Shown: positions 1 through 64,000 of the stretch, piece by piece
Layout of the letters: each line of letters starts with the position of its first letter
Position numbering within the stretch: position 1 is the first letter of the stretch
NCBI RefSeq assembly: GCF_015831345.1
Contig: NZ_JADWYS010000001.1
Location: 3,624,618 to 3,688,617 of the forward strand
DNA length: 64,000 nt
From: Caenimonas aquaedulcis
GTDB taxonomy: Bacteria; Pseudomonadota; Gammaproteobacteria; Burkholderiales; Burkholderiaceae_C
Reading direction: 5' to 3'
Program-made: the position numbers and the translations under genes
The notes under the pieces: generated by a model
Told to the model about the DNA's origin: nothing
Databases searched by the model: none
Seen by the model: the letters and a program-made list of their open reading frames with translations, nothing else

Positions 1-279
1 GCGGACCTCATGCAGCTCGCGCTCGATGTACGCCTGGGCGCGGGGGCGGGGAATGCGGCGGTGGTGGACCTGCTCTACACGAATGTCACGGGAGCCGCGC
101 CCTCGCCCGAGGTTCGTGCGCACTTCGTCGCTTTGCTCGACCAGCACGATATCTCGCAGGTGGGGTTGGCGGGCTACGCCGCGCTGACGGACCTCAACGC
201 TTCCAACATCGGGTTTGCCGCGCTGGTGCTGACGGGGCTGCCTTACCTGCCCGCCCAGCCACCGATGCCCGCGGCCTGA
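1..279 (+). CDS. C-terminal end of a secreted RTX/DUF4214-type protein (5' end outside window)
   Basis: The reading frame is open from the first base, so the gene begins before the window; the visible part is about 92 codons. The sequence resembles the C-terminal tail of the neighbouring serralysin-like protease: both have an 'ALD(V/A)RLGA' segment, then 'LLYTNV.G.APS', then 'LNASNI'. That looks like the helical repeat called DUF4214, often found at the ends of RTX/type-I-secreted surface proteins. Its stop TGA directly abuts the stop of the convergent protease gene. The catalytic or adhesive part is not visible, so function cannot be assigned; a second protease or an RTX adhesin are both possible. 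Confidence 0.6.
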   Translation, partial: ADLMQLALDVRLGAGAGNAAVVDLLYTNVTGAAPSPEVRAHFVALLDQHDISQVGLAGYAALTDLNASNIGFAALVLTGLPYLPAQPPMPAA

Positions 280-1797
280 TCAGGCGTAGGCCAGGCCGTC
301 GTGGGCCAGCCCCACCAGGTTGATGTTGCTCGCGTTGAGCGCGTGCTCCGCCGCGAAGACCGCGAGCTGCGCCTGCGTCTGCGCGCCGCTTTCCAGGGGT
401 GCGTCGAAGGACGCGAGGTCCGAGGCGGACGGGGCGGTGCCTGCCACATTCGTGTAGAGCAAATTGACGACGTCGATGTTGGTATGCGCGGCGCCCAGGC
501 GCGCGTCCAGTGCGACCTGCGATGCGTCGACGATGCCCATGCCGGCATCGATGAGCGACAGGCCGATCGTCACGTAGTCCGGACGCTGCGCGAGCACGGC
601 CGCGCCGAACACCGCGCCGATCACCTCGGCGACCACGCCGGCGTTGCCCGGGATGTCGAACGCCAGTTTCCGGTCCGCGAATTCCACGCGCTCCACATGG
701 CTCAGGGTGTCGTCGATGCCGCTTGCGCCGACATGCACCGACCCGGCGGAGCCCGCCACCGAAAATCCTGCGCGTGCCGACGTGTACAGCGCCGTGTCGA
801 TGCCCGCGCCCCCATCGGCCGTGTTCGCGCCGTTGCCGAGCAGGAAGGCGTTGTTCGCGTCGTTGCCGGTGACATGGTCGTCGTGGCTCGTGCCGATGAA
901 TTTCTCGATCGTCGTGGTGAAGTCGATGGACAGGTTGTTCGAAGCCGCGACGCTGGAGTTGCGTCCCACCGAGCTGAACGCGCCGGGGCGCATATCCACC
1001 GTGACGCCCGATTGCGTGACGCCGGACAGGTCCAGCGTGTCGTAGCCGGATGCGTCGTCGATGATCTCCAGCATGGTCCCCGCGGCGTCGCTGTAGCTGT
1101 ACGTCGTGTTGCCGGCGCCCAGCGTGCCGGCGCCATACAGCTTCTTCAGGGCGAGCAGGTCGTAGACGCCGAACCAGTCGCGCTGCTGGCCGCCGGGCAC
1201 GTCGTTGTACGACATCACGGTGTAGCCGACGTTGTCCTCCAGCGTTCCGAGGTAGTTGCCCGGCTCCTGGCTCGTTCCGGAACCCGCGTTGTAGTTGCCC
1301 GGGTGCTTCAACCCGAGCGCGTGCCCGATCTCGTGGACGAGCGTGGCGTACGCATAGCTCCCCACCACCGGGTTGGTCGTGCCGCTGCTGCCCAGGTCCA
1401 TCCAGACGTCGCCGCTCAGCGCGCTGTCCGTGCTGTTGGGCAGCCAGGTGTAGCCCGCCGACGACTGCTGGTAGTTGTTGCCGAAGCGGATCTGGCCGTA
1501 GCTGAACGAGGAGTCGGGGACCTCGGTGAAGTGGATGTTCAGCTCGACCTGCAGGCGCGCGAAGATGTCGCGCACCGCGGCCATCTGCTGCGCCGAGAAA
1601 GGCTGGAAGCCGACGTCGCCGTCGCCGTCGTCGGTGCCGCCGTAGACGGGCTTGGCCGTCATGAAGCTGAAGGTCACGTTGACGGGCGTGCCCAGGGCGG
1701 ACTGGAAGTTCCAGCGCTCGGACAGGCTGTCGAGCAGCACGTCGATGCGATAGTCCCCGGTGTAGGGATAGGCGATCACCGTCTGGCTGTTCGGCAT
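280..1797 (-). CDS. Serralysin-type (M10) zinc metalloprotease with DUF4214-like C-terminal domain
   Basis: A 505-residue secreted zinc endopeptidase. The HExxHxxGxxH zinc signature is at residues 155-165 (HEIGHALGLKH) and the Met-turn 'VMSYND' is around residue 195. Both are characteristic of the metzincin/serralysin family. A short glycine/aspartate-rich RTX-like stretch ('GNGANTADGGAGIDT') lies near residues 320-335, and the last ~120 residues resemble DUF4214. No Sec signal peptide is visible, which fits type I secretion, but no T1SS genes lie in the window. It starts only 7 bp after the rfbC stop with no clear Shine-Dalgarno, so it may be read as the last gene of the rhamnose operon. Substrate unknown. 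Confidence 0.85.
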   Translation of the reverse strand: MPNSQTVIAYPYTGDYRIDVLLDSLSERWNFQSALGTPVNVTFSFMTAKPVYGGTDDGDGDVGFQPFSAQQMAAVRDIFARLQVELNIHFTEVPDSSFSYGQIRFGNNYQQSSAGYTWLPNSTDSALSGDVWMDLGSSGTTNPVVGSYAYATLVHEIGHALGLKHPGNYNAGSGTSQEPGNYLGTLEDNVGYTVMSYNDVPGGQQRDWFGVYDLLALKKLYGAGTLGAGNTTYSYSDAAGTMLEIIDDASGYDTLDLSGVTQSGVTVDMRPGAFSSVGRNSSVAASNNLSIDFTTTIEKFIGTSHDDHVTGNDANNAFLLGNGANTADGGAGIDTALYTSARAGFSVAGSAGSVHVGASGIDDTLSHVERVEFADRKLAFDIPGNAGVVAEVIGAVFGAAVLAQRPDYVTIGLSLIDAGMGIVDASQVALDARLGAAHTNIDVVNLLYTNVAGTAPSASDLASFDAPLESGAQTQAQLAVFAAEHALNASNINLVGLAHDGLAYA

Positions 1798-1804
1798 GGC
1801 AACG

Positions 1805-2365
1805 TCAGTCGAAGAATTCGGCGCTGTCCCAGCGCGCGGCCGCGGCGTCCTTGGCGGACAGCGCGGGCGCCTGGCGCAACTCGGACAGCGGCCACTCCAC
1901 GTTCACGTGGGGGTCGTTCCATGCGAGCGCGCGCTCGTGCTGGGGCGCGTAGTAGTCGGTGGTCTTGTAGAGGAAGTCCGCGCTGTCCGACAGCACGACG
2001 AAACCGTGCGCGAAGCCCGGCGGCACCCAGAGCTGGCGCTTGTTGTCGGCGGAGAGTTCCACACCGACCCACTGGCCCACGCGGGGGGAGGAGCGGCGCA
2101 TGTCGACGGCCACGTCGAAAACGCGGCCGCTCGTCACGCGCACGAGCTTGCCCTGGGGATTGCGGATCTGGTAGTGGAGCCCGCGCAGCACGCCGTGCGC
2201 GGAGCGCGAATGGTTGTCCTGCACGAAGGGCAGGGCGACGCCGGTGGCCTCCTGGAAGGATGCGGCGTTGAAGCTTTCCATGAAGAAGCCGCGCTCGTCC
2301 CCGAACACGCGAGGCTCCAGGATCACGACTTCCGGCAGTCGCGTGGCGGTCGCTTTCAGGCTCAC
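1805..2365 (-). CDS. rfbC: dTDP-4-dehydrorhamnose 3,5-epimerase
   Basis: Cytosolic cupin-fold epimerase, third step of dTDP-L-rhamnose synthesis (epimerises dTDP-4-keto-6-deoxyglucose at C3 and C5). 186 residues, normal for RfbC/RmlC. The catalytic His is in 'RGLHYQ' (His64) and the catalytic Tyr in '[10 protein letters not shown]' (Tyr133); 'FVQDNHSRS' and 'PPGFAHGF' are also family signatures. I chose a GTG start whose last two bases overlap the rfbA stop (GTGA). The longer open frame upstream is only the shadow of rfbA. Fourth gene of rfbBDAC. Confidence 0.95.
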
Positions 2366-3270
2366 GCCGTGCCCCGCGCCACGTTCTGCAGGTACACGCC
2401 GTAGGTGCTCTTGGCGAGCGGTTCGGCGAGCGCGAGCAGCCGCTCGCGGTCGATCCAGCCGTTGCGCCAGGAGATTTCTTCCGGGCACGCGACCTTCAGG
2501 CCCTGCCGCTGTTCCAGCGTGTGAATGAATTGGGTAGCTTCCAGCATGCTTTCGTGGGTTCCGGTGTCGAGCCAGGCAAATCCGCGTCCCATGGTCTGGA
2601 CGTTGAGCTTGCCACGCTCGAGGTACGCTTGATTCACGCTGGTGATTTCCAGTTCCCCGCGCGGGGAAGGTGTTACACGGGCTGCGATTTCACACACCTC
2701 GGGGTCGTAAAAATACAGCCCCGTGACGGCGAAGCGGCTTTTCGGCTGCCGGGGCTTCTCCTCGATGGACAGGGCCTTGCCCTGCGCGTCGAATTCCACC
2801 ACCCCGTAGCGTTCCGGATCCTTCACGTGATAGGCGAAAACCGTGGCGCCGTCGTTCTGCGTGTCGGCGTCGTGCAGCAGCTTCACGAGGTCGTGCCCGT
2901 AGAAGATGTTGTCGCCCAGCACCAGCGCGCTCGGCGCGCCGCCCAGGAACTCGCGGCCGATGATGAAGGCCTGCGCGAGTCCTTCGGGGCGCGGCTGCAC
3001 CGCGTACTGGATCTGCATGCCCCAGGCGCTGCCGTCGCCCAGCAGCTGCTCGAAGCGCGGGGTGTCCTGCGGCGTGCTGATGATCAGTACTTCGCGGATG
3101 CCGGCAAGCATCAGCGCGGCCAGCGGGTAATAGATCATCGGCTTGTCGTAGACGGGCAGCAGCTGCTTGGAAATGGCGATGGTCGCCGGGTGCAGGCGCG
3201 TGCCGGCCCCGCCGGCGAGGATGATTCCCTTGCGGGCGCTGGTGTAGGGAGACATGGCGGAAGGACTCAT
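2362..3270 (-). CDS. rfbA: Glucose-1-phosphate thymidylyltransferase
   Basis: Nucleotidyltransferase making dTDP-glucose from glucose-1-phosphate and dTTP, the first step of dTDP-L-rhamnose synthesis. 302 residues. It has the sugar-nucleotidyltransferase signature 'GGAGTRLHP' at residues 20-28, the conserved Lys of '[12 protein letters not shown]' (Lys35), 'VLGDNIFYG' for metal binding, and 'EEKP'. The ATG at 3270 overlaps the rfbD stop as ATGA; a second in-frame ATG lies 15 bp downstream and would remove five residues. Third gene of the operon, coupled on both sides by 4-bp overlaps. Confidence 0.95.
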
Positions 3271-4169
3271 GGTTTGGGGGAAAACGCCGCGAGTTCGGCG
3301 ACGACGCTGCGCACGCCGTCCTCCCAGGGCGGGAGGTCCAGGCCGAAGGTGCGGCGCAGCCGGGTGGTGTCCAGGCGCGAATTGCCGGGCCGGGCCGCGG
3401 CCACCGGGTATTGCGATGCAGGGATCGGAAGGACCCGGTCCGCCGACGTCTTGAGCGCCATGCCGCATTCGGCCGCATGTGCCACCGCGAGCCGCGCGTA
3501 CCCGTGCCAGGACGTCTGTCCGGCAGCAGCCAGGTGGTAGACGCCGGGCGCCTCCGGCCGCAGGCGGGAGAGCAGGTGCGCCGTGACGTCCGCGATCAGC
3601 GCCGCGCGCGTCGGTGCGCCCCACTGGTCCGCGACGACATTGAGGCTGTCGCGCTGCGCCGCGGCGCGCAGGATCGACTTGAGGAAGTTCTGCCCCCAGG
3701 TGTCGAACACCCAGCTCGTGCGCAGGATGAGGTGGCGCTTCGTGCCGGCGGTGACGGCGTGCTCTCCCGCCAGCTTGCTCTCGCCGTACGCGTTGATGGG
3801 GCCGGTGGCGTCGTCCTCGGTCCAGGGGCGTTCTCCCGTCCCGTCGAACACGTAGTCGGTCGAGTAGTGCACCAACCAGGCGCCGATGCGCTCGGCCTGT
3901 GCGGCCAGCACCTCGCAAGCCGTGGCGTTGATCGCGAACGCGGCCTCGCGTTCGGTCTCCGCCTTGTCGACCGCGGTATAGGCGGCGGCATTGACGATGA
4001 CGTCCGGACCCACCGCCTGCACGGTGCGCGCCAGCGCGTCGGGCCGGGACAAGTCGCCCGACAGGGGCTCGGTGCCCCGCGCGAGGGCGGTGACTTCACC
4101 GATGACGGAGAGGCTGCGCCGAAGCTGCCAGCCGACCTGGCCATTGGCCCCGAGCAGCAGGATCTTCAT
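3267..4169 (-). CDS. rfbD: dTDP-4-dehydrorhamnose reductase
   Basis: Extended-SDR-fold NADPH-dependent reductase catalysing the last step, dTDP-4-keto-L-rhamnose to dTDP-L-rhamnose. 300 residues. The N-terminal 'LLGANGQVG' cofactor loop is at residues 5-13, 'STDYVFDG' at 103-110, and the catalytic YxxxK as Tyr128-Lys132 ('AYGESK'). The start [10 protein letters not shown] is set by the ATGA overlap with the rfbB stop; the open frame upstream of it is rfbB shadow. In many gammaproteobacteria this gene also follows rfbB. Confidence 0.95.
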
Positions 4170-5239
4170 GCCGCGGGGGCGAGGGCCGCGTACTGCTGCC
4201 CCACCCATTCGCGGTAGGCGCCGCTGGTCACGGAATCCACCCAGTCCTGGTGGCCAAGGTACCACTCCACGGTGCCCCGGATGCCGGCTTCGAACCCGAC
4301 CGCCGGCTTCCAGCCGAGCTCGCCGGCGATCTTGCTGTCGTCGATCGCGTAGCGCCGGTCGTGGCCCGGACGGTCCTTGACGTGTGTCACGAGCTGGGCA
4401 TAGGGCGCGCCATCCGCGCGGGGGCGCAGCGCGTCCAGTGCGCTGCAGATCGCACGCACGACTTCGAGGTTGGTGCGCTCGGAGCGCCCGCCGATGTTGT
4501 AGCTTTCGCCGGGGCGGCCGCGCTCCAGCACGGCGCGCAATGCGGAGCAGTGGTCGTCCACGTGCAGCCAGTCGCGCACCTGCAGGCCGTCGCCATAGAC
4601 CGGCAGCGGCTTGCCGAGCAGGGCGTTGTGGATGATCAGGGGGATGAGTTTTTCGGGAAACTGCCGCGGGCCGTAGTTGTTCGAGCAGTTGGTCGTGAGC
4701 GTGGGCAGGCCGAACGTGTGGTGCCAGGCGCGGACGAAGTGGTCCGACGCCGCCTTGGAGGCCGAGTAGGGGCTGTTGGGCTCGTAGCGGTGGGATTCGG
4801 AGAATGCGGCCGCGTCGGGCGCGAGCGAGCCGAACACCTCATCCGTGGAGACGTGCAGGAACCGGAAATCGGACTTTTCCCGCGCGGGCCGGTCGCGCCA
4901 CCAGGCGTTGACCGTTTCCAGCATCTTCAGGGTGCCGACCACGTTGGTCTGCGCGAAGGCCATGGGCCCGGAAATCGAGCGGTCCACGTGGCTTTCCGCT
5001 GCGAAGTTGACGATCGCCCGGGGTTGGTGGGTTTCCAGGAGCCTGCCCAGCAGTTCCTGGTCGCCGATGTCGCCGTGCACGAAGTGGTAGCGCGGGTTGC
5101 CGGCAACGCCCTGGAGATTGCCCGGATGGCCCGCGTAAGTCAGCAGATCGAGGTTGACGACAGGTTCGTCCGAACCGTCCAGCCAGCCCAGGATGAAAGC
5201 CGAACCGATGAAGCCGCAGCCGCCGGTCACTAGAATCAT
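4166..5239 (-). CDS. rfbB: dTDP-glucose 4,6-dehydratase
   Basis: NAD-dependent extended SDR that converts dTDP-glucose to dTDP-4-keto-6-deoxyglucose. 357 residues. 'GGCGFIGSAF' at residues 6-15 binds NAD, 'STDEVFG' is at 131-137, and the catalytic pair is Tyr158-Lys162 ('YSASK'). First gene of the minus-strand operon rfbBDAC, so its promoter should lie just upstream in 5240-5330. A minus-strand TACAAT hexamer at 5285-5280 is a plausible -10, though I see no good -35. The start codon lies almost on top of possible starts of the divergent glycosyltransferase gene. Confidence 0.95.
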   Translation of the reverse strand: MILVTGGCGFIGSAFILGWLDGSDEPVVNLDLLTYAGHPGNLQGVAGNPRYHFVHGDIGDQELLGRLLETHQPRAIVNFAAESHVDRSISGPMAFAQTNVVGTLKMLETVNAWWRDRPAREKSDFRFLHVSTDEVFGSLAPDAAAFSESHRYEPNSPYSASKAASDHFVRAWHHTFGLPTLTTNCSNNYGPRQFPEKLIPLIIHNALLGKPLPVYGDGLQVRDWLHVDDHCSALRAVLERGRPGESYNIGGRSERTNLEVVRAICSALDALRPRADGAPYAQLVTHVKDRPGHDRRYAIDDSKIAGELGWKPAVGFEAGIRGTVEWYLGHQDWVDSVTSGAYREWVGQQYAALAPAA

Positions 5240-5267
5240 GTGTTTTCCCTGTTGCGAAAAGTCCTAC

Positions 5268-6047
5268 TTGGCCGCCCCGATTGTAAATGCGCTCCCCGGC
5301 GCCGGTTCCGAGGCCGCACCGCGCATCACGATTTCGGTCGTGAGCCACGGCCACGGGCCCATGGTCACCTTCCTGGTGCATCGCCTGTGCGAAGTGCACG
5401 GGGGCTGGATCGAGCACGTCGTCGTCACGCACAACATCGACGGCGAGCCGCTGCAGCCGCCGGTGGGCGGCTGGCCCTTCCGCGTGACCGAGGTCTTCAA
5501 CGCCCAGCCCGCGGGCTTCGGCGCCAACCACAACCGCGCCTTCCAGCATTGCAGCTCCGACTTCTATTGCGTGCTGAACCCCGACGTGGAATTGCCCGGC
5601 TCCGCGATCTGGAAAGCGCTGGTCGACCAGGCCGGGCGGCCCAACGCGGGCCTGTCCTATCCCACGCTCCTCAACCCGGACGGCACGCGCCAGGACAACG
5701 AGCGTGAGGCCGTGACACCGGTCGCCCTGCTGCGGCGGCACCTGCTGCGCAGGCCGCAGCGGCGCGTGGACTGGGTGAGCGCCGCGTTCTGGCTCGTGCC
5801 TTCCGCGGTCTACCGCCAGATGGGCGGTTTCGACGAGCGCTTCTTCATGTATTGCGAGGACACCGACTTCTGCCTGCGCCTGCGGCTGGACGGCCTGGCC
5901 ATCCGCCGCGCCGACGCCGCCGTGGTGCACCAGGCGATGCGCCGCAGCCGCCTGCCGGGCAAGCAGTTCTTCTGGCACCTCTATAGCCTGTTCCGCCTCT
6001 GGTCGGGGCAGGTCCTCTGGCGCTACGTCACCGCCGCCGCAAGCTAG
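5268..6047 (+). CDS. Glycosyltransferase family 2, rhamnosyltransferase-like
   Basis: GT-A-fold glycosyltransferase, probably transferring a sugar (possibly the rhamnose made next door) to a lipid-linked glycan. It begins with the GT2 strand 'ITISVVSHGHG', then 'GFGANHNRAF', then 'CVLNPDVEL' (the DxD-like site), then 'CEDTDFCLRLRL'; the layout resembles WbbL-type rhamnosyltransferases. About 260 residues with a TTG start at 5268. An ATG at 5238 is in frame but overlaps the divergent rfbB start codon, and no Shine-Dalgarno helps to choose. Donor specificity is inferred only from the adjacent rfb operon. Confidence 0.8.
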   Translation: MAAPIVNALPGAGSEAAPRITISVVSHGHGPMVTFLVHRLCEVHGGWIEHVVVTHNIDGEPLQPPVGGWPFRVTEVFNAQPAGFGANHNRAFQHCSSDFYCVLNPDVELPGSAIWKALVDQAGRPNAGLSYPTLLNPDGTRQDNEREAVTPVALLRRHLLRRPQRRVDWVSAAFWLVPSAVYRQMGGFDERFFMYCEDTDFCLRLRLDGLAIRRADAAVVHQAMRRSRLPGKQFFWHLYSLFRLWSGQVLWRYVTAAAS

Positions 6048-6087
6048 CCCCCCGGGGCGCAATTCAAAAACCGCGACAATCCGCGGC

Positions 6088-8320
<2,233 letters not shown>

Positions 8321-8330
8321 GCCGCCCGCC

Positions 8331-8855
8331 ATGCAAGCCGTGCCCCAGCACCGGACAACCCGCCGGGTGCGGCGCTGGGTGCTTGCAGGTGCGGTCGCGT
8401 TGCTCGCGCCCGTGGCGGCCTTCGCGCTGGACCGCGGCGATCCGGCGCCCGATTTCACCTTGCAGGGCCCCGCGGGCACGGTGCGCCTGGCCGACCTGCA
8501 AGGCAAGCTGGTCCTGGTCGATTTCTGGGCGTCGTGGTGCGGCCCGTGCAAGCAGTCCTTCCCGTGGATGAACGAGATGCAGGCGCGATACAGGGACAGG
8601 GGCCTGCGCATCGTCGGCGTCAATGTGGACAGGAGAGCGACCGACGCCGACAGGTTCCTCGAACGCATTCCCGCCGGCTTCACGCTCGCCTTCGATGCCG
8701 CGGGCGAAGTGCCGCGCCAATACGGCGTGAAGGCCATGCCGACCTCGGTGCTGGTCGGCCCCGACGGCCGCGTGCTCGAAATCCATTCGGGGTTCTCGGA
8801 CGACGAACGCGCGGCACGCGAACAGAAAATCCGCCAGTCGCTGCCGCCCCCATGA
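8331..8855 (+). CDS. TlpA/ResA-like periplasmic thioredoxin-fold oxidoreductase
   Basis: 174 residues. An Arg-rich N-terminus and a hydrophobic segment ending in Ala (about residues 16-32) form a signal peptide or anchor, followed by a TlpA-type thioredoxin domain. The active site is Cys70-Gly-Pro-Cys73 ('ASWCGPCK') and the cis-Pro loop is 'AMPTS' (Pro137). It probably reduces or isomerises disulfides of exported partners. Its stop overlaps the next gene by 4 bp (ATGA), placing it in one unit with the DUF4266, DUF3570 and ApbE genes. The likely client is one of those exported proteins, perhaps the cysteine-bearing DUF4266 lipoprotein. Confidence 0.9.
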   Translation: MQAVPQHRTTRRVRRWVLAGAVALLAPVAAFALDRGDPAPDFTLQGPAGTVRLADLQGKLVLVDFWASWCGPCKQSFPWMNEMQARYRDRGLRIVGVNVDRRATDADRFLERIPAGFTLAFDAAGEVPRQYGVKAMPTSVLVGPDGRVLEIHSGFSDDERAAREQKIRQSLPPP

Positions 8856-9085
8856 AGCACGCGCGCATCGGCATGGCTGCCGCCGTCGTTTGCGCTTGCG
8901 CTGTCCTGTCGGGATGCGCAGGCTGGGGCCAGGTGCAGGCATGGGAAAAGGGCGACCTCGCGAGGCCCGGGATGCGTTTCGACGCGGACCCGCTCGATGC
9001 GCGCTTCACCCAGCACGTCTACACCAGCAAGGAAGCGGCGAGCGGCGGCGGCGCGGTGGGCGGGGGCGGGTGTGGCTGCAACTGA
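8852..9085 (+). CDS. DUF4266 small lipoprotein with Gly-rich CGC tail
   Basis: 77 residues. A lipoprotein signal peptide ends in 'LSGC' with the lipidated Cys22, followed by the DUF4266 pattern 'WEKGDLARPGM...D' and 'HVYTSKEAASGG'. The C-terminus is a glycine-rich run ending Cys74-Gly-Cys76-Asn. Molecular function is unknown; family members are usually neighbours of DUF3570, a thioredoxin and ApbE. The ATG overlaps the thioredoxin stop, and its own end overlaps the DUF3570 start by 14 bp. The two tail cysteines are candidates for a disulfide, metal or cofactor site serviced by the adjacent thioredoxin. Confidence 0.85.
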   Translation: MKHARIGMAAAVVCACAVLSGCAGWGQVQAWEKGDLARPGMRFDADPLDARFTQHVYTSKEAASGGGAVGGGGCGCN

Positions 9086-10217
9086 GCGCGGACGCGTCCT
9101 CGCCGCGAGCCTGCTGCTGCCCGGTCTCGCCGCGGTCTCCGCGGTCCGCGCGGAGGAGCCGCCAGAGCAGGCCACCATCGCGCTGAAGTACGGCTGGTAC
9201 CGCGATGCGCAGCCGGGTTGGGATCGGGTGCGCGTGCACTCGCCGCAGGTCTTCCTCTCGCTCCCGTTCGCGGGCGCCTGGGCGGTCGAAGGGTCGGCGG
9301 TGGTCGACAGCGTGTCGGGCGCGACGCCCCGCATGCACACGACGGTCAGCACCGCCACGCCCTACATGAGCGACGTGCGCCGCGCGGCCGACGTGAAGGT
9401 GACGCGCTACTTCCACCGCGCCGCGATTTCCGCGGGCATCGCCTATTCGGGCGAGAACGACTATGTCTCGCGCGCGCAAAGCCTGGAGGCGCGCTGGTCC
9501 AGCGAGGACAACAACCGCACCTGGACGGTGGGCCTCGGCCATTCGCGCGACCGCATCGACGCCTCCGCGACGGGCGGCAGCGCGATCGGCGAGCACCGGG
9601 AAACGCACGAGCTGCTGCTGGGCGCGACGCAAGTTCTCACCGCCCGCGACCTCGTCCAGGTGCAGCTCACACGTTCCCTGGACTCGGGCTACTACAGCGA
9701 TCCCTACAAACTCTTCGACGACCGGCCCGGCGCGCGCCGCGCGAGCATCGCGTTCTTTCGATGGAACCACTTCGTCGACGGCCCCGATGCCACGCTGCGC
9801 ACGAGCTGGCGCCATTGGCGCGACAGCTTCGGCATCCGCGCCAGCACGCTGTCGGCCGAGTGGGCGCAGCCCGTGGGCGCATGGACCTTCACGCCGGGCC
9901 TGCGGTGGCACATGCAAAGCGCGGCCTCGTTCTATTTCGACCCGGTGGTGAATGCGTCGGGGATCCCCGATTCCCTCGCCACGCGCATCTACGCAGGCAG
10001 CCTCACGGGCTACCGTTCCGCAGACCAGCGCCTCGCGGCATTCGGCGCCGTGACGGTGTCGCTGAAGGCGGCTTACGACTTCGGCAACGGCCAGGTGATG
10101 GATGCCCGGGTGGACGTATTGCGCCAGGCGGCGCACTACAAGCCGGGCGGCGGCAGCCCGTACCTCGACCCGATGCGCGCGACCTTCGTGCAACTCGGCT
10201 GGTCGCGCAAGTTCTAG
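9072..10217 (+). CDS. DUF3570 outer-membrane beta-barrel protein carrying an ApbE flavinylation motif
   Basis: About 381 residues from a GTG start at 9072, chosen because it gives a clean signal peptide ('VLAASLLLPGLAAVSAVRA'). The body has alternating amphipathic strands and the last residue is Phe ('WSRKF'), the usual outer-membrane barrel signal. Residues 79-85 read Asp-Ser-Val-Ser-Gly-Ala-Thr, an exact match to the Dxx(S/T)GA(T/S) consensus by which ApbE attaches FMN to Thr85-type acceptors (known from NqrC/RnfG). The ApbE gene follows after 9 bp. DUF3570 function is not established; an FMN-bearing outer-membrane redox protein is my inference. Confidence 0.85.
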   Translation: MAATERGRVLAASLLLPGLAAVSAVRAEEPPEQATIALKYGWYRDAQPGWDRVRVHSPQVFLSLPFAGAWAVEGSAVVDSVSGATPRMHTTVSTATPYMSDVRRAADVKVTRYFHRAAISAGIAYSGENDYVSRAQSLEARWSSEDNNRTWTVGLGHSRDRIDASATGGSAIGEHRETHELLLGATQVLTARDLVQVQLTRSLDSGYYSDPYKLFDDRPGARRASIAFFRWNHFVDGPDATLRTSWRHWRDSFGIRASTLSAEWAQPVGAWTFTPGLRWHMQSAASFYFDPVVNASGIPDSLATRIYAGSLTGYRSADQRLAAFGAVTVSLKAAYDFGNGQVMDARVDVLRQAAHYKPGGGSPYLDPMRATFVQLGWSRKF

Positions 10218-10226
10218 CGGACCGGC

Positions 10227-11150
10227 ATGCCCGCCTGGCGAGCGCTGCGCTTCGACTTCACCGCCATGGCGTCGCCGTGCGAACTGGTGATCGAAGGCCG
10301 GGACGAGCCGGCGATGCGCGCGGCGGCGGCCGCTGCCATCGACGAAGTGCGGCGCATCGAGGCGAAGTACTCGCGCTACCTGCCGGGCAGTGTGCTCTCG
10401 CGCATCAACGCCGCCGCCGGCGCGCGGGCGGTGGACATCGATGCGGAAACGTCTTCGCTGCTGGACTTCGCAGGCACGCTCTGGGAGACGAGCGGCGGCC
10501 TGTTCGACGCGACGTCCGGCGTGCTGCGCCGGGCCTGGAATTTCGCGCAGGCGCGGCTGCCGCGCGCCGGGGAACTCGATGCCCTGCTGCCCCTCGTCGG
10601 CTGGGACCTCGTCGAACGCGGCGCGGCGAGCGTCCGGCTTCCCCTGCCGGGCATGGAGCTCGACTTCGGGGGATTCGGCAAGGAATACGCGGCCGACCGC
10701 GCGGCGGGAATCCTTCACGCACGCGGCATGGCGCACGCGCTGGTCAACCTCGGCGGCGACGTGCACGTCGCCGGCCCGCACGGATTGCCGGATGCCGCTG
10801 GCCAGCCCTGGCAGGTGGCCATCGCCCGGCCCCGCCCCGGCCCACCCGGCCCGCTCGCGACGATTCCCGTGCTGCGCGGCGGCGTGGCCACCAGCGGCGA
10901 CTACGAACGCTATTTCGAGCAGGGCGGCCGCCGCTACTGCCACGTGCTCGAACCGCGCACCGGCTGGCCCGTGCAGGGCTGGCAGTCGATTTCCGTGTGG
11001 GCGCCCAACACGACGGCGGCAGGCGCACTGTGCACCGTCGCCCTGCTCAAGCAGCAGGAGGCGCTCGACTGGCTGGACGGCCAGGACGCCGGCTACCTCG
11101 CGGTGCGTTCGGACGGCGAGGTCTTTCGCCGCGCCGCCGGTACACAATAG
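10227..11150 (+). CDS. apbE: FAD:protein FMN transferase (ApbE family)
   Basis: 307 residues. ApbE moves FMN from FAD onto a Ser/Thr of a target protein. Motifs: 'LDFGGFGKEYAAD' at about 145-157, 'NLGGDVH' at 174-180, 'ATSGDYERY' at 221-229 and 'HVLEPRTG' at 239-246. In the C-terminal metal-binding motif the usual Asp of 'DALxT' is Gly266 (it reads 'TTAAGALCT'), so metal binding may differ from studied ApbEs. No obvious signal peptide is present, whereas many ApbEs are exported lipoproteins. It follows the DUF3570 gene, the probable substrate, and precedes a two-component system by 4 bp. Confidence 0.9.
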   Translation: MPAWRALRFDFTAMASPCELVIEGRDEPAMRAAAAAAIDEVRRIEAKYSRYLPGSVLSRINAAAGARAVDIDAETSSLLDFAGTLWETSGGLFDATSGVLRRAWNFAQARLPRAGELDALLPLVGWDLVERGAASVRLPLPGMELDFGGFGKEYAADRAAGILHARGMAHALVNLGGDVHVAGPHGLPDAAGQPWQVAIARPRPGPPGPLATIPVLRGGVATSGDYERYFEQGGRRYCHVLEPRTGWPVQGWQSISVWAPNTTAAGALCTVALLKQQEALDWLDGQDAGYLAVRSDGEVFRRAAGTQ

Positions 11151-11154
11151 GGGC

Positions 11155-11856
11155 ATGAGGCTCTTGCTGGTCGAAGACGACGTGATGGTGGCCAGCGGCA
11201 TCAAGCTGGGGCTGTCCGATGCCGGCTACGCGGTCGACTGGGTGGGCAGCGGGGAACGCGCCGAGGAGGTGCTGCGCACGGAAGTGTTCGACGGCGCCAT
11301 CATCGACATCGGCCTGCCGCACATGGACGGCCTCGAGCTCACCAAGCGGCTGCGCCGCCCCGAGATGGCCAGCCGCGCGATGCCGGTGCTGATCCTCACC
11401 GCGCGCGACGCGCTGCACGACCGCGTGCAGGGGCTCGACCTCGGCGCGGACGACTACATGATCAAGCCCTTCGAGCTGCCCGAGTTGCTCGCGCGGCTTC
11501 GCGCCCTGCTGCGGCGCTCGCAGGCGGCGACCACGGCGGTGCTCACGTTCGGCCCGATCGAGCTCGACACCGCCAACCGCCGCGCGACCGCCATGCGAGC
11601 GGGCCAGCACGTGCCGATCGAGCTCGGCCCGCGCGAATGGACGGTGATGGAGTACCTGCTGATGAACGCGCCCAAGCCCGCGAGCAAGGAAAAGCTGCTG
11701 CAGGCATTGACCGGTTGGGACAAGGAGATCACCCCCAACGCGGTGGAGGTCTACATCTCCCGCCTGCGCGGCAAGCTCGAGCCGCACGGCGTCGCGCTGC
11801 GCTCGATCCGGGGGTTCGGCTACCGGCTCGAGCTGAGCGAGCCCGCCGGGCCGTGA
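11155..11856 (+). CDS. OmpR/PhoB-family response regulator
   Basis: 233 residues: an N-terminal receiver domain with acidic pocket 'EDD' (residues 7-9), phospho-acceptor Asp51 ('IIDIGLP') and 'MIKPFEL' Lys near 102, then a C-terminal winged helix ending 'VYISRLRGKLE...IRGFGYRL'. It begins 4 bp after apbE and its stop overlaps the kinase start (TGATG). Cotranscription with the thioredoxin/DUF4266/DUF3570/ApbE genes suggests that it controls this locus, possibly in response to redox or metal stress; that is inference. Confidence 0.92.
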   Translation: MRLLLVEDDVMVASGIKLGLSDAGYAVDWVGSGERAEEVLRTEVFDGAIIDIGLPHMDGLELTKRLRRPEMASRAMPVLILTARDALHDRVQGLDLGADDYMIKPFELPELLARLRALLRRSQAATTAVLTFGPIELDTANRRATAMRAGQHVPIELGPREWTVMEYLLMNAPKPASKEKLLQALTGWDKEITPNAVEVYISRLRGKLEPHGVALRSIRGFGYRLELSEPAGP

Positions 11857-13289
11857 TGCCGCGCTTTCGGGCCGGCCGCGCGGCCCGGCCGGTCGACCTG
11901 CTGGGCATGACCTCGGGCCTGCGGCGCCGGCTCCTCGTGATGCTGATCGTCCCCTTGTTGCTGCTCGCGCTCGTCAATGCGTGGTTCGATTACCGGTCCG
12001 CCGACAACGTCGCCGCGCAGCAGGACCAGGCCCTGCAGGCGCTCGTCCCGCTGCTGGCCGACTCCGTGATCGGCGAGGGCGCGAAGAAGGGCGACCCGGT
12101 CCTGCTGCTCGCGCCGGCCGTGGAGGAATTCCTCAAGGGCGCACCCGAACGCGCCTTCGCGATCCTCGATATCGAAGGCAAGGTGCTGCGCGGGGAAGGC
12201 TGGCTCGAAGGCCTGCCGCCGGCCAACCCCGACATCGAGTTCCACAGCGAGGAGAACCTCGGCGTCACCTGGCGCATCGTGCGGCAGCGCCAGCAGACGG
12301 TGCTCGGCGAGATCGTCGTCGTCCTGGCCGACGGCTCCGATCCGCGACAGCAGTGGGCGCGCTCCGTCCTCTTCAAGGTGCTGCTGCCCAACCTCATCCT
12401 GATCGCGGCCGCCGCGTTCGCGGTGCGCTGGGCGGTGGAGCGCGCGCTGCGCCCGCTGCTGGAGCTGCGCGAGGCGGTGGAGCGCCGCTCGCCGCGCGAC
12501 CTCACGGCGATCGACGAGGGCGCGTCGCCCGAGGAAGTGCGGCCGCTGGTCATCTCGCTCAACCGCCTGTTCGGCCTCGTCAACGCGCAGGCCGAGAGCC
12601 AGCGCCGCTTCATCGCGGACGCCGCGCACCAGTTGCGCACGCCGCTCGCGGGCCTGCAGGCGCAGGTCGAGGCCTGGGCGCAGGCGGCGAACGCGGCGCG
12701 CGGCGGGCAGGGCACGATCAGCCTGCGCATCGACCAGGTCACCAAGCTGCGCGGCGCGACCCGGCGCACCTCGCAGCTGGCCAACCAGCTGCTCGCGCTG
12801 TCGCGCGCGGACGCGCGCAGCATGCAGGCCGAACCGATGCAGCGCGTCGACCTGAAGGGCCTGTGCGAAACGATGTTGGAGGCCTACCTCGACGCCGCGA
12901 CGGCCAAGCGGATCGACCTGGGCCTGGATGCGCAGCCCGCGCAGGTGATGGGCCATGAGTGGCTGCTGCGCGAGCTGCTGTCCAACCTGGTGGACAACGC
13001 GGTGAAGTACACGGGCGAGGGCGGCACCATCACCATCCGCTGCGGCATGCGCGGCGCGGCGGCGTACCTGGAAGTCGAGGACGACGGCCCCGGCGTCGCG
13101 CCCCCGGAGCGCCAGCGCGTGCTCGAGCGTTTCTACCGCGTGAAGGGAACTCAGGGCGAGGGCAACGGCCTCGGCCTCGCGATCGCGGACGAGATCGCGC
13201 GCGCGCACCACGCGCAAATCGCGCTGCAACCCGGCTTGGGGGAGCGGGGCCTGAGGGTCACGCTGCTCTTCGCGGGGCCGGCGGGGTAA
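11856..13289 (+). CDS. Membrane sensor histidine kinase (TctE/QseC-like)
   Basis: 477 residues. Two transmembrane segments (about residues 25-43 and 170-190) bracket a periplasmic domain of roughly 120 residues. Then come a HAMP-like linker, the H-box 'RRFIADAAHQLRTPL', the N-box 'LLSNLVDNAVKYT' and the G-boxes 'VEDDGPGV' and 'GNGLGLAI'. The N-terminal sensor resembles the TctE/QseC class ('2CSK_N'). It is the cognate kinase of the response regulator just upstream (1-bp stop/start overlap) and closes the operon. Confidence 0.92.
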   Translation: MPRFRAGRAARPVDLLGMTSGLRRRLLVMLIVPLLLLALVNAWFDYRSADNVAAQQDQALQALVPLLADSVIGEGAKKGDPVLLLAPAVEEFLKGAPERAFAILDIEGKVLRGEGWLEGLPPANPDIEFHSEENLGVTWRIVRQRQQTVLGEIVVVLADGSDPRQQWARSVLFKVLLPNLILIAAAAFAVRWAVERALRPLLELREAVERRSPRDLTAIDEGASPEEVRPLVISLNRLFGLVNAQAESQRRFIADAAHQLRTPLAGLQAQVEAWAQAANAARGGQGTISLRIDQVTKLRGATRRTSQLANQLLALSRADARSMQAEPMQRVDLKGLCETMLEAYLDAATAKRIDLGLDAQPAQVMGHEWLLRELLSNLVDNAVKYTGEGGTITIRCGMRGAAAYLEVEDDGPGVAPPERQRVLERFYRVKGTQGEGNGLGLAIADEIARAHHAQIALQPGLGERGLRVTLLFAGPAG

Positions 13290-13389
13290 GCGCGCACTTG
13301 GCGCAGCGCCCCCGCAACGCGCAATGCGCGCCGGGACAAACCCTAGGAGCCGGTGTGCGAGAATATTTTGAACACCTGTTACGAGCACC

Positions 13390-14040
13390 ATGCCCGACGC
13401 GCAAATCAGCAACCCGGATCTCCCGCAGTCCCCCGCCGCCCCCGAGGCCGCGGCGCCTGTGCGAAAGCGCCCCAAGCCGGGCGAGCGGCGCGTGCAGATC
13501 CTGGAGGCGCTGGCAACGATGCTGGAGCAGCCGGGCGCCGAGCGCATCACCACCGCGGCACTGGCCGCGCGGCTGGACGTGAGCGAGGCGGCGCTGTACC
13601 GGCATTTCGCGAGCAAGGCGCAGATGTTCGAGGGCCTGATCGAGTTCATCGAGCAAAGCGTCTTCACCCTGGTCAACCAGATCAGCGAACGCGAGTCCGC
13701 GGGCAACCAGCAGGCGGCCAAGGTGGTGGCCATGCTCCTGCAATTCTCCGAGAAGAACCCCGGCATGACGCGCGTGATGGTCGGCGATGCGCTGGTGTTC
13801 GAGAACGAGCGACTGCAGCAGCGGATGAACCAGTTCTTCGACAAGATCGAGTCGCAGCTGCGCCAGAGCCTGCGCAGCGCCGCCGATGGCGACGGCTCCG
13901 CCACGCCCAGCGCGGACGCGCAGGTGCGCGCGTCGATGCTCACGTCCTTCGTCGTGGGCCGCCTGCAGCGCTTCGCGCGATCGGGCTTCAAGCGCGCGCC
14001 GTCCGAGCACCTCGAAGCCAGCCTCGCGCGCATGCTCTAG
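13390..14040 (+). CDS. slmA: Nucleoid occlusion factor SlmA (TetR fold)
   Basis: 216 residues. The N-terminal TetR helix-turn-helix reads 'ITTAALAARLDVSEAALYRHFASKAQMFEGLIEFIE', close to SlmA, and the body 'SEKNPGMTRVMVGDALVFENERLQQRMNQFF' is SlmA-specific. SlmA binds chromosomal SBS sites and blocks FtsZ polymerisation over the nucleoid. SlmA next to argB is a common betaproteobacterial arrangement. The preceding 100 bp include an AT-rich patch ('GAGAATATTTTG', about 13357-13368) that probably contains its promoter, separating it from the two-component system. Confidence 0.92.
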   Translation: MPDAQISNPDLPQSPAAPEAAAPVRKRPKPGERRVQILEALATMLEQPGAERITTAALAARLDVSEAALYRHFASKAQMFEGLIEFIEQSVFTLVNQISERESAGNQQAAKVVAMLLQFSEKNPGMTRVMVGDALVFENERLQQRMNQFFDKIESQLRQSLRSAADGDGSATPSADAQVRASMLTSFVVGRLQRFARSGFKRAPSEHLEASLARML

Positions 14041-14049
14041 GGCGCAGCC

Positions 14050-14736
14050 ATGCTGCGCATCAACGTCGCGGGTGCCGACGTGGTCCTGCACCCCAGCGGC
14101 GCGGCCCTGCTGTCGGCCGACCATACCCTCCTCATCGCGGATGCCCACTTCGGCAAGGCCGTGAGCTTTCGCAAGCTCGGCGTGCCGGTGCCGCAGGGAA
14201 CGACGACGGAGACGCTGGATGCGCTCACGTCGGCCATCGAGGCGACACAGGCGAAGCGGGTCGTGTTCCTCGGCGACTTCCTTCACTCGCGCCGCTCGCA
14301 CGCCGCGCCGACGCTCGCAGCACTCTCGCGCTGGCGTGAGCAGCATGTCGGCATCGATCTGACGTTGGTGCGCGGTAATCATGACGACAGGGCAGGCGAT
14401 CCGCCTGCGAGCCTGGGTATCGAAGTGGTCGATGAACCTTTGCCCAGCGGCCCCTTCGCGCTGTGCCATCATCCGCGCCCCGTCGCCGGCCTCTACGTCC
14501 TGGCCGGCCACTGGCATCCGTGCATCAGCGTGGGCGGGAGAGCTTTCCAGCGGCTGCGGCTGCCGTGTTTCTGGTTTGGTGACGACAGCGGGGCGCTGCC
14601 GGAGAACGCCGTGGGCGTGCTCCCTGCTTTCGGGAGCTTCACCGGGATGCATCGCATCGAGCCACGAGCGGGGGATCGGATATTTCCGGTGGCGGACGAT
14701 GTGGTGCGCGCGATTCCTGGATTGCCCATTGCATAG
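14050..14736 (+). CDS. pdeM: Ligase-associated-type metallophosphoesterase PdeM
   Basis: 228 residues, calcineurin-like phosphoesterase. Metal-binding blocks in order: 'IADAHFGK' (D-x-H), 'FLGDFLHSR' (G-D), 'VRGNHDD' (GNHD) and 'AGHWHP' (GHxH). PdeM is best known from the ligase/exonuclease/helicase DNA-repair cluster, but here only the phosphoesterase is present, as often in Burkholderiales. It begins 9 bp after slmA and may be cotranscribed. Natural substrate is not established. Confidence 0.85.
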   Translation: MLRINVAGADVVLHPSGAALLSADHTLLIADAHFGKAVSFRKLGVPVPQGTTTETLDALTSAIEATQAKRVVFLGDFLHSRRSHAAPTLAALSRWREQHVGIDLTLVRGNHDDRAGDPPASLGIEVVDEPLPSGPFALCHHPRPVAGLYVLAGHWHPCISVGGRAFQRLRLPCFWFGDDSGALPENAVGVLPAFGSFTGMHRIEPRAGDRIFPVADDVVRAIPGLPIA

Positions 14737-14740
14737 GTTC

Positions 14741-14894
14741 TTTGAACGCAGAGGACGCAAAGGCTACGCAGAGGGCGCAGAGAAAATTCAGAAAGGATTC
14801 AAAGGGAATTCAGAAATCAAATTGAATTCCTTTGTCTTTCCTTTTGGTATTCCTCTGCGCCCTCTGCGTAACCTTTGCGTCCTCTGCGTTCAAA
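14741..14894. repeat. Palindromic dispersed repeat, copy 2
   Basis: Arms 14741-14782 and 14853-14894 are reverse complements over about 42 bp with one mismatch. The units are 'GAACGCAGAG', 'GACGCAAAG', 'TACGCAGAG' and 'GGCGCAGAG'. The 70-bp loop contains 'AATTGAATTCCTTTG', matching 'AATTGAAATTCCCTTTG' in the loop of copy 1, so loops as well as arms are related. It sits exactly between two convergent genes, 4 bp after the pdeM stop and about 12 bp before the Ldh-family stop, where its hairpin could end transcription in both directions. Confidence 0.9.
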
Positions 14895-14905
14895 AAACCT
14901 ACCGA

Positions 14906-15967
14906 TCACAGCGCAACCCGGAAGCCGACCTTGACCCCGGAAGCAACGATCTCCCCCCAGGTCGTGTCATCGACCACGATCCCATCTTTCTCCCGAGCCT
15001 TCCGTGCCTTGCGCTCCGGCTCCCCGGCAATCATCACGCCCTCCGACTCGGGCCCCGGTGGACTCTGCTTGATCCAATCGACGAAAGCCAAAGCCTCTTT
15101 CTCGAAACTCGATCGCGTCCCGAGCTTCTGCGGATCGACCAGGATCGTGAACATGCCGTTGTACACCGAGCGCGAGCCGTCATGCTGCTTGTGCCACGCA
15201 CCGCCGCCTGTCAGCGCGCCGCCCAGCAACTCGCACGCCACCGCGAGGCCCGAGCCCTTGTGCTCACCGAAAGGCATCAAGGCGCCGAACAATCCCGCGG
15301 ATTGGGGCACCACCACAACACCGGGATTCGTCGTGGGCTGGCCGTGCTCGTCGATCAGCAATCCCGCCTCCACCTGCCGGCCCTCGTTGTGGGCGACGCG
15401 CATCTTCCCCTGCGCCACCCGGCTGGTCGCGAAGTCCAGGATGAAGGGTTGCCTCCCTTTGAGCGGAATGCCGATGCAGCAGGGGTTGGTGCCGAAGCGC
15501 GCATCCGCACCGCCCCAGGGGGCGACCGTGGGACGCGACATCACATTCACGAAATGGATCGCGACGAGCCCGTGCGACACCGCCATCTCCGCGAAGTGGC
15601 CGATGCGGCCGAGGTGGTGCGCATGCGCGAGCGCCATCACGCAGCTGCCGAGCTCCTTCGCGCGCGCCATCGCGAGCGCCATCGCCTGCTCGCCGACGAC
15701 CTGGCCGTAGCCGCGCTTGCCGTCCACCGCGAGCAGCGCGCCGCCGTCGAGAGTGACCTTCGCGTGCGAGTTGGGCTTCAGGCCGCCTTCGAGCACCGCG
15801 TCCACGTATCGCGGCAGCATGCCGACCCCGTGCGAGTCGTGGCCGCTCAGATTGGCCAGGACGAGGTTGTCGGCCACCGTCTTCGCCTCTTCGGGTTTGC
15901 TGCCCGCCGCTTCGATGACGGCGGCGACTTTCTGCCGCAGCGCGGGCGCCTGGATGGTCATGGACAT
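14906..15967 (-). CDS. Ldh/YlbC-family NAD(P)-dependent dehydrogenase
   Basis: 353 residues, of the malate/L-lactate/L-sulfolactate dehydrogenase family (Ldh_2 fold, unrelated to classical MDH). Signatures: 'SGHDSHGVGMLPRYV' with the catalytic His near residue 46-49, 'GYGQVVGEQAM', 'SRPTVAPWGG', 'GTNPCCIGIP' and 'GEHKGSGLA'. Members reduce or oxidise 2-oxo/2-hydroxy acids such as 2,3-diketogulonate or ureidoglycolate. Last gene of the minus-strand sugar-acid operon, 10 bp after the UxaA-family gene; it probably acts on an intermediate of that pathway. Confidence 0.88.
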   Translation of the reverse strand: MSMTIQAPALRQKVAAVIEAAGSKPEEAKTVADNLVLANLSGHDSHGVGMLPRYVDAVLEGGLKPNSHAKVTLDGGALLAVDGKRGYGQVVGEQAMALAMARAKELGSCVMALAHAHHLGRIGHFAEMAVSHGLVAIHFVNVMSRPTVAPWGGADARFGTNPCCIGIPLKGRQPFILDFATSRVAQGKMRVAHNEGRQVEAGLLIDEHGQPTTNPGVVVVPQSAGLFGALMPFGEHKGSGLAVACELLGGALTGGGAWHKQHDGSRSVYNGMFTILVDPQKLGTRSSFEKEALAFVDWIKQSPPGPESEGVMIAGEPERKARKAREKDGIVVDDTTWGEIVASGVKVGFRVAL

Positions 15968-15977
15968 GTGCGCTCCC

Positions 15978-17504
15978 CTACATCACCGCGCCGACCTGCC
16001 AGGGCACGAATTCGTTCTGGCCGTAGCCGTGCTTCTCGCTCTTGGATGCTTCGCCGGAGGCCGTCGCGAGCACGAGCTCGAAGATGCGCTGCCCCATCTC
16101 CTGGATGCTCGCCTTGCCGTCGATGATCTCACCGCAGTTGATATCCATGTCCTCTTCCTGCCGCTGCCACAGGGCGGTGTTGGTGGCGAGCTTGAGGGAA
16201 GGCGAGGGCGCGCAACCGTAGGCCGAGCCGCGACCGGTCGTGAAGCAGATCATGTTCGCGCCGCCCGCCACCTGCCCCGTCGCGCTGACGGGGTCGTAGC
16301 CCGGTGTGTCCATGTAGACGAAGCCGTGAGCCTTCACCGGCTCGGCATATTCGTACACCGCTTCGAGGTTGGTCGTGCCGCCCTTGGCGACCGCGCCCAG
16401 CGACTTCTCGAGGATGGTGGTGAGGCCGCCCGCCTTGTTGCCCGGCGAGGGGTTGTTGTTCATCTCGCCTTCGTTCACCTTGGTGTAGTGCTCCCACCAG
16501 TGGATGCGCTCGATCAGTTTTTCGCCGACTTCGCGCTTCGCGGCGCGGCGCGTGAGCAGGTGTTCGGCTCCGTAGATTTCGGGCGTTTCCGAGAGGATGG
16601 CGGTGCCGCCGTGCGCCACCAGCAGGTCCACCGCCGCGCCCAGCGCGGGGTTCGCGCTGATGCCCGAATAACCGTCCGAGCCGCCGCATTGCAGGCCGAT
16701 GGTGATGTGCGACGCGCTGCACGGCACGCGCTTCACGTCGTTGGCACGCGGCAGCATTTCCTGGACGAGGGCGATGCCCCTCTCGACCGTCTTGCGCGTG
16801 CCGCCCGTGTCCTGGATGTTGAAGACCTTCAGCGTGTCGCCTTCGCGCAGGCTCGAATGCGCGAGCCAGGCGTTGATCTGGTTCGCTTCGCAGCCCAGTC
16901 CGACCACCAGCACGCCCCAGAAATTCGCATGCGTCGCGTAGCCCGCGAGCGTGCGCTCGAGGATCTGCATGCCCATGCCCTCGGTGTCCATGCCGCAGCC
17001 CGTGCCGTGCGTGAGCGCGACCACGCCGTCGACCATCGGGAAGTCCTTCATCGCACCGGGATTCGTCTGCCGCGAGAAGTGGTCCGCGATGGCGCGAGCC
17101 GCCGTCGCCGAGCAGTTCACGCTCGAGAGGATGCCGATGTAGTTGCGCGTCGCCACGCGGCCGTCCGCGCGGGGGATGCCCATGAAGGTGGCTTCCTTGC
17201 GCGCGGGCACGGGCTTCACGTCCGCGCCGAAGGCGTAGTCCCGCGCGAAGTCGCCGCCGTTCGGGCCGACGCCGAGGTTGTGCGTGTGCACGTGCTCGCC
17301 CGCCGCGATCGGCTTGCTCGCGAATCCGATGATCTGGTTGTAGCGCCGCACCGGCTCGCCCGCGGCGATGTCGTGCGTCGCGAACTTGTGGCCGGGCGGG
17401 ATGAGACCCTTGACGGTGACGTTCTCCGCCTGCGCGCCGCCCACGAGCTGGCTGCGCGCGATGAGGACGTCGTCGGCGGGGTGGAGGCGGATGAAGGGGG
17501 TCAT
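15978..17504 (-). CDS. UxaA/GarD-family sugar-acid dehydratase
   Basis: 508 residues, full length for altronate/galactarate dehydratases, which remove water from a hexonate to give a 2-keto-3-deoxy acid using a metal centre. The N-terminal SAF domain (residues about 10-90) contains 'HKFATHDIAAGEPVRRYNQIIG' fragments and 'HVHTHNL'. The C-terminal body has 'THGTGCGM', 'GLGCEANQI', 'GLQCGGSDGYSG' and 'ETPEIYGAE', giving the conserved Cys/His ligands. It lies 3 bp downstream of dctM. Altronate, galactarate or a 6-deoxy relative are possible substrates; I cannot choose. Confidence 0.9.
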   Translation of the reverse strand: MTPFIRLHPADDVLIARSQLVGGAQAENVTVKGLIPPGHKFATHDIAAGEPVRRYNQIIGFASKPIAAGEHVHTHNLGVGPNGGDFARDYAFGADVKPVPARKEATFMGIPRADGRVATRNYIGILSSVNCSATAARAIADHFSRQTNPGAMKDFPMVDGVVALTHGTGCGMDTEGMGMQILERTLAGYATHANFWGVLVVGLGCEANQINAWLAHSSLREGDTLKVFNIQDTGGTRKTVERGIALVQEMLPRANDVKRVPCSASHITIGLQCGGSDGYSGISANPALGAAVDLLVAHGGTAILSETPEIYGAEHLLTRRAAKREVGEKLIERIHWWEHYTKVNEGEMNNNPSPGNKAGGLTTILEKSLGAVAKGGTTNLEAVYEYAEPVKAHGFVYMDTPGYDPVSATGQVAGGANMICFTTGRGSAYGCAPSPSLKLATNTALWQRQEEDMDINCGEIIDGKASIQEMGQRIFELVLATASGEASKSEKHGYGQNEFVPWQVGAVM

Positions 17505-17507
17505 GGG

Positions 17508-18902
17508 TCAGAAGAAGTGCTTGGGCAACCAGAGCACGACGCTCGGGAAGTAGGTGATGACGATCAGCGAGCCGAGCAGCGGCACGAGCCACGGCAGGAT
17601 CGCGATGGTCGTGCGTTCCACCGACAGCTTGGCCACGCGCGCGAGCACGAAGAGCACCATGCCCATCGGCGGATGCAGCAGGCCGATCATCAGGTTGAGC
17701 ACCATCACGAGGCCGAAGTGGATGAGGTCGATGCCCAGGCGCTGGCAGATCGGCACGAGGATGGGCACGAGGATCGTGATCGCGGCGGTCGGCTCCAGGA
17801 AGCAGCCGACGAACAGCATCAGCAGGTTGGCGAGCAGCAGGAAGACCCACGGCTCCTTCGTGAAGCCGAGCACCCATTCGGAGATCGCGGCCGTGACGCC
17901 GGTGGCGGTGAGCATCCAGCCGAAGATGCTGGCGGCGGCGACGATGAAGAGCACGGTCGCGGTCGTCTCGACCGTGTCGAGGCACACCTTCACGAACATC
18001 GCCCAGGTGAGCGTCTTGTACCAGGCGAGCCCCAGCACCATCGCCCACACGCAGGCGGCGATCGCGCCCTCGGTCGGCGTGAAGAGGCCCGTGGTCATGC
18101 CGCCGATCAGCAGCACGGGCGTCATGATGGGCAGCACCGCCTGGAAGCTGAACACCTTGTCCAACCCGAAGAGGATGACGAGGCCGGCCGCGACGGTTGC
18201 CTGCGGCGGGAAGTCCGCCTTGGCGATCAGCAGCCACAGGGCGAGCGGCCAGGCGATGACGATGGCCGTCTCCGCGAGGGCCTTGATGAGGCGTCCCCAG
18301 TCGAACTTGATGTCGGCGCCCCAGCCGTTCTTGTGCGCGTAGTAGGCGACGGTGAGCATCATGAGGATCGCCATCAGCGCGCCCGGGAGGATGCCCGCGA
18401 GGAACAGCGCACCGACGGACACGTTCGCCATCATCCCGTAGATCACGAAGGGCAGCGAGGGCGGGATGATCGGGCCCAGCGTGGCGGATGCGGCCGTGAC
18501 GCCGACCGCGAATTCGGTGCTGTAGCCGTGGTCCTTCATCGCCTTGATCTCGATCGTGCCCAGGCCCGCCGCGTCGGCGATGGCCGTGCCGCTCATGCCC
18601 GCGAAGATCACGGAGCCCAGCACGTTGACGTGGCCCAGGCCGCCCTTGAGCCAGCCGACCAGCGCGAGCGCGAAGTTGTAGATGCGGTTGGTGATGCCCG
18701 CGTTGTTCATCAGGTTGCCCGCGAGGATGAAGAACGGCACGGCGAGCAGCGGGAAGCTGTCGATGCCGCTCACCATCCGGTGGATCACCACGAAGGGCGG
18801 CGAGCTGCCGGTCCACAGCAGGTAGATGAGCGAGGAGCCCGCCATCGCGATGGCGACGGGCAGGCCCGTCACCATCAATATCAGGAAAACGATCTTCAGC
18901 AT
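17508..18902 (-). CDS. dctM: TRAP transporter large permease (DctM)
   Basis: 464 residues, about 12-13 hydrophobic segments. It is the Na+-coupled transport subunit of a tripartite ATP-independent periplasmic transporter. Signatures: 'PFFILAGNLMNNAGI', 'GMSGTAIADAAGLGTIEIKAM', 'TLGPIIPPSLPFVIYG' and 'FTPTEGA'. The start at 18902 (MLKIVFLIL) lies 1 bp past the dctQ stop. Compared with the usual ~425-residue DctM, there is an extra hydrophobic stretch around residues 225-260 ('LWLLIAKADFPPQATVAAG' and following). Confidence 0.92.
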   Translation of the reverse strand: MLKIVFLILMVTGLPVAIAMAGSSLIYLLWTGSSPPFVVIHRMVSGIDSFPLLAVPFFILAGNLMNNAGITNRIYNFALALVGWLKGGLGHVNVLGSVIFAGMSGTAIADAAGLGTIEIKAMKDHGYSTEFAVGVTAASATLGPIIPPSLPFVIYGMMANVSVGALFLAGILPGALMAILMMLTVAYYAHKNGWGADIKFDWGRLIKALAETAIVIAWPLALWLLIAKADFPPQATVAAGLVILFGLDKVFSFQAVLPIMTPVLLIGGMTTGLFTPTEGAIAACVWAMVLGLAWYKTLTWAMFVKVCLDTVETTATVLFIVAAASIFGWMLTATGVTAAISEWVLGFTKEPWVFLLLANLLMLFVGCFLEPTAAITILVPILVPICQRLGIDLIHFGLVMVLNLMIGLLHPPMGMVLFVLARVAKLSVERTTIAILPWLVPLLGSLIVITYFPSVVLWLPKHFF

Positions 18903-18903
18903 G

Positions 18904-19515
18904 CTAGCGATCTTCCATGGTGGATTCGGGACGCTCAAGCACCGTGTAGCCGCGCTTCAGGTGGATGCGCATCACCCAGATGGAGCGCGCGAACATCGCC
19001 GCGAAGCCGAGCATGCAGATGCCGTACACGATGTTCATCGGCAGGTCGACGATGGTCATGCGCGCGTTGCCCAGCTTGAGCATCATCTGGATCGTGAGCC
19101 CGACGGCCGCGCCGAAGAAGAGCACGCGCAACAGGTCCACCGCACGCGCCATCCAGAACGAGAAGCGTTTGGGCAGGTGGCGATAGAAGAAGTCCACCTG
19201 GATATGGTTGTTCTTGGCGACGCCGATGGCCGCGCCGGTAAAGACGGTCGCGATGAGGAAGTAGCGCGCGATCTCTTCCGTCCAGGAGGCGGAGTCGTTC
19301 AGCACGTAGCGCGTGACGAACTGGTAGAAGACCGTGAGGCCCAGCAGCCAGAAAAAGCCCAGCGCGACCCAGGCTTCCGGCGTGGTGCCGGAGAGGTCCA
19401 CCGCTTCGTCCTGCGCGTGGAACTCCCCGTCCTCCCCCATGACCTGCGGCATCTCATCGATCATGGATCGTTCGGGACTGGCCGCCGTCGCGGCCTCCGG
19501 GCGGACCGCGCTCAT
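18904..19515 (-). CDS. dctQ: TRAP transporter small permease (DctQ)
   Basis: 203 residues. An N-terminal hydrophilic extension of about 45 residues precedes four membrane segments. 'FVTRYVLNDSASWTEEIARYFLI' and 'VKNNHIQVDFF'-like stretches ('AKNNHIQVDFFYRHLP') are DctQ signatures. It partners DctM and docks the binding protein. The start ATG shares one base with the dctP stop (TGATG); a GTG one codon upstream is also in frame. Second transporter gene in the operon order dctP-dctQ-dctM. Confidence 0.9.
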   Translation of the reverse strand: MSAVRPEAATAASPERSMIDEMPQVMGEDGEFHAQDEAVDLSGTTPEAWVALGFFWLLGLTVFYQFVTRYVLNDSASWTEEIARYFLIATVFTGAAIGVAKNNHIQVDFFYRHLPKRFSFWMARAVDLLRVLFFGAAVGLTIQMMLKLGNARMTIVDLPMNIVYGICMLGFAAMFARSIWVMRIHLKRGYTVLERPESTMEDR

Positions 19516-20498
19516 CACTTGATCGCGAGGATCTTGTCGTAGTCGGCCTGGCGATAGCCCTGGTCCGCCGGCTTCGTGGCCTTCAGCACCGCTTCGCGGA
19601 ACGCGGCCTTGTCCACCGTGATCACGTTGTTGCCCTTCTTCTTGAACTCGTCGACCAGGCGCGCCTCGGAGGCGATGATCTCGCGGCCGGTCTTGTCGGC
19701 GGCTTCATGCATCACGTCGGAGAAGATCTTCTTGTCGGCGTCGGACAGCTTGCCCCACAGCTGGCCGGAGACGACGGTGAGCAGCGAGTCGACGATGTGG
19801 CCGGTGAGCGAGATGTGCTTCTGCACTTCATAGAATTTCTTGGCTTCGATGGTGGGCAGCGGGTTCTCCTGCGCTTCCACCGTGCCGTTTTGCAGCGCGA
19901 GGTAGACCTCGGCGAAGGCGATCGGGGTCGGGTTGGCGCCCAGGGCCTTCGGGAAGGCGAGGTAGGCCGGCGCATCGGGCACGCGGATCTTCAGGCCCTT
20001 CATGTCTTCGGGCTTCGCGATGGGGCGGTTGGACGTCACATGGCGCGCGCCGTAGTAGTTCAGCGCGACGATGTGGTTGCCGCTCGCCTTGTCGTAGCCG
20101 GAGGCGAGATCGCGGAAGACGTCGCTCTGCGCGTACTTCAGCTGGTGCTCCGCGTCGCGGAAGATGAAGGGGAAGTAGGAGATGGCGAGCGGCTGGTAGC
20201 TGCGCGCCGCGAAGCTCGCGCCGGTGAGGATGATGTCCACGGTGCCCAGCGTCAGGCCCTGGTTGATGTCCGACTCCTTGCCGAGCGTGGAGGCGGGGAA
20301 CACCTGGACCTCGTAGCGGCCGTTGGTGCGCTTCTTGATCTCGTCGCCGGCCCACACCGACCACTTGTGGAAGGGCTCGGAGGTTTCGTAGACGTGGGCC
20401 CATTTGAGCTTGGTCTGGGCTTGCGCCAGGGTCGGCAGGGCGCCGGCCGCCGCGAGGGCGCAGGCGGCGATCAGGTGCAGGGCGGAACGCTTGTTCAT
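19515..20498 (-). CDS. dctP: TRAP transporter periplasmic substrate-binding protein (DctP)
   Basis: 327 residues. A Sec signal peptide is at 1-27 ('IAACALAAAGALPTLAQAQ'), followed by a DctP fold: 'KWAHVYETSEPFHKW', 'VFPASTLGKESD', and the carboxylate-binding Arg region 'KGLKIRVPDAPAY', then 'ALGANPTPIAFAEVYLALQNGTVEAQENPL'. The conserved Arg indicates an organic-acid ligand, consistent with a sugar acid destined for the UxaA-family dehydratase. A good ribosome site (AGGAG) lies about 9 bases upstream of the ATG. It starts 34 bp after the GntR gene. Confidence 0.92.
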   Translation of the reverse strand: MNKRSALHLIAACALAAAGALPTLAQAQTKLKWAHVYETSEPFHKWSVWAGDEIKKRTNGRYEVQVFPASTLGKESDINQGLTLGTVDIILTGASFAARSYQPLAISYFPFIFRDAEHQLKYAQSDVFRDLASGYDKASGNHIVALNYYGARHVTSNRPIAKPEDMKGLKIRVPDAPAYLAFPKALGANPTPIAFAEVYLALQNGTVEAQENPLPTIEAKKFYEVQKHISLTGHIVDSLLTVVSGQLWGKLSDADKKIFSDVMHEAADKTGREIIASEARLVDEFKKKGNNVITVDKAAFREAVLKATKPADQGYRQADYDKILAIK

Positions 20499-20532
20499 GG
20501 GGTGTCTCCTGGTGGTTGTTGCTGCTGGGCGG

Positions 20533-21255
20533 TCAAGAAGAATTGGCGCGGCGCCAGCTCGCGCTGAAACGGGAATGGGACTTGTCCATGTGCGACTGCA
20601 TCGCGGTGCGCGCCGCCTGGGGATCGTGCGCGCGGATGGCCTCCAGCACGATCTCGTGCTCGTGGATCGCCATGCGCCAGGACGGCACGCTCTCGAAATA
20701 GTCGCCCAGCCGCTCGAAGAGCGGCCCGCGCCGCGCATCCCAGAAGGTCTGCACGGTTTCCAGCAGCACGACGTTGTCGGCGGCCTGCGCGATGGCGGTG
20801 TGGAAGGCGCGGTCGCCCGCGAGTGGCGCGACGCCGCGTTCGGTGTCCTCGCGCATCGCATCGATCGCGTCGGCGATGGATTGCATGTGCTTGCGCTTGG
20901 CCTGCACGGCGGCGAGCCCCGCGATCTCGCCTTCGATCACGCGCCGCGCGCGGATCAATTCGAGCGGGCCCCACTCGGAGGCCGGAATCTTCGGCGCCTT
21001 CGCCCCGCGCGCGTTCTTGCCCGCGCGCTCCAGCACGTACACGCCGGAGCCGGTGCGCACCTCGACCCAGCCTTCCACCTCGAGCGCGATCAGCGCCTCG
21101 CGCACCGAGGGGCGGCTCACGCCCAGCTGCTTGGCCAGGTCGCGCTCCGCCGGCAGCCGGCTGCCCGGCTTGAATTCGCCGGACGTCATGAGCTTGCGCA
21201 GCTGCTCGGCGATCTGCCGGTACAGGCGTTGCGGCTCGACGGATTGCAGCGGCAT
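20533..21255 (-). CDS. GntR-family (FadR/FCD) transcriptional regulator
   Basis: 240 residues. An N-terminal winged helix ('LYRQIAEQLRKLMTSGEFKPGSRLPAERDLAKQLGVSRPSVREAL' region, residues about 11-55) precedes an FCD ligand domain with metal-type residues ('DRAFHTAIAQAADN', 'IHEHEIVLEAI', 'HMDKS'). FCD regulators usually sense an organic or sugar acid and release DNA on binding. It lies at the head of the minus-strand transporter/dehydratase operon and faces divergent SDR/FAH genes across 135 bp that contain inverted repeats, so it probably represses both directions. Confidence 0.92.
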   Translation of the reverse strand: MPLQSVEPQRLYRQIAEQLRKLMTSGEFKPGSRLPAERDLAKQLGVSRPSVREALIALEVEGWVEVRTGSGVYVLERAGKNARGAKAPKIPASEWGPLELIRARRVIEGEIAGLAAVQAKRKHMQSIADAIDAMREDTERGVAPLAGDRAFHTAIAQAADNVVLLETVQTFWDARRGPLFERLGDYFESVPSWRMAIHEHEIVLEAIRAHDPQAARTAMQSHMDKSHSRFSASWRRANSS

Positions 21256-21283
21256 AGGGGCGGCGGGAGGCTTTAAGGGTTAG

Positions 21284-21309
21284 CCACAAGTGGCCAAGTG
21301 GTCAGGCCA
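21284..21309. promoter_or_regulatory. Candidate GntR/FCD operator pair in the divergent intergenic region
   Basis: Two short inverted repeats lie close together: CCAC-AA-GTGG at 21284-21293 and TGGTC-A-GGCCA (TGG..CCA arms) at 21299-21309. TGG(N)CCA-type dyads are typical of FCD-subfamily GntR sites. They lie between the regulator start (21255) and the SDR start (21391), next to an AT-rich 'TTAATAT' that could be a -10. Assignment is by position and symmetry only. Confidence 0.4.
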
Positions 21310-21390
21310 ATTAATATCCCGTCAAAGCGGCGGCGCAGCATCGGGCAAAACCCGAACGCCGCCGCCGGCAACGCGACGCGTGGAGCACTC

Positions 21391-22125
21391 ATGAGACTCA
21401 AGGGCAAGACGGCGCTGGTCACGGCGGCCGGGCAGGGCATAGGCCGCGCGAGCGCGCTGGCCTTGGCGGCGGAGGGGGCGCAAGTCTGGGCGACGGACGT
21501 CAACCCGAAACTGCTGGACGGCTACGACGGCGTCGAAGGCGTCCACGCGGTGCAGCTCGACGTGCTGGACAAGGCGGCCATCGGCAAGGTGATCGCGTCC
21601 ATGCCCTCGCTGGACATCCTGTTCAACTGCGCCGGCTTCGTGCACAGCGGCACCGTGCTGCAGGCCACGGACGAGGAGTGGAACTTCGCGCTGAACCTGA
21701 ACGTGCGCGCGCAGTTCTGGGCGATCCAGGCGGCGCTGCCGCGCATGCTCGCCGCGGGCCGCGGCAGCATCATCAACATGGCCAGCGTGTGCAGCAGCAT
21801 CAAGGGCCTGCCCAACCGCTTCATCTACGGCATGTCGAAGGCGGCGGTGCTGGGGCTCACCAAGAGCGTCGCCGCGGACTACGTGGCCGACGGCATCCGC
21901 TGCAATGCGATCTGCCCGGGCACGGTGGACACGCCTTCGCTGGCCGACCGCATCAACGCCAACGCGGACCCGGAAGCCGCACGCAAGGCTTTCATCGCGC
22001 GCCAACCCATGGGCCGGCTCGCGCAGGCGCACGAGATCGCGCCGCTGGTGGTGTTCCTCGCCAGCGACGAGTCGGTGTTCGTCACCGGGCAGGCGTACGC
22101 GGCCGACGGGGGCATCACGATATGA
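21391..22125 (+). CDS. SDR-family dehydrogenase, DHRS6/BDH2-like
   Basis: 244 residues, classical short-chain dehydrogenase. 'VTAAGQGIGRA' is the cofactor loop (residues about 10-20), 'NCAGFVHSG' the N-A-G motif, Ser in 'INMASVCSS', and the active pair in 'YGMSK'. The pattern 'LFNCAGFVHSGTVL' plus 'CPGTVDTPSL' resembles the DHRS6/BDH2 subfamily, which includes 3-hydroxybutyrate and 2-keto-3-deoxy-sugar-acid dehydrogenases. In this locus oxidation of a 2-keto-3-deoxy acid is the more likely job. The ATG at 21391 is preferred to upstream in-frame starts because homology begins there. Confidence 0.88.
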   Translation: MRLKGKTALVTAAGQGIGRASALALAAEGAQVWATDVNPKLLDGYDGVEGVHAVQLDVLDKAAIGKVIASMPSLDILFNCAGFVHSGTVLQATDEEWNFALNLNVRAQFWAIQAALPRMLAAGRGSIINMASVCSSIKGLPNRFIYGMSKAAVLGLTKSVAADYVADGIRCNAICPGTVDTPSLADRINANADPEAARKAFIARQPMGRLAQAHEIAPLVVFLASDESVFVTGQAYAADGGITI

Positions 22126-22868
22126 ACCAGCTCGACTTCCACGGCCGCCATGCGGTCATCACCGGCGGCGCGACCGGCCTGGGTTTCGCGATTGCACAGC
22201 GCCTGGTCGCCTCCGGCGGCAGCGTCACTCTATGGGACCGCGACGACACCGGCGCAAGGAAAGCGGCTGAGTCGCTGGGCGCGAGAGCCTTCGCCGTGCA
22301 GGTCGACGTCGCGAACTTTGCTTCCGTGCAGGCCGCCGTCCAGGCCACGCGGAAAAACACTTCGCGCATCGACGCGCTGGTCAACAGCGCCGGCGTGACG
22401 GGGCCGAATACCAAGGTGTGGGACTACCCCGTCGACGGCTGGCGGCAGGTGATGGCCGTGAACCTCGACGGCCTGTTCTATTGCTGCCGCGAAATCGTGC
22501 CCGTCATGCGCGAGGCAGGCTACGGCCGCATCGTCAACATCGCCTCCGTCGCGGGCAAGGACGGCAACCCGAACGCGAGCGCGTACAGCGCGAGCAAGGC
22601 GGCGGTGATGGCGCTCACCAAGTCGCTCGGCAAAGAACTCGCCGACACGAACATCCGCGTCAACTGCGTGACGCCCGCCGCGGTGAAGACCGCGATCTTC
22701 GACCAGATGAGCGCGGAGCACATCCAGTTCATGCTCTCGAAGATCCCCATGGGCCGCTTCGGCACGCCCGAGGAAGTCGCGGCGCTGGTCGGCTGGCTGT
22801 GCACGGAAGACTGCTCGTTTTCCACCGGCGCGGTGTTCGACCTCTCGGGCGGGCGGGCGACCTACTGA
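22122..22868 (+). CDS. SDR-family NAD(P)-dependent oxidoreductase
   Basis: 248 residues, classical SDR. The N-terminal 'ITGGATGLGFA' loop, 'NSAGVTGPN', Ser in 'NIASVAG', and the catalytic 'YSASK' are all intact. It starts within the stop of the preceding SDR (ATGA overlap), so the two are translationally coupled. With an FAH-family hydrolase next, it could oxidise a sugar, sugar acid or keto-deoxy acid to the diketo acid that FAH hydrolases cleave, as in bacterial L-fucose/L-rhamnose type pathways. Exact substrate unknown. Confidence 0.88.
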   Translation: MNQLDFHGRHAVITGGATGLGFAIAQRLVASGGSVTLWDRDDTGARKAAESLGARAFAVQVDVANFASVQAAVQATRKNTSRIDALVNSAGVTGPNTKVWDYPVDGWRQVMAVNLDGLFYCCREIVPVMREAGYGRIVNIASVAGKDGNPNASAYSASKAAVMALTKSLGKELADTNIRVNCVTPAAVKTAIFDQMSAEHIQFMLSKIPMGRFGTPEEVAALVGWLCTEDCSFSTGAVFDLSGGRATY

Positions 22869-22902
22869 ACCGATTTCAATTGCAGCAAGAAAGGACAAGA
22901 AC

Positions 22903-23751
22903 ATGAAACTCGTGCGCTACGGCAACCCCGGCAAGGAGAAGCCGGGCCTCATCGACGGCGACGGACGCCTGCGGGACCTCTCCGGCGTCGTGCCCGACAT
23001 CGGCCCGGCGCAGCTGGGCGGCGTGGGCATGGCGCGCATCCGCAAGGCCAACACGTCGAAGCTGCCGCTGGTGCGCGGCACGCCGCGCTTCGGCTGCCCG
23101 GTGAACGGCGTCGGCAAGTTCATCGCGATCGGCCTGAACTATGCGGACCACGCCGCGGAATCGGGCGTGCCAATTCCGAAGGAGCCGGTGGTCTTCATGA
23201 AGGCGACGAGCTGCATCCAGGGCCCGAACGATCCGGTGATGCTGCCGCGTGGCTCGACCAAGACGGACTGGGAAGTGGAACTCGGCATCGTGATCGGCTC
23301 GCGCGCGCGCTATGTGGCGAAGAAGGATGCGATGTCGGTCGTCGCCGGCTACTGCACGATCAACGACGTGAGCGAGCGCGAATACCAGCTCGAGCGCGGC
23401 CCGCAATGGGACAAGGGCAAGGGCTGCGACACCTTCGGCCCGATCGGCCCGTGGCTCGTGACCCCCGACGAGATCGAGAACGTGCAGCGCCTGGACATGT
23501 GGCTGGACGTGAACGGCAAGCGCATGCAGACGGGCAACACGCGCACGATGATCTTCGATTGCGCCAAGCTCGTGAGCTACGTGAGCCACTTCATGACGCT
23601 GCTGCCCGGCGACGTCATCACCACCGGCACGCCGCCCGGCGTGGGCCTGGGCATGAAGCCTCCGACCTACCTGAAGAAGGGCGACGTGATGACGCTGGGC
23701 ATCCAGGGCCTGGGCGAGCAGCGCCAGCAGGTGGTCGGCTTCAAGGCGTAG
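22903..23751 (+). CDS. Fumarylacetoacetate-hydrolase-family protein (diketo-deoxy sugar-acid hydrolase-like)
   Basis: 282 residues. An N-terminal short domain precedes the FAH fold: 'IAIGLNYADHAAE' (His catalytic), the metal ligands of 'TDWEVELGIVIG' (Glu-x-Glu), 'GYCTINDVSEREYQ', 'KGCDTFGPIGPW' and 'TTGTPPGVGLG'. The family includes 2,4-diketo-3-deoxy-L-fuconate hydrolase, ureidoglycolate lyase and acylpyruvases. Placement after two SDR genes and opposite a sugar-acid dehydratase favours the diketo-deoxy sugar-acid role. Its 3' end overlaps the convergent O-antigen-ligase-like gene by 11 bp. Confidence 0.88.
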   Translation: MKLVRYGNPGKEKPGLIDGDGRLRDLSGVVPDIGPAQLGGVGMARIRKANTSKLPLVRGTPRFGCPVNGVGKFIAIGLNYADHAAESGVPIPKEPVVFMKATSCIQGPNDPVMLPRGSTKTDWEVELGIVIGSRARYVAKKDAMSVVAGYCTINDVSEREYQLERGPQWDKGKGCDTFGPIGPWLVTPDEIENVQRLDMWLDVNGKRMQTGNTRTMIFDCAKLVSYVSHFMTLLPGDVITTGTPPGVGLGMKPPTYLKKGDVMTLGIQGLGEQRQQVVGFKA

Positions 23752-24976
23752 CGGGCCGCCCCGGCGCCGGCTTCGGCGCGAGCGCCATGCACAGCGCGGT
23801 CACCAGCACCAGCGCGACCGCTTTTTCGTAGTGCTGGAACCCGAGATCGGTGACCATGCTCGGGAACAGCACCACCAGCGCGCAAGCGGGCCACACCTCG
23901 CCGTGCGCGACGAAGCGTTTCCACACGAGGCGCACCAGCGCCGCGAGGTAGGCGACGTAGGCGAGCAAGCCCGGCAGGCCCCAGCTGTAGAGGATCTGCG
24001 AGATGTCGTTATGGCTGTGCTGCAGCGGGATCATGCCGGGCACCATCATGCGGATGTCCGGGTCGAGGTAATAGCTGCGCCCCGTGAGGATCCACGGCCA
24101 GTGCAGCGACTCGCGCACGTACAGCTTGAAGTAGGCGACGCGCAGGTCCGCGCCGCTCTTGTTCTCCGCGAACATCTGCCAGTAGATGCCGGCGGCGAAC
24201 ACGGCGAGCAGGCCCACGGCAAACCACACGCGCACATTGCGCCGGCCGCTCGTCGCGACGATGGCCAGCAGCGCCGCGCACAGCGTCCCCGCGAAGGCGC
24301 TGCGCGACTGAACGCAGGCCGCGGGGATCAGCCAGAGCAGTGCGAGCGCGAGCATCGCGCGCCGCGACACGTGGAGATCGGCAAACACCCGCTTCTCGTA
24401 CACGGGCCCCCACGCGAGGTAGAAGAGCGGCAGGAACAGGCCCGCGAAGTAGTAGGCCTGCCACGCGAGGCCGGAGGCCTGGTAGTGCAGGGGCCCCGCG
24501 TCGCGCGGCAACAGCATCAAGGGGTGCCAGCTCAGCTTGGAGCCCGTGACCGCTTCCACCGGCATCGCGATGAAGTGCCACGCGCACAGCAGGCAGAAGA
24601 TCCCGACGACGAGCGCGAGCCAGCGGGCGTCTTTCAGGAACACCGCCAGGACCGGCAGGCACAGGAAGAGCGCGAGTTGCGGCGGCCACGGATGCGCCGG
24701 CGCCACGCCGTGATACCGGCCGATGCTCTCCGACAGGGCGATGGCGCCCGCCAGCAGCAGGGAGGTCACGAGGATCGTGCGGTTGTCGCGCCACAGCCCG
24801 CGCAAGGCCTCCCGCTCCAATCCGAAGACGATCAGCCCGCCGGTGATGATCAGGGCGAGGAACACCTTGTTGTCGGGCGCGGCGACTGTCGCGCCGTGGA
24901 AAGCCAGGAAGAGAAACGAGAGCAGCCAGAGCGGCGGCGCCGCGCGGCGAAGGAGCTGGACGAGGTTCTGTGGCAA
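23741..24976 (-). CDS. O-antigen-ligase-like (WaaL/Wzy_C) membrane protein
   Basis: About 411 residues with 10-12 hydrophobic segments and a large periplasmic loop containing 'GRSYYLDPDIRM' and 'QHSHNDISQILYSWG'. The 'HSHN' motif is a hallmark of the O-antigen ligase/polymerase superfamily. It probably joins or polymerises surface glycans in the periplasm and may serve the rhamnose-containing polysaccharide encoded 17 kb away. The first possible start is TTG at 24976 with no clear Shine-Dalgarno, so the N-terminus is uncertain. It stands alone, with sugar-acid genes on one side and a lipid operon on the other. Confidence 0.82.
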   Translation of the reverse strand: MPQNLVQLLRRAAPPLWLLSFLFLAFHGATVAAPDNKVFLALIITGGLIVFGLEREALRGLWRDNRTILVTSLLLAGAIALSESIGRYHGVAPAHPWPPQLALFLCLPVLAVFLKDARWLALVVGIFCLLCAWHFIAMPVEAVTGSKLSWHPLMLLPRDAGPLHYQASGLAWQAYYFAGLFLPLFYLAWGPVYEKRVFADLHVSRRAMLALALLWLIPAACVQSRSAFAGTLCAALLAIVATSGRRNVRVWFAVGLLAVFAAGIYWQMFAENKSGADLRVAYFKLYVRESLHWPWILTGRSYYLDPDIRMMVPGMIPLQHSHNDISQILYSWGLPGLLAYVAYLAALVRLVWKRFVAHGEVWPACALVVLFPSMVTDLGFQHYEKAVALVLVTALCMALAPKPAPGRPATP

Positions 24977-25145
24977 CGGGAAGGGGGCCCCTGAATGGGC
25001 TGGCGCATTCTACTGAGCGACGCCTGCGCGCCCTGAAACGCACGCTTTCGTGCGCGTTGCCTAGGGTTTACCCGCGCCGACGCTAGAAGCGTCGCTCTAG
25101 AGCCCCCCTGCCCGGTGACCCGTCCCGGCAAATCATGCAAAATAG

Positions 25146-25159
25146 AACGACCGTTCGTT
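25146..25159. promoter_or_regulatory. Candidate TetR operator upstream of the beta-oxidation operon
   Basis: An inverted repeat AACGA-CCGT-TCGTT, with T-rich flank on the right, ends 14 bp before the TetR-family start codon. TetR regulators of acyl-CoA metabolism commonly bind sites of this CGTTCGTTT-like composition. Its position suggests autorepression of the whole operon. No consensus -35/-10 is clear; 'GCAAAATAG' just upstream may be the -10. Confidence 0.5.
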
Positions 25160-25173
25160 TTATTTCCTGCCCC

Positions 25174-25887
25174 ATGTCCGTCACCGAATTGCCCGTGAAA
25201 TCGCCCCGCGCCCCGCGCGACGGACGTGCCTTGCAAAAAGGCCAGCAGACCAAGGCCGCGATCGTGGACGCGGCACTCGGCCTCGCGACGCAGATCGGGC
25301 TCGAAGGGCTTTCCATCGGCGCGCTCGCCGAAGTCACGCAGATGAGCAAGTCCGGGGTCTTCGCGCACTTCGGCTCGCGCGAGGAGCTGCAGATCTCCGT
25401 GATACGCGAGTACCACACGCGCTTCGAGGAAGAAGTGTTCTATCCCGCGATGCGCGAGCCGCGCGGGCTGCCGCGCCTGCGCGCCATGTTCGGCAACTGG
25501 ATGAAGCGCACCTCGATCGAGATCGACTCGGGCTGCATCTACATCAGCGGCGCCGTCGAGTTCGACGACCGCACGGGCCCCGTACGCGACGCGCTCGCGG
25601 GCTCCGTGAAGACCTGGCTCGCCGCCATGCAGCGGGCCGTCGTCGCCGCGCAGGAGGAAGGCCACCTGCGCAGCGACGTGGATCCGGGCCAGATGCTCTT
25701 CGAGATCCACGGCCTCATCCTCGCGTTGCACTACGAGGCGCGCTTCCTGAAATACCCCGGCTCCATCGCCCGCGCCAACGCGGGCTTCGACAACATCCTC
25801 AGGCAGTACGGCGCGAAGGACGCGCCGCCCGCGCGCGCGGCAGCGCCGGCCAAAGCCCCCAGATCAACCAAGACCCCCAAGGAGTAA
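25174..25887 (+). CDS. TetR-family transcriptional regulator of the beta-oxidation operon
   Basis: 237 residues from the ATG at 25174. The helix-turn-helix 'LSIGALAEVTQMSKSGVFAHFGSREELQ' is at about residues 45-75, followed by an all-helical ligand domain and an Ala/Pro/Lys-rich tail. It is the first gene of a plus-strand operon running to 35158 and ends 2 bp before the acyl-CoA dehydrogenase start, with AAGGAG serving that gene. By analogy with FadR/PsrA-type TetRs the ligand is probably an acyl-CoA; this is inference. Confidence 0.9.
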   Translation: MSVTELPVKSPRAPRDGRALQKGQQTKAAIVDAALGLATQIGLEGLSIGALAEVTQMSKSGVFAHFGSREELQISVIREYHTRFEEEVFYPAMREPRGLPRLRAMFGNWMKRTSIEIDSGCIYISGAVEFDDRTGPVRDALAGSVKTWLAAMQRAVVAAQEEGHLRSDVDPGQMLFEIHGLILALHYEARFLKYPGSIARANAGFDNILRQYGAKDAPPARAAAPAKAPRSTKTPKE

Positions 25888-25889
25888 CC

Positions 25890-27686
25890 ATGCCCACCTA
25901 CACCCCGCCCCTGCGCGACATGCAGTTCGTCATGCACGAAGTGCTGAAGATCGCCGACGAGTACAAGGCCATGCCGCGGCACGCCGACGTGGACGTGGAC
26001 ACCATCAACGCCATCCTCGAAGAGGGCGGCAAGTTCGCCAGCGAAGTCACCTTCCCGCTCAACATCGGCGGCGACGAGGAAGGCTGCAGGCTGAACCAGG
26101 AGACCCATGAAGTCACGACCCCCAAAGGCTTCAAGGAGGCGTACCACAAGTACGTTGAAGGCGGCTGGCCGGCGCTCTCGTGCGATCCCGAGTACGGCGG
26201 CCAGGGTTTGCCCATCGTGGTGAACCAGGCTTTCTACGAAATGCTCAATTCCGCGAACCAGGCGTGGACGATGTACCCGGGCCTCACGCACGGCGCGTAC
26301 GAGGCGCTGCATGCGCACGGCACGCCCGAGCAGAAGAAGACCTACCTGCCCAAGCTCACGAGCGGGGAGTGGACCGGCACCATGTGCCTGACCGAGCCGC
26401 ACTGCGGCACCGACCTCGGCATGCTGCGCACCAAGGCCGAGCCGCAGGCGGACGGCACCTACAAGATCACCGGCAACAAGATCTTCATCAGCGCGGGCGA
26501 GCACGACTTCGTCGCGAACATCGTGCACCTGGTGCTCGCGCGCCTGCCCGACGCTCCCCAGGGCAGCAAGGGCATCAGCCTGTTCATCGTTCCCAAGTTC
26601 AACGTGAACAAGGACGGCTCGCTCGGCTCGCGCAACGGCGTCTACTGCGGCGGCCTCGAGCACAAGATGGGCATCCACGGAAACGCGACGGCGCAGATCG
26701 TGCTGGACGGGGCCGTCGGCACGCTGGTGGGCGAGCCCAACAAGGGCCTGCAGGCGATGTTCGTCATGATGAATGCCGCGCGCATCGGCGTGGGCATGCA
26801 GTCGCTGGGCCTCACGGAAGTCGCGTTCCAGAATGCGCTGGCCTATGCGAAGGACCGCATCCAGATGCGTTCGCTCTCGGGCGTGAAGGCCAAGGACAAG
26901 CCGGCCGACCCGATCATCGTGCACCCCGACGTACGCAAGATGCTGCTCACCGCCAAAGCGTATGCCGAGGGCGGCCGCGCGCTGTCGATGTTCTGCTCGC
27001 TGCTGATCGACCGTGAACTGCACCACCCGGACGAGAAGGTCCGCAAGGAATCGGAGGAACTCGTCGCGCTGCTCACGCCGATCGTGAAGGCTTTCCTCAC
27101 CGACAACGGCCACATCGCGACGAACGCGTGCATGCAGGTTTTCGGCGGCCACGGCTTCATCAAGGAATGGGGCATGGAGCAGTTCGTGCGCGACAACCGC
27201 ATCAACATGATCTACGAAGGCACGAACACCGTGCAGTCGCTGGACCTCCTGGGCCGCAAGGTGCTGGGCAACAACGGCGCGACGCTGAAGAAATTCGGCA
27301 AGATGGTCGCGCAGCTGGTGGAGGAAGAGGGCGTCAACGAGAAGATGGCGGAGTTCATCAACCCGGTCGCCTACCTCGGCGAGCAGATGACGAAGTTCAC
27401 CACGGAGATCGGCTTCAAGGGCTTCCAGAACCCCGACGAAGTGGGGGCCGCCGCCGTGGACTACCTGCGCGTCGCCGGCCACCTGGTGTTCGGCTACTTC
27501 TGGGCGCGCATGGCGCAGGTCGCGCTGCGCGAAATCGCCGCCGGCAACACCGACCCGTTCTATCAGGCCAAGCTGCAGACCGCGCGCTTCTACTTCGCCA
27601 AGCTGTTCCCGGAGACCGCGACGCTGATGCGCACCGCGCGCGCGGGCAGCAAGGTGCTGATGGACACGGACCTGGCACTGGCCTGA
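25890..27686 (+). CDS. Acyl-CoA dehydrogenase, DmdC-like long form
   Basis: 598 residues, the long ACAD type with an extra C-terminal helical domain (as in 3-methylmercaptopropionyl-CoA dehydrogenase DmdC and FadE-like paralogues). FAD-binding and substrate motifs: 'MCLTEPHCGTDLG', 'ITGNKIFISAGEHD', 'GGHGFIKEWGMEQFVRDNRI', and the catalytic Glu in 'MIYEGTNTVQSLDLLGRK'. It introduces the trans-2 double bond into an acyl-CoA. First enzyme of the operon; chain specificity cannot be read. Confidence 0.93.
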   Translation: MPTYTPPLRDMQFVMHEVLKIADEYKAMPRHADVDVDTINAILEEGGKFASEVTFPLNIGGDEEGCRLNQETHEVTTPKGFKEAYHKYVEGGWPALSCDPEYGGQGLPIVVNQAFYEMLNSANQAWTMYPGLTHGAYEALHAHGTPEQKKTYLPKLTSGEWTGTMCLTEPHCGTDLGMLRTKAEPQADGTYKITGNKIFISAGEHDFVANIVHLVLARLPDAPQGSKGISLFIVPKFNVNKDGSLGSRNGVYCGGLEHKMGIHGNATAQIVLDGAVGTLVGEPNKGLQAMFVMMNAARIGVGMQSLGLTEVAFQNALAYAKDRIQMRSLSGVKAKDKPADPIIVHPDVRKMLLTAKAYAEGGRALSMFCSLLIDRELHHPDEKVRKESEELVALLTPIVKAFLTDNGHIATNACMQVFGGHGFIKEWGMEQFVRDNRINMIYEGTNTVQSLDLLGRKVLGNNGATLKKFGKMVAQLVEEEGVNEKMAEFINPVAYLGEQMTKFTTEIGFKGFQNPDEVGAAAVDYLRVAGHLVFGYFWARMAQVALREIAAGNTDPFYQAKLQTARFYFAKLFPETATLMRTARAGSKVLMDTDLALA

Positions 27687-27700
27687 ACGGAACACGAACC

Positions 27701-30100
27701 ATGAACCGATTCCAGGTGAAGAAAGTCGCCGTGCTCGGCGCCGGCGTGATGGGCGCGCAGATCGCGGCGCATCTCGTGAACGTGAAGGTGCCGGTCGTGC
27801 TGTTCGACCTGCCCGCGAAAGAGGGGCCGAAGAACGGCATCGTGACGAAGGCGATCGAGGGGCTCAAGAAATTGAAGCCCTCGCCGCTGGGCGTGGCCGA
27901 CGACGCGGCCCTGATCCAGCAGGCGAACTACGAAGAGCACATGGAGCAGTTGAAGGACTGCGACCTGATCATCGAGGCCATCGCCGAGCGCATGGACTGG
28001 AAGCTCGACTTGTACAGGAAGATCGCGCCCTTCATCGCGCCGCACGCGATCGTGGCATCGAATACTTCGGGCCTCTCGATCACGAAGCTGTCCGAGGCGC
28101 TGCCGCAGGAGATCAAGCCGCGTTTTTGCGGCATCCACTTCTTCAACCCGCCGCGCTACATGGTCCTGGTGGAGCTGATCGACACGCCGACGACGGACCC
28201 GCACATCCTCGACGACCTGGAAACCTTCGTGACCAGCGGGCTGGGCAAGGGCGTCGTGCGCGCGAAGGACACGCCGAACTTCATCGCCAACCGCGTCGGC
28301 ATCGCGGGCATGCTGGCGACGATGAAGGAGGTCGAGAAATTCGGCCTCACTTACGACGTCGTCGACGATCTCACCGGCAAGAAGCTCGGACGCGCGAGCT
28401 CCGGCACCTTCCGCACCGCGGACGTCGTGGGCCTGGACACGATGGCGCATGTGATCAAGACGCTGCAGGACAACCTGAACGCGGACACCGACCCGTTCTA
28501 TGCGAGCTTCGGCACGCCCGAGGTGTTGAAGACGCTGCTGGACATGGGCCACCTCGGCCAGAAGTCCAAGGCGGGCTTCTACAAGAAGGTCGGGCGCGAC
28601 GTCCTGCGGTTCGAGGCGGAGAGCAGGGAGTACGTGCCGGGCGGCGAGAAGGCCGACGAAGTCTATGGCCGCATGCTGAAGAAGCCGGCCGGTGAGCGGC
28701 TGAAGCTGCTGCGCAATTCGGAAGGCGCGCAGGGCCAGTTCCTGTGGGCGATCCTGCGCAACAGCTTCCACTACGCAGCTGTGCACCTCGCGTCGATCGC
28801 CGAGACGGCGCGCGACGTGGACTTCGCGATGCGCTGGGGCTTCGGCATGAAGCAGGGGCCGTTCGAGCTCTGGCAGGAAGCCGGCTGGTTGCAGGTGGCG
28901 AAGTGGATCGAGGAAGACATTGCCGCGGGCAAGACGCTGTCGAGCGCGGCGCTGCCCGATTGGGTTACCAAGGGGCCCGTGGCGGAAGCAGGCGGCGTGC
29001 ACACGCCGAAGGGCTCGTGGAACCCGACCTCGAAGCAGTTCGAGCCGCGCCGCGTGCTGCCGGTGTACTCGCGCCAGCTGTTCCCCGAGGTCATGCTCGG
29101 CAGCGGTGCGCCGTCGTACGAGACCGCGGGCAAGACGCTGCACGAGGATGATTCCATCCGCCTGTGGACGATGGACGACGAGGTCCTCATCGCGAGCGTC
29201 AAGACCAAGATGCACGCGATCAGTCCCGAAGTCGCCGAGGGCCTCCAGATGGCCGTGGACATTGCGGAGAAGGATTACCAGGGCGTGGTGATCTGGTCCG
29301 GCGACGACCCGTTCTCGGCCGGCGCGGACCTGCAGGCGATGCTGCCTGCCTTCATGGCCGTGGGCGTGAGCGCGATCGACGATGCGGAAGGCTTCCTGCA
29401 GCAGACGATGCTGCGCATGCGCTACGCCAACGTGCCGGTGATCTCCGCGATCCGCGGGCTGGCGCTCGGCGGCGGCTGCGAGATGGCCGTGTATTCGAGC
29501 CGGCGTGTCGCCGCGATGGAGAGCTACATCGGCCTCGTGGAAGTCGGCGTGGGACTCGTGCCCGGCGCGGGCGGCCTCACCTACATCGCGCGCCGCGCGG
29601 CGGAGAACCTCGCGAAGTCGACGAACAAGGACTTCCTGCCCTTCCTCACCGAGGGCTTCACCGCCGCGGCGATGGCGAAGGTCGGCACCAGCGCGATCGA
29701 GTCGCGCCAGCTCGGCTACCTGCTGGAGAGCGACCTCATCGTGCCGAACAAGGACGAGTTGCTGTTCGTCGCGGTGAATGAAGCGAAGGCGATGTTCGCG
29801 GCCGGTTATCGCCCGCCGCTCAAGCGCCAGTTCCCGGTGGCGGGACGCAGCGGCAAGGCGACGATCCAGGGCCAGCTCGTGAACATGCGCGACGGCGGCT
29901 TCATCAGCGCCCACGACTTCCACATCGCCTCGCTGATCGCGAACGTGGTGACGGGCGGCGACGTGGACGCCGGGACGATGGTGACGGAGGAATACCTGAT
30001 GACGCTGGAGCGCCAGGCGTTCTGCGCGCTGCTGACGCACCCGAAGACGCAGGAGCGAATCATGGGGATGCTGTCGACGGGGAAGCCGCTCAGAAACTGA
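27701..30100 (+). CDS. Bifunctional 3-hydroxyacyl-CoA dehydrogenase / enoyl-CoA hydratase (FadN-type order)
   Basis: 799 residues. The dehydrogenase comes first: NAD site 'VLGAGVMGAQIAAHLV' at about 10-25 and catalytic His in 'GIHFFNPPRYM'. The crotonase-like domain is C-terminal (about residues 490-700), with the oxyanion loop 'FSAGADL', 'LGGGCEMA' and the acid residue in 'VEVGVGLVPGAGG'. This order is that of FadN/YusL-type proteins, the reverse of E. coli FadB. It begins 14 bp after the ACAD stop. It performs hydration and NAD-dependent oxidation in beta-oxidation. Confidence 0.92.
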   Translation: MNRFQVKKVAVLGAGVMGAQIAAHLVNVKVPVVLFDLPAKEGPKNGIVTKAIEGLKKLKPSPLGVADDAALIQQANYEEHMEQLKDCDLIIEAIAERMDWKLDLYRKIAPFIAPHAIVASNTSGLSITKLSEALPQEIKPRFCGIHFFNPPRYMVLVELIDTPTTDPHILDDLETFVTSGLGKGVVRAKDTPNFIANRVGIAGMLATMKEVEKFGLTYDVVDDLTGKKLGRASSGTFRTADVVGLDTMAHVIKTLQDNLNADTDPFYASFGTPEVLKTLLDMGHLGQKSKAGFYKKVGRDVLRFEAESREYVPGGEKADEVYGRMLKKPAGERLKLLRNSEGAQGQFLWAILRNSFHYAAVHLASIAETARDVDFAMRWGFGMKQGPFELWQEAGWLQVAKWIEEDIAAGKTLSSAALPDWVTKGPVAEAGGVHTPKGSWNPTSKQFEPRRVLPVYSRQLFPEVMLGSGAPSYETAGKTLHEDDSIRLWTMDDEVLIASVKTKMHAISPEVAEGLQMAVDIAEKDYQGVVIWSGDDPFSAGADLQAMLPAFMAVGVSAIDDAEGFLQQTMLRMRYANVPVISAIRGLALGGGCEMAVYSSRRVAAMESYIGLVEVGVGLVPGAGGLTYIARRAAENLAKSTNKDFLPFLTEGFTAAAMAKVGTSAIESRQLGYLLESDLIVPNKDELLFVAVNEAKAMFAAGYRPPLKRQFPVAGRSGKATIQGQLVNMRDGGFISAHDFHIASLIANVVTGGDVDAGTMVTEEYLMTLERQAFCALLTHPKTQERIMGMLSTGKPLRN

Positions 30101-30107
30101 TCTCGCC

Positions 30108-30163
30108 TTGCTCCCTCCCCCGGGGGAGCAAAAACCCAATACCTCGTTCGCGACAGCGAACGA
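30108..30163. other. Two stem-loops in the fadN-type/thiolase intergenic gap
   Basis: A first stem TTGCTCCC / GGGAGCAA (30108-30115 with 30124-30131) is followed, after a short spacer, by a second perfect 8-bp stem TCGTTCGC / GCGAACGA (30144-30151 with 30156-30163). Neither is followed by a T-run on the plus strand, so they are not classical terminators for this operon. They may stabilise or process the mRNA or modulate thiolase expression. Symmetry is visible; function is inferred. Confidence 0.5.
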
Positions 30164-30182
30164 CCGACCCACAGGAGCCCCC

Positions 30183-31388
<1,206 letters not shown>

Positions 31389-31415
31389 TCTTTGAGGTTT
31401 GCACGAGGGCTGTGA

Positions 31416-32219
31416 ATGCACGCATTTGATCTGGCGGTCTCGCTCGCGCCCGCGGGCGAGGGCACATGGCAGGGCCATACCAGCCCGGCCTACGCCAACA
31501 TGATCGGGCCCTTCGGCGGCATCACCGCGGCGCAAGCCTTGCAGGCGGTGATGCAGCATCCGCAGCGCCTCGGCGATCCGGTGGCGTTCACCGTCAACTT
31601 CGCGGCGGCCCTGCAGGACGGCGAGTTCACGGTCCTCGCGAGGCCCGCGCGCACGAATCGCTCCACGCAGCACTGGATCGTCGAGGTGCGCCAGGGCGAA
31701 GCGACGGTGATCACCGCCACGGCCGTGACCGCCGTGCGCCGCGAGACCTGGGGCATCGAAGAGGTGCCGCTGCCTCGAGTTCCCCGGCCTTCGGACGTTG
31801 CCGCGCCCGACCGCAAGGGCCGCGTCGAGTGGATCAACCGCTACGACATGCGCTTCATCGCCGGCGGATTCCCGGCCGTGTGGGACGGTTCGGAAAGCCA
31901 GCACAGCCGCACGCAGCTCTGGGTGCGCGACAACCCGCCGCGCCCGCTCGACTTCCTCTCGCTCACCGCGCTGTCCGACGTGTTCTTCCCGCGCATCTGG
32001 CGCCGCCGCGCGACGCTCACGCCCATCGGCACCGTCACGATGACGGTGTACTTCCACGCGGGCAGCGAGCACCTGCGCGAGACGGGGGACGGCTACCTGC
32101 TGGGCCAGGCCCAGGCGCAGGGCTTTCGCAACGGCTACTTCGACCAGACGGCGCAGATGTGGAACGAGGCGGGTGAACTGCTGGTGACCACGCACCAGGT
32201 CGTCTACTACAAGGAGTGA
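31416..32219 (+). CDS. TesB-like acyl-CoA thioesterase family protein
   Basis: 267 residues with a double hot-dog layout: N-terminal half 'NMIGPFGGITAAQALQAVMQHP' and 'DPVAFTVNFAAALQDGEF', C-terminal half with 'GYLLGQAQAQGFRNGYFDQTAQMWNEAGELL'. Such proteins hydrolyse acyl-CoA to free acid and CoA. Within the operon it could relieve CoA trapping or release a specific end product. It ends 2 bp before the next SDR's ATG. Confidence 0.82.
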   Translation: MHAFDLAVSLAPAGEGTWQGHTSPAYANMIGPFGGITAAQALQAVMQHPQRLGDPVAFTVNFAAALQDGEFTVLARPARTNRSTQHWIVEVRQGEATVITATAVTAVRRETWGIEEVPLPRVPRPSDVAAPDRKGRVEWINRYDMRFIAGGFPAVWDGSESQHSRTQLWVRDNPPRPLDFLSLTALSDVFFPRIWRRRATLTPIGTVTMTVYFHAGSEHLRETGDGYLLGQAQAQGFRNGYFDQTAQMWNEAGELLVTTHQVVYYKE

Positions 32220-32221
32220 GC

Positions 32222-32965
32222 ATGGCAGACAGGCAACCCGTCGCGCTCGTCATCGGCGCGGGCGACGCCACCGGCGGCGCGATCGCGCGGCGATTCGCCA
32301 AGGGCGGCTACACCGTGTGCGCGACGCGCCGCACGCTGGACAAGCTGCAGCCGCTCATCGACCGCATCCAGGCAGACGGCGGCCAGGCGCACGGCTTCGC
32401 GTCGGACGCGCGCAAGGAAGAAGAAGTCGTGGCGCTCATCGAGAAGATCGAGTCGACGATCGGCGCGATCGACGTGCTCGTCTTCAACATCGGCGCGAAC
32501 GTGCCCAGCAGCATCCTGGAGGAATCCGCGCGCAAGTACTTCAAGGTGTGGGAGATGGCGTGCTTCGGCGGGTTTCTCAACGCGCGCGAAGTCGCGAAGC
32601 GCATGGTGGCGCGCGAAGGCGACGGCGTGCGGCGCACGATCATCTTCACCGGCGCGACCGCGTCGCTGCGCGGCTCTGCCAACTTCGCGGCCTTCGCCGG
32701 CGCGAAGCATGCCCTGCGCGCGCTCGCGCAGAGCATGGCGCGCGAGCTCGGCCCGCGCGGCATCCACGTCGCGCACACGATCATCGACGGCGCGATCGAC
32801 ACCGAGTTCATCCGCGAGAATTTTCCGCAGCGATATGCCCTGAAGGACCAGGACGGGATCCTGAACCCCGAGCACATCGCCGACGCCTACTGGATGCTGC
32901 ACATGCAACCGCGCGATGCGTGGACGCACGAGCTCGACCTGCGACCCTGGATGGAGAAGTTCTGA
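32222..32965 (+). CDS. SDR-like oxidoreductase lacking the catalytic Tyr
   Basis: 247 residues, Rossmann SDR fold with a variant cofactor loop 'VIGAGDATGGAIA' and 'VFNIGANVPS' in place of the usual NAG. Where classical SDRs have YxxxK it reads Phe-Ala-Gly-Ala-Lys ('AAFAGAKHALRAL'), so the proton-donating Tyr is Phe. The C-terminal 'VAHTIIDGAIDTEFI' is well preserved. Either a subfamily with altered chemistry or a non-catalytic acyl-CoA binder; I cannot tell which. A GTG six bases upstream is an alternative start. It overlaps the following gene by 1 bp. Confidence 0.82.
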   Translation: MADRQPVALVIGAGDATGGAIARRFAKGGYTVCATRRTLDKLQPLIDRIQADGGQAHGFASDARKEEEVVALIEKIESTIGAIDVLVFNIGANVPSSILEESARKYFKVWEMACFGGFLNAREVAKRMVAREGDGVRRTIIFTGATASLRGSANFAAFAGAKHALRALAQSMARELGPRGIHVAHTIIDGAIDTEFIRENFPQRYALKDQDGILNPEHIADAYWMLHMQPRDAWTHELDLRPWMEKF

Positions 32966-33564
32966 TGGCGAAGACCCTGGAGTTCTACTTCGACTACGGC
33001 AGCCCGGCCGCGTACCTCGCGTGGACGCAGGTGCCGCGCATCGCGCAGGAGACCGGTGCGCGCATCGAGTACAAGCCGATGCTGCTCGGCGGCGTGTTCC
33101 AGGCGACGTCCAACCGCTCGCCGATGGAGGTGCCGGCCAAGGGCGCCTACATGCAGGAAGACCTGCAGCGCTTCGCCACACGCTACGACGTGCCGTACCG
33201 GCACAACCCGCACTTCCCGATCAACACGCTGATGCTGATGCGCGGGGCGGTCGGCCTGCAGATGCGCGAGCCGGCGAAGCTCGTTCCCTACGGCGACGCG
33301 ATCTACCGCGCGATCTGGGTGGACGGCCGGAACATGAACGACCCCGCCACGGTCGGCGCGGTGCTGAAGGAGGCCGGTTTCGATCCGCAGTCCCTGCTCG
33401 CGCTCACCGCCGAGCAGGAAGTGAAGGACCGCCTCAAGTCGGTCACGCAGGAGGCGGTGTCGCGCGGCGTCTTCGGCGCGCCCACGTTCTTCGTCCATGG
33501 CCGCATGTACTGGGGCCAGGACCGTCTCGATTTCGTCAAGCAAGCATTGGAAGCCACATCATGA
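32965..33564 (+). CDS. DsbA-like 2-hydroxychromene-2-carboxylate isomerase family protein
   Basis: 199 residues, thioredoxin-fold DsbA/GST-kappa class. 'FYFDYGSPAAYLAW' carries the Ser used in place of Cys for glutathione, and the cis-Pro loop is 'FGAPTFFV'. Characterised members isomerise 2-hydroxychromene-2-carboxylate in naphthalene breakdown with glutathione, but many homologues lie in lipid operons with unknown roles. Here it sits between an SDR (TGATG junction) and a crotonase (ATGA overlap), suggesting a glutathione-dependent step on a fatty or aromatic acyl substrate. Confidence 0.85.
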   Translation: MAKTLEFYFDYGSPAAYLAWTQVPRIAQETGARIEYKPMLLGGVFQATSNRSPMEVPAKGAYMQEDLQRFATRYDVPYRHNPHFPINTLMLMRGAVGLQMREPAKLVPYGDAIYRAIWVDGRNMNDPATVGAVLKEAGFDPQSLLALTAEQEVKDRLKSVTQEAVSRGVFGAPTFFVHGRMYWGQDRLDFVKQALEATS

Positions 33565-34328
33565 GCACAGACATCCTCACCCACGTCGAATCCGGCGTGA
33601 TGACCATCACCCTGAACCGACTGGAGCGCAAGAACTCCATCACCTCCGACATGTACGGCGCGATGGCCGGGGCGCTCGCCACGGCGCAATCCGATGCTTC
33701 CGTGCGCGTCGTCGTGATCCAGGGGCACGAGACCGTGTTCAGCGCGGGCAACGATATCGGGGACTTCCTGAACAAGCCGCCCGCCGGGATGGATTCGCCC
33801 GTGTTCCGCTTCCTGCACGGGATCGCGACCTTCCCCAAGCCGCTGATCGCCGCGGTGTGCGGGCCCGCGGTGGGGATCGGCACGACGCTGCTGATGCACT
33901 GCGACCTCGTCTATGCCGGCGACAACGCCGCCTTCTCGCTGCCCTTCGTCAACCTGGGCCTGTGCCCGGAGGCCGCGTCCAGCCTGCTGGTCCCGCAGAT
34001 GTTCGGCTACCACCGCGCGGCGGAGGCGCTGCTGCTCGGCGAGCCCTTCATGGCCGAGGCCGCGCTGGAAGTCGGCATCGTCAACCGCGTGGTGCCGCCG
34101 ACGGAAGCCAATGGCGTGGCGCAGGCCGCCGCGCGCAAGCTCGCGGCCAAGCCGCAAAGCTCGCTCATCGAGACCAAGCGCCTCATGAAGCAGGGCCAGC
34201 AGCAGCTCGTGCTGCAGCAGATGGCCGAGGAGGGCAAGAGCTTCGGCCGCATGCTGGGCGAGCCGGCCGCGAAGGAAGCTTTCGGGGCCTTCATGGAGAA
34301 GCGCAAACCCGATTTTTCGAAGGTGTGA
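33561..34328 (+). CDS. Enoyl-CoA hydratase/isomerase (crotonase) family protein
   Basis: 255 residues, crotonase fold. The oxyanion loop 'FSAGNDIGDFL', 'GPAVGIGTTLLMHCDLVYA', and the acid in 'LPFVNLGLCPEAASSLL' are intact, and the C-terminal helices end 'FGAFMEKRKPDFSKV'. Probably an enoyl-CoA hydratase or an isomerase for unsaturated or branched acyl-CoA; the residue pattern is nearer to the isomerase-like (PaaG/ECI) branch. ATG overlaps the upstream stop. Confidence 0.88.
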   Translation: MSTDILTHVESGVMTITLNRLERKNSITSDMYGAMAGALATAQSDASVRVVVIQGHETVFSAGNDIGDFLNKPPAGMDSPVFRFLHGIATFPKPLIAAVCGPAVGIGTTLLMHCDLVYAGDNAAFSLPFVNLGLCPEAASSLLVPQMFGYHRAAEALLLGEPFMAEAALEVGIVNRVVPPTEANGVAQAAARKLAAKPQSSLIETKRLMKQGQQQLVLQQMAEEGKSFGRMLGEPAAKEAFGAFMEKRKPDFSKV

Positions 34329-34330
34329 AC

Positions 34331-35158
34331 ATGACGCTCAAAGGAAAAACCCTCTTCATCACCGGCGCCTCGCGCGGCATCGGCCTCGCGATCGGCAAGC
34401 GTGCGGCAGCCGATGGCGCGAACGTCGTCATCGCGGCGAAGACGGCCGAGACCAACCCGAAGCTGCCTGGCACGATCTACTCGGCCGCGAAGGAGATCGT
34501 GGCGGCCGGCGGCAAGGCGCTTCCGCTGCAGGTGGACATCCGCGACGAGGAGGGCGTCATCGCAGCCGTGGCGGCCACTGTGGCGGCCTTCGGCGGCATC
34601 GACATCCTCGTCAACAACGCCAGCGCGATCAGCATGACGGACACCGAGCACACGCCGATGAAGCGCTACGACCTCATGAACGGCGTGAACGCGCGCGGCA
34701 CCTACCTGTGCACGCAGGCCTGCCTGGCCGAGCTCAAGCGCTCGGCCGAGGCCGGCCGCAGCCCGCACGTGCTGAACATGTCGCCGCCGCTTTCCATGAA
34801 GCAGCACTGGTTCGCGCCGCACACGGCCTACACCATGGCCAAGTACGGCATGAGCATGTGCACGCTGGGCCATTCGGGCGAGTTCCGGAAATACGGCATC
34901 GCGGTGAACAGCCTCTGGCCGCGCACCGCGATCGCGACCGCCGCGCTGCAGATGATCCCGGGTGTGAACACCGACATGTGCCGCAAGCCGGAGATCCTGG
35001 CCGACGCCGCGTACTTCATCCTGACCAGCGCCAGCAGCAACACCGGCAACTTCTTCATCGACGACGAAGTGCTGCGCGACAACGAGATCACCGATCTCGA
35101 GAAGTATTCCGTGAAGCCGGGCACGAAGAACTTCATCCCGGACTTTTTCATCGACTGA
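34331..35158 (+). CDS. SDR-family oxidoreductase, HSDL2-like
   Basis: 275 residues. A normal 'ITGASRGIGLAI' cofactor loop, 'VNNASAIS', Ser in 'LNMSPPLSM' and the catalytic 'YTMAK' are present. The 'TAETNPKLPGTIYSAAKEI' insertion after the second strand and the 'WPRTAIATAAL' loop are typical of the HSDL2 (hydroxysteroid-dehydrogenase-like 2) group, which is linked to lipid metabolism. Last gene of the TetR-headed operon. It follows the crotonase by 2 bp. Confidence 0.9.
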   Translation: MTLKGKTLFITGASRGIGLAIGKRAAADGANVVIAAKTAETNPKLPGTIYSAAKEIVAAGGKALPLQVDIRDEEGVIAAVAATVAAFGGIDILVNNASAISMTDTEHTPMKRYDLMNGVNARGTYLCTQACLAELKRSAEAGRSPHVLNMSPPLSMKQHWFAPHTAYTMAKYGMSMCTLGHSGEFRKYGIAVNSLWPRTAIATAALQMIPGVNTDMCRKPEILADAAYFILTSASSNTGNFFIDDEVLRDNEITDLEKYSVKPGTKNFIPDFFID

Positions 35159-35182
35159 GGCCCGCGCTGTGCGCTGCTGAGA

Positions 35183-35211
35183 TTGCCGCCCTACGGGATT
35201 GTATGTACAAT
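35183..35211 (+). promoter_or_regulatory. brnTA promoter with overlapping palindromic operator
   Basis: A -35-like TTGCCG (35183-35188), a 17-bp spacer and a -10-like TACAAT (35206-35211) form a good sigma-70 promoter. The -10 is the right arm of the palindrome ATTGTA-TG-TACAAT (35198-35211), an ideal site for autorepression by the ribbon-helix-helix antitoxin BrnA. Expected transcription start is 35217-35219, at the brnT ATG, implying leaderless mRNA. Confidence 0.6.
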
Positions 35212-35216
35212 TTCGT

Positions 35217-35516
35217 ATGGGCATCCGGTTCGAATGGGACGCGGCAAAGGCCGCCTCGAATCTTCGCAAACACGGGGTCAGCTTCGAACTGGCAATGCAT
35301 GTCTTTGGCGACCCCCTGGCATTCAGCCATCAGGACCGGATCGAGGGCGGCGAGCAGAGGTGGCAAACCCTGGGCAGGGTGGACGGCGTGCTCCTCCTCC
35401 TGGTTGCACATACTGTGTGGGACGACGAGGAAGGCGAGGTCATCCGCATCATTTCGGCACGGCAAGCGACGCGCAAGGAGAAACGTGACTATGAGCAAGA
35501 AAATGGTCAGGCGTGA
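35217..35516 (+). CDS. brnT: BrnT-type ribonuclease toxin
   Basis: 99 residues. BrnT is a RelE-like ribonuclease fold. The hallmark N-terminus 'FEWDAAKAASNLRKHGVSFE', the middle 'HQDRIEGGEQRWQTLGRVDG' and C-terminal 'IRIISARQATRKEKRDYEQ' with its conserved Arg residues are complete. The ATG at 35217 is chosen because family homology starts there and the promoter -10 lies just upstream; no Shine-Dalgarno precedes it. Its 3' end overlaps brnA by 26 bp. Toxin inhibits translation by RNA cleavage; BrnA binds and neutralises it. Confidence 0.92.
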   Translation: MGIRFEWDAAKAASNLRKHGVSFELAMHVFGDPLAFSHQDRIEGGEQRWQTLGRVDGVLLLLVAHTVWDDEEGEVIRIISARQATRKEKRDYEQENGQA

Positions 35517-35805
35517 ATTCGATCCTGCGAATCCACCCGCACTCACTGCGAAGCAGAAGGCGCAGGCCGCTGCGTTGCGTCACCGGCCGGAGGGCAAGGT
35601 GGACACGAGCGATGTTCCACCGCTCTCCAGGGAGTTCTGGCGGAACGCCGTGCGCAACCCGTTTTACAAACCGACCAAGACGGCGACGACGGTGCGGGTG
35701 GATTCGGACGTACTGCTCTGGCTGAAGTCCGAAGGCAAGGGCTACCAGACGCGGCTCAACTCCATCTTGCGTGAGGCGATGATCAAGGAAGTGACCAAGC
35801 GCTGA
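35491..35805 (+). CDS. brnA: BrnA-type antitoxin
   Basis: 104 residues. The N-terminal basic and proline-containing segment ('RREFDPANPPALTAKQKAQ') and 'DTSDVPPLSREFWRNAVRNPFY' wrap the toxin. The C-terminal ribbon-helix-helix 'TTVRVDSDVLLWLKSEGKGYQTRLNSILREAM' binds DNA and is typical of BrnA. AAGGAG lies about 11 bases before the ATG, inside brnT. It probably represses the operon through the palindrome at 35198-35211. Confidence 0.92.
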   Translation: MSKKMVRREFDPANPPALTAKQKAQAAALRHRPEGKVDTSDVPPLSREFWRNAVRNPFYKPTKTATTVRVDSDVLLWLKSEGKGYQTRLNSILREAMIKEVTKR

Positions 35806-35941
35806 GTGCATCCTGGTGCCGGGTCGATCGGCATTGTCCCCGTGAGCGCAACAGTGCATCCCGTTGCGCCATCTTTATACCGGGCCCCATAAGCCCTACA
35901 TTGGTGGCATGCCGTCCTTCGGCTTCCAACAGGGAAAGACC

Positions 35942-36739
35942 ATGACCCGCCTGCCTTCGCTCTTCGTCTCCCACGGCGCGCCCACCTTCGCGACCGAGCC
36001 CGGCCGCGCCGGCCCCTTGCTGCGCGACACCGCGCAAAGCCTGCCGCGTCCCAAGGCCGTGCTGATCCTGTCCCCGCACTGGATCACGCGCGACGTGGAA
36101 GTGAGCACCGCGGCGGCGCCCGAGACGATCCACGACTTCGGCGGCTTCCCCGACGAGCTCTACCAGATCCAGTACCCCGCTCCCGGCTCGCCGGAAGTCG
36201 CCGCACGCGCGATCGAACTGCTGCAGGCCGCCGGCTTCAAGGCCCGCGCCAACCCCAGCCGCGGCCTGGACCATGGTGCGTGGGTGCCCGTGCGTCACAT
36301 GTATCCCGACGCCGACGTGCCGGTGGTGCAGGTGTCGATGCCGCACACGCTCGACGGCGAATCCGCCCTCGCATTCGGCCGCGCGCTCGCGCCGCTGGCC
36401 GATGAAGGCGTGCTGATCATCGGCTCGGGCAGCCTCACGCACAACCTCTACGAATTCCGTGGCGGCGCCACCGAAGCCGCGCCCTACGCAGTGGAGTTCG
36501 TCGACTGGGCGCGCAAGGCGGTGCGTGGGCACGACGCCAATGCCCTCTCGCATTACCTGGAATCCGCGCCGCACGCGAAGCGCGCGCACCCGACGCCGGA
36601 CCACTACCTGCCGCTGCCCTTCGCCTACGGTGCGGCACCGCAGGGCGGGGAGGTGAAGGTCCTCGACGGTGGCATCCTCTACGGCATGCTCGCGATGGAG
36701 TCCTATCTCTTCGGCGACGCGCAGGCTGCCGCGGCGTGA
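35942..36739 (+). CDS. LigB-family extradiol dioxygenase (4,5-DOPA dioxygenase-like)
   Basis: 265 residues. Class III extradiol dioxygenase fold with metal/His positions in 'FVSHGAPTF', 'LSPHWITRD', 'GLDHGAWVPVRHMYP' and 'GSGSLTHNL', as in plant DODA and bacterial YgiD. These enzymes open catechol-type rings using Fe(II) or Zn-site variants; physiological substrates in bacteria are mostly unknown. The ATG at 35942 starts the homology; an upstream frame extension is ignored. Overlaps the following esterase gene by a GTGA junction. Confidence 0.9.
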   Translation: MTRLPSLFVSHGAPTFATEPGRAGPLLRDTAQSLPRPKAVLILSPHWITRDVEVSTAAAPETIHDFGGFPDELYQIQYPAPGSPEVAARAIELLQAAGFKARANPSRGLDHGAWVPVRHMYPDADVPVVQVSMPHTLDGESALAFGRALAPLADEGVLIIGSGSLTHNLYEFRGGATEAAPYAVEFVDWARKAVRGHDANALSHYLESAPHAKRAHPTPDHYLPLPFAYGAAPQGGEVKVLDGGILYGMLAMESYLFGDAQAAAA

Positions 36740-37374
36740 GCACCGCCCAGGGCGCCGTCGTCGTCCAGCAACCCGAGGGCGCCGCGGAGCATCTCTTCCT
36801 GCTGTTCCATGGCGTTGGCTCCGACGCGCCCAACCTCGCGCCCCTGGGCCGCACGCTCGCGCAGGCGTTTCCGCGGGCCGCGGTCATCAGCGTGGCCGCG
36901 CCGCATGTCTCGGATTTCGGCAGTGGCCGGCAATGGTTTTCGGTGAGCGGCGTCACGGAAGCGAACCGCCTGGCGCGCGTCGAGGCGGCGATGCCGGCTT
37001 TCGCCGCCACGGTGCGCGAATGGCAGGCCCGCTTCGGCGTGGGCCCGCAAGCCACGACGCTCGTGGGCTTCTCGCAAGGCTCGATCATGGCGCTCGAATC
37101 CGCGCGCCTGGGCCAGGCACTGGCCGGCCGCATCGTCGCCTTCGCGGGACGCTTCTCGGTGCTGCCGCAGCAGGCGCCGCCGGATACAACGCTGCATCTC
37201 ATCCATGGCGAGGCCGACCCGGTGATCCCGGCCGCGCAGACCCGGATCGCGGCAGAGCGGCTCAGGGTGCTGGGCGCGGACGTCACGGCGGACTTCTTTC
37301 CCTCCGCCGCCCACGAAATCACTCCTGACATGCAGCGGTCGATGATCGACCGGTTGACGCGCCGGGTTTTGTAG
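36736..37374 (+). CDS. ypfH: Alpha/beta-hydrolase esterase YpfH
   Basis: 212 residues, phospholipase/carboxylesterase fold. Catalytic Ser in 'GFSQGSIM', Asp in 'GEADPVIP', His in 'SAAHEITP', and the oxyanion loop 'LFHGVGSD'. YpfH of E. coli is an esterase with unknown natural substrate. The GTG start overlaps the dioxygenase stop, so the pair is coupled; the esterase may act on the dioxygenase substrate or product. Confidence 0.88.
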   Translation: MSTAQGAVVVQQPEGAAEHLFLLFHGVGSDAPNLAPLGRTLAQAFPRAAVISVAAPHVSDFGSGRQWFSVSGVTEANRLARVEAAMPAFAATVREWQARFGVGPQATTLVGFSQGSIMALESARLGQALAGRIVAFAGRFSVLPQQAPPDTTLHLIHGEADPVIPAAQTRIAAERLRVLGADVTADFFPSAAHEITPDMQRSMIDRLTRRVL

Positions 37375-37405
37375 ACTGGCGCCTTCCATCCCCAGGAGAC
37401 GCGCG

Positions 37406-37762
37406 ATGCCCTACATGTTGTTGATCCAGGAGCCCGTCGGCCAGCGCGCGACGCGCACCCAGGCCGAAGGCGAGGCGGTGTTCGCGCGCATGCTCCGGTT
37501 CGCGGACGAGCTGAAGACGCGCGGGGTGCTGCGCGGCGTCGAATCGCTGAGCTCGCCCCGCGAAGGCGCCGCGCGCGTCCAGGTGCGGGGCGGTAAGGCG
37601 CAGGTGCTGGACGGACCCTTCGCCGAAGCCAAGGAAATGGTGGGCGGCTTCTTCCTGGTGGATGTGGCGACGCGCGAAGAAGCGGTCGCCATCGCGCGCG
37701 AGTGCCCCGCCGCCGAATGGGCCACGGTCGAAGTGCGCGCCACCGGCCCCTGCTACACCTGA
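37406..37762 (+). CDS. YCII/DGPF-domain protein (first copy)
   Basis: 118 residues. The ferredoxin-like YCII fold has the signature 'VLDGPFAEAKEMVGGFFLVD' at about residues 68-88. DGPF proteins have no firm biochemical role but are the standard neighbours of ECF42-type sigma factors, two genes downstream. It is preceded by an 'AGGAG' ribosome site. Sequence differs substantially from the second copy at 37870, so the pair is an old duplication. Confidence 0.88.
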   Translation: MPYMLLIQEPVGQRATRTQAEGEAVFARMLRFADELKTRGVLRGVESLSSPREGAARVQVRGGKAQVLDGPFAEAKEMVGGFFLVDVATREEAVAIARECPAAEWATVEVRATGPCYT

Positions 37763-37869
37763 ATGCAAAGTGGGGGGCGCCTGTCGATTTGCCGCCCCGC
37801 CCTTCGTCGTATGAACAGGGACGCCATGCGAGTGGCACCCCGGCGATTCATCCGCACAAGGAGCACCCC

Positions 37870-38292
37870 ATGAAATTCATGATCATCGTCAAGGCCACCG
37901 CCGATTCCGAAGCGGGTCGTTTCCCGCCGGACGCGGAGGCGCTGTTCCAGTCCATGGCCGCCTACCACGAAGACCTCACCAAGGCCGGCGTGCTGCTCGA
38001 CGCGGCGGGCCTGCAGCCCTCCAGCAAGGGCTGGCGTGTGCGCTACGAAGGCGGCAAGCGCCAGGTGGTGGACGGGCCTTTCGCCGAATCGAAGGAACTC
38101 ATCGCGGGCTACACGCTGATCCAGGTGCGCGACCGCGCCGAGGCGCTGGAATGGTCGCGCCGCTTCCCGAACCCGGTGGGCGAGAACCAGCCGGCCGAGA
38201 TCGAGGTGCGGCAGGTCTACGGGATGGAAGACTTCGAGCCGCACACGTCGCAGGCGACGCGGGACCGTTTCCAGAAGATCGGCATGGAATAG
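37870..38292 (+). CDS. YCII/DGPF-domain protein (second copy)
   Basis: 140 residues. It starts 'MKFMIIVKATADSEAG', has the signature 'VVDGPFAESKELIAGYTLI' and a C-terminal extension 'EIEVRQVYGMEDF'. It lies 16 bp before the ECF42-type sigma factor start and is likely cotranscribed with it. Probable target or partner of that regulator. The open frame upstream of 37870 is not conserved-looking. Confidence 0.88.
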   Translation: MKFMIIVKATADSEAGRFPPDAEALFQSMAAYHEDLTKAGVLLDAAGLQPSSKGWRVRYEGGKRQVVDGPFAESKELIAGYTLIQVRDRAEALEWSRRFPNPVGENQPAEIEVRQVYGMEDFEPHTSQATRDRFQKIGME

Positions 38293-38308
38293 GGGCCGCC
38301 CATTGAGC

Positions 38309-39574
38309 ATGCTGTCCCCCACCCATGAGGCCATCGCCGCCGTCTGGCGCATCGAGTCCGCGAAGATCGTCGCCGGCGTGGCGCGCATGGTGCGGGACGT
38401 GGGCCTCGCGGAGGAACTCGCGCAGGACGCGCTGGTCTCCGCCCTGGAGCACTGGCCCTCGGACGGCGTGCCCGACAACCCCGGCGCCTGGCTCATGCGC
38501 ACCGCCAAGAACAAGGCGCTGGACCGGCTGCGGCGCAACAGGAACCTCGACGAGAAGCTGGAGCAGCTGGGCCATGACCTCGAAGCGCAGGAGGCATTGA
38601 TCGTGCCCGACTTCGTGGATGCCCTGGACGAAGCGCGCGCCGACGAGATCGGCGACGACCTGCTGCGGCTCATCTTCACGGCGTGCCACCCGGTGCTGTC
38701 GACCGAGGCGCGCGTGGCGCTGACGCTCAAGCTCCTCGGCGGGCTCACCACGCACGAAATCGCGCGTGCGTACCTCGTGCCGGAGCCCACCATCGCGCAG
38801 CGCATCGTGCGCGCCAAGCGCACGCTGGGGGAGGCGAAGGTGCCCTTCGAGTTGCCCCGCGGGGACGACCTCGGGGAGCGTCTCGCCTCCGTGCTCGAGG
38901 TCGTCTACCTCGTCTTCAACGAAGGCTACACGGCCACCGCCGGGGAAGACTGGATGCGCCCCGCGCTGTGCGACGAGGCGCTGCGGCTCGCCCGCATGCT
39001 CGCCGAACTCGCGCCCGCGCAGCCGGAAGTCCACGGCCTCGTCGCCTTGCTGGAGCTGCAGTCGTCCCGCGCCAAGGCGCGTGTCGATGCGAAGGGCGAT
39101 CCCGTCCTGCTGATGGAGCAGGACCGCGCGCGGTGGGACCGCCTGCTCATCCGGCGCGGGCTCGTCGCGCTGGAGCGCGCGGAGAAGCTCGGCGGTGCGC
39201 TCGGGCCGTATGCGCTGCAGGCGGCCATCGCGGCCTGCCACGCGCGCGCCGCGACGGCGCAGCAGACGGACTGGAATCGCATCGCCGCGCTCTACGACGC
39301 GCTGGCGCAACTCGCGCCTTCGCCCGTGGTGGAGCTCAACCGGGCCGTCGCCGTCGGCATGGCGTTCGGGCCGGCTGCGGGGCTGGAGATCGTCGATGCC
39401 TTGCAGGCGGACAAGTCGCTGCGCAACTACCAGTGGCTCCCCAGCGTGCGCGGCGACCTGCTCGCGAAGCTCGGCCGCGCCGACGAGGCCCGCGAGGAAT
39501 TCAAGCGCGCCGCCGCGCTGGCGGGCAATGCGCGCGAAAAGGAACTGCTGCTGGCCCGCGCCCGGGCTCTTTAG
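38309..39574 (+). CDS. ECF42-type RNA polymerase sigma factor with C-terminal TPR-like extension
   Basis: About 421 residues. Sigma region 2 ('VARMVRDVGLAEELAQDALVSALEHWP') and region 4 ('LTTHEIARAYLVPEPTIAQRIVRAKRTL') are followed by a ~230-residue helical extension (DUF6596/TPR-like) ending 'LGRADEAREEFKRAAALAGN'. This layout defines ECF42, which has no anti-sigma factor gene but sits beside DGPF genes, exactly as here. The extension is thought to be needed for activity. A TTG two codons upstream is an alternative start. Signal unknown. Confidence 0.92.
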   Translation: MLSPTHEAIAAVWRIESAKIVAGVARMVRDVGLAEELAQDALVSALEHWPSDGVPDNPGAWLMRTAKNKALDRLRRNRNLDEKLEQLGHDLEAQEALIVPDFVDALDEARADEIGDDLLRLIFTACHPVLSTEARVALTLKLLGGLTTHEIARAYLVPEPTIAQRIVRAKRTLGEAKVPFELPRGDDLGERLASVLEVVYLVFNEGYTATAGEDWMRPALCDEALRLARMLAELAPAQPEVHGLVALLELQSSRAKARVDAKGDPVLLMEQDRARWDRLLIRRGLVALERAEKLGGALGPYALQAAIAACHARAATAQQTDWNRIAALYDALAQLAPSPVVELNRAVAVGMAFGPAAGLEIVDALQADKSLRNYQWLPSVRGDLLAKLGRADEAREEFKRAAALAGNAREKELLLARARAL

Positions 39575-39692
39575 GCCAGCCCATCCGTCGGAAACCGCCG
39601 ACACCTGCGCGGCGCGCTCTCCCACGCAAGCTCAGCCACGTCGGACGTAGCCTACGAAGGCGTATCGCATCCCCGCGATTCCAGGAGACGAC

Positions 39693-42098
39693 ATGACCCA
39701 CAAGACGCTGCGCCAGCGCTTCGCCCCCACGATCCTCGCTGCATTGCTCGCCATCGGCGGCATCGCACTGGCCGACCCTCCTTCGCGCGTCGCGCGGCTT
39801 TCCTACCTGAGCGGAGCCTCCAGCTTCTCTCCCGGCGGCGAGCGCGACTGGGTGCGCGCCAACATCAACCGGCCGATGGTGACGGGCGACCGCCTGTGGG
39901 TGGAGAACGGCGCACGCGCCGAGCTGCAGCTCGGGTCCACCGCGATCCGCGTGGGCGGCGCGACCAGCCTCACGCTGCTCAACATCGACGACCGCACCGC
40001 GCAGGTCCAGCTCACGCAGGGCACCCTCAGCATCCGCGTGCGCAAGCTCGACCGCAACCAGGTGGTGGAGATCGACACGCCCAACCTCGCCTATTCCATC
40101 AAGGCGCCGGGCACCTACCGCGTGGTGGTCGATCCCGACGGCCGCGCGACGACCGTCTCCGTGCGTGGCGGCCTGGCCAATGTCTACGGCGAAGGCCGCG
40201 CCTTCATCGTGAAGGACAAGCAGACCTACCGCTTCTACGGCAACGGCCTGCGCGACTACGAAACCTATGCCGTGTGGCGGCAGGACGACCTCGACCGCTT
40301 CGCGGCCGAGCGCGACCGCCGCTGGGATTCCTCGCCGTCGCGGCGCTATGTGTCTGCCGAAATGATCGGCTACGAGGACCTCGACCAGAACGGCACGTGG
40401 CGCAAGGTGAACGACTACGGCAACGTGTGGATCCCCAGCCGCGTGTCGCGCGACTGGGCGCCCTACCGCGACGGGCACTGGTCCTGGGTGGAGCCCTGGG
40501 GCTGGACCTGGGTCGATGACGCCGCGTGGGGCTTCGCGCCTTCGCACTACGGCCGCTGGGTCCACCTCGACATCGGCTGGGCCTGGGTGCCCGGCCCGGC
40601 GACGGTGCGGCCCGTGTACGCGCCCGCGCTCGTCGCCTTCGTCGGCGGCGACGGGCCGCGCGGCGGCGGCAATGTCGGCTGGTTCCCGCTCGCCCCGCGC
40701 GAGGTGTACCGGCCGTCCTACGCCGTGAGCCGCGAGTACTTCACCAATGTGAACACCAGCAACACCTACATCAGCAACCGCACGGTGATCGTCAACCAGT
40801 ACAACGCGCCGCCGCCGGCGAACGTGACGTACGTGAACCAGGGCGTGCCCGGCGCCGTGGTGGCGATGCTCGCCGCCGCCTTCGCGCAGTCGCGCCCGGT
40901 GGAGCGCGAGCGCGTGCAGGTGACGCGCGAGATGTTCTCGAGCGGGCCGCCGCGCGCCGTGGCGAATGTCGCGCCCTCGCGCACCAGCATCGTCGGTGGC
41001 GCACCCGCGCAGGCCGCCAAGCCGCCGGAAGCCGCGCAGACGCGTCCTGTCGTCGCGCAAGTGAAGCCGCCGCCCCCGCCCGTCGCCTTCGAGGTCCGCC
41101 AGAAGACCATCGCCGACAACACCGGCAAGCCGCATGACGCGGCCGCGGTGGCCGCGGTGAAGCCTGCGTCGCCCGCGCCTGCCGCAGTGGCCCCGCCGAT
41201 CACCGTCGTGCCGCCGGTCGCGGCCGTCGCGGCGCCGCCCAAGCCCGCGAGTGCGCCGATGCCCGCGGCCGGAGCGTCCGCGCCGCAGGCGCCTGCGTCC
41301 GCACCGGGCACACCCCCGCCACCCGCGAGGACCGCGTCGCAGCCTGCCGCTGCCACACCGCCCACCCCCCCCGCGCCCGCCACGCCGGCGACCCCGCCTG
41401 CGCCGCCCGCCCGCGCTTCCGCGCCCGCGCCGATGGTGCCGCCGGTCCAGTCCGCCGCGCCGGCTCCTGCGCCCACGCCGGCCCCCCGTGCGGCGGCGCC
41501 TGCACCGACACCCGCGCCGGCTCCGGCGCCCACACCGGCTCCTGCGCCGGCACCCGCGGCCGCACCGACACCGCCGCAGGCTGCGCCGGGCGCGAGCGGG
41601 CCGGGACGCGGCCGCGAGCAGCGTTCGGAAGAAAGGTCGCGCGAAGAGCGTGGCGCACGGCCGGGTGCATCGGCCGGCGGTCGCCCGGCATTGACGCCGC
41701 CGCCTGCGGCCGCGCCCGCACCGGGGCCAACGCCGGCACCGGCACCGGCGGCTGCACCCACGCCGACGCCTGCGCCTGCACCCACGCCTGCACCGGCGCG
41801 GCCCACGCCGCCTGCCGTGACGCCGCCTGCGCCGGAAGCCTCACGCCCGCAGCCGCCCGCAGCCCGCAACACGCCGCCGCAGCCGCCCGCCGCGGAGGCG
41901 CGTCCTGCCGACTCGCGTCCGGCTGCACCGCCCGCCGCACCGCAAGCGCCCAACGCGCGCTCCGGCCCGCCGGCTCAGCCGCCCGCGGCCGGTGCGTCGG
42001 AGACGCGCACGCCGCGCGGCTTCGGCCGCCGCGAAGCGGCGAGCGAGGCGCGGCGCGAGGCCGCCAGCGAAGCGCGGGGCGAGGGCCGCAAGCCCTGA
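39693..42098 (+). CDS. FecR/DUF6600 exported protein with very long Pro/Ala-rich tail
   Basis: 801 residues. A signal peptide at 1-27 ('ILAALLAIGGIALA') precedes a FecR-like beta domain (about 30-180, 'GDRLWVENGARAELQLG', 'LTQGTLSIRVR') and a Trp-rich DUF6600 part (about 215-370, 'HWSWVEPWGWTWVDDAAWGFAP'). From about residue 440 to the end the sequence is almost only Pro, Ala, Thr, Ser and Arg ('APAPTPAPAP'-like), consistent with an unstructured periplasm- or wall-spanning linker. The last 45 residues are Arg/Glu/Ala-rich. FecR domains normally sense or anchor; function here is unknown. Confidence 0.85.
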   Translation: MTHKTLRQRFAPTILAALLAIGGIALADPPSRVARLSYLSGASSFSPGGERDWVRANINRPMVTGDRLWVENGARAELQLGSTAIRVGGATSLTLLNIDDRTAQVQLTQGTLSIRVRKLDRNQVVEIDTPNLAYSIKAPGTYRVVVDPDGRATTVSVRGGLANVYGEGRAFIVKDKQTYRFYGNGLRDYETYAVWRQDDLDRFAAERDRRWDSSPSRRYVSAEMIGYEDLDQNGTWRKVNDYGNVWIPSRVSRDWAPYRDGHWSWVEPWGWTWVDDAAWGFAPSHYGRWVHLDIGWAWVPGPATVRPVYAPALVAFVGGDGPRGGGNVGWFPLAPREVYRPSYAVSREYFTNVNTSNTYISNRTVIVNQYNAPPPANVTYVNQGVPGAVVAMLAAAFAQSRPVERERVQVTREMFSSGPPRAVANVAPSRTSIVGGAPAQAAKPPEAAQTRPVVAQVKPPPPPVAFEVRQKTIADNTGKPHDAAAVAAVKPASPAPAAVAPPITVVPPVAAVAAPPKPASAPMPAAGASAPQAPASAPGTPPPPARTASQPAAATPPTPPAPATPATPPAPPARASAPAPMVPPVQSAAPAPAPTPAPRAAAPAPTPAPAPAPTPAPAPAPAAAPTPPQAAPGASGPGRGREQRSEERSREERGARPGASAGGRPALTPPPAAAPAPGPTPAPAPAAAPTPTPAPAPTPAPARPTPPAVTPPAPEASRPQPPAARNTPPQPPAAEARPADSRPAAPPAAPQAPNARSGPPAQPPAAGASETRTPRGFGRREAASEARREAASEARGEGRKP

Positions 42099-42653
42099 TC
42101 AGGACTTCGTGTGCTGCTTGACGAAGGCGGCGTACTTGTCCATCCACGACTTGAGGAACTTCTGCGTCGCCTCGACGCCGATGTTCCCCTTGTCGTCCAG
42201 CAGGCCTTCCTTGTTCTGGATGAAGGCTTCGGGCTGGCCGAGCGTCGGCACGTCCAGGTAGGCGAGCACGTTGCGCAGGTGCTGCTGCGCGAGTGCCGTC
42301 CCGATCGCGCCGGATGAAATGCCGATCACGCCCGCGGGCTTGCCCGCCCACACGCTCTGGCCGTAAGGCCGCGAGCCGTGGTCGATCGCGTTCTTCAACA
42401 GGCCCGGGATCGAGCGGTTGTATTCCGGCGTGACGAACAGCAGGCCGGCCGCCGAAGCGATCTCGCCCTTGAAGCGCTTCACCGCCTCCCCGTGATCCTT
42501 CTCCAGGTCCTGGTTGAAATTGGGCAGGTCGTCGATGCGGACGTGCTCGAAGCTGAAGTCCTGCGGGCCCTGCGCTGCCAGCGCGAGCGCGAGCTTGCGG
42601 TTGAGGGAGTCGTTGCGGATGCTGCCGACGATGACGGCGATCTTGGGGCTCAT
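42099..42653 (-). CDS. NADPH-dependent FMN reductase family protein
   Basis: 184 residues, flavodoxin-like fold. 'AVIVGSIRNDSLNRKLA' binds FMN phosphate and 'VTPEYNRSIPGLLKNAIDHGSRP' is the family signature. It reduces FMN or quinones/azo compounds with NADPH (SsuE/ChrR/YieF class). The start is at 42653; an upstream extension is not homologous. Its stop abuts the convergent DUF6600 gene as TGATCA. Confidence 0.9.
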   Translation of the reverse strand: MSPKIAVIVGSIRNDSLNRKLALALAAQGPQDFSFEHVRIDDLPNFNQDLEKDHGEAVKRFKGEIASAAGLLFVTPEYNRSIPGLLKNAIDHGSRPYGQSVWAGKPAGVIGISSGAIGTALAQQHLRNVLAYLDVPTLGQPEAFIQNKEGLLDDKGNIGVEATQKFLKSWMDKYAAFVKQHTKS

Positions 42654-42828
42654 GGTGTTCCTGCAGATAGGTGATGCGGGGCCTGCCATCGTCGCCCAGA
42701 TTCGCGACGCGTGGTGGTCTATTTGTCCTTGCACGTACGGATGTGCTGGACGCGGCGGCTTCCTACGAGCCCGCGCCGCGCGCGTTCGTACGATGGGGGT
42801 TCACATGCACACACCGGAGAAGAACGAC

Positions 42829-43098
42829 ATGCGCGACAGCGACTATCCGCAGCCGAGCACGCTGCAAAAGATCAAGGACTACGACGACGCCCGCGAGGGC
42901 GTGCCCGGCGAGCACTGGATGGTGCTGGGCGCCGGCCTGGGCGCCTGGCTGCTCACGCGCCGCCATCCGTCGATGATGGTCCGCACGCTGGGCCTCATGG
43001 CGGGCACCGCCCTCGTGGGACGCGCGGCGAGCGGCCGCGACGGCGTGAGCAAGCTGCTGCGCTACCTGCCGGTGGGCGGCGGCATCGCGCGCCGCTGA
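42829..43098 (+). CDS. Small two-helix membrane protein of unknown function
   Basis: 89 residues from the ATG at 42829, chosen because GGAG lies 10 bases upstream; ATGs at 42805 and 42793 are also in frame. A polar N-terminus ('DSDYPQPSTLQKIKDYDDAR') precedes two hydrophobic segments ('HWMVLGAGLGAWLLTRR' and 'VRTLGLMAGTALVG') and a basic C-terminus. I do not recognise the family. Its stop abuts the stop of the convergent gene at 43099 (TGATCA). Confidence 0.7.
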   Translation: MRDSDYPQPSTLQKIKDYDDAREGVPGEHWMVLGAGLGAWLLTRRHPSMMVRTLGLMAGTALVGRAASGRDGVSKLLRYLPVGGGIARR

Positions 43099-43794
43099 TC
43101 AGCCGAGCACGATGACGCGGGCACGCGGCACGTCGGTGAACGGGTCGTAGCCCATCAGTCCCGCGCGAAACTCCGCCTCCAGCGAGGCGGCGATCCGCTT
43201 TCGCTGCTCCTCGTCCGCGCCTTCCATCCGCCGCTCGAGCTCCGGTTCCAGCCGCACGGTGATGGGCGTGGCCATCTCGCTCGCCGCGCCGGCATGCCGC
43301 GCCACGGCCCAGGAAATGGCGAGCGTGCCGCTCGGCAGCTGGATCGCCTGCGCGTGCTGCGGAAAGAGGTGCCGCACCACGTCCCAGATGGCCGCACGCG
43401 CGGGATCCATCGCGTCCGGCTCGGGCGCGCCGCGTTCGGTTTCGCGCAGCCAGGAAATCGCCTCCCTTCTCGTGGCGAACACTTTCAGCCGCAAGCCCCG
43501 CGCCTGGGCGATCGCCTCGCTCGAGCGGGTGATCCGCTCGGCCGGCACCACCGACGCGACCCGGGTGAGGTGCGAGAGCGAGCGCACGACCTGCTCGCCC
43601 AGCTGCATCTGCCCGGCCACATGCGGCATGCCGTCGATGCCGGACAGGTCGAACAGCAGGCGATCGTCGCCGTGGTCGCGGGTGAGGGTACCCACGCGAT
43701 CGATCACGGCGAGCAGCTGCTCCAGGTCGAGCTTTCCGTCGAGCACGACGTCCAGGTAGTCGCGCAGGCGCACCAGGCGCACCTCCATGGTCAT
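43099..43794 (-). CDS. STAS/SpoIIAA-like-fold protein with an extra C-terminal segment, unknown function
   Basis: 231 residues. The first ~120 look like a SpoIIAA/STAS-type alpha/beta domain ('LVRLRDYLDVVLDGKLDLEQLL', 'RLLFDLSGIDGMP', 'VASVVPAERITRSSEAIAQARGLRLKVFATRREAISWL'), a fold used in partner-switching regulation. The last ~90 residues are a separate acidic/basic helical part ('VRLEPELERRMEGADEEQRKRIAASLEAEFRAGL'). I can assign no function. It is followed by a GNAT-family gene in the same direction upstream (start to stop 4 bp), so the two are cotranscribed. Confidence 0.65.
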   Translation of the reverse strand: MTMEVRLVRLRDYLDVVLDGKLDLEQLLAVIDRVGTLTRDHGDDRLLFDLSGIDGMPHVAGQMQLGEQVVRSLSHLTRVASVVPAERITRSSEAIAQARGLRLKVFATRREAISWLRETERGAPEPDAMDPARAAIWDVVRHLFPQHAQAIQLPSGTLAISWAVARHAGAASEMATPITVRLEPELERRMEGADEEQRKRIAASLEAEFRAGLMGYDPFTDVPRARVIVLG

Positions 43795-43798
43795 GGCC

Positions 43799-44107
43799 TC
43801 AGCGCTCCATCGCGCTGCGGCCCCGCTCGCCCAGGATGTCCTGCTCCTGCGGGTGCTTGCGCAGGTAGCCCGCCATGAAGCTGCAGACCGGGATGGCCTC
43901 GAGGCCCCGCCTGCGGACTTCCTCGAAAGCTGATTTCGCGATCCGCGAACCGAGGCCCTGGCCCTCGTATTCCTTCAGCACCTCGGTGTGCACGAAGGTG
44001 ATGGTGCCGCCCCCCAGCGTGTAGTCCGCGTGCGCGGCGAGTGCACCCCCGTGGCGCAGCTCGAACCGGTGCGCGGCGGGGTTGTCGGTGAAGCTGAAAT
44101 CGTCCAT
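43799..44107 (-). CDS. Small GNAT-family N-acetyltransferase (YjdJ/COG2388-like)
   Basis: 102 residues. The short GNAT form has 'ITFVHTEVLKEYEGQGLGSRIAKSAFEEVRRRGL' with the acetyl-CoA loop 'GQGLGS', then 'AIPVCSFMAGYLRKHP', a conserved Cys-x-Phe-x-x-x-Tyr motif. Such minimal acetyltransferases have poorly known substrates. First of a two-gene minus-strand unit with the STAS-like gene; its start faces the RND operon start across 106 bp. Confidence 0.88.
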   Translation of the reverse strand: MDDFSFTDNPAAHRFELRHGGALAAHADYTLGGGTITFVHTEVLKEYEGQGLGSRIAKSAFEEVRRRGLEAIPVCSFMAGYLRKHPQEQDILGERGRSAMER

Positions 44108-44213
44108 CTGTACTTCTCGCTGGTGGGCTGCGGACCGGGCCTACTTTACACGCTGGAAACCGTACGCTCACGTATTATCCGCAAGGTCATTGTCCCGTCA
44201 GGCGGTCCCCCGG

Positions 44214-47200
44214 ATGTCCATGGTTTCGCTGGCGCTGCGGCGCCCCTACACGTTCATCGTGATGGCGATGCTCATCGTGCTCGCGACCCCGCTCGCGCTG
44301 CGCAACATGGCGACGGACATCTTCCCGGAAATCAACATCCCGGTGATCTCGATCATCTGGAACTACAACGGCCTGCCCGCCCAGGAGATGGGCCAGCGCA
44401 TCGCGTCGTCGAGCGAGCGCGGCCTCACCACCGTGGTGAGCGACATCGAGCACATCGAATCGACCTCGCTGCCGGGCATCAGCGTGATCAAGGTGTTCTT
44501 CCAGCCGGGCGCGAACATCCAGAACGCCATCGCCCAGACGGTGGCCTCGGTGCAGACGCAGGTGCGGCAGCTGCCCCCGGGCATCACGCCGCCGCTCGTC
44601 ATCAAGTACTCGGCCTCCAGCATCCCGGTGCTCCAGCTCGCGCTCTCCAGCGGCACGCTGCCCGAGCAGTCGGTATTCGACGCGGCGGTGAACACCTTGC
44701 GGCCGAGGCTCGTCACGGTGCCCGGCGTCGCGATCCCGTTCCCGTACGGCGGCAAGGTCAAGGTGATCTCGGTCGACCTCGACACGCAGGCGCTGCAGGC
44801 ACGCGGGCTGTCGCCCGCCGACGTGGTGAATGCGGTCAACACCCAGAACCTGATCCTGCCCTCCGGCACGGCCAAGCTCGGCGATACCGAATACACCGTG
44901 CGCATGAACGGCTCGCCCGAGGCGCTCGCGGGGCTGAACGACCTGCCCGTGCGCACCAGCGGCGGCGCCACCACCTACCTGCGCGACGTGGCCTACGTGC
45001 GCGACGGCTTCCAGCCGCAGACCAATGTGGTGCGCCAAGACGGCCAGCGGGGCGTGCTGCTGTCGGTGCTGAAGAACGGCGGCGCGTCCACGCTGGACAT
45101 CGTCTCCAACCTGCGCGCGATGCTGCCCATCGCCACGGCGCAGATGCCCGCGGACATCAAGGTGACGCCGCTTTTCGACCAGTCGATCTTCGTCACCGCC
45201 GCGATCAAGGGCGTGGTGGCCGAGGCCGTGATCGCGGCCGGCCTCACGGCGTTGATGGTGCTGCTGTTCCTGGGCAACTGGCGCAGCACGCTCATCATCG
45301 CCATCACCATTCCGCTGTCCATCCTCGCGTCCATCCTCGTGCTGTTCGCGCTCGGGGAGACGCTCAACATCATGACGCTGGGCGGCCTCGCGCTCTCGGT
45401 CGGCATCCTGGTGGACCAGGCGATCGTGACCATCGAGAACATCGAGCGGCACATGCACGAGGGGCGGACGCTGCTGGACGCGATCGAGGTCGGCGCGGGC
45501 GAGATCGGCGTGCCGGCCTTCGTCTCCACGCTGTGCATCTGCATCGTGTTCGTGCCGATGTTCTTCCTCTCCGGCGTCGCGCGCTACCTCTTCGTGCCGC
45601 TCGCCGAGGCGGTGGTGTTCGCGATGATCGCCTCCTACTTCCTCTCGCGCAGCCTCGTGCCCACGCTCGTGATGCTGATGACGAAGTCGCACGACGTGAA
45701 CGACGACGCGCCGGGCCCGCTGCGCAGGGTCTACCTCGCGTTCGACCGGCAGTTCGAGCGGCTGCGCGGCGCGTATGCGGTGCTGCTCACGTCGCTGCTC
45801 GCGCATCGCCGCAACTTCGGCCTGGCCTTCATGGCGTTCTGCGTGCTGTCCTGCCTGCTCGTGCCCCTGCTGGGACGGGATTTCTTCCCCACGGTGGATG
45901 CGGGCCAGATCCGCCTGCACATGCGCGCACCCACCGGCACGCGCATCGAGGAAACCGCGCGCCTGGCCGACCAGGTCGAGGCGGCGATCCGCGAGCTGAT
46001 CCCGCGCGAGGAGCTCGAAACGGTCCTGGACAACCTCGGTATCCCCAACAGCGGCATCAACCTCTCGTACAGCAACGCGGGGACCATCGGCACGCTCGAC
46101 GGCGAGATCCTCATGTCGCTGCGCGAAGGTCACCGGCCCACCGAGCATTGGGTCACGCTGCTGCGCGCGGAATTGCCCAAGCGCTTCCCCGGAGTGGAAT
46201 TCTTCTTCCAGCCCGCGGACATCGTCACGCAGATCCTGAACTTCGGCCTGCCCGCTGCCATCGACGTGCAGTTCACGGGCAACGACCTCGAGGGCAATGC
46301 GGCACTGGCCGCCGAACTGGTCAAGCGCGTGCGCGCGATCCCCGGCGCCGTCGATGCGCACCTGCACCAGCGCATGGACGGTCCCGCGCTCAGCCTCCAG
46401 ATGGACCGGACGCGCCTGCAGCAGCTCGGCCTGTCGGCCACGAACGTCGGGCAAAACGTGCTGATCGCGCTCTCGGGCAGTTCGCAGACCGCGCCCGCGT
46501 TCTGGCTCAATCCGCAGAACGGCGTGGTCTACAACATCGTGGTGCAGAGCCCGCAATACCAGCTCGACTCCATCGACTCGCTGCTCGGCATCCCCGTGGC
46601 GCCGGCCGGCGCGGGCGCGACCGGTTCGCCGCAACTGCTCGGCAATCTCGTGCAGGCGCAGCAGGGGCGGCAGCTGCCCATCGTCACGCGCTACAACATC
46701 GCGCCCGCGCTGGATGTCTACGTGAGCGTCCAGGGCACCGATCTCGCCAGCGTCGCCTCGGAGGTGCGCCGCATCGCCGACGAGATGAAGCCGAGGCTCA
46801 AGCGCGGCAACCAGATCGAACTGCGCGGCCAGGTGCAGACGATGCAGTCCTCCTTCGCCGGCCTCGGCCTGGGCCTCGCGATGGCGATCGTGCTGGTGTA
46901 CCTGCTGGTGGTGGTGAACTTCCAGTCCTGGATCGACGCCGCGATCATCATCGCGGCGCTGCCGGCCGCGCTCGCGGGCATCGCGTGGATCCTCTTCATC
47001 ACCGGCACGACGCTGAGCGTTCCCGCGCTGACGGGCGCGATCATGACGATGGGCGTCGCCACCGCCAACAGCATCCTGGTGATCGCCTTCGCGCGCCAGC
47101 AGCGCGATGAAGGCGTCGGGCCCCTGCAGGCCGCGCTGGACGCGGGCGCGACGCGCATCCGGCCCGTGCTGATGACGGCCCTCGCCATGATCATCGGCAT

Positions 47201-47405
47201 GATCCCGATGGCGATCGGCCTGGGCGAGGGCGGCGAGCAGAACGCGCCGCTCGGCCGCGCCGTGATCGGCGGGCTGCTCTTCGCCACCGTCTCCACCCTG
47301 TTGTTCGTGCCGGTGCTCTATGCCGGCATCCATGAACGCCTCGCGAGACGCCACGCGCGCCGCGCACCACCGCAGGCGCCTGCCGCGCTGCCGCAAGAAG
47401 GTTGA
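44214..47405 (+). CDS. RND efflux inner-membrane permease (HAE1-like subgroup) with altered proton-relay residues
   Basis: 1063 residues, about 12 membrane helices with two large periplasmic loops. The N-terminus 'RRPYTFIVMAMLIVLATPLALRNMATDIFPEINIPVISI' is typical RND. In helix 4 the AcrB Asp-Asp pair reads Asp401-Gln402 ('LVDQAIVTIENIERH'), and in helix 10 the place of AcrB Lys940 is Ala951 ('GVATANSILVIAFA'). The charge relay therefore differs from AcrB. It exports unknown compounds with the adaptor and outer-membrane genes that follow. A TATTAT hexamer at 44173-44178 may be its -10. Confidence 0.92.
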   Translation: MSMVSLALRRPYTFIVMAMLIVLATPLALRNMATDIFPEINIPVISIIWNYNGLPAQEMGQRIASSSERGLTTVVSDIEHIESTSLPGISVIKVFFQPGANIQNAIAQTVASVQTQVRQLPPGITPPLVIKYSASSIPVLQLALSSGTLPEQSVFDAAVNTLRPRLVTVPGVAIPFPYGGKVKVISVDLDTQALQARGLSPADVVNAVNTQNLILPSGTAKLGDTEYTVRMNGSPEALAGLNDLPVRTSGGATTYLRDVAYVRDGFQPQTNVVRQDGQRGVLLSVLKNGGASTLDIVSNLRAMLPIATAQMPADIKVTPLFDQSIFVTAAIKGVVAEAVIAAGLTALMVLLFLGNWRSTLIIAITIPLSILASILVLFALGETLNIMTLGGLALSVGILVDQAIVTIENIERHMHEGRTLLDAIEVGAGEIGVPAFVSTLCICIVFVPMFFLSGVARYLFVPLAEAVVFAMIASYFLSRSLVPTLVMLMTKSHDVNDDAPGPLRRVYLAFDRQFERLRGAYAVLLTSLLAHRRNFGLAFMAFCVLSCLLVPLLGRDFFPTVDAGQIRLHMRAPTGTRIEETARLADQVEAAIRELIPREELETVLDNLGIPNSGINLSYSNAGTIGTLDGEILMSLREGHRPTEHWVTLLRAELPKRFPGVEFFFQPADIVTQILNFGLPAAIDVQFTGNDLEGNAALAAELVKRVRAIPGAVDAHLHQRMDGPALSLQMDRTRLQQLGLSATNVGQNVLIALSGSSQTAPAFWLNPQNGVVYNIVVQSPQYQLDSIDSLLGIPVAPAGAGATGSPQLLGNLVQAQQGRQLPIVTRYNIAPALDVYVSVQGTDLASVASEVRRIADEMKPRLKRGNQIELRGQVQTMQSSFAGLGLGLAMAIVLVYLLVVVNFQSWIDAAIIIAALPAALAGIAWILFITGTTLSVPALTGAIMTMGVATANSILVIAFARQQRDEGVGPLQAALDAGATRIRPVLMTALAMIIGMIPMAIGLGEGGEQNAPLGRAVIGGLLFATVSTLLFVPVLYAGIHERLARRHARRAPPQAPAALPQEG

Positions 47406-47410
47406 CTCCC

Positions 47411-48601
47411 ATGTCCGTCGATTCCACCCTGCCACCCGCCGACGACGCGCAGAGGCGGCGCGTCTCGCGCGGCGCGCGCATCGCCCTCATCGCCGTCCTG
47501 GTCCTGCTGGCGCTGGGCGCCGCGCGCACCGTCATCAGCCGCATCGCATCCGCGCGCAACCTGGAACAGGGCGCCGCGCAGGGCGCGCTGCAGTACGTGC
47601 GCACCACCACCGTCAAGTCGGGCGGCGCCGGCCAGACGCTCACGCTGCCCGGCACGCTGCAGGGCTTCGTGCAGGCGCCCGTGTCCTCGCGCGCGGGCGG
47701 CTACCTGCGCCGGTGGGTGCACGACATCGGCAGCCGCGTGCAGCAGGGCGACCTGCTGGCCGAAGTGGAAACGCCCGAGCTCGACCAGCAGCTCTCGCAG
47801 GCCGTGGCCGCGCGCAACCAGACGGCCGCGAGCCTCGAGCTCGCGCGCACGACGGTGGAACGCTGGGAAGCCTTGCGCAAGCGCGACGCGGTGTCGCAGC
47901 AGGAACTGGAAGAGCGCCGCAGCGCGTACACGCAGGCGCGTGCCAACCTCGCGGGCGCTGACGCGAACGTGGAGCGGCTCAAGCAGCTCGAAAGCTTCAA
48001 GCGCGTCGTCGCGCCGTTCTCCGGGGTGATCACCAAACGCAACGTCGACATCGGCGACCTCATCGACAGCAACAAGCCGCTCTTCCTGCTGTCGCAGACC
48101 GACCCGCTGCGCGTCTACGTCAACGTGCCGCAGGCCTACGCGCAGCTCGTGAAGCCCGGGCAGCAGGCGGTGGTGACGCAGGCGGAGATCCGCGGGCGCA
48201 GCTTCACCGGCCAGGTCGCACGCACGGCCGCGTCCATCGACGCCAGCAACCGCACGATGCAGGTGGAGGTGTCGTTGCCGAACAAGGATGGCGCGCTGCT
48301 GCCGGGCGCATTCGTCAACGTCGCGCTGGCCGCCGCACCCAGCGGCGCGCTCACCGTGCCGTCGAACACGCTGCTGTTCCGCAGCCAGGGCGTGCTCGTC
48401 GCCAAGCTGGACGCGGCAGGCAAGGTGCAGCTGCAGCCGGTGCGCGTCGGTCGCAACTACGGCGAGACGGTGGAGATCCTCGAGGGCCTCAGCGGCAAGG
48501 AATCGCTGGTGCTGAACCCGTCCGACTCGCTCGCCCATGGCGACAAAGTGCAGGTGGTCGCGGACGCCAAGCCTGCCGCCAGCACGCCGGCAAAGCCATG
48601 A
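47411..48601 (+). CDS. RND periplasmic adaptor (membrane fusion protein)
   Basis: 396 residues. One N-terminal membrane anchor ('ALIAVLVLLALGAARTVI'), then lipoyl half-domain 'APVSSRAGGYLRRWVHDIGSRVQQGDLLAEVETPELDQQL', a helical hairpin, 'RVVAPFSGVITKRNVDIGDLI' and a beta-barrel with 'PLRVYVNVPQAYAQLVKPGQQ'. It bridges permease and outer-membrane channel. The ATG at 47411 lies 5 bp after the permease stop; a TTG 9 bases earlier is less likely. Its end overlaps the outer-membrane gene by ATGA. Confidence 0.93.
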   Translation: MSVDSTLPPADDAQRRRVSRGARIALIAVLVLLALGAARTVISRIASARNLEQGAAQGALQYVRTTTVKSGGAGQTLTLPGTLQGFVQAPVSSRAGGYLRRWVHDIGSRVQQGDLLAEVETPELDQQLSQAVAARNQTAASLELARTTVERWEALRKRDAVSQQELEERRSAYTQARANLAGADANVERLKQLESFKRVVAPFSGVITKRNVDIGDLIDSNKPLFLLSQTDPLRVYVNVPQAYAQLVKPGQQAVVTQAEIRGRSFTGQVARTAASIDASNRTMQVEVSLPNKDGALLPGAFVNVALAAAPSGALTVPSNTLLFRSQGVLVAKLDAAGKVQLQPVRVGRNYGETVEILEGLSGKESLVLNPSDSLAHGDKVQVVADAKPAASTPAKP

Positions 48602-50004
48602 GCTGGCGTCTTGCATGGGTGGCGGCTGCGGCCGCGCTGAGCGCATGCGCTGCAGGCCCGGCGTACCAGCGCCCCGCACTGGACATGCCCGCCGCGTGGA
48701 AGGTCGAAGCGCCATGGCAGGAGGCGCGCCCGCAGGATGCCGCCGTGCGCGGCCCGTGGTGGAAGCGCTTCGGCGATGCGCAGCTCGATGCATTGCAGGA
48801 ACAGGCGCTCGCTGCCAGCCCCACGCTCGCGGCCGCCGTCGCGCGGCTCGCCCAGGCGCGTGCCGCCGCGGACGCGTCGTCGGCGGGGCTGTTTCCGCAG
48901 CTGTCGCTGGGGGGAAGGGTGCAGCGGCAGAAGTCGTCGGAGAACCGGCCGCTCAGCAACTACAACTCGCCCAACTTCTCGACCGTGCAGAACGATTTCG
49001 CGCTGTCGTTCAACGTGGCGTACGAGGCCGACCTGTGGGGCCGCGTGCGCAGTTCCGTCGACGCGGCGCGCGCGACGGCGGAGCAGTCGGCCGCGGACCT
49101 GCAGAACGTGCGGCTCGTACTCGCCTCGGACCTCGCCGCGAACTACTTCAACCTGCGCGAGCTGGACATCGAGCTCGACGTGCTCGCGCAATCCATCGCG
49201 CTGCAGAGAAAGGCGCTGGAGCTCGCGACGGCGCGCCATGATCTGGGCGCGACCTCGGGCCTGGATGTCGCGCAGCAGCAGGCGCTGCTGGATTCGACGC
49301 TGACGCAGGTGGACGTGCTGCGCCGGCAGCGCGCGCAGTTCGAGAACGCGATCGCCGCGCTCACGGGCCGCCCCGCGCAGCTCTTCTCGCTCGCACCCGA
49401 GGCGAGCGCGCGCACCGCGCCGCCCGTGCCGCTCGGCGTGCCCGCGGACGTGCTGCAGCGCAGGCCCGATGTCGCCGCCGCAGAACGGGCTATGGCCGCG
49501 GCCAACGCGCAGATCGGCGTGGCGCGCGCGGCCTACTACCCGAACATCACGCTGGGCCCCTCCCTCGGCGTGGACAGCCGCGCCTTGTCCACGCTCTTCG
49601 ACGCGCCGAGCCTGCTGTGGTCGCTCGGCGTCTCGATCGCGCAGCCGCTCTTCGATGCGGGCCGCACCGACGCGAACGTGGCGATGGCCGAGGCGGGCTA
49701 CCAGCTCACCGTCGCGAACTACCGCCGCACGGTGCTGGTGGCGATGCAGGAAGTGCAGGACGGCATCAGCGGCAGCGCCGCGCTCGACCGCGCGCTCGCG
49801 CAGGCGCGCCTCGCGGAGCAGAGTGCCCGGCGCGTGCTGCAGCTCGCCACCGACCGCTACGAGGGCGGCGTGGCGACTTACCTCGACGTGATCACCGCGC
49901 AGCAGTCGCTGCTCACGAGCCAGCGGCAGCTGGCGCAGTTGCAGGGGCAGCGGATGCTGGTGGCGGTGCTGCTGGTGAAGGCGCTGGGCGGGGACTGGCA
50001 GTAG
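48598..50004 (+). CDS. NodT-family outer-membrane efflux lipoprotein (plus-strand system)
   Basis: 468 residues, TolC/OprM fold. Lipoprotein signal ends 'ALSACAAGPAYQRP' (Cys17), followed by the family pattern 'WWKRFGDAQLDALQEQALAASPTLAAAVARLAQARA', 'ADLWGRVRSSVDAARAT', 'RRPDVAAAERAMAAANAQIGVARAAYYPNI' and 'ANYRRTVLVAMQEVQD'. It completes the plus-strand tripartite pump. It ends 15 bp from the stop of the equivalent gene of the minus-strand pump. Confidence 0.93.
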   Translation: MSWRLAWVAAAAALSACAAGPAYQRPALDMPAAWKVEAPWQEARPQDAAVRGPWWKRFGDAQLDALQEQALAASPTLAAAVARLAQARAAADASSAGLFPQLSLGGRVQRQKSSENRPLSNYNSPNFSTVQNDFALSFNVAYEADLWGRVRSSVDAARATAEQSAADLQNVRLVLASDLAANYFNLRELDIELDVLAQSIALQRKALELATARHDLGATSGLDVAQQQALLDSTLTQVDVLRRQRAQFENAIAALTGRPAQLFSLAPEASARTAPPVPLGVPADVLQRRPDVAAAERAMAAANAQIGVARAAYYPNITLGPSLGVDSRALSTLFDAPSLLWSLGVSIAQPLFDAGRTDANVAMAEAGYQLTVANYRRTVLVAMQEVQDGISGSAALDRALAQARLAEQSARRVLQLATDRYEGGVATYLDVITAQQSLLTSQRQLAQLQGQRMLVAVLLVKALGGDWQ

Positions 50005-50019
50005 CGCCGGGCGCTCGCC

Positions 50020-51435
50020 TCAGGACGGCGTCCCCCACCCGCCGCCCAGCGCGCGGATCAGCGCCACCGTCGCCTGGTATTGCCCCGCGCGCACCTGCAG
50101 CGCCTGGCGCCGGTTGCGCAGTTCGCTGCGGCGCGCATCCAGCAGTTCGAGCTGGCTGTCCATGCCGTTGCGGTAGCGCGATTCGGACAGCACGGTGGCG
50201 CGGCTCGCGGAGGTGACGGCGCGCGCCTGCGCCTGGGCCTGCTCCTGCAGCAAGCGCAGGGACGACAGCTGGTCCTCGACTTCACGGAACGCGGTGAGCA
50301 CCTGCCCGCGGTACGAGGCCGACGCGCCCTCGAGTTGCGCGCGCGCATCGTCGATGCCCGCCTGGCGCTTGCCGCCGTCGAAGATCGGCAGCGACAACAG
50401 CGCACCGACGCTCCACGCGCGGGCCGTCCACTTGAAGAGGTCGCCGAGCTCGGGCGATGCATAGCCGCCCGCGGCGGTGAGCGACACATTCGGGAACCAC
50501 GCGGCGCGCGCAACGCCCAGGCGCGCCTGCGCCGCGAGCATGCCGCTTTGCGCGGCGGAGACGTCCGGGCGCCGCGCGAGCACCGTGGCCGGGATGCCCG
50601 CGGGGATCGCCGGCAGCGCCGTCGTCCAGTCGCCGGGCGTGAGGGCGAAAGTCGAGGCCGCGTCGCCCACCAGCACCGCGAGCGCGTGCTCCAGTTCCGC
50701 GCGGCGCCTGTCGAGCGCGAGCGCTTCCGACTGCGTCGCCGCCAATTCGCTTTCCACGCGTGCGACGTCGAGTTCGGCGATGTCACCGGCCTGGTGCCGC
50801 CGCTGCGTGACGCGCAGCGTGCCTTCATAGGCCGTCACGGTTTCGCGCACCAGCGCGCGCTCCACGTCGATGGCGCGCAGCGACAGGTAGGTCTGCGCGA
50901 CTTCGGACTGAACGAGCAGCCGCGTGCTTTGCAGGAGCGCCGCGCGCGACTGGGCGTCCAGCGTCGCGGCGTCGTTGGCGCGGGCAAGCCGGCCGAAGAG
51001 GTCCAGCTCCCAGGACAGCGTGGCGCCCGCCGTGGTGAGGGTCGCGGGCGCCGCGCCGTTGGCCGTGTTCGCGCCGGCCTGCCGCACCGCGCCGCTGCCG
51101 AGGCCGACCTGCGGCAGGCGGTCGGCCTGCGTCCGGCCCAGTGCAGCGCGCGCCTGCGCCAGCCGCGATGCGGCTTCTTGGATGCTCGTATTGGCGGCGC
51201 CTGCGCGCTCGACCAGCGCGTCGAGCGCCGGGTCGGCGAAGACCTTCCACCAGGTGCCCCGGTCCTGCGATTCGGCTGGGGCGACCACGGCCCAGACGGC
51301 CGATGCCTCCTTGAACTTCGCGGGCACTTCGACCGGCGCGGCGTATTCCGCGGGAGCGGTGGCGCAGCCGGCGAGGACGAGGGCGGCGAGCAGGGGCGCC
51401 AGCAGGTGGCGCGCGGAAAGTGTGGATCGCTTCAT
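50020..51435 (-). CDS. NodT-family outer-membrane efflux lipoprotein (minus-strand system)
   Basis: 471 residues. Lipoprotein signal 'LLAALVLAGCATAP' (Cys near 24), then 'WWKVFADPALDALVERAGAANTSIQEAASRLAQARA', 'LDLFGRLARANDA', 'RRPDVSAAQSGMLAAQARLGVARAAWFPNV', 'GGKRQAGIDDARAQ'. The start at 51435 is set by a strong ribosome site (AAGGAGGAG, 6 bases away); an alternative ATG at 51462 overlaps the permease stop. Third gene of the minus-strand adaptor-permease-channel operon. Confidence 0.93.
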   Translation of the reverse strand: MKRSTLSARHLLAPLLAALVLAGCATAPAEYAAPVEVPAKFKEASAVWAVVAPAESQDRGTWWKVFADPALDALVERAGAANTSIQEAASRLAQARAALGRTQADRLPQVGLGSGAVRQAGANTANGAAPATLTTAGATLSWELDLFGRLARANDAATLDAQSRAALLQSTRLLVQSEVAQTYLSLRAIDVERALVRETVTAYEGTLRVTQRRHQAGDIAELDVARVESELAATQSEALALDRRRAELEHALAVLVGDAASTFALTPGDWTTALPAIPAGIPATVLARRPDVSAAQSGMLAAQARLGVARAAWFPNVSLTAAGGYASPELGDLFKWTARAWSVGALLSLPIFDGGKRQAGIDDARAQLEGASASYRGQVLTAFREVEDQLSSLRLLQEQAQAQARAVTSASRATVLSESRYRNGMDSQLELLDARRSELRNRRQALQVRAGQYQATVALIRALGGGWGTPS

Positions 51436-51458
51436 GGCGACTCCTCCTTGCAGGGGTT

Positions 51459-54400
51459 TCATGATTCGAGGGCCGGGGTGGCGAACGCTTCGGCGTGCGG
51501 GACTTCGCCGTGCAGCTTCAGCGGGCGGTTGCCGGCGAGCGCGCGCAGCGCGACGTAGAACACGGGCGTGAGGAACAGGCCGAAGGCCGTGACGCCGATC
51601 ATCCCGGAGAACACGGCGATGCCCATGGCCTGCCGCATCTCCGAACCTGCGCCGGTGGAGAGCACCAGTGGCAGCACGCCCATGACGAACGCGAGCGACG
51701 TCATCAGGATGGGCCGCAGCCGCAGGCGCGCGGCCTCGATCGCAGCCTGAACCGGCGTGCGCCCCGCGAATTCCAGCTCGCGCGCGAATTCCACGATCAG
51801 GATCGCGTTCTTCGCGGACAACCCCACCAGCACCATCAGCCCGATCTGCGTGAAGACGTTGCTGTCCCCGCGCGAGAGCCAGACGCCGGTCATCGCGGCC
51901 AGCAGGCTCATGGGCACGATCAGGATGATCGAGATCGGCAGCGTGAGGCTTTCGTACTGTGCCGCGAGCACGAGGAAGACCAGCAGGATCGCGAGCGGGA
52001 ACACCCAGGCCGCGGAGTTGCCCGCGAGGATTTCCTGGTAGGTGAGCTCGGTCCATTCGAAGGAGATGCCCTTGGGCAGCGTCTCCGCGGCGATGCGCTT
52101 CACGGCTTCCTGTGCCTGGCCCGACGAGTAGCCGGGCGCAGGCCCGCCGTTGATGTCGGCGGTGAGGTAGCCGTTGTAGCGCTGTGCGCGTTCCGGGCCG
52201 AAGCTCGGCTTCACGTTCATCAGCGCGGACAGCGGCACCATCTCGCCGGTGGACGAGCGCACCTTCAGCAGTCCGATGTCCTCGGCGCGGGCGCGGTAGG
52301 GCGCGTCGGCCTGCACGCGCACGGAGTAGGTGCGGCCGAACTTGTTGAAGTCGTTGGCGTACAGGCTGCCCAGGTAGATCTGCATCGTGTCGAACACGTC
52401 GGGCACCGACACGCCGAGCTGGCGCGCCTTGGTGCGGTCGATGTCGGCGTAGAGCTGCGGCACGTTGAGCTGGAAGCTGGAGAACAGGCCCGCGAGTTCG
52501 GGCGCCTGGTACGCCTTCGCCATGAAAGCTTTCAGCGCGCCGTCGAGTGCCTCGTAGCCGAGCGAGCCTCGGTCTTCCAGCTGCAGCTTGAAGCCGCCCG
52601 TCGTGCCCAGGCCCTGCACCGGGGGCGGCGGGAACATCATGACGAAGGCGTCCTGCATCTGGCCGAACTTGGCGTTGAGCTGGCCCGCGATGGCGCCCGC
52701 GCTCTGGTCCGCGCCGCGGCGCTCCGAGAACGGCTTGAGCGTCGCGAACACGATGCCCGCGTTGGAGCTGTTGGTGAAGCCGTTGATCGACAGGCCGGGG
52801 AAGGACACCGCGTGTTCGACGCCGGGCTGCTTGAGCGTGATGTCGCTCATGCGGCGGATCACTTCCTCGGTGCGGTCCAGCGTGGCGCCGTCGGGCAGCT
52901 GCGCGAAGCCGATCAGGTATTGCTTGTCCTGCGCGGGCACGAAGCCGTGCGGCACGAGCTTGAACACGCCGACCGTGGCGGCGGCCAGCACGAGGTAGAC
53001 GCCGAGCATCATCGTCTTGCGCGACACCGCGCCGGTGACGCCTGTCGAGTAGCCCTTGCCCAGGCGGCCGAAGCCGCGGTTGAATGCCGCGAAGAAGCGG
53101 CCCAGCACGCGGTCCATGCCGCGCGTGAGCGCATCCTTGGGTGCGTCGTGCGATTTGAGCAGCAGCGCGGCGAGCGCGGGGGAGAGCGTGAGCGAGTTGA
53201 CGGCTGAGATCACCGTGGAGATCGCGATGGTGAGCGCGAACTGGCGGTAGAACTGCCCGGTGAGGCCGCTGATGAACGCGAGCGGCACGAACACCGCGAC
53301 CAGCACCAGCGCGATCGCGATGATGGGCCCGGACACTTCGCGCATCGCGCGGTAGGTGGCGTCGCGCGGAGAGAGGCCAGCCTCGATGTTGCGCTCCACG
53401 TTCTCCACGACGACGATCGCGTCGTCCACCACGATGCCGATCGCCAGCACCAGCCCGAAGAGGCTGAGCGCGTTGATCGAGAAGCCGAAGAGGTGCATCA
53501 CGGCGAAGGTGCCCACGACGGAGATCGGGACGGCCAGCAGCGGGATCACCGACGCGCGCCAGGTCTGCAGGAACAGGATCACCACGAGCACGACCAGCAG
53601 GATCGCCTCGATCAGAGTGTGCACCACCGATTCGATGGAGGCGCGCACGAATTGCGTGGGGTCGTAGACGATCTCGTAGTCCACGCCCTCGGGCATGGAT
53701 TGCTTCAGCTCCGCCATCGTCGCGCGCACGCCGTCGGAGATCTGGATCGCGTTGGAGCCCGGCGCGGCGAAGATCGGCACGGCCACGGCGTCCTTGTTGT
53801 CCAGGAGCGAGCGCAGCGAATAGCCGGACGCGCCGAGTTCCAGCCGCGCGACGTCGCGCAGCCGCGTCACCGCGCCGTCCGCGCTGGACTTGACGATGAT
53901 GTCGCCGAATTCATCCTCGGTCTGCAGGCGGCCCTGCGCATTCACGGAGAGCTGCAGGTCCACGCCCTTGACTCCCGGCGAGGCGCCGACCACGCCGGCG
54001 GCCGCCTGCACGTTCTGCTCGCGGATCGCGCGCACTACGTCGCCCGCGGACAGGCCGCGCTGCGCGACCTTCTGCGGGTCGAGCCAGACACGCATCGAAT
54101 AGTCGCCCGAGCCGAAGAGCTGCACGTCGCCCACGCCCTGCACCCGCGCGAGACGGTCCTTCACGTTGAGCAGCGCGTAGTTGCGCAGGTAGGTCATGTC
54201 GTAGCGGTGGTTGGGCGAGAGCAGGTGCACCACCATCGTGAGGTCGGGCGAGCTCTTGATCGTGGTGACGCCCAGGCGCCGCACTTCCTCGGGCAGGCGC
54301 GGTTCGGCCTGGCCCACGCGGTTCTGCACGAGCTGCGTGGCCTTGTCGGGGTCGGTGCCGAGCTTGAAGGTGACGTTGAGCGTCATCAGCCCGTCGGTCG

Positions 54401-54653
54401 TGGCCTGGCTGCTCATGTAGAGCAGGCCTTCCACGCCGTTGATGGATTCCTCCAGCGGCGTGGCCACTGTCTCGGCGATCACCTTCGGGTTGGCGCCGGG
54501 GTAGTTGGCGCGCACGACCACCGAGGGCGGCACGACTTCCGGATATTCGGAGATGGGCAGGCCCGGCAGGGCGATCAGCCCCGCGAGGAACACCAGCAGC
54601 GAGAGCACGCCGGCGAAGATCGGCCGGTCGATGAAGAAGCGGGAGAGGTTCAT
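51459..54653 (-). CDS. RND multidrug efflux permease (AcrB/MexB-type)
   Basis: 1064 residues, 12-helix RND pump of the HAE1/AcrB branch. 'FFIDRPIFAGVLSLLVFLAGLIALPGLPISEYPEVVPPSV' opens the protein. Helix 4 keeps the Asp-Asp relay ('GIVVDDAIVVVENVERN') and helix 10 keeps Lys ('LSAKNAILIVEFAREL'). 'FPPPPVQGLGTTGGFKLQLEDRGS' matches the porter-domain segment of AcrB-type drug pumps. Canonical proton-driven drug or solvent exporter. ATG overlaps the adaptor stop (ATGA). Confidence 0.94.
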   Translation of the reverse strand: MNLSRFFIDRPIFAGVLSLLVFLAGLIALPGLPISEYPEVVPPSVVVRANYPGANPKVIAETVATPLEESINGVEGLLYMSSQATTDGLMTLNVTFKLGTDPDKATQLVQNRVGQAEPRLPEEVRRLGVTTIKSSPDLTMVVHLLSPNHRYDMTYLRNYALLNVKDRLARVQGVGDVQLFGSGDYSMRVWLDPQKVAQRGLSAGDVVRAIREQNVQAAAGVVGASPGVKGVDLQLSVNAQGRLQTEDEFGDIIVKSSADGAVTRLRDVARLELGASGYSLRSLLDNKDAVAVPIFAAPGSNAIQISDGVRATMAELKQSMPEGVDYEIVYDPTQFVRASIESVVHTLIEAILLVVLVVILFLQTWRASVIPLLAVPISVVGTFAVMHLFGFSINALSLFGLVLAIGIVVDDAIVVVENVERNIEAGLSPRDATYRAMREVSGPIIAIALVLVAVFVPLAFISGLTGQFYRQFALTIAISTVISAVNSLTLSPALAALLLKSHDAPKDALTRGMDRVLGRFFAAFNRGFGRLGKGYSTGVTGAVSRKTMMLGVYLVLAAATVGVFKLVPHGFVPAQDKQYLIGFAQLPDGATLDRTEEVIRRMSDITLKQPGVEHAVSFPGLSINGFTNSSNAGIVFATLKPFSERRGADQSAGAIAGQLNAKFGQMQDAFVMMFPPPPVQGLGTTGGFKLQLEDRGSLGYEALDGALKAFMAKAYQAPELAGLFSSFQLNVPQLYADIDRTKARQLGVSVPDVFDTMQIYLGSLYANDFNKFGRTYSVRVQADAPYRARAEDIGLLKVRSSTGEMVPLSALMNVKPSFGPERAQRYNGYLTADINGGPAPGYSSGQAQEAVKRIAAETLPKGISFEWTELTYQEILAGNSAAWVFPLAILLVFLVLAAQYESLTLPISIILIVPMSLLAAMTGVWLSRGDSNVFTQIGLMVLVGLSAKNAILIVEFARELEFAGRTPVQAAIEAARLRLRPILMTSLAFVMGVLPLVLSTGAGSEMRQAMGIAVFSGMIGVTAFGLFLTPVFYVALRALAGNRPLKLHGEVPHAEAFATPALES

Positions 54654-55858
54654 GCCTTGCTTTCCATGGGGACGGCCTGGGGCTGCACGACCGCGCCGGG
54701 GCGCACGCGCTGCAGGCCGTTGACGACGATGCGCTCGCCGGTCTTCAGGCCGCTGCTCACGATGCGCAGGCCGTCGACGGAAGCGCCGAGCGTGACTTCG
54801 CGGTACTCGGCCTTGTTGCCCTCGCCGACCACGAGCACGTACTTCTTGTTCTGGTCCGTGCCGACCGCACGCTCGTTTACCAGCAGGGCGCGGACGGTCT
54901 GCGCCTGCCCCATGCGGATGCGCGCGAACTGGCCGGGCATCAGCGCGCCGTCCTTGTTGTCGAAGGCGGCGCGCACGCGCACGGTGCCGCTCTTGGCATC
55001 GACCTGGTTGTCGATCAGCTGCAGCCGCCCCTGGTAGGGCGTCTCGCTGCTTGCACTGGTGCCCATCTGCACGGGGATGTTGCCGATCAGCGTGCGCGCG
55101 CTGGAGCCGCCGGGCATGCTGCCCAGGGCCTTGGTGACGATCTGTTCGTCGGTGTCGAAGCTCGCGTAGATCGGGCTCACCGACACCAGCGTGGTGAGGA
55201 CGGGCGCGCCGGGGCCGGCCGCGACGAGGTTGCCCGTCGTCACTTCGAGTTTACCGATGCGCCCGGACACGGGCGCGCGCACCTGCGTGTAGCCCAGGCT
55301 CAGGCGCGCGCTTTCGCGCAGGGCCTGCGCCGCGCGCAGGTTGGCCTGAGCCTCGCGCAGCCCGTTGAGCCGGTCTTCGTATTCGCGCTGCGAGATCGCC
55401 TTGTCGTCCCACAGGCGCTGCGCGCGTTCGTGGTCGCTCTGCGCATGCGTGAGGCGCGCCTGCGCGGCGCCGACCTGCGCGTCCGCGCGCTCGACTTCTG
55501 CCGCGTAGGGGGCGGGGTCGATGGTGATCAGCAGGTCGCCTTTTTGCACCAGCGCGCCTTCGCGGAAGTGCACGGCCTGGATCGCGCCGGCGACGCGCGA
55601 GCGCACGTCGACGCGTTCGACCGCTTCGAGGCGCCCGGAGAATTCGTCCCACGCGGTGACCTCGCGTTCCGCCACGGCGGCCACCGAGACGGGGACGGCC
55701 TGCGCGGCCGCTTCGTTGGCGGTGGCCTGTGCCTTCGGGCCGCCCAGGCCCACCACCGCCGAAGCGATGGCGGTGAATGCGGTGAGCGCGCCCACCGAAG
55801 CCCACAGCCGCCGCTGGCGAGGCGAGTGGGTCTTGTTGTCGTCGTGGTTGTCGGTCAT
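54650..55858 (-). CDS. RND periplasmic adaptor (AcrA/MexE-type)
   Basis: 402 residues. N-terminal membrane segment 'ASVGALTAFTAIASAVVGLGG', then 'EFSGRLEAVERVDVRSRVAGAIQAVHFREGALVQKGDLLITIDPAPY', a coiled-coil hairpin and 'YTQVRAPVSGRIGKLEVTTGNLV'. 'VQPQAVPMESKA' ends it. The start at 55858 follows an AAGGAAG ribosome site; a longer frame exists but lacks one. First gene of the minus-strand pump operon; its upstream region has a perfect 14-bp palindrome, suggesting repression. Confidence 0.93.
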   Translation of the reverse strand: MTDNHDDNKTHSPRQRRLWASVGALTAFTAIASAVVGLGGPKAQATANEAAAQAVPVSVAAVAEREVTAWDEFSGRLEAVERVDVRSRVAGAIQAVHFREGALVQKGDLLITIDPAPYAAEVERADAQVGAAQARLTHAQSDHERAQRLWDDKAISQREYEDRLNGLREAQANLRAAQALRESARLSLGYTQVRAPVSGRIGKLEVTTGNLVAAGPGAPVLTTLVSVSPIYASFDTDEQIVTKALGSMPGGSSARTLIGNIPVQMGTSASSETPYQGRLQLIDNQVDAKSGTVRVRAAFDNKDGALMPGQFARIRMGQAQTVRALLVNERAVGTDQNKKYVLVVGEGNKAEYREVTLGASVDGLRIVSSGLKTGERIVVNGLQRVRPGAVVQPQAVPMESKA

Positions 55859-55909
55859 GGTTTCTTCCTTTTCAAAATGTCCGGGCAAAGCGGGGCCATC
55901 GGCGCCGTT

Positions 55910-55923
55910 CCGAGAAGTCTCGG
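55910..55923. promoter_or_regulatory. Palindrome upstream of the minus-strand RND operon, candidate operator
   Basis: A perfect 6-2-6 dyad (CCGAGA-AG-TCTCGG) lies about 52 bp before the adaptor start. Just further upstream, 55928-55938 holds a second dyad GACAC-C-GTGTC, and TTGACA occurs twice on the minus strand (55946-55941 and 55940-55935) as possible -35 elements. No consensus -10 is seen. The likely repressor is not adjacent; the LysR at 56861 is one candidate. Confidence 0.4.
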
Positions 55924-55957
55924 GATGGACACCGTGTCAATGTCAATCGAAGGGTCG

Positions 55958-56758
55958 TTAGTGGGGCGGCGGCGTCGCTGCGTTAAGGAACGTGCGCAGG
56001 TGGCCGAGCACCGCAGCCTGGCAGGGACGCTGCGAACAGCTGTCCGCCAAGGCATCGGGCCAGCCCGTTTCCTGGGGGATCATTCCGCTCGTGACGGCGA
56101 TGCCCGCGGCCTGCAGCCGCTGCGCATAGGCCACGGCCTCGTCGCGCATCGGGTCGTCCGCGGCGCTCAGGACGAGGGCGGGCGGCAGGCCGGCCAGCCG
56201 CGTCGCGTGGGCCGGCACCGCGTAGGGATGCTCGGCGTCGTTCGGCTTGCGCAGGTATTGCTGCCAGCCATCGGCCCACTTGCAGGCCGTGCCGCACGCC
56301 ATGGTTTCGCGCAGGGACGCCGTGCCCACGCACGGGTCCAGCATCGGCGCCACCAGGATCTGGCCGGCGAGCGGCGGATGGCCGCGGTCTCGCGCAACCA
56401 TCGCCACGGCCGCGGCCAGGTTGCCGCCCGCTTCGTCACCCGCCAGGTGCACGCGCGCACCGGCGCCGCCCAGTTTGGTGCGCTGCTTGTATATCCATTC
56501 CAGCGCGGCGTAGCCCGCTTCCACCGCATCGGGAAAGCGGTGTTCCGGGGCGAGCGGGTAGGCCACCGACACGACGACCGCGCCTGCCTCTTCCAGCAGG
56601 CGGGCCATGCACGCGCCGCTGTCGAGGTCGCCGCTCACGAAGGCGCCGCCGTGGAAGTGCAGCACCACCGGCGAGCCCGTCCCGGCGCGTTTGCGCCCGT
56701 AGATGCGCGCCTGCATCGGTGCGCGGCCGGGCGTATCGAGGGTGGTGTCCTTTTCCAT
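55958..56758 (-). CDS. HSL-type alpha/beta-hydrolase-fold protein lacking catalytic Ser and His
   Basis: 266 residues with the hormone-sensitive-lipase layout. Oxyanion motif 'HFHGGAFVSGD' (residues 34-44), 'VAYPLAPEHRFP' and the acid region 'DDPMRDEA' (Asp202) are preserved. The nucleophile elbow, normally GDSAGG, reads Gly-Asp-Glu-Ala-Gly-Gly with Glu109 for Ser. The segment where HSL enzymes have His ('GM.HGF') reads 'GMIPQETGWPDA', with no His. It is probably not an esterase of the usual kind. No Shine-Dalgarno is seen; TATATT sits 7 bases upstream. Divergent from the LysR gene. Confidence 0.8.
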   Translation of the reverse strand: MEKDTTLDTPGRAPMQARIYGRKRAGTGSPVVLHFHGGAFVSGDLDSGACMARLLEEAGAVVVSVAYPLAPEHRFPDAVEAGYAALEWIYKQRTKLGGAGARVHLAGDEAGGNLAAAVAMVARDRGHPPLAGQILVAPMLDPCVGTASLRETMACGTACKWADGWQQYLRKPNDAEHPYAVPAHATRLAGLPPALVLSAADDPMRDEAVAYAQRLQAAGIAVTSGMIPQETGWPDALADSCSQRPCQAAVLGHLRTFLNAATPPPH

Positions 56759-56814
56759 GCGTCGAATATAGGCACGCCCCGCCTGCGGATAAAGACCCCT
56801 CCCGCCAGTTCTGT

Positions 56815-56831
56815 GTTTCCAATCCGGGAAC
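56815..56831. promoter_or_regulatory. Candidate LysR-type binding box
   Basis: GTTTCC-AATCC-GGGAAC is an imperfect inverted repeat (one mismatch; inner TTCC-N6-GGAA perfect) in the 102-bp gap between the divergent hydrolase-like and LysR genes. LysR regulators typically bind such a partly symmetric site near their own promoter. Assignment is positional. Confidence 0.3.
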
Positions 56832-56860
56832 AATGCCGGGGTTGCGAGCCAGGAGGGCCG

Positions 56861-57778
56861 ATGGACCAGATACAGACGATGCGTGTGTTCGTGCGCGTGG
56901 TGGAAGCGGGCAGCTTCACCAAGGCGGCGGAGTCGCTCGCCCTCCCCAAGGGCACCGTGACGAAGCTCGTCCAGCACCTGGAAGGACGGCTGAAGGTCAA
57001 GCTGCTCAATCGCACCACGCGCCGCGTGACCGTCACACCCGACGGCGCGGCGTATTACGAGCGCACCGCGCGCCTGCTCAACGACCTGGACGACATCGAG
57101 GCCGGCATGGCCAACGCGCAGGCCTCGCCCAGCGGGCGGCTGCGCGTGGACGTGGGCGCATCGGTGGCGCGGCACATCGTGGTGCCCGCGCTGCCCGGCT
57201 TCTACGAGCGCTACCCGGACATCCAGCTGGACCTGGGCGTGAGCGACCGCGTGGTCGACCTGATCAGCGACAACGTGGACGCCGTGATCCGCGTGGGCGA
57301 CCTCACCGACCAGTCGCTCGTCGCGCGGCGCATCGGGAACCTGTCGCTGCTCACCGTGGCGTCGCCCGGCTACCTGAAGCTGCACGGCACGCCCCTGCAC
57401 CCCTCCGAGCTGGAGAACGGCAATCACCGCACGGTGAGCTTCTTTTCCTCCGCCACCGGGCGGCCGCATCCGCACGTCTTCGAGAAGGACGGCGAGACGC
57501 TGGAGCTCACCGCCCGCTACAAGGTCGCGGTGAACGACAGCAATGCGCACACCATGGCGATCCTGGCGGGCCTGGGCGTCTCGCAGACCGCGGTGTTCGC
57601 GGCGGCGCCCTACCTCGCCAGCGGCGAACTGGTGGAAGTCCTGGCGGACTGGAAGCGGCCGGCGCTGGCGGTGCACGTGGTGTATCCGCCCAACCGCCAC
57701 CTGAACGCCAAGACGCGCGCGTTCGTCGACTGGGCGGCCGAGCTGTTCGCGCGGCATCCGCACCTCACCCGGCCCTGA
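56861..57778 (+). CDS. LysR-family transcriptional regulator
   Basis: 305 residues. The N-terminal winged helix ('MRVFVRVVEAGSFTKAAESLALPKGTVTKLVQHLEGRLKVKLLNRTTRRVTVTPDG') is of the CrgA/DsdC-like LTTR branch; the C-terminal ligand domain starts 'GRLRVDVGASVARHIVVPALPGFYERYPDIQLDLGVSD'. Good AGGAGG ribosome site before the ATG. It probably controls the divergent hydrolase-like gene and perhaps the RND pump beyond it. Ligand unknown. Confidence 0.93.
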   Translation: MDQIQTMRVFVRVVEAGSFTKAAESLALPKGTVTKLVQHLEGRLKVKLLNRTTRRVTVTPDGAAYYERTARLLNDLDDIEAGMANAQASPSGRLRVDVGASVARHIVVPALPGFYERYPDIQLDLGVSDRVVDLISDNVDAVIRVGDLTDQSLVARRIGNLSLLTVASPGYLKLHGTPLHPSELENGNHRTVSFFSSATGRPHPHVFEKDGETLELTARYKVAVNDSNAHTMAILAGLGVSQTAVFAAAPYLASGELVEVLADWKRPALAVHVVYPPNRHLNAKTRAFVDWAAELFARHPHLTRP

Positions 57779-57837
57779 GCCGATCCGAAGCGAATCGAAC
57801 TTGCGCCCGCGCGCGCACTCGGGTCCAATCTCGGGCC

Positions 57838-59397
57838 ATGACCGGCGCCGGCCCGCTCCCCCTCAACGTGTCCGCCCCCCGCGAGCGCGAGGCGCGCCTG
57901 CGCCAGTACGCGGGGGCGTTCGAGGACGCGCTGGTGGGCATGACGGTGCTCGGGCTGGACCACAAGCGGCTGGCCGTGAACCGCGCGTTCTGCCAGTTCG
58001 TCGGCTACAGCGCGCAGGAGCTCGAAGGGATGTCCATGCGCGAGCTTGTGCACCCGGAGGACATCGACGAGGACTGGCGGCAGTTCGCGCTCCTGCTCGA
58101 CGGCGCCAAGGAAAGCTACCGGCGCGACAAGCGCTACATGCACAAGCATGGGCATGCGGTGTGGGCCGACTTCAGCTGCACGCTCGCGCGGGACCATCAG
58201 GGCGCGCCGCTCTTTTTCGTGACGCAGGTGCTGGACATCACCGAACGCAAGGGCGCGGAGCAGCAGCTGCGCGACATGCAGTCGATGCTGCACCTGGCCG
58301 CCCAGGTGGGCCGCCTCGGTGCCTGGGCGTGGGAAGTGGGCTCGCCCACGCTCGCATGGTCCGCCGAGGCTTGCGCCATCTACGAAGTGCCCCCCGGCTT
58401 CATGCCCACGCCGCACCAGGCCGTGGACTTCACGGTGCCTGCGCAGAGGGAGAGCCTGCGCGCGACGATCGCGCAGTGCCTGCGCAGCGGGAGCCCCTTC
58501 GACACGGAGGTCGAGATCGTCGCCGCGCGGGGCCGCCGGCTGTGGGTGCGGGTGATCTGCGAGGCCGAGTGGGACGGCTCGGGGCAGGTGCGGCGCCTTC
58601 AGGGCGCGGTGCAGGACATCTCGGAGGCCCGTGCCGCGCGCCACGAGATCCTGCGGCTCAACGCCGAGCTGGAGGAACGCGTGCTGCAGCGCACCGCCCA
58701 GCTGGAATCGGCCAATCGCGAGCTGGAAGCGTTCTCCTATTCGATCGCGCACGACCTGCGCGGTCCGCTCAGCTCGATCGACGGGTTCAGCAATACGCTG
58801 GAAGCCAGCGCGGGCGCGGTGCTCGACGAAAAATCGCTGCACTACCTGCGGCGCATCCGCGCCGGCGTGCGCCAGCTGAGCGATCTCACGGACGGCCTGC
58901 TGTCGCTCGCCCACCTCTCGCGTGCGGACCTGCAGCCGGCCGGGATCGACCTCGCGCAACTCGCGCGGCGCGAGATCGATGCGATGCGCCGCCGCGACCC
59001 GCATCGTGTCGTGCATGTCGTCATTCCGCAGGTGTTGCCGGTCCGCGGCGATGCGCGGCTGGTGTCGCAGGCGCTGTTCCACCTGCTCGACAATGCCTGG
59101 AAGTTCACCTCGAAGCGCGAGAGCGCGCACATCGAGCTGGGCAGCAAGGCGGGCCCCGACGGCGAGGCGATCTACTTCGTGCGCGACGACGGCGTGGGCT
59201 TCGACATGGCCTACGCGTCAAAGATGTTCGAGGCCTTCCACCGCATCCACGCGGCCGACGACTTCCCGGGCGTGGGCCTGGGGCTCGCGGTGGTGCAACG
59301 GATCGTCTCGCGCCACGGGGGGCGCGTCTGGGGCGAGGCCGCGCCCGGGCTGGGCGCGACGATCTACTTCACGTTGGGCCGGCCTACACGTTCATGA
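57838..59397 (+). CDS. Cytosolic PAS-domain sensor histidine kinase
   Basis: 519 residues and no membrane segments. First PAS domain at about 25-140 ('[39 protein letters not shown]', ending '[14 protein letters not shown]'), second PAS at about 150-265 ('[13 protein letters not shown]'). Then a coiled coil and HisKA '[21 protein letters not shown]' with the phospho-His, and HATPase '[13 protein letters not shown]', '[10 protein letters not shown]', '[13 protein letters not shown]'. It resembles bacteriophytochrome-type kinases without the chromophore domain. No partner regulator is adjacent. Its 3' end overlaps the convergent aldehyde dehydrogenase by 14 bp. Confidence 0.92.
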
Positions 59398-60823
59398 TGG
59401 TGACGGCGCGCGCATTGAGGTACGCGTCCATCGCCTCGGGGCCGCCCTCGGAGCCGTAGCCGGAATCCTTCACGCCGCCGAAAGGCATCTCGGCCGAGGG
59501 GAGGGCGGGCATGTTGATCCACATCATGCCGACTTCCACCTTGCGGGCGAGCAGGTCCGCGTTCTTCAGGGACTTGGTGAAGCCGTAGCCTGCCAGGCCG
59601 TAGGGCAGGCGGTTGGATTCGGCGATCGCCTCTTCCAGCGTGTTGAAGCCGCGAATCGCGGCCATCGGGCCGAAGGGCTCGTCATTGAACACCCTGGCTT
59701 CGAGCGGCACGTCCGTGAGGATGGTGGGCTGCCAGAAGTTGCCGGAGTCGCCGATGCGCTCGCCGCCCGTGGCGACGGTCGCGCCGTGCTTCACCGCGTC
59801 CTGCGTGAATTCGGCCATCGCGGTCACGCGGCGCGGGTTCGCGAGCGGGCCCATGGTCGTGCCTTCCTCGGCGCCGTTGCCGACCTTGAGGCTTTGCGAG
59901 TACTGCACCAGCGCGGCCGCGAAGTCCTTCTTGATGCTCTCGTGCACCAGGAAGCGCGTGGGCGAGATGCACACCTGGCCCGCGTTGCGGAACTTGGCCG
60001 CGCCGGCGGACTTGACGGCCAGCGCGATGTCCGCGTCTTCCGCGACGATCACCGGGGCGTGGCCGCCGAGCTCCATGGTCACGCGCTTCATGTACTTGCC
60101 CGCGAGCGCGGCGAGCTGCTTGCCCACCGGCGTGGAGCCGGTGAAGGTGATCTTGCGGATCACCGGGTGCGGGATCAGGTAGTTGGAGATGTCGGCCGGG
60201 TTGCCGTACACCAGGCCCAGCACGCCGGGCGGCAGGCCGGCGTCGTGGAAGGCGCGGATCAGCTCGGCGGGCGCGGCCGGGGTTTCTTCCGGCGCCTTCA
60301 CGATCATCGAGCAGCCGGTGGCGAGCGCGGCGGCCATCTTGCGCACCACCTGGTTGATCGGGAAGTTCCACGGGGTGAACGCGGCGACGGGGCCGACCGG
60401 GTCCTTCAGGACCATCTGGCGCGCGGCGAGGTTGAAGCGCGACGGCACGATGCGGCCGTAGGTGCGCAGGCCTTCGTCGGCGAACCATTCGATGATGTCG
60501 GCGGCGGCCATGGCCTCGCCCTTGGCTTCGACCAGGGGCTTGCCCTGCTCCTGCGTGAGGATCGCGCCGATGGCGGCCGCGCGCTCGCGCATCAGGCCGG
60601 CGGCCTTGCGCATGATCTTGTTGCGCTCGATGGCGGGCGTGTCACGCCATTTTTCGAACCCCTTGACCGTGGCGGACAGCGCGCGGTCCAGGTCGGCGGT
60701 GGACGCATGCGCGACGCGGCCGATTTCCTTGCCGGTGGCCGGGTTGAAGACGGCGATGGTCTTGCCGTCCGCGGCATCCTGCCACTCGCCGTTGATGAAG
60801 AGTTGGGTGTTGGGGTAGCTCAT
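59384..60823 (-). CDS. NAD(P)-dependent aldehyde dehydrogenase, succinate-semialdehyde-dehydrogenase-like
   Basis: 479 residues, ALDH superfamily. '[34 protein letters not shown]' binds cofactor, '[14 protein letters not shown]', the general base Glu in '[11 protein letters not shown]', the catalytic Cys in '[12 protein letters not shown]', and '[11 protein letters not shown]'. Closest in pattern to GabD/SSADH-type enzymes, but related ALDHs for other semialdehydes look alike. An 'AGAGGA' ribosome site precedes the ATG. It is alone with the hybrid kinase upstream on the same strand, separated by a repeat. Confidence 0.9.
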
Positions 60824-60896
60824 CGCGTGATTCCTCTAAAAACGGGGTCGAATCCGGGATTGTCCGGCAAATGGGTTCCAGGCGCTCGCCGGCTAC

Positions 60897-60970
60897 TTTT
60901 GGACGCAGAGGACGCAGAGGACGCAGAGGACGCAGAGGACGCGAAGGTTACGCGGAGGGCGCGGAGCTTA
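60897..60970. repeat. Partial copy 3 of the ACGCAGAGG repeat (tandem 9-mers)
   Basis: Four perfect direct copies of GGACGCAGA (60901-60936) are followed by GGACGCGAA and 'GGTTACGCGGAGGGCGCGG', which matches the right-hand order of units in copy 2. There is no opposing arm, so it is one half of the palindromic element, expanded in tandem. It supplies the stop codon and last residues of the hybrid kinase gene. Confidence 0.85.
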
Positions 60971-63182
60971 GCTTTGCCAGCAGCGGCTCAAGGGCTGCCA
61001 GGTCGATCGGTTTTGTCAGGTGTTCGTCGAAGCCGGCCTCGGCGGACCTGCGGCGGTCGTCGGCGCTACCCCAGCCGGTGACGGCGATCAGCACGGTGCG
61101 GGCGAAACGCGGGTCCGCGCGCAGCTGCCGGGCGACCTGGTAGCCGCTGATGCCGGGCAGGCCGATGTCCAGCAGCACGACGTCGGGACGGAAGGCCTCG
61201 GCCGCCGCCTGCACGTCCTCGCCGGTGAAGACGGTCTTCGTGCTGCGGCCCGTCATTTCCAGCACCGTGGCCAGCGTTTCCGCGGCGTCCTCGTTGTCGT
61301 CCACCACCAGCACCTTCATGCCGCCGGCGGGCGCGGCAGCCACCGGCTCCTGCGGCTCGGCCACCGGCGCGGCGCGCAGCAGGCAGGGGATGCGGATGGT
61401 GAAGCGGCTGCCCTGGCCGGGGCCGTCGCTGTGCGCCGTGACGGTGCCGCGGTGCAGCTCGACCAGGCTGCGCACCAGGTACAGGCCGATGCCCAATCCG
61501 CCCTGCGCGCGGTCGAGCGTGCGGCCCACCTGCGTGAAGAGGGAGAACACGGTTTCCAGCATCTCGGGCGGGATGCCGACGCCGTCGTCGCTCACCTCGA
61601 TCACCGCGGCGCCGCCCTCCTGCCGCGCCTCGAGCTTCACGTGGCCGCGCGGCGGTGTGTACTTGGCGGCGTTGTTGAGGAGGTTGCCCACGGCCTGCGC
61701 GATACGTGTCGCATCGCCCATCAGCTCGATGTCCGGCGCCGGCAGCCGCACGGTCAGCTCGTGGCCGCGCGCCTCCATCGCGGGGCGGCTGATCTCCACC
61801 GCGCTTTCCAGCGCGCCGGAGAGGCGGATGCGGCCCGGCTCCAGCCGGATCTTGCCGCTGTTGATGCGCGAGATGTCCAGCAGGTCGTCGATGAGGCGGA
61901 TCATGTGCGCGAGCTGCCGCTCCATGGTGTCGCGCGCGCGCTGCGACGCCGGGCCGTTGGCGGTGTCCTTCTTGAGGATTTCCAGGCCCGTGCGGATCGG
62001 GGCGAGCGGGTTGCGCAGCTCATGCGCGAGCGTGGCGATGAATTCGTCCTTCGCGCGGTTGGACTCCTGCAGCACCTGCTCGGCCATCTTGCGTTCGGTC
62101 ACGTCGATCACCGAGCCCGCCATGCGGAAGGCCTTGCCCATCGCGTTGCGCTGCGCCATGCCGGTGACGAGGAACCAGCGCCATTCCCCCGATTTCAGCC
62201 GCAGCCTGCACTCGAACTGGTAGGGCGCGTCGTGCGCGATGTGGTCGCGCAGGGCGCTGCGGATGCGCGGCACGTCGTCCGCATGCATGATGTTCACGAG
62301 CGAGCTGGGCAGGTCGGGGAACTCCTGCGCGTCGTAGCCGAGCAGCGCCTTGAAACGCGGGGAATAGAACATGGTGTCGGCCACCATGTCCCAGTCCCAG
62401 AGGCCCGCGCTCGAGCCGCGCACCGCGAGCTGGTAGCGCTCGTCGCTCTGCTGCAGCGCCTCGTTCGCCTGCTGCAGCGTCTGCGCGCGCAGCGCGAGTT
62501 CGTCGAGCATCGCGTTGAACACGCCGGCCAGCTCGCCGATCTCGTCGTCGTCCTCGATCGGCGCGCGCGCGGCGAGGCTTTCCCCGTGGCGGATCTGCCG
62601 CGCGACTTCGCTGATGGCCAGCAGCGGGCCGGTCAATGCGGCCTGCAGGCGGTTGGAGAGCAGGAGCGCCGCGACCAGGCTGCCCGTGAGCACCATGGCC
62701 AGCACGCCGAGGTAGTCGAAGGCGCGGTCCAGCAGCTCGTGGCGGGCCTGCAGGTACATCATGCCCACGGGCTCCTTGCCCATGAGCACGGGCCGCCACA
62801 CGCTGACCCATTGCGAATCGAAGCTCACGCCGGGCGTGCCGGCCACGGACGGCACGGCGACCCCCTCGGCGGCCGTGTCGACATAAGACGCGAAAAGCTT
62901 GCCCTTCGCGCCGTAGAGCGCGGCGGCGGCGAGGTTGGGCTTCAGGCGCAGCACGCGAAGGTTTTCCGCGGCGACGCGGGGGTCGTCGAAGGAGAGCGCG
63001 GGCCCGTTGACGAGGCCCATGATGTCGGCCTGGGTGACGAGGTCGTTCTCGATCGAGCGCAGCTCGCTGCGCAGGTCGAACAGCACGAGCGCGATGCCGG
63101 CGATGAGCAGCGCGGCGAGCGTGGTGGCCAGCAGGATGAAGTTGAGCTTCTGCCTGATCGAGCGCACGGCGGGCAGCTTCAT
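60948..63182 (-). CDS. Hybrid sensor histidine kinase with CHASE8-type sensor, HAMP, PAS and receiver
   Basis: 744 residues. TM1 ('FILLATTLAALLIAGIALVLF', about 15-35), a CHASE8-like periplasmic domain ('SIENDLVTQADIMGLVNGPALSFDD' region), TM2 (about 158-178), HAMP, PAS (about 250-370), HisKA 'EFIATLAHELRNPLAPIRTGLEIL', HATPase 'LLNNAAKYTPPRG' and 'GGLGIGLYLVRSLV', and a C-terminal receiver with Asp in 'VVLLDIGLPGISGY'. The start overlaps the YfiR-like gene by ATGA. CHASE8-HAMP is the input half of YfiN-type diguanylate cyclases, here joined to a kinase. The last residues 'SSAPSA' and stop come from a repeat. Confidence 0.93.
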   Translation of the reverse strand: MKLPAVRSIRQKLNFILLATTLAALLIAGIALVLFDLRSELRSIENDLVTQADIMGLVNGPALSFDDPRVAAENLRVLRLKPNLAAAALYGAKGKLFASYVDTAAEGVAVPSVAGTPGVSFDSQWVSVWRPVLMGKEPVGMMYLQARHELLDRAFDYLGVLAMVLTGSLVAALLLSNRLQAALTGPLLAISEVARQIRHGESLAARAPIEDDDEIGELAGVFNAMLDELALRAQTLQQANEALQQSDERYQLAVRGSSAGLWDWDMVADTMFYSPRFKALLGYDAQEFPDLPSSLVNIMHADDVPRIRSALRDHIAHDAPYQFECRLRLKSGEWRWFLVTGMAQRNAMGKAFRMAGSVIDVTERKMAEQVLQESNRAKDEFIATLAHELRNPLAPIRTGLEILKKDTANGPASQRARDTMERQLAHMIRLIDDLLDISRINSGKIRLEPGRIRLSGALESAVEISRPAMEARGHELTVRLPAPDIELMGDATRIAQAVGNLLNNAAKYTPPRGHVKLEARQEGGAAVIEVSDDGVGIPPEMLETVFSLFTQVGRTLDRAQGGLGIGLYLVRSLVELHRGTVTAHSDGPGQGSRFTIRIPCLLRAAPVAEPQEPVAAAPAGGMKVLVVDDNEDAAETLATVLEMTGRSTKTVFTGEDVQAAAEAFRPDVVLLDIGLPGISGYQVARQLRADPRFARTVLIAVTGWGSADDRRRSAEAGFDEHLTKPIDLAALEPLLAKLSSAPSA

Positions 63183-63724
63183 CGCGCGCGGCCCTCCACC
63201 GATTGCGCGACGGCGAGCAGGCGCGCGCTCAGCTTGATGCCGCGTGTGTCCGCGGCGGTGAGCGAAGCCGCGAACCGCACGCGGCCGCCCTCGGTGATGA
63301 AGTTGATGACGCCGCCATGCTGCAGGCCGTCCGCCTGGGAGGTCACGACGAGCACGGGCCGGGTGACCGTGTCCAGCAGCTCCTGCAGCCGGCTTTCGCG
63401 GCGCGGCGCCACGTACAGCACATGGAGGCCGGCACCGGCCGCGCTGTCCGCGACCCGGCGAACGATGACGGGATGCCCCTCGACCTGGCGGCCGGCGGCC
63501 AGTCGTTCGAGGTCCGCGGCGATGGCTTCGTCGCCCGCGACGCCGATGACGATGGGCTGGTCCGGGCGCGCGAACACGCCCGCGGGCCATTCCACGAAAG
63601 CGCCGAACTTGAGGAGGAAGGCCGCCTTGACCGAGGACTCCGTGGGCGCCTGCGCCCATGCCTGCGGCGCGGGGAGACCCAGCGCAACCAGCACGAGAAG
63701 GAAATGGGCAAGCAGTTGGCGCAT
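63179..63724 (-). CDS. YfiR-family (DUF4154) periplasmic protein
   Basis: 181 residues. Signal peptide 'LLAHFLLVLVALGLPAPQAWAQA' at 1-27, then the YfiR/DUF4154 fold: 'VKAAFLLKFGAFVEWPA', 'IVIGVAGDEAIAADLERLA', 'VLYVAPRRESRLQELL', 'GGVINFITEGGRVRFAASL'. In Pseudomonas YfiR restrains YfiN by binding its periplasmic domain in response to redox/envelope stress. Here it is coupled (ATGA) to a CHASE8-bearing kinase, the probable partner. The start at 63724 is set by the signal peptide. Confidence 0.9.
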   Translation of the reverse strand: MRQLLAHFLLVLVALGLPAPQAWAQAPTESSVKAAFLLKFGAFVEWPAGVFARPDQPIVIGVAGDEAIAADLERLAAGRQVEGHPVIVRRVADSAAGAGLHVLYVAPRRESRLQELLDTVTRPVLVVTSQADGLQHGGVINFITEGGRVRFAASLTAADTRGIKLSARLLAVAQSVEGRAR

Positions 63725-63854
63725 GGGGAGGACGGAGCGCCTGAGTATAGGAGCGGCATTCGCCGCGGTGGTGACATGACCGTGCGATCCGAGCCCGATT
63801 TCCCCGCGGCCCTCCACGACGGGCAGGGTAAGTGGGTCTCGACGGCGCCGGGGC

Positions 63855-63884
63855 TTACATCGTGTCCTGATTGCAACGTATAGT
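63855..63884 (+). promoter_or_regulatory. Candidate sigma-70 promoter for the gene at 63918
   Basis: TTACAT (63855-63860), an 18-bp spacer and TATAGT (63879-63884) resemble -35 and -10 elements, about 34 bp before the next start codon, which has GAGGAG upstream. The -35 match is weak. Confidence 0.4.
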
Positions 63885-63917
63885 CTCAACTCCAATCACA
63901 TGCCGCGAGGAGCTGCC

Positions 63918-64000
63918 ATGGCCAAGTTCGGATTCGACCAGGATGCATTGATCCAACAATTCGCCGAAGCTTCGGCGCGGCAGGGCGAACAGCTGCGCAC
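63918..64000 (+). CDS. Start of a gene cut by the window end (product unknown)
   Basis: ATG at 63918 preceded by GAGGAG at a proper distance; open to the end of the window (27 codons, start 'MAKFGFDQDALIQQF'). The Gln/Ala-rich amphipathic start would fit a phasin-like or other helical cytosolic protein, but the piece is too short to assign. Confidence 0.5.
   Translation, partial: MAKFGFDQDALIQQFAEASARQGEQLR

Follow-up and report, generated by a model that had tools for sequence, protein, structure and literature searches.

A predicted outer-membrane flavoprotein encoded beside a signal-less ApbE flavin transferase in Caenimonas aquaedulcis

Described DUF3570 systems and the gene order of the locus

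The closest described system was reported by Meheust et al. 2021 (PMC8238504), who identified DUF3570 as an ApbE substrate and found the DUF3570 of Chlorobium luteolum to be flavinylated by its ApbE. According to the available text of that paper, DUF3570 carries two [S/T]GA[S/T] motifs, reported as conserved, and both serines had to be changed to abolish flavinylation. The clusters described there ('DsbD systems') also encode DsbD, a thioredoxin-like protein and a DUF4266 protein whose C-terminus carries CxC; 316 clusters were not colocalised with DsbD. The co-expression constructs were signal-truncated ('similar cloning strategy' being the description given for DUF3570), and DUF3570, although mostly insoluble, became flavinylated. 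The available part of a 2025 review (PMC12052999) gives the motif, describes the usual ApbE as an exported, often lipid-anchored enzyme and reports that flavinylation of another substrate dropped (about 50%) when the Gly of its motif was replaced by Ala. Its cases combine an exported ApbE with an exported substrate or a cytosolic ApbE with a cytosolic substrate; the cytosolic Klebsiella pneumoniae ApbE acts on soluble fumarate reductase. The word DUF3570 was not found in the available text of a 2024 follow-up (PMC11334425).

We analysed a window of 64,000 nucleotides (the whole stretch of DNA presented here) from the C. aquaedulcis genome, which comprises 4.52 Mb in two contigs. The earlier note had read the gene order as thioredoxin-like protein, DUF4266, DUF3570 and ApbE, with apbE 9 bp after the DUF3570 stop, and this order was borne out by Pfam matches. 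The first gene (8331..8855, + strand) encodes an exported thioredoxin-like protein of the TlpA/ResA type (174 aa, WCGPC active site) that matched AhpC-TSA (1.4e-24), with further matches to Redoxin and Thioredoxin_8 and an NCBIfam ResA-like match below the cut-off; its N-terminus is signal-like by inspection. The second gene (8852..9085, +) encodes a small DUF4266 lipoprotein of 77 aa (7.5e-22) with a lipobox, LSGC by inspection, and a C-terminal GGGGCGCN containing a CxC pair. The DUF3570 frame (9072..10217, +; 381 aa) begins with a GTG at 9072, overlapping the end of DUF4266, and ends with the stop codon at 10215-10217. PF12094 is the only Pfam match of this protein (1.2e-51; 176.3 bits against a cut-off of 25). 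The ApbE flavin transferase (10227..11150, +; 307 aa; PF02424, 4.8e-70) starts 9 bases past the DUF3570 stop.

Four bases after apbE lies a two-component system, in which a PmrA/QseB-like response regulator is paired with a sensor kinase (11155..13289, +). We considered it as a conserved part of the operon and rejected this, as one of 80 named loci, L043, had close homologues of both genes in the vicinity of DUF3570, some of the 80 being cut by contig ends; the pair is probably a mere neighbour. Ramlibacter relatives were among the closer matches (P0012, 65% identical; L043, from Ramlibacter albus, 57%).

The window locus and the Meheust cluster share the same four gene types; DUF3570, ApbE, [S/T]GA[S/T], the DUF4266 CxC and a thioredoxin-like gene are all present. 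However, the window has no DsbD at the locus, which is an optional feature, and one canonical site rather than two. In addition, the available text of the paper names the thioredoxin-like gene as PF13899, whereas that of the window matches AhpC-TSA, Redoxin and Thioredoxin_8.

The flavinylation motif and its association with adjacent apbE

Residues 79-85 of the DUF3570 protein read DSVSGAT (9306..9326, +; gac agc gtg tcg ggc gcg acg), with Thr85 (codon 9324-9326) as the predicted FMN acceptor. We confirmed from the sequence that the motif is exact at this position, as had been claimed, and that D..[ST]GA[ST] has no other exact occurrence in the 64 kb window (six frames, 127,996 codons). When the DUF3570 protein was shuffled, the motif arose in 129 of 20,000 shuffles. 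The earlier prediction of covalent FMN placed on this motif by the adjacent ApbE is supported for the family; however, it is not new, since the available text of PMC8238504 already contains it, and the chemistry of DUF3570 flavinylation is known for the family from the work of others.

In alignment A1, which set the DUF3570 of the window against 35 homologues of 52-86% identity, D79, S82, G83 and A84 were invariant. A broader alignment of 84 sequences had Asp at position 79 in 83, Gly at position 83 in 77 and Ser or Thr at position 85 in all. The motif was then counted anywhere in the open frame of 112 DUF3570 loci, namely that of the window, L005-L113, L121 and L122, with a flank of about 1.5 kb for L005-L033. 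An adjacent apbE occurred with the motif in 93 loci and without the exact motif in 2 (L009 and L020); 10 loci had the motif without an adjacent apbE and 7 had neither. That is, the motif was present in 93/95 loci with an adjacent apbE versus 10/17 without (Fisher p 1.6e-5, a statistic that ignores shared ancestry). The earlier note had asked whether the motif is conserved only where apbE is adjacent; the association held, but the word 'only' did not, as ten loci keep the motif.

Of the ten loci that carry the motif without an adjacent apbE, L021 and L111 stop close to the edge of a contig. In the genomes of L058, L083, L100, L106 and L109, an ApbE that is signal-less by the heuristic described below is encoded elsewhere (L150, L160, L161, L149 and L163), of which L149 and L161 were placed in the signal-less clan described below by the tree and L150, L160 and L163 adjoin another DUF3570. 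The genomes of L121 and L122 also carry a canonical DUF3570 with its ApbE. L030 is the exception in keeping the exact motif: its genome encodes two ApbEs, L136 with a clear signal and L157 with a borderline score of 2.19 versus the cut-off of 2.2. In L070, the site is SGPS and no apbE is adjacent, although a clan ApbE (L167) occurs in its genome. As a separate observation, a DsbD gene directly follows DUF3570 in L106, L058 and L109, where the adjacent apbE is missing and a signal-less ApbE lies elsewhere in the genome.

The distant DUF3570 loci L023, L024, L028, L031, L032 and L033, in which Ser or Asn stands in place of Gly83, were taken as a candidate 'apbE-free' clade; this was rejected, as ApbEs were present in all six source genomes, and in three of those (G366, G007 and G246) the ApbE lies about 7-12 kb from DUF3570. 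The 11 ApbEs of six genomes holding only distant DUF3570 (G342, G368, G366, G015, G007 and G186) all fell outside the signal-less clan. In the distant clade (L117 215-13830, L164), in which Gly83 is often Ser or Asn, the L117 gene has ExbB-like, TPR, SH3-plus-barrel and HZS_alpha-like genes nearby and an ApbE at a distance of about 12 kb; this clade is perhaps a different outer-membrane machine sharing the thioredoxin-DUF4266-DUF3570 set. One DUF3570 open frame (L015 / L128) is 912 codons long and matches in several pieces, possibly a duplicated or enlarged barrel. The genomes searched were all from a single phylum, and each of the named loci either belongs to Pseudomonadota or is unplaced.

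A second conserved site, overlooked in the first reading of the sequence, lies 11 residues beyond the first. In the window it is degenerate, reading Ser-Thr-Ala-Thr (STAT, residues 93-96; 9348..9359, +), and in most relatives it is SGA[ST]. Among 103 motif-bearing loci, another [ST]GA[ST] was found within 28 residues in 69, a non-Gly form in 15 and none in 19; as the second [S/T]GA[S/T] was absent or altered in 34 of the 103, we did not count it as defining. Because the second site is degenerate, one flavin is predicted on the window's DUF3570. Partial modification of the second site may occur, since the change of Gly to Ala was partly tolerated in another substrate according to the available part of PMC12052999.

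The barrel model and the signal-less ApbE

The AlphaFold2 model of DUF3570 computed here has 16 strands (pLDDT 90.7, pTM 0.86), and this confident model supports the earlier claim of an outer-membrane barrel. The prediction combines an even-stranded barrel, alternating hydrophobicity, a C-terminal aromatic residue and an export signal recognised by inspection. Hydrophobicity alternation was visible on many strands, with weak averages on strands 2 and 7, and the C-terminal Phe381 was invariant in alignment A1. The best solved-structure matches of the model were outer-membrane barrels: PelB 9h80_M, CymA and OmpG resemble it in fold and aligned over most of it, but at no more than 14% identity among the matches listed, and a shared fold shows no function. 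When the DUF3570 alignment was used to search solved structures by sequence, no match was obtained up to E 1. The predicted Sec-type signal peptide (9072..9152, +; residues 1-27, ending LLLPGLAAVSAVRA, by inspection) has no twin arginine, and residues 1-25 are a low-confidence stretch of the model. Within the signal peptide, Leu-Pro-Gly was invariant in 36 aligned sequences, which is unusual for a signal peptide; it is absent from many distant DUF3570 relatives.

In the model, Thr85 is placed where strand 3 ends and the loop leading to strand 4 begins, so that it sits on the loop side, across the barrel from the termini; loop residues 91-100 have lower confidence (mean 66). In such barrels, the loop side opposite the termini is usually extracellular, and therefore Thr85 is predicted to lie at the extracellular end. 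The earlier note had regarded a Thr85 inaccessible to ApbE as a refutation of flavinylation. Inaccessibility is probably true for a periplasmic ApbE and a folded barrel; however, flavinylation is not refuted by it, because the window ApbE, which lacks a signal peptide, could modify DUF3570 in the cytosol before it folds.

The absence of a signal follows from the gene layout: the DUF3570 stop codon lies in the reading frame of apbE, and no more than nine residues can precede the point at which the profile match begins, so that the window ApbE cannot carry a signal. Neither the signal peptide nor the lipobox of an exported ApbE was found. Aligned over the conserved blocks to the solved ApbEs 1vrm and 4xdt, it retains GGFGKEYAADRA and ATSGDYERYF...RYCHVLEPRTGWP, and the predicted FAD/metal and catalytic region of a flavin transferase is present. 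A whole-genome profile search gave this single ApbE match.

We extended this comparison to 96 ApbEs whose loci also contain DUF3570 and DUF4266 and which represent 93 distinct proteins, three having been fetched twice; L012, L015, L017, L052, L055, L152 and L170 had been dropped beforehand, as their ApbE matches covered too little of the profile. A simple hydrophobicity heuristic on possible starts (cut-off 2.2; not SignalP) found no signal in 91 of the 93. One of the two positives, L034, has a hydrophobic stretch upstream of the obvious start and was read as false, and the other, L182, has a real signal and a DUF3570 reading SSAS. For 42 of the 91 signal-less ApbEs, there was no possible start at least 12 residues upstream. 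Among 63 ApbEs scored as 'other', six were of the DUF3570 kind (L149, L161 and L167, unlinked; L176, L177 and L178, copies of linked genes), and the remaining 57 comprised 42 with a signal and 15 without, although some of these 15 have lipoprotein- or Tat-like ends that the heuristic missed. Signal absence by this test also occurs outside the clan and is not unique to it, which slightly lowers our confidence in the overall reading proposed below. In a tree of 105 ApbE domains (45 linked, chosen for spread; 3 unlinked; 57 others; L182 left out), the 48 of the DUF3570 kind split from the 57 others with support of 100/96, with L172 and L173 as long branches. The 45 ApbEs beside DUF3570 in the tree form one well-supported clan.

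Proposed order of events and comparison with known systems

On balance, we favour a reading in which the operon makes an outer-membrane flavoprotein, with FMN attached before export, the flavin at the outer end of the barrel and electrons relayed by thiols. The flavin is most likely attached in the cytosol before export, since 91 of the 93 ApbEs beside DUF3570 lack a signal by the heuristic and the 45 in the tree form one clan, compared with 42 of 57 others that have a signal. DUF3570 would be synthesised with its Sec-type signal, and the signal-less ApbE would move FMN from FAD onto Thr85 of the unfolded cytosolic precursor. The FMN-bearing chain would then be exported by a putative passage through Sec and fold as the 16-strand barrel, with the flavin at the extracellular end or in the outer mouth. 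Bonardi et al. 2011 reportedly dealt with the size of moiety that SecYEG tolerates. The available account of the published co-expression (PMC8238504) fits the flavin-first step, because signal-truncated, mostly insoluble DUF3570 was flavinylated.

We infer the order of events and the route and direction of the electrons, the route from the partners: the thioredoxin-like protein, the DUF4266 CxC tail and DsbD. Electrons would pass by thiols from DsbD, encoded elsewhere in the genome, to the thioredoxin-like protein, to the DUF4266 CxC and to the flavin, which would pass them to an outside acceptor (iron, quinone or oxygen); outward transfer is plausible. The only DsbD_TM match in the genome is at 2297624-2298256 of the contig, away from the locus; near the DUF3570 of relatives, DsbD was confirmed by Pfam in six neighbouring ORFs and is suspected at 47 of the 80 named loci, where long ORFs gave weak thioredoxin matches. 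In all 110 loci counted, the very last residues of DUF4266 (window 9062-9082 region) are GGCGCN (109 loci) or GGCGCY (one locus), whereas L205, which is outside that count, ends in GCGCE; this C-terminus is closer to a metal ligand or a recognition tail than to an ordinary lipoprotein end. We regard as doubtful an extended form of the proposal, namely a haem-free electron conduit across the outer membrane in which the barrel, flavinylated in the cytosol by the dedicated signal-less ApbE clan, passes via Sec and BAM and its surface flavin is fed from the periplasm through the flexible DUF4266 CxC tail inside the barrel. A model of a fused DUF4266-DUF3570 chain (L035; alignment A3 with 63 further rows, 13 of them also fused) speaks neither for nor against such threading, as block means for DUF4266 were about 28-56 and the CxC tail was not placed with confidence.

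Less probably, the flavin is attached as proposed but works as a sulfhydryl oxidase or a sensor fed by the DUF4266 CxC and not as an outward respiratory device; this competes with the electron route only and not with flavinylation before export. Such a role would fit the regular partnership with thioredoxin-like and CxC proteins, which DsbD can adjoin, and the fact that no gene of the locus points to an external acceptor. However, DsbD normally supplies electrons outward and a flavin at the outer end suits an external acceptor, although neither is a test.

It is unlikely that an ApbE exported without a classical signal modifies DUF3570 in the periplasm before folding in the outer membrane. Unfolded barrel precursors do pass through the periplasm, where the linear motif would be briefly reachable, and the usual ApbE is exported, often with a lipid anchor, according to the available part of PMC12052999; but the single ApbE match of this genome cannot have a signal, and 91 of 93 distinct ApbEs beside DUF3570 show none either. 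We consider it very improbable that the motif is mainly structural, with [ST]xA[ST] closing a barrel turn, the ApbE serving another protein and DUF3570 carrying little or no flavin: part of the motif may be structural, because a related clade that has no adjacent apbE and carries Ser or Asn instead of Gly83 still retains D79, S82, A84 and S/T85, and in most of 84 sequences the second site likewise retains S/T, A and S/T but varies at its Gly position, but Gly83 is kept in 77 of 84, profile searches of the genome for two other substrate types, FMN_bind and DUF2271, gave no match, and in the available text of PMC8238504 a DUF3570 was flavinylated by its ApbE and ceased to be only when both serines were changed.

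Should no more than the published part hold, the locus would simply add one ordinary member to a family already described. The available text of PMC8238504 was found to mention neither a barrel nor a signal-less ApbE for DUF3570, and a literature search, with subscription papers and preprints outside its scope, returned nothing relevant on a flavinylated barrel and no case of flavin attachment before export; within that scope, DUF3570 and DUF4266 are each named in a single paper. Relative to the literature found, as far as its available text extends, the new elements are the modelled barrel with the predicted position of the flavin at its outer end, the signal-less ApbE clan and the single predicted flavin. 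If correct, a covalent flavin at the cell surface could provide a small haem-free electron route across the outer membrane.

NqrC and RnfG, FMN_bind proteins served by an exported lipoprotein ApbE, share the covalent chemistry and the motif with DUF3570 but differ in fold and location, and the window protein has no FMN_bind domain. The cytosolic ApbE of Klebsiella pneumoniae, in the available description, resembles that of the window in having no signal peptide; however, its substrate stays in the cytosol, whereas DUF3570 bears a signal for export and is predicted to reside in the outer membrane. A cytosolic ApbE for an outer-membrane protein would therefore be a third arrangement, in which the cofactor is attached before export, serving a site that a periplasmic ApbE could probably not reach after folding.
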